DNA from: a virus
IMG/VR virus record: IMGVR_UViG_3300023084_000150
Span: 1-22,211 of that record
DNA length: 22,211 bases
Reading direction: 5' to 3' (one strand)
In this document: positions 1-22,211 of the stretch, in pieces
Layout of the letters: each line of letters opens with the position of its first letter
How positions within the stretch are numbered: position 1 is the stretch's first letter
Made by a program: the position numbers and the translations under genes
The notes under the pieces: model-generated
What the model was told of the DNA's origin: nothing
The model's input: only the letters and a program-made list of their open reading frames with translations
The model's database searches: none

Positions 1-2
1 TT

Positions 3-398
3 CAAGCAGAAGCAGTTCTGGATGTCACTGGTAGTGTAACTGCTATTAGATATCGCAGTGCTGGAGCTGGATATACGTTTACCCCAACTGTGGAATTTGA
101 TCCCGTTGAAGATCCATCATTCGGAGACTATGAACTCGGAATGATTGTTGAAGGACTTCAGAGTGGAACAAAAGGTTACGTCAAATCGTGGAATCTTCCC
201 AATAGAGAACTTGAACTCACAAGAGTTGATGGTAGTTTCATTATTGGAGAGTCTGTTGTCGGAACTGGCGTCAGTTACACAATCTCTAGTATTGATTTTG
301 GAAGCGGCGACCTTGGGTTTGCCGATAACCAAGATATCGAAGAAGAAGCAGACAAAATTCTTGACTTCTCTGAAAGGAACCCATTTGGCGAGTTCTAA
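3..398 (+). CDS. 14: Neck protein gp14, C-terminal part (5' truncated by window edge)
   Basis: The reading frame is open from base 3 with no start codon, so this is the C-terminal ~131 residues of a gene entering from the left; an internal GTG at 90 is not the start. gp14 is a head-completion/neck protein joining the filled head to the tail. Two things support the call: it lies directly before gp15, as in T4, and its C-terminus (LDFSERNPFGEF) resembles my recollection of the T4 gp14 end (SFESSPFDNDF). The visible part looks modular. A GSVTAIRYRSAGAGYTFTP stretch is followed by a segment at 138-297 with SGTKGYVKSW and GSFIIGESVVG, types of short beta module common in cyanophage virion proteins. 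T4 gp14 does not obviously have these. The stop codon TAA (396-398) lies inside a late-promoter-like box. The identity is inferred mainly from order and the C-terminus. Confidence 0.75.
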   Translation, partial: QAEAVLDVTGSVTAIRYRSAGAGYTFTPTVEFDPVEDPSFGDYELGMIVEGLQSGTKGYVKSWNLPNRELELTRVDGSFIIGESVVGTGVSYTISSIDFGSGDLGFADNQDIEEEADKILDFSERNPFGEF

Positions 399-401
399 AT
401 A
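394..401 (+). promoter_or_regulatory. Late-promoter-like box TCTAAATA before gene 15
   Basis: TCTAAATA differs at one position from the other late boxes here (CATAAATA, TATAAATA) and lies 20 bp before the gp15 ATG. The gene 14 stop codon TAA is embedded in it. In T4, gp55-programmed RNA polymerase recognises TATAAATA with no -35 element. Function is inferred from motif and position. Confidence 0.5.
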
Positions 402-420
402 GTTAATAATTGGTCTTATC

Positions 421-1491
421 ATGTTAGCACCTCATTTTTATCACCAGGTCATCCGAAAGACAATCATTGCCTTTGGAACCCTGTTCAACAACATGGAGGT
501 TCGCACCAAGACAAGTGCTGGTGAAGATCTCAGTGTAGTAAAAGTCCCCATTGCATATGGACCTGTACAAAAGTTTTTGGCTAGACTCGAACAGAGACCC
601 GAGTTAAGAACCGAAGGTACAGTAAGAACTGCAACTAGTGTAGATCTTCCACGAATGTCTTTCGAGATGGTAGGCATTCAATATGATGGATCCAGAAAAG
701 TTTCTGCAATGCAGACTTTTAAGGCAGTAAATACTTCCACTGGACAACTGGCAAAAACTTATATGCCAGTTCCATATAACATCAATATACAATTAAACAT
801 TTTAGCTCGACTGAATGAAGACGCTCTTCAATTAGTAGAACAAATTCTCCCATACTTCCAACCAAGTTTTACAGTAACCATTGACATGTTGGAAGTTTTG
901 GGTGAAAAGAAAGATGTGCCGATTACTCTCGATAGTATTAGTTTCGAAGACAACTACACTGAGGATTATTTGACAAGAAGAGAGATTGTTTATACATTAA
1001 ACTTCTCTGCAAAAACTTACATGTATGGACCTCTGCCTTCTACAAATGAGGGTCTCATCAAGAAGGTCCAAGTCGATTACATGACAGATACTTCGAATCT
1101 CAAGACAGGTTCAAGACAAGTTCGTTATACGGCAGAACCTCTTGCAATTCAAGATTATAACAACGATCAAACAACAACATTGGCAGAAGTTATTGATGGA
1201 AGAGTTGTTTCCTTCCAGGTATCTGATGCCGTAAGTCTTGTTAAGGACACTTTCATTGAAATTGATACTGAAGTGATGAAGATCAAATCTATTTCTCAGA
1301 ATAGAATCACCGTTCTTCGTGGACAGTATAGCACATTAATTACTGCACATGATGTGGGTACACCAATCAACGTAATTACACCCGCCGACACAGAACTCAT
1401 CGAACCTGCAGATGACTTTGGATTCAGTGAGTTTAAATATGATTATAATGATGGCAAAGTTTACAGTCCTTCTAAAGGGGAAGATGTATGA
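421..1491 (+). CDS. 15: Tail sheath stabilizer / tail terminator gp15
   Basis: gp15 forms the hexameric ring at the head-proximal end of the tail and connects the sheath to the neck. The 356-residue product matches T4 gp15 in several blocks: the aromatic N-terminus, the VEQILPYFQP motif (residues 139-148), a LTRREIVYTL strand (184-193) and EGLIKK (210-215). T4 gp15 is 272 residues; the extra length is mostly a C-terminal insertion at about 263-319. That insertion contains VLRGQYST and AHDVG, typical of a small beta module repeated in marine phage structural proteins. The sequence then returns to an acidic gp15-like tail. The ATG at 421 has no evident Shine-Dalgarno. The stop overlaps the gp16 start as ATGA, suggesting coupled translation. 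Confidence 0.9.
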   Translation: MLAPHFYHQVIRKTIIAFGTLFNNMEVRTKTSAGEDLSVVKVPIAYGPVQKFLARLEQRPELRTEGTVRTATSVDLPRMSFEMVGIQYDGSRKVSAMQTFKAVNTSTGQLAKTYMPVPYNINIQLNILARLNEDALQLVEQILPYFQPSFTVTIDMLEVLGEKKDVPITLDSISFEDNYTEDYLTRREIVYTLNFSAKTYMYGPLPSTNEGLIKKVQVDYMTDTSNLKTGSRQVRYTAEPLAIQDYNNDQTTTLAEVIDGRVVSFQVSDAVSLVKDTFIEIDTEVMKIKSISQNRITVLRGQYSTLITAHDVGTPINVITPADTELIEPADDFGFSEFKYDYNDGKVYSPSKGEDV

Positions 1492-1919
1492 GTGGTTTTG
1501 ATGAAATAGATCAGGCTTTAAATATTGAATCTACTCCTATAGAAAAGGAGATTGTCAAGAAGTCTCCTGTTCCAAAGGTAAGAGATTCAAAAGCTGAATC
1601 GGATAAAGATTATGAATATACAAGAGCGCAGTTATACTCTCTGATTGAGAAAGGACAAGAAGCCGTGAATGGCATTTTAGAATTATCTCAAGAGAGTGAT
1701 TCTCCAAGGGCCTATGAAGTTGCAGGTCAACTTATCAAGAGTGTTGCGGACGCAACAGACAAGTTGATCGATCTTCAACAAAAAATGAAAAACTTAAATA
1801 AAGAAGAATCTAGAGGACCATCAAGCGTTACAAATAATGCTTTGTTCATCGGTTCAACTTCAGATCTTCAGAAGTTTTTGAAACAAGGAGGAACAGATAA
1901 TGATAAGAAAAAGAAATAG
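1488..1919 (+). CDS. 16: Terminase small subunit gp16
   Basis: gp16 is the small terminase, a ring-forming regulator that helps gp17 recognise and cut concatemeric DNA for packaging. The 143-residue product is slightly shorter than T4 gp16 (164). It shows the same layout: an acidic, disordered N-terminus, a central helical hairpin (about 45-100, with SPRAYEVAGQLIKSVADATDKL resembling T4 SPRHMEVFATLM), and a C-terminal NALFIGSTSDLQKFL matching T4 NATVFMGSPTELM. The C-terminus is lysine-rich. The start overlaps the gp15 stop by 4 bp. The end overlaps the next small gene by 20 bp, and that gene's Shine-Dalgarno lies inside gp16. Confidence 0.9.
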   Translation: MSGFDEIDQALNIESTPIEKEIVKKSPVPKVRDSKAESDKDYEYTRAQLYSLIEKGQEAVNGILELSQESDSPRAYEVAGQLIKSVADATDKLIDLQQKMKNLNKEESRGPSSVTNNALFIGSTSDLQKFLKQGGTDNDKKKK

Positions 1920-2115
1920 AGCCCTAAAAGAATTGGAACAGTCTTTGGTAGATATGATTAAAAAAAATCTTATTAGTCAAAGGCAATCTATACTTGGACC
2001 AAAAGAAAAGATGACAGCAAAAGAACTCAGGAATAAATCTGAGGTGGAAATGATTATGCTTGCTAAATTAACCACAATTCCACACACTATTAAATTGAAG
2101 AAAAAACAGAAGTAA
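1900..2115 (+). CDS. Small basic protein of unknown function between gp16 and gp17
   Basis: This is a 71-residue, strongly basic protein with lysine- and arginine-rich ends (MIRKRNRALKELEQ and KLKKKQK) and predicted helical character; I do not recognise a family. A near-perfect Shine-Dalgarno (AAGGAGG at 1885-1891, 8 bases before the ATG) lies inside the end of gp16, which argues that the gene is translated. It overlaps gp16 by 20 bp and ends 2 bp before the gp17 start, so it is wedged between the two terminase subunits. Its charge and position suggest a DNA- or terminase-associated accessory protein, but that is only inference. Confidence 0.7.
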   Translation: MIRKRNRALKELEQSLVDMIKKNLISQRQSILGPKEKMTAKELRNKSEVEMIMLAKLTTIPHTIKLKKKQK

Positions 2116-2117
2116 TT

Positions 2118-3770
2118 ATGCCTTCCAATACTGACGTATATCTTGGTAATCCTAATCTAAAAAGAACCAATGTCGCTGTAGAATGGACAGAGGAAACGAT
2201 TAGAGAATATTTGAAATGTAAGGAAGATCCCGTCTACTTTACAGAGAATTATATCAAGATCATTAACTTGGATGAGGGTCTTGTTCCCTTTGAGATGTAT
2301 CCTTTCCAAGAAAAGTTGGTAAAAAACTTCCATAATAATAGATTTAATATCTGCAAGATGCCTAGACAGTCGGGTAAGTCCACGACTGTTGTCTCGTATC
2401 TTCTGCATTATGCACTATTCAATGACAGTGTTAACATTGGTATTCTTGCAAACAAAGCTGCTACGGCAAGAGAACTCTTAGGTAGACTACAAACTGCATA
2501 TGAGGCACTACCACACTGGATGCAACAGGGTGTAGCGGTTTGGAACAGAGGTTCCGTAGAACTAGAAAACAAATCGAAGATTATTGCTGCATCGACATCT
2601 GCATCTGCTGTTCGAGGCATGTCGTTCAACATCATCTTCTTGGACGAATTTGCGTTCATTCCAAACCACATTGCAGACGACTTCTTCAGTTCTGTATATC
2701 CCACTATTTCGTCTGGTAAATCCACAAAGGTTATTATCGTTTCTACCCCCAAGGGTATGAATCACTTCTACAGGTTATGGCATGATGCCGAACTTGGTAG
2801 GAATGAATATGTAACTACGGACGTTCACTGGTCAGAAGTTCCTGGTCGTGATGAGGCATGGAAAGAACAAACAATCAAGAACACGTCAGAAGCTCAGTTC
2901 CGAGTTGAGTTTGAATGTGAGTTCCTCGGATCTATTGATACCTTGATTGCTCCTGCCAAATTGAAGTCAATGACATATGACGAACCAGTTGGCAAAAGTA
3001 GTGGAGGAGATATTTTCATCAATCCAATCAATGATCACAATTATATCATTACTGTTGACGTTGCTAGAGGTGTAGAAAAAGACTATTCGGCTTTTGGAGT
3101 TTTTGACGTTACATCATTCCCATACAAGTTAGTAGCAAAATATAGAAACAATACAATCAAACCAATGCTCTTTCCAAGCGTTATTCATGAGTTTGCAAAG
3201 GCGTACAATAATGCATATGTGTTATGTGAGGTGAATGATATTGGAGATCAGGTCGCATCTATTATACAGTATGATCTTGAATATCAAAACTTATTGATGT
3301 GTTCCATGAGGGGTAGAGCGGGTCAAGTTGTTGGACAAGGATTCTCTGGCAAAAAGACTCAACTCGGAGTGAAGATGAGTAAAACTGTCAAACAAGTTGG
3401 CGCATTGAATCTCAAGTCTCTTATTGAAGCAGATAAACTTCTTATCAATGATTATGATACTATTGCCGAATTGACCACGTTTGTTCAAGCAAAGAATTCA
3501 TTCCAGGCTGAAGAAGGTTGTAATGATGACCTCGCAATGTGCCTTGTTATTTTTGCTTGGTTGGTTGCTCAGGACTACTTCAAAGAAATGACGGACGACG
3601 ATATCCGTAAAAGATTATATGAGGAACAGAAGAATCAGATTGAACAGGATATGGCACCATTTGGATTTATGAGTGATGGACTCGATGATGAATCATTTGT
3701 AGATGGTGATGGAGATAGATGGCATACAGATGAATATGGTGACAGATCTTTCATGTGGGAATACTACTAA
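2118..3770 (+). CDS. 17: Terminase large subunit gp17 (ATPase-nuclease)
   Basis: gp17 is the packaging motor that cuts DNA concatemers and pumps DNA through the portal. The ATPase domain has Walker A MPRQSGKST (81-89, as in T4 SRQLGKTT), Walker B IIFLDE (172-177) followed by FAFIPN, and coupling motif STPKGMNHFY (209-218). The RNase H-like nuclease domain has acidic residues D314 (VDVARG) and D322, a CEVND motif near 370-374, and the pair D470-D471 in NDDLAMCLV. All catalytic motifs look intact. The length is 550 residues against 610 in T4. The C-terminus (about 520-550) is very acidic and aromatic. The start follows the preceding stop by 2 bp without a strong Shine-Dalgarno. The stop shares one base with the next gene's likely ATG (TAATG). 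Confidence 0.97.
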   Translation: MPSNTDVYLGNPNLKRTNVAVEWTEETIREYLKCKEDPVYFTENYIKIINLDEGLVPFEMYPFQEKLVKNFHNNRFNICKMPRQSGKSTTVVSYLLHYALFNDSVNIGILANKAATARELLGRLQTAYEALPHWMQQGVAVWNRGSVELENKSKIIAASTSASAVRGMSFNIIFLDEFAFIPNHIADDFFSSVYPTISSGKSTKVIIVSTPKGMNHFYRLWHDAELGRNEYVTTDVHWSEVPGRDEAWKEQTIKNTSEAQFRVEFECEFLGSIDTLIAPAKLKSMTYDEPVGKSSGGDIFINPINDHNYIITVDVARGVEKDYSAFGVFDVTSFPYKLVAKYRNNTIKPMLFPSVIHEFAKAYNNAYVLCEVNDIGDQVASIIQYDLEYQNLLMCSMRGRAGQVVGQGFSGKKTQLGVKMSKTVKQVGALNLKSLIEADKLLINDYDTIAELTTFVQAKNSFQAEEGCNDDLAMCLVIFAWLVAQDYFKEMTDDDIRKRLYEEQKNQIEQDMAPFGFMSDGLDDESFVDGDGDRWHTDEYGDRSFMWEYY

Positions 3771-4027
3771 TGGACTTAGGAGACGAGTTTGATCTAGAAC
3801 ACCTATTTCTCACAGAGAGGAGATGTAGATCTTGTGGTATAACAAAAGACCTTCTTACGGACTTTTATAGAACAAGAAGAGATAGAACTACGTTGTCTGC
3901 CTATTCATATGAGTGTAAGGAATGCACAAAAAAACGAGTTTCTGATGCAAGAAAGGCGGTAATAAAAAAGGTCGTCGATAAGATGACCACTAACATTTTC
4001 GACAGATGGGAATATCCAGACTGGTAA
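3770..4027 (+). CDS. Small zinc-ribbon-like protein between gp17 and gp18
   Basis: This is an 85-residue product if it starts at the ATG at 3770, which overlaps the gp17 stop as TAATG. A GTG at 3755 would add five residues but lies deeper inside gp17. Two CxxC pairs, CRSCG and CKECTKKR, about 25 residues apart and with a conserved-looking Y and R between them, resemble the zinc-binding N-terminal part of phage HNH or endonuclease VII-type proteins. No histidine-rich HNH catalytic core follows, and the rest is a basic helix. It may be a stand-alone zinc-binding protein or a remnant of a homing-type nuclease. I cannot assign a function. It is followed by an 84-bp gap carrying the gp18 promoter. 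Confidence 0.7.
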   Translation: MDLGDEFDLEHLFLTERRCRSCGITKDLLTDFYRTRRDRTTLSAYSYECKECTKKRVSDARKAVIKKVVDKMTTNIFDRWEYPDW

Positions 4028-4068
4028 AGAGTTCATGCACTGTTTCCCCAGTGAAAAAAGACAAAAAT

Positions 4069-4076
4069 CTAAATAA
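4069..4076 (+). promoter_or_regulatory. Late-promoter-like box TCTAAATA before gene 18
   Basis: TCTAAATA lies 36 bp upstream of the gp18 ATG in the only intergenic gap between gp17 and gp18. It is identical to the boxes before genes 15 and 3. gp18 also has a Shine-Dalgarno AGAGG at 4099-4103, 8 bases before its ATG. Function is inferred from the T4 late consensus. Confidence 0.55.
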
Positions 4077-4111
4077 TAGCAGAGAAATGAACTTCTTCAG
4101 AGGACTAAGAC

Positions 4112-6526
4112 ATGGCGTTAAATTTAGTATCACCTGGTGTCAAGGTAAGAGAAGTTGACTTAACTATTGGTAGGATTGACGGTATTAATGATCAGGTCGG
4201 CGCTATCGCTGGTCCTTTCGCACAAGGCCCAGTTGGAGTACCCATCTTAGTTGAAACAGAACAGGACCTCCTCAATACTTTTGGCAAACCTTACTCTGCC
4301 GATTCCCAGTACGAATATTGGCATACTGCATCTTCCTATCTGTCGTATGGCGGTGTTCTTCGCGTAATCAGAACAGATGGAGCAGGATTATCCAACGCAA
4401 ACATTCCAGTTGGTGTTGCTGTTACTGATCTGAAGGTAACTTCTAGCGAAGATTACTTCACCAACCATGCAGAAGCAGGTGGAGATTGGTACTATGCTGC
4501 AAGAAACCCAGGATCCTGGGCCAACGGCGTAAAGGTTTGTGTGGTTGATGGACTTGCTGACCAAAGACTCGGTGTTGGAACCGATGGTCTTGCCGTAGGA
4601 TATGCACTCACCGCAGGATTCTCCACATCGGTCGCAAACTCTGATGGTACTGTTGGAGTACACACAGGATTCATCAAGGGAATCATTACCCAAATCAACG
4701 TAGGTTCTATCGATGTTAAATTGACATCGAGATATAATGGAACCACTGATATGTGGGAATCCATTAACTACGAAGAAGGAAGTTCTACCGCAGCCTTCCA
4801 GGGGTATGATGATAGATTCTTGGTTGGTATTAACACTCTGGGTCTCGATAACTTCGAGAACAGATATAGAATCTATGATAACGCTGGTGCAGAACAACAG
4901 GTAGAAAGATATAGATTTGGTGGTAGTGTCGGTAGTGCATCTTCCATCGTTTCTCTCGACAGCTTCGACAGCAGATATATCACTTTCGGTGATACTCTGA
5001 AGTCTCTCAACGGAACTCTTGAGGCAACTGTTGTTGGTTTCACAACTGATGCATCTCCTGGTGTTATCCTGAGTCAGACTGCTGGTGTTGGTATGGCAAA
5101 TACCACATTCATCGTTAAGTCTGGTATCGGAACTGGTCTGATGCTGACCAACGTCAACACTGCAGTTGACTGGTACAATCAGCAACACCTGGGTCTGACC
5201 AATACCACCGTATATTGGAAGAACATCGCTCCTCGTCCTGGTACTTCCGAGTACACAGCTGAGAGAAGTGGCAATCATGACGAAGTACACGTTGTTGTTG
5301 TTGACGATAACGGAGAGATTTCTGGAACCGCTGGAACAATCCTCGAAAAGTGGACTGGACTTTCTAAGGCTGCAGATGCGAAGATCTCCCCATCTACAAA
5401 TATCTACTACAAGGACTACATTGCAAACTTCTCCAACAATATCTACGTTGGTTCTGCACATGCTGGCATCGGTGTTAGATTCACCTCTCTTGGTGGTTAC
5501 ACCGTAGACAACGCTGGATCCTGGGGCGGAAACGCACAAGGAGTTACCTACAATGCAGTTGGTGCCAAATCTTGGACCCTTCAGTCTGGTAACGATTACG
5601 GTGGTGAAGGTCGTTTCAATGTTGAATTGGGTGATGTTGTTTCTGGTTACTCTGTTCTGGAGAACCCCGCAGAGTACTCGGTCAACTTCCTGATCCAAGG
5701 ACCTTCTGGTGGATCTACAATCTATGAAGCACAAGCCAAGGCACAAAAACTGATGGCGATTGCTTCGACCCGTAAGGATTGTATCGCATGTATCTCTCCA
5801 TACAGAGATGGTGTTGTTAATGTAACCAATTCGGATACACAGACACAGAACGTCATCAACTTCTATGATGCACTGCCCTCTAACTCCTATGCAGTGTTTG
5901 ATTCTGGATACAAGTACATGTATGACAGATTCAACAATACCTTCAGATATATTCCTCTGAATGGTGACATTGCTGGTCTGATGGCAAGAACGTCCATTAA
6001 TTCCTTCCCATGGTTCTCGCCCGCTGGATCTACCAGAGGCGCGATCAACAATGCAATCAAACTTGCATACAACCCATCTCAATCTCAAAGAGATCTTCTC
6101 TATCCTAAGAGAATTAACCCAGTTATGTTCAGCCCTGGTGCAGGCATGATTCTCTTTGGTGATAAGACTGCTCTCAAAGTTGCTTCCGCATTTGACAGAA
6201 TCAATGTTCGCCGTTTGTTCCTCACCATTGAGGCGACAATCGAGAGAGCTGCAAGAGCTCAACTGTTTGAGTTCAATGACGTTCTCACCAGAACCAACTT
6301 CCTGAACATCGTCGAACCATATCTCCGCGATGTTAAGGCAAAGAGAGGTATTAGTGACTTCGTAGTTATCTGCGACGAAACTAACAACACCCCTGATGTC
6401 ATCGATGCTAACCAGTTCAAGGCAGACATCTTTGTCAAGCCCGCAAGATCGATTAACTTCATTGGTCTCACCTTCGTGGCTACAAGAACTGGAGTTAGCT
6501 TTGACGAAGTGATCGGCGCCGCCTGA
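4112..6526 (+). CDS. 18: Contractile tail sheath protein gp18
   Basis: This is the major tail sheath subunit, which polymerises around the gp19 tube and contracts to drive the tube through the host envelope. The N-terminus has the typical sheath signature VSPGVKVREVDLT (residues 6-18). The C-terminal core holds the conserved sheath region, including AFDRINVRRLFLTIE and the long helices after it, and ends in FDEVIGAA. At 804 residues it is longer than T4 gp18 (659). The extra length appears to be in the variable, outward-facing middle (about 100-450), which is rich in glycine, serine and short beta repeats. Beyond about codon 92 it uses no TTA, CTA or TCA codons, a sign of selection for high expression. 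The start is supported by an AGAGG Shine-Dalgarno. Confidence 0.95.
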   Translation: MALNLVSPGVKVREVDLTIGRIDGINDQVGAIAGPFAQGPVGVPILVETEQDLLNTFGKPYSADSQYEYWHTASSYLSYGGVLRVIRTDGAGLSNANIPVGVAVTDLKVTSSEDYFTNHAEAGGDWYYAARNPGSWANGVKVCVVDGLADQRLGVGTDGLAVGYALTAGFSTSVANSDGTVGVHTGFIKGIITQINVGSIDVKLTSRYNGTTDMWESINYEEGSSTAAFQGYDDRFLVGINTLGLDNFENRYRIYDNAGAEQQVERYRFGGSVGSASSIVSLDSFDSRYITFGDTLKSLNGTLEATVVGFTTDASPGVILSQTAGVGMANTTFIVKSGIGTGLMLTNVNTAVDWYNQQHLGLTNTTVYWKNIAPRPGTSEYTAERSGNHDEVHVVVVDDNGEISGTAGTILEKWTGLSKAADAKISPSTNIYYKDYIANFSNNIYVGSAHAGIGVRFTSLGGYTVDNAGSWGGNAQGVTYNAVGAKSWTLQSGNDYGGEGRFNVELGDVVSGYSVLENPAEYSVNFLIQGPSGGSTIYEAQAKAQKLMAIASTRKDCIACISPYRDGVVNVTNSDTQTQNVINFYDALPSNSYAVFDSGYKYMYDRFNNTFRYIPLNGDIAGLMARTSINSFPWFSPAGSTRGAINNAIKLAYNPSQSQRDLLYPKRINPVMFSPGAGMILFGDKTALKVASAFDRINVRRLFLTIEATIERAARAQLFEFNDVLTRTNFLNIVEPYLRDVKAKRGISDFVVICDETNNTPDVIDANQFKADIFVKPARSINFIGLTFVATRTGVSFDEVIGAA

Positions 6527-6569
6527 TCTCTGATTTAAATCCAATAATTAATTAACGAGGACAACTCCA

Positions 6570-7256
6570 ATGTCAGTCAATCATCCAAAGATCAATCAAA
6601 GGACCATTGAGGATTTCAAATCGAAGCTCATCGGTGGTGCTGCAAGACCAAACCTGTTCGAAGTTGAAATGGCCTTCCCCTCTTTTGTTGAGGGGGGAAG
6701 TGACAATCAACTTCTCGAAAAAACCAGATTCATGATTAAGGCAGCGAACCTGCCTGCATCCAACGTCAATGTTATTGAGGTTCCCTTCAGAGGAAGAAAC
6801 CTCAAGATTGCTGGTGACAGAACATTCGATGTCTGGACCATCACGGTCATCAATGATATCGATTTCGGCATCAGAAATGCATTCGAAAGATGGATGAATG
6901 GAATCAACAAGCATGATAATGCTACTGGTTTCATCAACCCCGCTCAGTATCAGGTAGACGCAAAAGTCTTCCAACTCGGAAGAAACACCGTCAAGAGCAC
7001 AGAAAACGCCTCCCCAAGTGGAGTTCCTATTTCTGGTTCTGAGAATGTACCTGTTCTCAAGGCATATCAGTTCCATGGTATCTTCCCAACTAACGTTGGT
7101 GCAATCGAATTGTCTTACGACAACTCCGATACCATCGAAGAGTTCACCGTTGATCTGCAAGTTCAGTGGTGGGATGCCCTTGACCCACAAGGTAAAACTC
7201 AATTAGGTACTGAAGCACAGACAGCTGAACCAGCAGGAGACTCTCAGCGTTCCTAA
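6570..7256 (+). CDS. 19: Tail tube protein gp19
   Basis: gp19 forms the inner tail tube through which DNA passes. The 228-residue product starts at an ATG with GAGG at 6557-6560, 9 bases upstream. Tube-family landmarks are the ARPNLFEVEM strand (25-34), AANLP (58-62), a GD turn at 82-83, the DVWTITVINDIDF strand (87-99) and a helix ending in ERWMNGI (106-112), then a C-terminal VDLQVQWWD. T4 gp19 is 163 residues; this one is longer, with a low-complexity C-terminal tail after about 205. It directly follows gp18, 43 bp downstream. A weak TTTAAATC at 6534-6541 might be a degenerate late box, but read-through from gp18 is enough to explain expression. Like gp18, it avoids TTA, CTA and TCA codons. 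Confidence 0.93.
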   Translation: MSVNHPKINQRTIEDFKSKLIGGAARPNLFEVEMAFPSFVEGGSDNQLLEKTRFMIKAANLPASNVNVIEVPFRGRNLKIAGDRTFDVWTITVINDIDFGIRNAFERWMNGINKHDNATGFINPAQYQVDAKVFQLGRNTVKSTENASPSGVPISGSENVPVLKAYQFHGIFPTNVGAIELSYDNSDTIEEFTVDLQVQWWDALDPQGKTQLGTEAQTAEPAGDSQRS

Positions 7257-7266
7257 TAAAAAACCT

Positions 7267-7326
7267 TTTAGCCATGAACTCATAAATATATGGGTAACAG
7301 CCCATATTGCTTGATTCATGGCTAAA
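7267..7326 (+). promoter_or_regulatory. Inverted repeat that can sequester the gp20 start codon
   Basis: TTTAGCCATGAA at 7267-7278 is a perfect 12-bp inverted repeat of TTCATGGCTAAA at 7315-7326. The second arm contains the gp20 ATG (7318-7320). Between them lies a second hairpin, ATATGGG at 7288-7294 and CCCATAT at 7301-7307 with loop TAACAG, and the late box CATAAATA (7281-7288). RNA coming from gp19 would contain both arms. RNA starting at the late box, about 6 bases past it, would lack the left arm of both hairpins. This resembles the start-site hairpins described for early transcripts of T4 genes e, soc and 49. The regulatory role is inference; the repeat itself is directly visible. Confidence 0.6.
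7281..7288 (+). promoter_or_regulatory. Late promoter box CATAAATA before gene 20
   Basis: CATAAATA matches the T4 late consensus TATAAATA at 7 of 8 bases and lies 30 bp before the gp20 ATG. It sits inside the loop region of the 7267-7326 inverted repeat. The predicted start of transcription is about 7294-7295. Confidence 0.65.
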
Positions 7327-8988
7327 TTATTTGGTTTCAAAATAGAGGACGAGTCTAAGGATAACTCTAAGGGGATTGTTTCACCCGTACCTAAGACAGA
7401 TGAAGACTCCTCTGACTATTATGTTTCAAGTGGCTTTTACGGTCAGTATGTAGACATCGATGGTGTTTACAAATCAGAAGCTGATTTAATCAAACGTTAT
7501 AGAGAGATGGCGCTGCATCCAGAAGTGGACAGCGCCATTGAAGACATTATAAACGAAGCAATTGTATCGGACCAGAACGATTCTCCAGTTCAGATTGATT
7601 TGGAGAACGTGCCTGCGTCCGATTCTTTAAAGAAATTAATTAGAAAAGAGTTCACTAAAGTCAAGGAACTCTTAGATTTCGACAAAAAGTGTCACGAAAT
7701 TCTTAGAAACTGGTATGTTGATGGTAGAGTCTTTTACCACAAGGTAATTGATATCAATAAGCCAGAAGACGGATTAAAAGAAGTTAGATATATTGATCCC
7801 CTAAAGATCAAGTTTGTAAGAAAACTCAAGCAAGACAACTCCTTAAACTCTGCGATTAGAAGAGCTTCTGGTTTAGCAGAAGCTGTAGATACTCCAGAGA
7901 TCGAAGAGTACTATTTGTATGATCCCCAAGCAACTCAGGCAAAAAACAACCTGGGTGGAATTGGTCAAGCATCATATAAAGATCAACTACAGAAAGTAAA
8001 AATTGCTCCCGACGCTATCACTTTCTGCCACTCTGGTTTAGTTGATAGAAACAAACAAACCATTCTTTCCTATCTTCACAAAGCAATTAAGGCACTCAAT
8101 CAACTTCGTATGATTGAAGACAGTCTTGTTATCTACAGATTGTCTCGTGCTCCAGAAAGAAGAATTTTCTATATTGACGTAGGTAATCTACCAAAAATTA
8201 AGGCAGAACAATATCTGCGTGACGTGATGAATCGTTATCGTAATAAGTTAGTCTATAACGCAGCGACTGGGGAAGTTAAAGATGATCGCAAGCATATGAG
8301 TATGCTTGAAGATTTCTGGCTTCCTCGTCGTGAAGGTGGTCGTGGTACTGAAATCACAACTCTTCCTGGTGGACAGAACTTAGGTGAACTGTCTGACATT
8401 GAGTATTTCCAGAAGAAACTATACAGAGCACTTGGTGTTCCCGAGTCTCGTATTGCTGGATCTGGAGAAGGTTTCAATCTTGGTCGTTCTTCCGAAATTC
8501 TTAGAGACGAAATTAAGTTTACTAAATTCGTCGGCAGAATGAGAAAGAGATTTGCAAATGTCTTCAATGACATGCTCAAAACTCAACTCATTCTGAAGAA
8601 TATCGTTTCTCCAGAAGATTGGGAGATTCTTTCTGATCATATCCAATACGACTTTGTTTATGACAACCATTTCTCCGAACTCAAAGAAACTGAGTTGATG
8701 AATGAGAGATTGGCAGTCGTCGGCGCCGTTGAACCTTATCTTGGAAAATATTTCTCTACTGGTTATGTGAGAAGAAATATTCTCAAGTTCACTGATACTG
8801 AAATTGAGGAGATGGATAAAGAGATCGAAAGAGAGATCGCAGATGGCAAAATCATGGATCCCGTCGTAGCACAACAAGCTGAGATGGGTGCGGCCATGGG
8901 AATGGATATGGGTGAACCAATTAATGAACCCGAGTTAGATGGATCTGCAACAGAGGCTCCAGAGATGCCTCAAGGCGGAGAAATCTAA
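7318..8988 (+). CDS. 20: Portal vertex protein gp20
   Basis: gp20 forms the dodecameric portal at one capsid vertex, initiates head assembly and is the channel for DNA entry. The product is 556 residues (T4: 524). Typical T4-portal features include the N-terminal YREMALHPEVDSAIEDIINEA region (about residues 61-81), an RNWYVDGRVFYHK block (135-147), the YRLSRAPERRIFYIDVGNLP motif (272-291), and the FFQKKLYRAL-like stem (YFQKKLYRALGVPESR) followed by a GFNLGRSSEILRDEIKF block. The C-terminus is methionine- and acid-rich. There is no Shine-Dalgarno. The ATG lies in the right arm of a 12-bp inverted repeat. This gene is widely used as a cyanomyovirus marker. Confidence 0.96.
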   Translation: MAKLFGFKIEDESKDNSKGIVSPVPKTDEDSSDYYVSSGFYGQYVDIDGVYKSEADLIKRYREMALHPEVDSAIEDIINEAIVSDQNDSPVQIDLENVPASDSLKKLIRKEFTKVKELLDFDKKCHEILRNWYVDGRVFYHKVIDINKPEDGLKEVRYIDPLKIKFVRKLKQDNSLNSAIRRASGLAEAVDTPEIEEYYLYDPQATQAKNNLGGIGQASYKDQLQKVKIAPDAITFCHSGLVDRNKQTILSYLHKAIKALNQLRMIEDSLVIYRLSRAPERRIFYIDVGNLPKIKAEQYLRDVMNRYRNKLVYNAATGEVKDDRKHMSMLEDFWLPRREGGRGTEITTLPGGQNLGELSDIEYFQKKLYRALGVPESRIAGSGEGFNLGRSSEILRDEIKFTKFVGRMRKRFANVFNDMLKTQLILKNIVSPEDWEILSDHIQYDFVYDNHFSELKETELMNERLAVVGAVEPYLGKYFSTGYVRRNILKFTDTEIEEMDKEIEREIADGKIMDPVVAQQAEMGAAMGMDMGEPINEPELDGSATEAPEMPQGGEI

Positions 8989-8994
8989 TAAACA

Positions 8995-9002
8995 CATAAA
9001 TA
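8995..9002 (+). promoter_or_regulatory. Late promoter box CATAAATA before gene 67
   Basis: CATAAATA, identical to the box before gene 20, lies 6 bp after the gp20 stop and 22 bp before the gp67 ATG. It is inferred to be a gp55-dependent late promoter for 67-21. Confidence 0.65.
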
Positions 9003-9024
9003 GGGGTGTAGCCACTACATAATT

Positions 9025-9309
9025 ATGGATGATTTAATTAATATGGTTGTGGGAAATGAGTCTCCTTCTGAGATTCATGCCAAAATCAAGGACCTTTTGA
9101 CACAGAAGGCTTCTGACAATGTTGAGGTTGTTACCCCTGCGGTAAGTGCTTCAATGTTCGGTGGACCAAATCCTTATCTGGATGAACCTCAATCGGACGA
9201 AGAAGATTTTGAACAACCCGAAGGCGAAATGGATTCTTCTGAGGAAGAACCTATTGAGAGTCCTACTGCGGAAGTAGAGACTGAATATGATGAGGAAGAA
9301 GAAAACTAA
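9025..9309 (+). CDS. 67: Prohead core protein gp67-like
   Basis: This is a 94-residue, very acidic protein with an N-terminal helix (MDDLINMVVGNESPSEIHAK), a VSASMFGG-type turn at 41-48 and a C-terminal half dominated by Glu, Asp and Ser. In T4, gp67 is an 80-residue acidic internal core protein, encoded between portal and protease, that is largely degraded by gp21 during head maturation. Position, size and charge match; the sequence itself is low in complexity. No separate gene 68 is visible between this gene and 21, unlike T4. There is no clear Shine-Dalgarno. The gene ends 12 bp before gp21. Confidence 0.75.
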   Translation: MDDLINMVVGNESPSEIHAKIKDLLTQKASDNVEVVTPAVSASMFGGPNPYLDEPQSDEEDFEQPEGEMDSSEEEPIESPTAEVETEYDEEEEN

Positions 9310-9321
9310 GCTTTACTTAAA

Positions 9322-10056
9322 ATGAAACTCATTACAGAAGAAATCGAATCAGCAAAGATTCTTATCGAAGAAAAAGACGGTAAGAAGTCTATGTTTATTG
9401 AAGGCGTTTTTCTGCAGGGAAACCTGAAGAATAGAAATAATCGTATGTATCCTGTTGAAATTCTCGAAAGAGAAGTTCAGAGATATACAGAGTCGTTTAT
9501 TTCTAAAGGACGTGCCCTTGGTGAACTCGGACATCCCGATGGACCAACGGTTAATCTGGATAGAGTTTCTCACAAGATTGTTGACCTTCATAGAGAAGGA
9601 ACCAACTTTATTGGTAAAGCAAAACTGCTTGACACTCCAATGGGTGTCATCGCAAAGTCCTTATTGGATGAAGGTGTAACTCTCGGAGTTTCTTCGAGAG
9701 GTATGGGTAGCCTCCGTGATACACAGGAAGGTTACAAAGTCGTAGGTGAAGATTTCATGTTAGCAACTGCTGCTGATATCGTCGCTGATCCTTCTGCTCC
9801 TGATGCATTTGTCAACGGCATCATGGAAGGGGTTGAGTGGATCTGGGATGCTGGAATCCTCAAAGCAAAATCTACTCCATCCTCTGAAATCATTCAGGTT
9901 AATGAGGTTGCAGTAGTAGAACCTGAGCCCCAACAGGAGTTACAGGTTGAACAAAAGATCGAAAAAACTAAGAAAACTATAAATAACTTAGTGGATCAAG
10001 GAAGACTTGACGAGATGAAACTGGAGTTGTTCCAGTCATTCCTGTCAAATCTTTAA
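9322..10056 (+). CDS. 21: Prohead protease gp21
   Basis: gp21 is the T4-type prohead maturation serine protease, which cleaves scaffold, core and capsid proteins after Glu in (L/I)xE contexts and then itself. The 244-residue product has the conserved GELGHPDG motif with likely catalytic His71, and GVTLGVSSRGMGS (118-130) with the nucleophile among S124/S125. The N-terminal EGVFLQGNLKNRNNRMYP block (27-44) is typical of the family. T4 gp21 is 212 residues; the extra C-terminal ~45 residues (glutamate- and lysine-rich, ending LELFQSFLSNL) may be removed by autocleavage. A TATAAATA late box lies inside the coding region near the 3' end (9978-9985). The start codon lacks a Shine-Dalgarno. Confidence 0.92.
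   Translation: MKLITEEIESAKILIEEKDGKKSMFIEGVFLQGNLKNRNNRMYPVEILEREVQRYTESFISKGRALGELGHPDGPTVNLDRVSHKIVDLHREGTNFIGKAKLLDTPMGVIAKSLLDEGVTLGVSSRGMGSLRDTQEGYKVVGEDFMLATAADIVADPSAPDAFVNGIMEGVEWIWDAGILKAKSTPSSEIIQVNEVAVVEPEPQQELQVEQKIEKTKKTINNLVDQGRLDEMKLELFQSFLSNL
9978..9985 (+). promoter_or_regulatory. Possible internal late promoter TATAAATA within gene 21
   Basis: This is an exact match to the T4 late consensus, located inside the gp21 coding region (codons for KTINN) and 124 bp before the gp22 ATG. A second exact match follows at 10059-10066. It could be chance in AT-rich coding sequence or a tandem promoter for the highly expressed 22-23 pair. Confidence 0.35.
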
Positions 10057-10058
10057 TT

Positions 10059-10066
10059 TATAAATA
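10059..10066 (+). promoter_or_regulatory. Late promoter box TATAAATA before gene 22
   Basis: This is a perfect T4 late consensus in the intergenic gap, 43 bp before the gp22 ATG and starting 2 bp after the gp21 stop. Gene 22 also has a strong Shine-Dalgarno (AAAGGAGA, 10096-10103). No convincing box precedes gene 23, so this promoter probably also serves it. Confidence 0.7.
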
Positions 10067-10109
10067 AATATAGATTACGATATCTACAACGATTAAAAGG
10101 AGAGTTCAA

Positions 10110-11222
10110 ATGTCTCGTGGGGATTTACAGGAAATGGAAGCAGGCACTAAGCAATCCAAAACCGCTGTCAATTCTGGCGCCGCTGCTGGCGATGCAATGC
10201 CAAAGGCACCAAATTATGTACCTCAAGCAGGTGCTGTAGAAGATCTCGGTGGTCCTACCCCTGAGAACTCCAAGCCAGATGATGATTCTAATAAACTCGC
10301 TACTCCTACTAAGACCATCAAACAGGTCAAGGATGTAGTCAATAAAGGTGCGGGTGCTGCTGATCCAATGCCAGCTGGTCTGAAGAAGACTGGTTACGGC
10401 GAAGAAACCGAAGCTTCGGCTGAGGATACAATTGCGGAAGAAGAAACTACCGAAGAGGAAGTTGTGGCAGAAGAAGAAATCAGCATCGACGCAGCTATTG
10501 ATGAGGACGTAAATGCCCTCCTGAGTGGCAGCGAACTCTCCGAAGAGTTCAGAGCAAAAGCAAAACTCGTTTTTGAAACTGCTCTGGCAGCTAAAGTAGA
10601 TGAAGTAACCCAATCTCTACAGGAACAGTACGAAACAAAGCTTGTTGAGGAAGTAGAAGCCATCAAGGTTGAACTCACCGAGCGTACCGATTCCTACCTT
10701 GAGTATGTCGCAGAGGAATGGTTAGAGGAGAATGCTATTGCTGTTGAGCGTGGCATTAAGACTCAAATGACCGAATCTTTCCTCCAAGGCATGAAAGAGC
10801 TTTTTGAAGCACATTATGTATCAATCCCTGAAGATAGATATGATGTACTTGAGTCTATGGTAGACAAACTTGATGAAATGGAGACAAAACTCAACGAGCA
10901 GATTGAGAGAAACATCACACTGAACAAGCGTCTGGGTGATGCCACTGCTCAAACAATCTTGAATAATGTTGCAGAAGGTTTAGCTGTTTCCCAAAAGGAA
11001 AAGCTTGCTTCCCTTGCAGAAAGTGTTGAGTTTGAAAGTGAAGAAAGCTATCGTGAGAAACTGGCAACCTTAAAAGAGGCATATTTTGCCCAGAAGTCCA
11101 GTGCTCCGAAAGGAAGTGTAGCTCAAGAGTTAACCGAAGAAGCAAGCCATCAAGAAACTCATGTTTCTTCTTCCATGGCAGCTTATCTCCAAGCACTCAA
11201 TAGCGCATCTTCTAGCAAGTGA
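10110..11222 (+). CDS. 22: Prohead core scaffold protein gp22
   Basis: gp22 is the main internal scaffold around which gp23 assembles; gp21 degrades it before DNA packaging. The product is 370 residues (T4: 269), strongly acidic and mostly helical, with coiled-coil character from about residue 140 to 340 (many Glu/Lys heptads such as QYETKLVEEVEAIKVELTE). The first ~115 residues are an Ala/Pro/Gly-rich disordered extension. It holds two related units, VNSGAAAGDAMPKAP (16-30) and VNKGAGAADPMPAGL (76-90), which look like an internal duplication. Several LxE/IxE sites could be gp21 cleavage points. The start is fixed by an AAAGGAGA Shine-Dalgarno. gp23 follows 33 bp downstream. Confidence 0.9.
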   Translation: MSRGDLQEMEAGTKQSKTAVNSGAAAGDAMPKAPNYVPQAGAVEDLGGPTPENSKPDDDSNKLATPTKTIKQVKDVVNKGAGAADPMPAGLKKTGYGEETEASAEDTIAEEETTEEEVVAEEEISIDAAIDEDVNALLSGSELSEEFRAKAKLVFETALAAKVDEVTQSLQEQYETKLVEEVEAIKVELTERTDSYLEYVAEEWLEENAIAVERGIKTQMTESFLQGMKELFEAHYVSIPEDRYDVLESMVDKLDEMETKLNEQIERNITLNKRLGDATAQTILNNVAEGLAVSQKEKLASLAESVEFESEESYREKLATLKEAYFAQKSSAPKGSVAQELTEEASHQETHVSSSMAAYLQALNSASSSK

Positions 11223-11255
11223 TTTTTTTAAACTAAAACACAAGGTAAGCAAACA

Positions 11256-12647
11256 ATGCAACAACAAATCAATTACACCCACCTCACCGAGAAGTGGGCT
11301 CCTCTGCTTGATGCAGACGGCATCGACAAGATCAAAGACTCCCACAGACGCAACGTAACCGCTGCTCTGCTCGAGAACCAAGAGAACATGCTGCGTGAGA
11401 ACGCACAGTTCCTCGGAGAAGCTTCCCCCACCAACTCCGCTGGTACTGGTGGATTCTCTGGTTCCGCTGCTGAGGCTGGCCCTGTTGCTGGTTTCGACCC
11501 CGTTCTGATCTCCCTGATCAGACGCGCAATGCCTAACCTGGTCGCTTATGACCTGGCTGGCGTTCAGCCCATGAGCGGTCCTACTGGACTCATCTTCGCA
11601 ATGCGCTCCCGTTACACCAACCAGAGTGGTACTGAGGCCCTGTTCAACGAGCCTGATACTGCATTCTCTGGTCAGGACGACGACCAGTCCCTCACAGGCG
11701 GTTTCTCTGACGTTGCTGCTGGTTTCGGTACTGGTGCTCAGTCTGGTTCTAACCCCTCTGTTCTGAACCCTGTTGGTTCTGCAACCACCTCTGCTTACAA
11801 CGTTGGTCAGGGTATGACCACTGGTGAGTCTGAGGCACTGGGCGATGGCGCTAACAACCACTTCCAAGAGATGGCATTCTCGATCGAGAAGGTCACCGTT
11901 ACTGCGAAGTCCAGAGCGCTGAAAGCTGAGTACAGCCTTGAGCTTGCACAAGACCTGAAGGCAATCCACGGTCTGAACGCTGAAGCGGAACTCGCCAACA
12001 TTCTCTCCACCGAGATTCTGGCTGAGATCAACCGCGAAGTTATCCGTACCATCTACAAGATTGCTGAGCAGGGTGCAACCCTCAACACCGCAACTCCTGG
12101 TGCATTCGACCTCGACGTTGACTCCAACGGACGTTGGTCTGTTGAGAAGTTCAAGGGTCTTCTGTTCCAAATCGAAAGAGATGCGAACCAGATCGCTCAA
12201 AGAACTCGTAGAGGGAAGGGCAACACCATCCTCTGCTCCGCAGACGTTGCCTCCGCTCTGACCATGGCTGGTCTCCTCGACTACACCCCTGCACTCAACG
12301 CTAACCTGAACGTTGATGACACTGGCAACACCTTTGCTGGTACTCTCGCAGGTAAGTTCAAGGTCTACATTGACCCATTTGCTGCAAACAACGCTGCAGA
12401 TCAGTACTACGTTGTCGGTTACAAGGGTTCTTCCCCTTACGACGCAGGTCTGTTCTACTGCCCATATGTTCCCCTCCAGATGGTTCGTGCCGTCGGTCAG
12501 GACACCTTCCAGCCCAAGATTGGCTTCAAGACTCGTTACGGTATCGTTGCAAACCCATTTGCAGAAGGAACCGATCAGGGTCTGGGTCGCCTGCGCGCCA
12601 ACACCAACCGTTACTACAGAAGAGTCAAGGTCCAAAACCTCATGTGA
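11256..12647 (+). CDS. 23: Major capsid protein gp23
   Basis: gp23 is the HK97-fold hexamer subunit of the capsid shell. The 463-residue product contains the family-diagnostic RRAMPNLVAYDLAGVQPMSGPTG region (about 89-111), matching T4 RRAIPNLIAFDICGVQPMNSPTG, and a C-terminal FKTRYGIVANPFAEG block. The N-terminal ~55 residues should be the delta region removed by gp21. FLGE (52-55) fits the LxE-cleavage rule and would give a mature chain starting ASPTN. It is shorter than T4 gp23 (521). Codon use is extreme: C-ending codons dominate and TTA, CTA and TCA are absent, which sets it apart from AT-rich neighbours. AAGG at 11242-11245, 10 bases before the ATG, is a weak ribosome-binding candidate. 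A strong terminator follows the stop by about 20 bp. Confidence 0.98.
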   Translation: MQQQINYTHLTEKWAPLLDADGIDKIKDSHRRNVTAALLENQENMLRENAQFLGEASPTNSAGTGGFSGSAAEAGPVAGFDPVLISLIRRAMPNLVAYDLAGVQPMSGPTGLIFAMRSRYTNQSGTEALFNEPDTAFSGQDDDQSLTGGFSDVAAGFGTGAQSGSNPSVLNPVGSATTSAYNVGQGMTTGESEALGDGANNHFQEMAFSIEKVTVTAKSRALKAEYSLELAQDLKAIHGLNAEAELANILSTEILAEINREVIRTIYKIAEQGATLNTATPGAFDLDVDSNGRWSVEKFKGLLFQIERDANQIAQRTRRGKGNTILCSADVASALTMAGLLDYTPALNANLNVDDTGNTFAGTLAGKFKVYIDPFAANNAADQYYVVGYKGSSPYDAGLFYCPYVPLQMVRAVGQDTFQPKIGFKTRYGIVANPFAEGTDQGLGRLRANTNRYYRRVKVQNLM

Positions 12648-12667
12648 TCCATTTCACACTCTTCTCC

Positions 12668-12693
12668 AGAGACCCTTCGGGGTCTCTTTTTTT
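12668..12693 (+). terminator. Rho-independent terminator after gene 23
   Basis: This is a perfect 8-bp stem, AGAGACCC (12668-12675) and GGGTCTCT (12680-12687), with a stable UUCG tetraloop and a following run of six T (12688-12693). It begins 20 bp after the gp23 stop and is the best terminator in the window. It should end the late head transcript. Confidence 0.93.
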
Positions 12694-12702
12694 ATGTCTA
12701 CA

Positions 12703-12708
12703 TATAAT
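12703..12708 (+). promoter_or_regulatory. Possible -10 element TATAAT after the gp23 terminator
   Basis: A perfect TATAAT lies 10 bp after the terminator T-run and 15 bp before the ATG at 12724. No TTGACA-like -35 is visible at the right spacing, since that position is inside the terminator stem. If active, transcription would start near 12715 and make the ATG at 12724 nearly leaderless. Weak evidence. Confidence 0.3.
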
Positions 12709-12723
12709 AGTGATTGTAATATT

Positions 12724-13317
12724 ATGCCTTTCTATTTGCCGACTCATTATCTCTCAGAAACAGTTGAACATCAAATGATGTTCCAGACTCCATTGTTTCA
12801 ACTGAGTTTTGATGACATTGATAATAGAAAGATCGAAAAAGAAATCTACGATCTAAGAGAAAAAGACGAGGGTTGCGTTAGATCAAATAGAGGTGGATGG
12901 CACAGTCAAACATATAGTGACGACACCTTCTCTCCTATCATTGATGCGATAAAAAAATCCCTGCCTTTATTACCATTTTGGCCAGAACTAGAACTGAAAC
13001 AACATGGTGCATGGGCAAATATCAATGGACCAGGATCGTATAACATTGCACATACTCACCCACATGTAGACCTTTCTGGCGTCTACTATGTAAAAGTACC
13101 CGAGGGTGATTGCGGATCCATTACTTTCTATGATCCAAGAGAAGTTATGTCCTATGGCAATGTTTTTCTAAATGAAAGATACATTGGAGGAGATAACTGC
13201 CCAAGATTTCCTGTTGAAGGAAATATGTATATCTTCCCCTCTGCACTCAAACATTCCGTTGAACAGAACAATACTTCGGAAGATAGGATTTCAATCTCGT
13301 TCAACTTATGGTTCTAA
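12724..13317 (+). CDS. 2OG-Fe(II) oxygenase-like protein
   Basis: This is a 197-residue protein of the 2-oxoglutarate/iron oxygenase superfamily, close in pattern to the family known as TIGR02466. Seen in sequence: GGWHSQTY (57-64), the cluster HTHPHVDLSGVYYVK (110-124), YDPRE (136-140), FPSALKHSVEQN (171-182) and EDRISISFN (186-194). Likely iron ligands are an H-x-D (H114, D116) or neighbouring histidines with H177; R188 may bind 2-oxoglutarate. Such enzymes hydroxylate proteins, nucleobases or small molecules; the substrate here is unknown. Homologues are common in T4-like cyanophages near gene 23. An upstream in-frame ATG at 12694 would add 10 residues but abuts the terminator T-run, so 12724 is preferred. 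The stop overlaps the gene 3 late box. Confidence 0.75.
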   Translation: MPFYLPTHYLSETVEHQMMFQTPLFQLSFDDIDNRKIEKEIYDLREKDEGCVRSNRGGWHSQTYSDDTFSPIIDAIKKSLPLLPFWPELELKQHGAWANINGPGSYNIAHTHPHVDLSGVYYVKVPEGDCGSITFYDPREVMSYGNVFLNERYIGGDNCPRFPVEGNMYIFPSALKHSVEQNNTSEDRISISFNLWF

Positions 13318-13320
13318 ATA
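13313..13320 (+). promoter_or_regulatory. Late-promoter-like box TCTAAATA before gene 3
   Basis: TCTAAATA, the same as before genes 15 and 18, lies 16 bp before the gp3 ATG and contains the TAA stop of the upstream oxygenase gene. It is inferred to drive the 3-uvsY-uvsW unit late. Confidence 0.5.
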
Positions 13321-13335
13321 CAAATAAAAAGTTAC

Positions 13336-13872
13336 ATGACTTACTCTGGTAACGATAGGGCTACTGCCTGGGATAGGCAGATCAGAAACAGGAATTTCTT
13401 ATCTCCAATTGGATTTAAGTTCAACCTACAAAAGGCACCTACAGTTGACTTCTTTTCGCAGTCAGCAAACATTCCGTCGATCGATTTGGGAGTTGCTGTA
13501 CAGTCAACTTATCTGAAGGATATTCCTGTACCAGGAGACAAGTTAGTCTTTAATGATTTCACTATCAAATTTTTGGTGGATGAAAACCTAAAGAATTACT
13601 TAGAAATTTCAAATTGGATGAGATCTCTGGGATACCCAGAGTCTTTGAGTGAAGCCATTCCACTCAACACACAGGCATATTCTGATGGTGGTCTAGTCAT
13701 CTTCAACAGTAATATGCAATCTGTTGCTAGGGTGAATTTCAAAGACATGTTCCCAGTTCAACTGACTCAAGTCGAATTTGACGCTCAAACACCTGATATA
13801 AATTATATTGTGGCAGAAGCCACATTTAAATACACTGTCTTTGATATTACAAGTTTGATAGATGACACTTGA
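13336..13872 (+). CDS. 3: Tail completion / tube terminator gp3
   Basis: T4 gp3 (176 residues) ends tail tube polymerisation and helps stabilise the sheath tip. The assignment of this 178-residue protein rests on size and on the cyanophage gene order 23-(small)-3-uvsY-uvsW. The sequence also carries tail-tube landmarks that align with gp19 in this window: GFKFNLQKAP (26-35), SANIPS (43-48), a GD turn at 67-68 and a helix ending NWM (93-95), with nearly the same spacings as gp19. A tube-fold paralogue such as gp54 or a second tube protein is therefore an alternative. The last 11 bases overlap the uvsY start. Confidence 0.65.
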   Translation: MTYSGNDRATAWDRQIRNRNFLSPIGFKFNLQKAPTVDFFSQSANIPSIDLGVAVQSTYLKDIPVPGDKLVFNDFTIKFLVDENLKNYLEISNWMRSLGYPESLSEAIPLNTQAYSDGGLVIFNSNMQSVARVNFKDMFPVQLTQVEFDAQTPDINYIVAEATFKYTVFDITSLIDDT

Positions 13873-14290
13873 TGAAATTCAATCGTTATGGGAAGAAGAC
13901 GCTAAGATCGACAATGACGACCTGCACTTAGAGTCTACAAAAATTCCAACATTACATGCCAAATACTATAGGATCTATAACAATATCCTAACGTTAAAAA
14001 AGGCACAAGAAAATAAATTCAAAATTTTAAGAAAAGAAAAATGGGAGTATTACACAGGTAAGGCAAGACCTGAGGTGTATGCAGAAAAACCATTTGATTT
14101 TAAAGTTTTGAAAGCAGATATCGATAAGTATCTTGATGCAGATGAAGAACTTATCAAATGCCTAACTAAAGTTGAGTACCATCAAATGATGCTTAATTAT
14201 TTGGATAGTATTCTCAAAACCATTCTTAATAGAACATATCAGATTAAGAATTCAATTGAATGGCAGAGGTTTATTCGTGGATATGACTGA
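13862..14290 (+). CDS. uvsY: UvsY recombination mediator
   Basis: UvsY loads the UvsX recombinase onto gp32-coated single-stranded DNA in T4 recombination-dependent replication and repair. The product is 142 residues (T4: 137), highly charged and helical. It matches T4 UvsY in layout: an N-terminal LDEIQSLWEEDAKID resembling T4 LEDLQEELKKDVFID, a KEKWEYYTGKA segment like T4 LDYYSGRG, the conserved DIDKYLDADEELIK (T4 LSADKDVLK), and a C-terminal helix ending in WQRFIRGYD. The ATG overlaps the gp3 stop by 11 bp, and the stop overlaps the uvsW ATG (ATGACTGA), so gp3, UvsY and UvsW are probably translationally coupled. Confidence 0.92.
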   Translation: MTLDEIQSLWEEDAKIDNDDLHLESTKIPTLHAKYYRIYNNILTLKKAQENKFKILRKEKWEYYTGKARPEVYAEKPFDFKVLKADIDKYLDADEELIKCLTKVEYHQMMLNYLDSILKTILNRTYQIKNSIEWQRFIRGYD

Positions 14291-15746
14291 TCTTGTTATC
14301 TCTAAGAAGAACGAAGTTTTTCTTACCGTAGAGGCAGAACCCTATATTAATCAGGAACTTGCGGACTATTTTACGTTCGATGTTCCTGGTGCGAAATTTA
14401 TGCCCCAGTATCGTAGTAAGTATTGGGACGGAAAGATTCGTTTGTTCTCTACTGCCAACGGAGAGATCTACGTCGGACTCTTAGACAAGATCGTTTCTTG
14501 GGCAAAGAAATGCAATTATACCGTGAGTTTCAAAGATAATAAATTCTACGGAACACCCTTCGAACGAAATGATAATATTTCAAAAGAAGGAGTAAAAGAT
14601 TATATTTCGTCCATTGCAAAACATAAACCCAGAGACTATCAGATTGAAGGTGTTTATGATGCGTTAAAGTACAATAGAAGACTTTTAATATCTCCAACTG
14701 CTTCTGGCAAATCTTTGATGATTTATTCAATTGTCAGATACTTTACTGAACATAACAAAAAGATTTTGCTTGTTGTACCAACCACTTCTCTGGTCGAACA
14801 AATGTTCAAAGACTTTGAAGACTATGGTTGGAATGCAGAACAGTACTGCCACAAGATCTATTCTGGTAGAGAGAAGTATGATAAACGCCAAGTTACTATT
14901 ACAACTTGGCAATCAATCTACAAGTTGGAGAAAAAGTTTTTTGCTGACTATGACGTTGTTGTAGGAGACGAAGCGCACCAATTTAAATCCAAGTCTCTTA
15001 TTGGCATCATGACCAAACTAAAAGACTGTAAGTATAGATATGGATTTACGGGAACTCTCGATGGATCACAAACACACAAATGGGTTTTAGAAGGACTCTT
15101 TGGACCTAGTTATAAAATTACTCAAACAGCAGAACTAATTGAAAAAGGACATCTATCAAAACTTGATATAAAAATTCTCTTATTAAAACACACTCCACAA
15201 AGTTTTAATACTTACGAAGATGAGATTAAATATCTTATCGGACATAACAGAAGAAATCATTTCATTAAAAATTTAGCCCTTCATTTAAAAGGCAACACTT
15301 TAATTCTCTACAACCGAGTGGAGAGTCATGGACAAATACTTTATGAAATGATAAATAGTGCTGCAGAAGATGGTCGGAGAGTGTTCTTCGTCCATGGTGG
15401 TGTAGACGCTTCCGAAAGAGAACAAGTTCGGGAGATCGTAGACAGCGAGTCAAATGCTATAATCGTTGCTTCATACGGAACATTCTCAACTGGCGTAAAC
15501 ATTCGAAATCTCCATAATGTTGTTTTTGCCTCTCCAAGCAAATCTAGAATTAGAAATCTACAATCAATAGGTAGAGTTCTTAGAAAAGGTAACAACAAAA
15601 CCAAAGCAGTATTATACGATGTCGCTGACGACATCACTTACCATCAAAGAAAAAATTACACACTCAATCATTTGATTGAACGAGTTAAAATTTACAATGA
15701 AGAAAACTTCAATTATGAATTTACACAAATAAAACTAAAAGATTAA
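14283..15746 (+). CDS. uvsW: UvsW RNA-DNA / DNA helicase
   Basis: UvsW is an SF2 helicase that unwinds R-loops and branched DNA. In T4 it shuts off origin-primed replication and supports recombination-dependent replication and fork regression. With the ATG at 14283 the product is 487 residues. An upstream TTG at 14256 is less likely, because homology starts at MTDLVISKKN and the ATG overlaps the uvsY stop. The N-terminal DNA-binding domain has YRSKYWDGKIRLF (43-55). Helicase motifs are Q-like RDYQ (117-120), Walker A SPTASGKS (137-144), DEAH (229-232), TGT (256-258) and motif VI QSIGRVLRKG (427-436). All look intact. Confidence 0.95.
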   Translation: MTDLVISKKNEVFLTVEAEPYINQELADYFTFDVPGAKFMPQYRSKYWDGKIRLFSTANGEIYVGLLDKIVSWAKKCNYTVSFKDNKFYGTPFERNDNISKEGVKDYISSIAKHKPRDYQIEGVYDALKYNRRLLISPTASGKSLMIYSIVRYFTEHNKKILLVVPTTSLVEQMFKDFEDYGWNAEQYCHKIYSGREKYDKRQVTITTWQSIYKLEKKFFADYDVVVGDEAHQFKSKSLIGIMTKLKDCKYRYGFTGTLDGSQTHKWVLEGLFGPSYKITQTAELIEKGHLSKLDIKILLLKHTPQSFNTYEDEIKYLIGHNRRNHFIKNLALHLKGNTLILYNRVESHGQILYEMINSAAEDGRRVFFVHGGVDASEREQVREIVDSESNAIIVASYGTFSTGVNIRNLHNVVFASPSKSRIRNLQSIGRVLRKGNNKTKAVLYDVADDITYHQRKNYTLNHLIERVKIYNEENFNYEFTQIKLKD

Positions 15747-15750
15747 TCCT

Positions 15751-16170
15751 ATGCATGAAGAAGAATTCTACGGAACTATTAAATTAATCTCTGGTGAAGA
15801 AATTTTTGCAGAGATTCTCCCCACCCAGGAAGGCAACCGTACTCTTCTGCTTCTTAGTGATCCTGTGCAAGTATCAACAGTCTCTCTTAGTACTACTGGA
15901 GTCGAAGGAGTTAAAATCGACCCATGGATTAAAAGTCAGAGTGACTCTATGATCGTAATCGATATGGATAAAGTCATCACTATTTTAGAAGCCGATGACG
16001 ACTCTGATATGACTCGTGCCTACAGGAAGTTTCTAAGACAAAGAGAAAGAGGCAGCAGTAAAACTAAAGTAAGTAAAAAAATGGGATACCTAGATTCGGT
16101 ATCCAACGCTCGTATTATGTTAGAAAGAATCTATAGAAGTAAAGAAGCTTCTACTGATTCTGAACTCTGA
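15751..16170 (+). CDS. Conserved-looking cyanophage protein with an Sm-like N-terminal half
   Basis: This is a 139-residue protein I cannot name with certainty. Its first ~80 residues form an alternating strand pattern starting GTIKLISGEEIFAEIL (8-23), resembling the first strands of Sm/LSm RNA-binding domains, followed by DPVQVSTV and SMIVIDMDKVITILE. The C-terminal half is basic and helical (RAYRKFLRQRERGSSKTKVSKK), then NARIMLERIYRS. It starts 4 bp after uvsW and so is cotranscribed with it. It ends just before the promoter gap leading to gp55. An RNA- or polymerase-related role is possible but unproven. Confidence 0.75.
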   Translation: MHEEEFYGTIKLISGEEIFAEILPTQEGNRTLLLLSDPVQVSTVSLSTTGVEGVKIDPWIKSQSDSMIVIDMDKVITILEADDDSDMTRAYRKFLRQRERGSSKTKVSKKMGYLDSVSNARIMLERIYRSKEASTDSEL

Positions 16171-16207
16171 CAGAGTAATTGTACACATATTCTGAAGCCT
16201 TGTCAAC

Positions 16208-16236
16208 TTGTCAGGATTAAGTTCATGTGATACAAT
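16208..16236 (+). promoter_or_regulatory. Host sigma-70-type promoter for the gp55 operon
   Basis: TTGTCA (16208-16213) and TACAAT (16231-16236) are separated by exactly 17 bp, with TGTGA just before the -10 (a near extended -10). A second TTGTCA at 16200-16205 forms a direct repeat. It lies in a 107-bp gene-free gap 42 bp before the gp55 ATG. This is the only good -35/-10 pair I found in the window. It would allow gp55 and the downstream overlapped genes to be made by unmodified host RNA polymerase before late transcription. Confidence 0.65.
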
Positions 16237-16277
16237 ATCTTCAAAGGAATTAGTTCCATTAAACAGGTAATTATGGC

Positions 16278-16823
16278 ATGGCAATTAGACCAACGACTAG
16301 AAAGAGATCCGAACATTATGTAAATAACAAACAATTTTTGGCTGCGGTCATTGAATTGAGAGATTTTTTTAATGAAGGTAAAAAACTCGGACATGAAAAC
16401 CATCGGGTCTCCATTAAATATTTCAAAGAACACAAAGATCGTATTGTAGCAACAAAATTCCGAAGGTGTTATGAATACCTAGGTGATTGTTTCTCCAAAA
16501 TTGGAAACCATTTGGCATACAAACCAAACTTCGTAAACTACATGTACCGCGAAGACATGGTTTCTGATGGCATTGAAAATTGTATTCAGTATATTTGCAA
16601 CTTCGATCCCGAAAAGTCTAATAATCCTTTTGCCTATTTCACTCAGATTATCCATTACGCTTTCCTCCGTCGTATTCAGAAGGAGAAAAAACAAATGGAA
16701 ATCAGAACTAAGATCATCGAGAGATCTGGATATGATGAAGTCTTCAGTGTAGATGATGACTTTGGAAACTCGGCCGATTACAACTCCATTAAAGACGCAG
16801 TACAATCTAAATTATACCAATGA
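16278..16823 (+). CDS. 55: Late-transcription sigma factor gp55
   Basis: gp55 is the small sigma-70-family factor that directs host RNA polymerase to TATAAATA late promoters. The product is 181 residues (T4: 185). YVNNKQFLAAVIE (14-26) matches T4 YVNNKELLQAIID. The sigma region 2-like core MVSDGIENCIQYICNFDPEKSNNPFAYFTQ (94-123) matches T4 [30 protein letters not shown] and is followed by FLRRIQKEKK. The C-terminus (KDAVQSKLYQ) lacks the SLDFLYE clamp-binding tail of T4. A nearby ATG at 16273 is in another frame and quickly stops. The stop overlaps the halogenase start (ATGA). Its own late boxes appear upstream of structural genes in this window. Confidence 0.93.
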   Translation: MAIRPTTRKRSEHYVNNKQFLAAVIELRDFFNEGKKLGHENHRVSIKYFKEHKDRIVATKFRRCYEYLGDCFSKIGNHLAYKPNFVNYMYREDMVSDGIENCIQYICNFDPEKSNNPFAYFTQIIHYAFLRRIQKEKKQMEIRTKIIERSGYDEVFSVDDDFGNSADYNSIKDAVQSKLYQ

Positions 16824-18127
16824 AAATTGCTATTATCGGTAAAGGGACTAGTGCCCTTGTGGCTTCTATGATTTTCCTCAGACGAGGACATCAGACTGAA
16901 CATTTTTACGATCCAGACCGACCATTTCTTCGAGTGGGGGAATCGACTACTCCACACATCTCGTGTTTGATGCGCGATGTTTTGGGTATGTGTATCGGCA
17001 CCTTTGTCGATGATGGTATTGTATCTTACAAGAATGGCGTACACTTCATTGATTGGGGTGTAGGCGGAGAGTTTACTCACCCATTCAACAGTAATCATAC
17101 TGCTTTCCATTTGGACAACCAGAGATGGAATCAGTATGTTATTGAACTGCTGGAAAAGAAGCGTGGAGTTAAGTTCCACCCAGAAGTTTATAACGGATAT
17201 GAAGTTGCTGAAGGTGAAACTCATATTACAATTAATGGCAAACCATTTGATTTTGTTGTAAATTGTAGTGGTTGGAATGAGGACGATAGTCAGTATGACG
17301 AACCTCTGATGCCTACGGTGAATGCAGCACTGCTTCACCATATTCCAACAATGGATCAGTACCATCATACTGTACACCGTGCAACTCCACATGGTTGGCA
17401 ATTCCAACTTCCATTCCCCGAACTCAACGGCGGCGAAAGTCACTGTGGTTATCTGTATAACGACCAAGAAACTACTGATGAGGAAGCGATTGCTGAACTC
17501 AAAAGAATGTATGGCGAGGATAAAGAGTTTAAACAGATCAAGTGGAAACCTCGTTATGCGAAAAACATGGTTGTCAGTAAGTGGGAGGCTTTGAACGGTA
17601 ACAGGCTGTTCTTCCTCGAACCACTTCAGGCTCTTTCTCTTGATTACTATAAACTTCTTTCTGAAGATATCTGTAATTTTGCTGAGAAGAGAGATTACCC
17701 TGCTTTGGTTACTGCCAATAGAAGGTTCCGTCAGGAAATGTTGGACTATCAGTATGCCTTGTCTCTCCATTATCAGTTTGGTTCAAAGTATGACACTCCT
17801 TTCTGGAATAGAGTTACTAAGATTGCCTCTGATAACTTGAGTAGACATCCAGTTACATGTGATGATGATCTCTTCTTCGATATGATGATGGTAGATACAA
17901 TGACTTCTGATGATCTTACCACCCCTTATCAATGGAAAGAACAAATTCGTCCAGAAGATTATGGGCCTAATAGACCTAATATTGGACACACATTAACGAA
18001 TGAGTGTATTGTTGGTGGATTTAATTACTTTGATACAAAGACTCTCTATTGTGGATTTAAACAAATCAGATTCTTAGAATTTGAAGAAAAGTACGACGGA
18101 CTGCCATGCAACTCTCAAAAGAACTAA
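16820..18127 (+). CDS. Flavin-dependent (tryptophan) halogenase-like protein
   Basis: This 435-residue protein resembles FAD-dependent tryptophan halogenases (PrnA/RebH, Pfam Trp_halogenase), which use FADH2, oxygen and halide to halogenate an aromatic substrate. Matching blocks: nucleotide-binding GKGTSA (7-12), VGESTTP (39-45), SYKNGVHFIDW (69-79) with K71 at the catalytic-lysine position, FVVNCSGW (145-152), HGWQFQLPF (191-199) at the WxWxIP position, and FLEPLQALS (265-273). Departures: WxF-x-LP instead of WxWxIP, and PLQA instead of PLES, which replaces the catalytic Glu and Ser of PrnA. It is about 100 residues shorter than PrnA. Chemistry and substrate are uncertain. It overlaps gp55 by 4 bp and heme oxygenase by 22 bp, so it sits within an operon of replication genes. 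Confidence 0.82.
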   Translation: MKIAIIGKGTSALVASMIFLRRGHQTEHFYDPDRPFLRVGESTTPHISCLMRDVLGMCIGTFVDDGIVSYKNGVHFIDWGVGGEFTHPFNSNHTAFHLDNQRWNQYVIELLEKKRGVKFHPEVYNGYEVAEGETHITINGKPFDFVVNCSGWNEDDSQYDEPLMPTVNAALLHHIPTMDQYHHTVHRATPHGWQFQLPFPELNGGESHCGYLYNDQETTDEEAIAELKRMYGEDKEFKQIKWKPRYAKNMVVSKWEALNGNRLFFLEPLQALSLDYYKLLSEDICNFAEKRDYPALVTANRRFRQEMLDYQYALSLHYQFGSKYDTPFWNRVTKIASDNLSRHPVTCDDDLFFDMMMVDTMTSDDLTTPYQWKEQIRPEDYGPNRPNIGHTLTNECIVGGFNYFDTKTLYCGFKQIRFLEFEEKYDGLPCNSQKN

Positions 18128-18771
18128 AGGAAGGGACTAAAAAGTCTCACTCTGCTGCGGAGAATACCCAATTCGTTGCTGCGTTTCTCCGCGGCATATT
18201 GGATGAAACGCAATATCGAAAACTGATTGCAAACTTCTACTTCATCTATTCTGCGATGGAGACAAGAATTGATCAGTTGCAAGATCATCCAGTTGTAAGT
18301 CAGATTAATCTTTCTGATCTAAAGAGAAAGAGTTCTTTGGAAAGGGATCTTTCTTATTACTATGGTCCCAATTGGAAAGAAAAAGTTTGCCCCTCTTTGG
18401 CGACACAACAATATGTGGATAGAATTTTGACGTGTCCCCCAGAATATCTGGTGGCACATCACTACACTCGTTACCTTGGAGATCTTTCTGGTGGACAAAT
18501 TCTGAAAGGAATTGCCAAAACAGCTTTAAATCCTCCCGAAGGACTTGGACTGGAATTCTATGAGTTCCCCAATATCGATGATGCCAAACTGTATAAGAAG
18601 TGTTATCGTGGTATATTGGATAACCTTCCCATCGATGATTCGATGATTAACGCTCTAGTCGCAGAGGCAAACTATGCCTTTAGATTGAACATGTATATGT
18701 TTGAAGAGTTTGAAGGTTCTGCTGGCAAGTCTTTACTTAACCTTATTATTAATTTCCTAAAACGTAGATGA
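18106..18771 (+). CDS. ho1: Heme oxygenase (biliverdin-forming), HO1 type
   Basis: This enzyme opens heme to biliverdin IX-alpha, CO and iron using ferredoxin, the first step to phycobilins. The 221-residue product has the cyanobacterial HO1 pattern: LKEGTKKSHSAAEN (7-20) with axial ligand His15, YRKLIANFYFIYSAME (37-52), HPVV (61-64), and the distal-helix motif YLGDLSGGQILKG (123-135). It ends soon after the core, slightly shorter than host HO1 (~240). It probably originated from a cyanobacterial host. Cyanophages often pair ho1 with a bilin reductase (pebS or pcyA); none is in this window. It overlaps the halogenase by 22 bp and gp47 by 4 bp, with no Shine-Dalgarno, so translation is likely coupled. 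Confidence 0.95.
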   Translation: MQLSKELKEGTKKSHSAAENTQFVAAFLRGILDETQYRKLIANFYFIYSAMETRIDQLQDHPVVSQINLSDLKRKSSLERDLSYYYGPNWKEKVCPSLATQQYVDRILTCPPEYLVAHHYTRYLGDLSGGQILKGIAKTALNPPEGLGLEFYEFPNIDDAKLYKKCYRGILDNLPIDDSMINALVAEANYAFRLNMYMFEEFEGSAGKSLLNLIINFLKRR

Positions 18772-19811
18772 AGGTTGCGATTATTACCGATACTCACTTC
18801 GGAGGGCGTAGGGGAAATAAAACGTTTCATGATTACTTTCAAAGATTCTATGAAGACGTTTTCTTTCCTACTCTAGAAGAGAGAGGAATCAAGGCGTGTA
18901 TCCATATGGGAGATGCATTTGATAATCGAAGGAGTGTTGACTTCTGGGCTCTAAACTGGGCAAAGAAACATGTATATAATCGATTTGCTGATTTAGATGT
19001 TAAGGTGTGGCAACTCGTTGGAAATCACGATGCCTATTACAAAAATACTAACGAGATCAACTCTATCGAGTCTCTTCTCGAAGACTATACCAATATCGTT
19101 CCCATTTCTTCTCCTGGTGATTACAAAGTAGGTGATCTAAATTTCTTTGCAATTCCCTGGATTTGTGCTGAGAATAGTGAGGAAACCTTTGAGAAAATGA
19201 AAAAGACCAAGGCAAAAGTTGTCTTTGGTCATCTAGAACTCAATGGATTCAAACTTCATCGCGGTAATGTTCAACAACACGGTGACGACAAAGATAAGTA
19301 CGAAAAGTTCGACTACGTTTTTTCTGGCCACTACCACACAAAGAGTAGTGATGGTCATGTCTTTTATCTCGGCAATCCATATCAACTCTATTGGAATGAT
19401 GTAGATGATGCTCGTGGATTTCATATCTTAGATACCGAAACCTTTGAGTTGGAGTTTATTCAAAATCCATATACCATCTTCGAAGTTATTCCTTATGAAG
19501 ATACTAAACCTGCCTTGTTCAATGCGAGTAAGTATAAAGACAAGATTGTAAAGGTAGTTGTTAGAAAGAAGTCTGACCAATTCCAGTTTGAACAGTTTAT
19601 TGATAAACTTTTCAAGGCGAATGTTCATGAACTCAAAATCATTGAGAATCTTTCTGTCAATGATGAGGAAGTGGATTTTGATGGCGAGAAAATAGAAGAC
19701 ACTGTGACTCTTCTGAATAAATATGTTGAAGACTCGGATTTTGATTTAGATAAAGATCGAGTTAAGAAACTTCTGGAAGAAGTTTATACGGAAGCTTGCG
19801 AAATGGTCTAA
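18768..19811 (+). CDS. 47: Recombination endonuclease subunit gp47 (Mre11/SbcD-like)
   Basis: gp47 is the nuclease partner of gp46. The complex resects DNA ends for recombination-dependent replication and degrades host DNA. The 347-residue calcineurin-like phosphoesterase shows DTH (8-10), GDAFDNR (48-54), GNHD (85-88), GH at 154-155 and SGHYH (186-190), all the metal-binding motifs of the Mre11 family. T4 gp47 is 339 residues. The start overlaps the heme oxygenase stop (ATGA), and the stop overlaps the next start (TAATG). Expression is probably from the gp55 promoter. Confidence 0.96.
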   Translation: MKVAIITDTHFGGRRGNKTFHDYFQRFYEDVFFPTLEERGIKACIHMGDAFDNRRSVDFWALNWAKKHVYNRFADLDVKVWQLVGNHDAYYKNTNEINSIESLLEDYTNIVPISSPGDYKVGDLNFFAIPWICAENSEETFEKMKKTKAKVVFGHLELNGFKLHRGNVQQHGDDKDKYEKFDYVFSGHYHTKSSDGHVFYLGNPYQLYWNDVDDARGFHILDTETFELEFIQNPYTIFEVIPYEDTKPALFNASKYKDKIVKVVVRKKSDQFQFEQFIDKLFKANVHELKIIENLSVNDEEVDFDGEKIEDTVTLLNKYVEDSDFDLDKDRVKKLLEEVYTEACEMV

Positions 19812-20068
19812 TGTTCATTCTGGCCTTGGATGAAGAGTCTGGAGACGGCGCATATGCCGTTACCGATGATGAAGGAGACAAGGCTCTCTATATCTTCGAA
19901 GAAGAGGATGATGCGGAAAGATTTATTGTTCTTCTCGAAGCAGATGATTATGTACCCCTCAGAGTTGTAGAAATCGACAAAGAGGTCGCCATAAAGACAT
20001 GTGAGTTGTATAATTATAAGTATGTAATCATTACACCAGAAGATTGTGTAATACCTCCTAAAGAATGA
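19811..20068 (+). CDS. Small acidic DUF3110-like protein between gp47 and gp46
   Basis: The product is 85 residues from the ATG at 19811, which shares one base with the gp47 stop (TAATG); an upstream TTG at 19796 would add five residues. The pattern FILALDEES...LYIFEEEDDAERFIVLLEADDY...VVEID resembles cyanobacterial DUF3110 proteins (LLFN...EDDA.RYA.LLEAQDF...VE.ID), a family shared by cyanobacteria and their phages and of unknown function. Family assignment is from memory of the pattern. It lies between the two subunits of the recombination nuclease and overlaps gp46 by 4 bp (ATGA). Confidence 0.75.
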   Translation: MFILALDEESGDGAYAVTDDEGDKALYIFEEEDDAERFIVLLEADDYVPLRVVEIDKEVAIKTCELYNYKYVIITPEDCVIPPKE

Positions 20069-21783
20069 TTAAGTTTGAAAAAATTCGATGGAAGAACTTT
20101 CTCTCTACGGGTAATAGTTTCACTGAAATCGATTTAGTTAAGGCGAAAACAAATCTAATTGTAGGTACTAACGGTGCGGGGAAGTCCACTATTTTGGACG
20201 CCCTGACTTTTGCGTTGTATAATAAACCATTCCGTAAAATTTCTAAGACTCAACTAGTTAACTCAGTCAACGAGAAAGACTGTCTGGTTGAGATTGAATT
20301 CTCTATTCATAATAAAGAATATAAGATTGTCCGAGGCATCAAACCAAATCTTTTTGAGATCTGGGTTGATGATCGTATGCAGGATCAGTTCCCAAGTGCA
20401 ACGGATCAACAGAAGTATCTTGAAGAAAATATTCTTAAGTTAAACTATAAGTCTTTTACTCAGACAGTCATCCTGGGATCTGCCACGTTTGTTCCCTTCA
20501 TGCAGTTATCTGCTGCTCATCGTAGAGACATTGTTGAGGATCTCCTTGACATTCGTATCTTCTCTGACATGAGTAATATTTTGAAGGAGAGAATTAGATC
20601 CAATAACGAACTTGTCAGGCAACTTACGATCAAGAAAGATATGGTCGAAGACAAGATCGAGATGCAAAAAGATTTCATTGAAGATCTAGATAAACGAGGC
20701 AAAGAAAGTATTGGAAAAAAACAAGAGAAGATAAAAGAACTTCTTGTTCTTTCTAAAAATTTGCAAGAAGAAAATATTAAGAATCAAAAAATCATTGAAA
20801 CTGAACTTCAAGTAGAGGCCGATTCTTTATCTAAATCTGACGCAACTCTTAAAAAACTTTCTTCTATCAGATCAAAACTGCAACAAAAGATGCAGAACTT
20901 GACTGAAGATCATAAGTTTTTTAAAGATAATTCGGTTTGCCCTACCTGCGAACAAGATATTGAAGAACAGTTTCGCTTAAATAAAATTGGGGATATTGAA
21001 AGTAAAGCCAAAGAGCTTAACGATGCATATAATGATCTGAAATCAACAATTGCTTTAGAACAATCTAAAGACAAGAGATTCTCAGAACTATCCTCGCAGA
21101 TCTCTGAGATAAACTATGGCATTTCTACCAACAATACAAAGATTACTGAGTACCAACGTCAGACTTCAGAACTCGAAGGTGAAATTCAAAGAACTACCAA
21201 CCAAATTGAAAATCGAAATTCTGAACGAAGCAAACTACGGGATCTTGAAAATGAATTGTTGAGTTGCGAAGAAGAGAGATCTAAAGAGTCGGAAGATAAA
21301 ACATACTTAGAGTTTGCCCAGTCCTTGATGAAAGACAGTGGCGTAAAGTCAAAAATCATCAAGAGATACCTTCCCATCATGAATAAGCAGATCAATGATT
21401 ATCTGCAAAAGATGGACTTCTTTGTTAACTTTACTCTAGATGAAGAATTCAAAGAAAGTATCAAGTCGCCTATTCACGAAGACTTCTCATACGAGTCCTT
21501 CTCTGAAGGTGAAAAAATGCGAATTGATCTTGCTCTTTTGTTTACTTGGCGAGATATTGCTAAGATGAGAAACTCTTCATCCACAAATCTTTTGATCTTG
21601 GATGAAATCTTTGATAGTTCTTTGGACGCCCAGGGCACAGACTTCTTTACTGTCCTTATTCGGTATATTATCAAAGACGCCAATATCTTTGTGATCTCTC
21701 ATAAAACTGAAGAACTAACCGATAAATTCGAAAACTTAATTACCTTCGACAAGGTATCTGGATTCAGTAAGGTGGTCAGTTGA
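20065..21783 (+). CDS. 46: Recombination endonuclease subunit gp46 (Rad50/SbcC-like ATPase)
   Basis: gp46 is the SMC-like ATPase that works with gp47. The 572-residue product (T4: 560) contains Walker A VGTNGAGKST (33-42), a Q-loop region TQTVILGSATFVPF (132-145), and an antiparallel coiled coil from about 165 to 420. The zinc hook CPTC (292-295) sits at the coiled-coil apex. The ABC signature is FSEGEKMR (479-486), Walker B LLILDE (509-514), D-loop SSLD (518-521) and an ISHK H-loop near the end. All motifs appear intact. It is the last gene of the overlapped cluster and is followed by a hairpin at 21785. Confidence 0.96.
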   Translation: MIKFEKIRWKNFLSTGNSFTEIDLVKAKTNLIVGTNGAGKSTILDALTFALYNKPFRKISKTQLVNSVNEKDCLVEIEFSIHNKEYKIVRGIKPNLFEIWVDDRMQDQFPSATDQQKYLEENILKLNYKSFTQTVILGSATFVPFMQLSAAHRRDIVEDLLDIRIFSDMSNILKERIRSNNELVRQLTIKKDMVEDKIEMQKDFIEDLDKRGKESIGKKQEKIKELLVLSKNLQEENIKNQKIIETELQVEADSLSKSDATLKKLSSIRSKLQQKMQNLTEDHKFFKDNSVCPTCEQDIEEQFRLNKIGDIESKAKELNDAYNDLKSTIALEQSKDKRFSELSSQISEINYGISTNNTKITEYQRQTSELEGEIQRTTNQIENRNSERSKLRDLENELLSCEEERSKESEDKTYLEFAQSLMKDSGVKSKIIKRYLPIMNKQINDYLQKMDFFVNFTLDEEFKESIKSPIHEDFSYESFSEGEKMRIDLALLFTWRDIAKMRNSSSTNLLILDEIFDSSLDAQGTDFFTVLIRYIIKDANIFVISHKTEELTDKFENLITFDKVSGFSKVVS

Positions 21784-21784
21784 C

Positions 21785-21805
21785 AAAGGGGCACAAAGCC
21801 CCTTT
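21785..21805 (+). terminator. GC-rich hairpin after gene 46, possible terminator
   Basis: This is a perfect 8-bp stem, AAAGGGGC (21785-21792) and GCCCCTTT (21798-21805), with loop ACAAA, two bases after the gp46 stop. The T-run is short (three T within the stem, then CC), so termination may be partial, or the hairpin may protect the mRNA 3' end. Confidence 0.6.
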
Positions 21806-21853
21806 CCTGATCCGTCAAACCGTGCAATGATAGGATCAATTCAGGAACACTAG

Positions 21854-22211
21854 ATGAAGTCCGTCAACTACGAAGTCAAGGGTCAACTGGCGAAACTCCT
21901 GGCAACCGAAGACCTTATTATTGAAAACAGACAGGTCTCTACTGCCTCCTTCGATGTTGATCGACGTATTCTTACCCTGCCGATGTGGCAGCGTGCTTCC
22001 AACGTCGTATATGACCTTCTGGTGGGTCATGAAGTTGGACATGCACTGTATACTCCAAATATTGATTGGAAAAAAGATCATCCAGATATTCCTAAGAGTT
22101 TTGTAAATATCATCGAAGACGTTCGTATTGAACGACTTATCAAACGTAGGTTTGCTGGACTCAATAAGACTTTCTACCGAGGTTATTCTGAATTGTCGGA
22201 TCAAGACTTCT
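21854..22211 (+). CDS. HEVGH metallopeptidase-like protein (3' truncated by window edge)
   Basis: An ATG at 21854 opens a frame that runs without a stop to the window end (119 codons visible). Residues 59-63 are HEVGH in VGHEVGHALYTP, a zinc-metallopeptidase HExxH motif. Twenty-five residues after the second histidine comes NIIEDVRIERLIKR, where E88 could be the third zinc ligand, as in gluzincins. AGGA (21842-21845) is a suitable ribosome-binding site. A weak extended -10 (TGATAGGAT, 21828-21836) lies upstream. Proteins of this kind occur in T4-like cyanophages without a known role. The remainder, possibly a second domain, is outside the window. Confidence 0.75.
   Translation, partial: MKSVNYEVKGQLAKLLATEDLIIENRQVSTASFDVDRRILTLPMWQRASNVVYDLLVGHEVGHALYTPNIDWKKDHPDIPKSFVNIIEDVRIERLIKRRFAGLNKTFYRGYSELSDQDF

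Follow-up and report, generated by a model that had tools for sequence, protein, structure and literature searches.

The window analyzed here is a 22.2-kb viral contig (an IMG/VR record) with structural genes in a T4-like order; its closest portal relatives are Synechococcus phages, e.g., Sf-FS3 and S-SSM7 (Kyanoviridae). Genes 18, 19, and 20 are all codirectional. The stop codons of gene 19 lie at 7254 to 7259, an outer inverted repeat begins at 7267, and the gp20 ATG (7318 to 7320) falls within the right arm of that repeat. No late box was seen just upstream of gene 19 in the window. The features of the region are as follows.

4068 to 4075, plus strand: TCTAAATA, probable late box of gene 18 and nearest candidate start for a read-through RNA
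6570 to 7256, plus strand: gene 19, tail tube; aligns to annotated gp19 tail tube genes
7267 to 7278, plus strand: left arm of the outer 12-bp stem, TTTAGCCATGAA, exact complement of the right arm
7281 to 7288, plus strand: T4-type late promoter box, CATAAATA
7288 to 7294, plus strand: left arm of the inner hairpin, ATATGGG, at about -6 to +1 of the late promoter
7294, plus strand: 5' end predicted for late portal RNA on the geometry of T4 late promoters
7301 to 7307, plus strand: right arm of the inner hairpin, CCCATAT
7315 to 7326, plus strand: right arm of the outer stem, TTCATGGCTAAA, with the gp20 start codon inside
7318 to 8988, plus strand: gene 20, portal protein, 556 amino acids (Pfam Portal_T4, E 2e-191)

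Elsewhere in the window, a tryptophan-halogenase-like gene (16820 to 18127; Pfam E 3e-25) and a heme oxygenase gene (18106 to 18771; E 1e-71) lie between a gp55-like sigma factor gene and gp47.

The original prediction described a perfect 12-bp inverted repeat holding the gp20 ATG in its stem, a second 7-bp hairpin nested inside it, and a late box between the outer arms. Each element is present as described: complementarity is perfect over 12 bp in the outer arms and over 7 bp in the nested arms, and the late box shares one base, its final A, with the start of the nested left arm. No other perfect inverted repeat in the window reaches 12 bp with a loop of 60 or less; 12 dinucleotide-shuffled windows contained a mean of 0.08 such repeats. 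RNA from 7255 to 7345 folds at -30.4 kcal/mol (z -6.2), and 0 of 200 shuffled sequences reached so low a value. A terminator scan identified no terminator-like site at 7267 to 7326, and no Rfam covariance model matched positions 6900 to 7700 at an E value of 1 or better.

The late box of T4 promoters occupies positions -13 to -6 (PMC2988020), which places the predicted start of the late portal transcript at about G7294. An RNA starting there would contain none of the outer left arm and very little of the inner one, so that the box is placed as in the promoter-choice hairpins of T4, with the 5' arm left out of the late transcript. A literature search found no mapped late transcript starts for cyanophages. 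Read-through RNA from gene 19, upstream of gene 20, would bear the hairpin. We computed the cost of opening the start region in both RNAs. Opening the AUG costs 16.3 kcal/mol in the read-through RNA versus 3.6 kcal/mol in the late RNA, and opening the region from -15 to +6 costs 22.7 versus 5.7 kcal/mol, the biggest change among 126 portal leaders. By this computation the AUG is sequestered on the long RNA and free on the short one, as in T4 promoter choice, and the portal protein of this virus may be made only from its own transcript, the hairpin covering the start codon. Among the structured leaders of other viruses, described below, the -15 to +6 region opens at 8.3 kcal/mol in read-through RNA versus 4.2 kcal/mol in late RNA, while the AUG alone hardly differs (3.7 versus 3.4 kcal/mol). 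Masking of the AUG is therefore predicted for the window but not for the family.

The outer, AUG-covering stem has a narrow distribution. Besides the window, a pattern scan returned it in four contigs whose identity to the window is 97.6 to 100%; a fifth hit, in L264, lies inside an unrelated reading frame and was rejected as chance. The 12-bp stem is absent from the six nearest relatives that share TTGATTC followed by ATGGCT at the portal start; gp20 identity is about 92% in those with most of the gene available. In a sister lineage (L279 and L284) the same right arm pairs less strongly, in an 8-bp stem rich in G-U pairs, and the group of L084 and L187 has a stem of its own, of the TCTATC/GATAGA type. 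Since it is missing at about 92% gp20 identity, the most striking feature of the first reading is recent. The outer stem could even be a palindrome without a function of its own that arose recently, by chance or template switching, around a functional inner hairpin. Two observations are in keeping with such an origin: the stem is restricted to one species-level cluster and missing from the nearest relatives, and its left arm reproduces the beginning of gene 20 exactly in inverted form. Yet its arms enclose the late box, its pairing falls exactly over the AUG, and it is identical in all copies, although with copies only 0 to 2.4% diverged this identity says little. We consider this origin unlikely; it would be compatible with a role of the inner hairpin at the end of the tail transcript, discussed below. 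The idea of AUG masking thus holds by computation in the window, but most portal-leader hairpins elsewhere leave the AUG uncovered. Together with the absence of the outer stem from close relatives, this makes it improbable that the element serves in general to mask the AUG and nothing else.

Compensatory changes, which the original prediction had proposed to look for in both arms, were found in the inner hairpin, but not in the outer stem, which the relatives lack. In relatives, ACTGGG directly follows the late box and is succeeded by a loop of 4 to 6 nucleotides and CCCAGT; the window differs from this type by two compensatory differences in the inner stem. The isolate S-SSM7 is among the phages that carry the conserved hairpin. 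A pattern scan across IMG/VR with ATAAATAACTGGGN{3,7}CCCAGT (late box and ACTGGG, 3 to 7 nucleotides, CCCAGT) matched 102 stretches in the whole set, 101 of them directly upstream of a portal start (99 assigned by protein match; 2 end just past the ATG). The lone match away from a portal gene is at 5348 to 5373 of L205. MAFFT put gaps at the wrong places in the loops when the leaders were aligned, so stem pairs were counted on anchored arms, in 34 unique leaders. Pair 5 is C-G in 30, A-T in 3, and T-A in 1; pair 6 is A-T in 28, T-A in 1, and broken in 5. Both pairs lie upstream of the predicted late start and so cannot act in the late RNA; their conservation must act through read-through RNA or DNA. 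T4 late promoters are usually A+T-rich right after the box (PMC2988020), and the GGG found there opposes this habit, which would fit a separate constraint. A TAAATA late box is present in 298 of 298 unique portal leaders, 25 to 30 nucleotides from the ATG (10th to 90th percentile). We conclude that the hairpin is real and that its inner part looks to be under selection.

Conservation through DNA would mean a palindromic protein-binding site or a cruciform at the late promoter. The inner palindrome does span about -6 to +14 of the promoter, and its sequence is well kept within one clade. The variable loop length of 4 to 6 nucleotides, however, fits a hairpin better than a protein site of fixed spacing, and arm sequences are unrelated between lineages. 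G-T mismatches in stems exceed A-C mismatches 4 to 1 (small numbers), and the sense RNA is more structured than the antisense (z -1.09 versus -0.76 across all leaders, paired P = 0.004; within the structured subset the difference is not significant, P = 0.14). A DNA-level element is, in our view, highly improbable.

To place these hairpins in the family, 126 dissimilar portal leaders were folded, with the late box fixed and its flanks shuffled. Structure around the late box was detected at P < 0.05 in 35 of the 126 (about 6 expected; binomial P = 5e-17, ignoring residual kinship) and at P < 0.01 in 13. The set mixes loci fetched by protein homology with some retrieved through patterns that include the hairpin, so it may hold a few extra ACTGGG-type leaders; hairpins are also present at loci fetched by homology alone. 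A smaller set, compiled before two later portal searches, gave 19 structured leaders of 66. The same test on late promoters of gene 18, gene 19, a gene 67-like gene, and gene 22 gave 1 of 83 at P < 0.05, so structure is not common to all late promoters. On the portal tree the structured state changed at least 15 times when well-supported branches only were counted, with no clustering by clade (28 changes versus a shuffled mean of 29), and structured leaders can have unrelated arms, e.g., L024, L038, L324, and Bellamy. The median distance from the end of the stem to the ATG is 15 nucleotides among the 35 structured leaders. Thus, in marine T4-like cyanophages the portal promoter appears often to be built into a hairpin that, on the predicted transcripts, could form only on tail read-through RNA, which fits the known pattern of T4 switches.

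Two further promoter arrangements were observed. In one subclade (L003, L125, L154, and similar leaders), TGTGTTATAAT, which resembles an extended -10 host promoter, lies 15 to 20 nucleotides before the portal late box; the layout looks like overlapping early and late promoters, and a transcript from there would carry the hairpin. At the gene 18 late box of L188 and L255, an upstream GTTTCCCC and a downstream GGGAAA could pair across the box.

Hairpins at the tail/portal junction extend beyond this clade. Eleven gene 19/gene 20 junctions were sampled across T4-like phages, T4 among them, and 6 were structured at P < 0.05; in T4 the hairpin lies between the gene 19 stop and the gene 20 late box. 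Acinetobacter phage fHyAci03, outside the Kyanoviridae, has a 14-bp hairpin, TCCGATTGGTATAA/TTATATCAATCGGA (L460, 179 to 238), that includes the start of the portal late box, and in Klebsiella phage Kiwi the hairpin comes after the late box, an arrangement like that of the window (P = 0.09 for this junction). Ahead of the late box of ACG-2014f (L466, 185 to 292) lies a terminator-like hairpin with seven consecutive T; a terminator-like hairpin with a run of four T is found in Vibrio D491s (L464, 213 to 250), where the spacer contains no late box.

These junctions favor a shared boundary role, in which the hairpin would act at the 3' end of the gene 18-gene 19 RNA, protecting or defining it as a stabilizer, processing site, or weak terminator; overlap with the promoter would then result from the short spacer, and AUG coverage in the window lineage would be incidental. 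Recurrence by position with unrelated sequences, the terminator-like hairpins just described, and the free AUG of most Kyanoviridae leaders all agree with such a role. On the other hand, a T-rich tail (at least 5 T in 8 nucleotides) follows the stem in only 2 of the 35 structured cyanophage leaders, the window hairpin does not score as a terminator, and neither the extra 12.7 kcal/mol of closure over the window AUG nor the frequent overlap of the hairpin with the promoter itself is explained. As an account of the whole element we find the boundary role doubtful, but it is the main rival to promoter choice and may be the older function.

The best single explanation, to which we give a little less than an even chance, is a hairpin on read-through RNA that is removed by the portal gene's own late promoter, with AUG masking in the window lineage. 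The hairpin would be built around that promoter. Read-through RNA from the tail genes 18 and 19 would bear both halves and fold; RNA from the portal promoter, starting at about G7294, would begin inside the structure, lose the left halves, and stay open. Portal synthesis would then be tied to its own late promoter and uncoupled from the abundant tail transcripts. In the window lineage, where the structure covers the AUG too, the hairpin would most likely mask translation in the manner of T4 gene e; where the AUG is free, as it is in most relatives, the hairpin would more likely mark or protect the end of the tail transcript. One point against the switch is that ribosomes terminating on gene 19 might open part of the fold.

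Each head has a dodecameric portal at a single vertex, and assembly should therefore be sensitive to how much portal protein is present relative to the tail and capsid proteins. In a literature search we found no explanation of how T4-like phages hold portal synthesis low amid highly expressed genes. Removal of a hairpin through promoter choice would answer this simply and in a way open to testing, for which the family-wide survey offers many natural variants. We tentatively suggest, as a possibility somewhat below the promoter-choice explanation itself, that the Kyanoviridae, and perhaps T4-like phages generally, carry a fast-changing tail/portal hairpin whose left arm is removed by the portal late promoter; this would be a family-wide device setting portal dosage independently of tail transcripts, overlooked since its structure, not its sequence, is retained.

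Hairpins with embedded promoters of the T4 type are already known; our literature search found no hairpin described for a portal gene. The likeness to T4 genes e, soc, and 49 drawn in the original prediction is well founded, as the window shares the anatomy of the e, soc, 49, and I-TevI hairpins (PMC3014915, PMC2988022). T4 e (lysozyme), soc, gene 49, and I-TevI have inhibitory leader hairpins (PMC3014915) with the late promoter inside the structure; in long transcripts from upstream the start region is folded up, and late transcripts are missing the 5' half, as predicted for the window. These hairpins delay late genes on early or middle read-through RNA, some of them with experimental proof, whereas the predicted window hairpin belongs to a portal gene, and its predicted read-through would probably come from late tail genes. 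Relatives of the window differ further in that their AUG is mostly unmasked. The same promoter and hairpin layout occurs at the homing endonuclease genes segB, mobE, and I-TevII/III and at seg43(25) of Aeromonas phage 25 (PMC2988022), which are mobile, while the gene in the window is a core structural gene. Like the conserved inner hairpin, the stable hairpin of seg43(25) leaves the ribosome site immediately downstream of it unmasked; the effect of the seg43(25) hairpin was left open (PMC2988022). Finally, intercistronic hairpins and terminators are found among T4 structural genes, and a hairpin between genes 19 and 20 is present in T4 and other T4-like phages too, but the T4 hairpin lies upstream of the late box, whereas the window hairpin spans the predicted transcript start.
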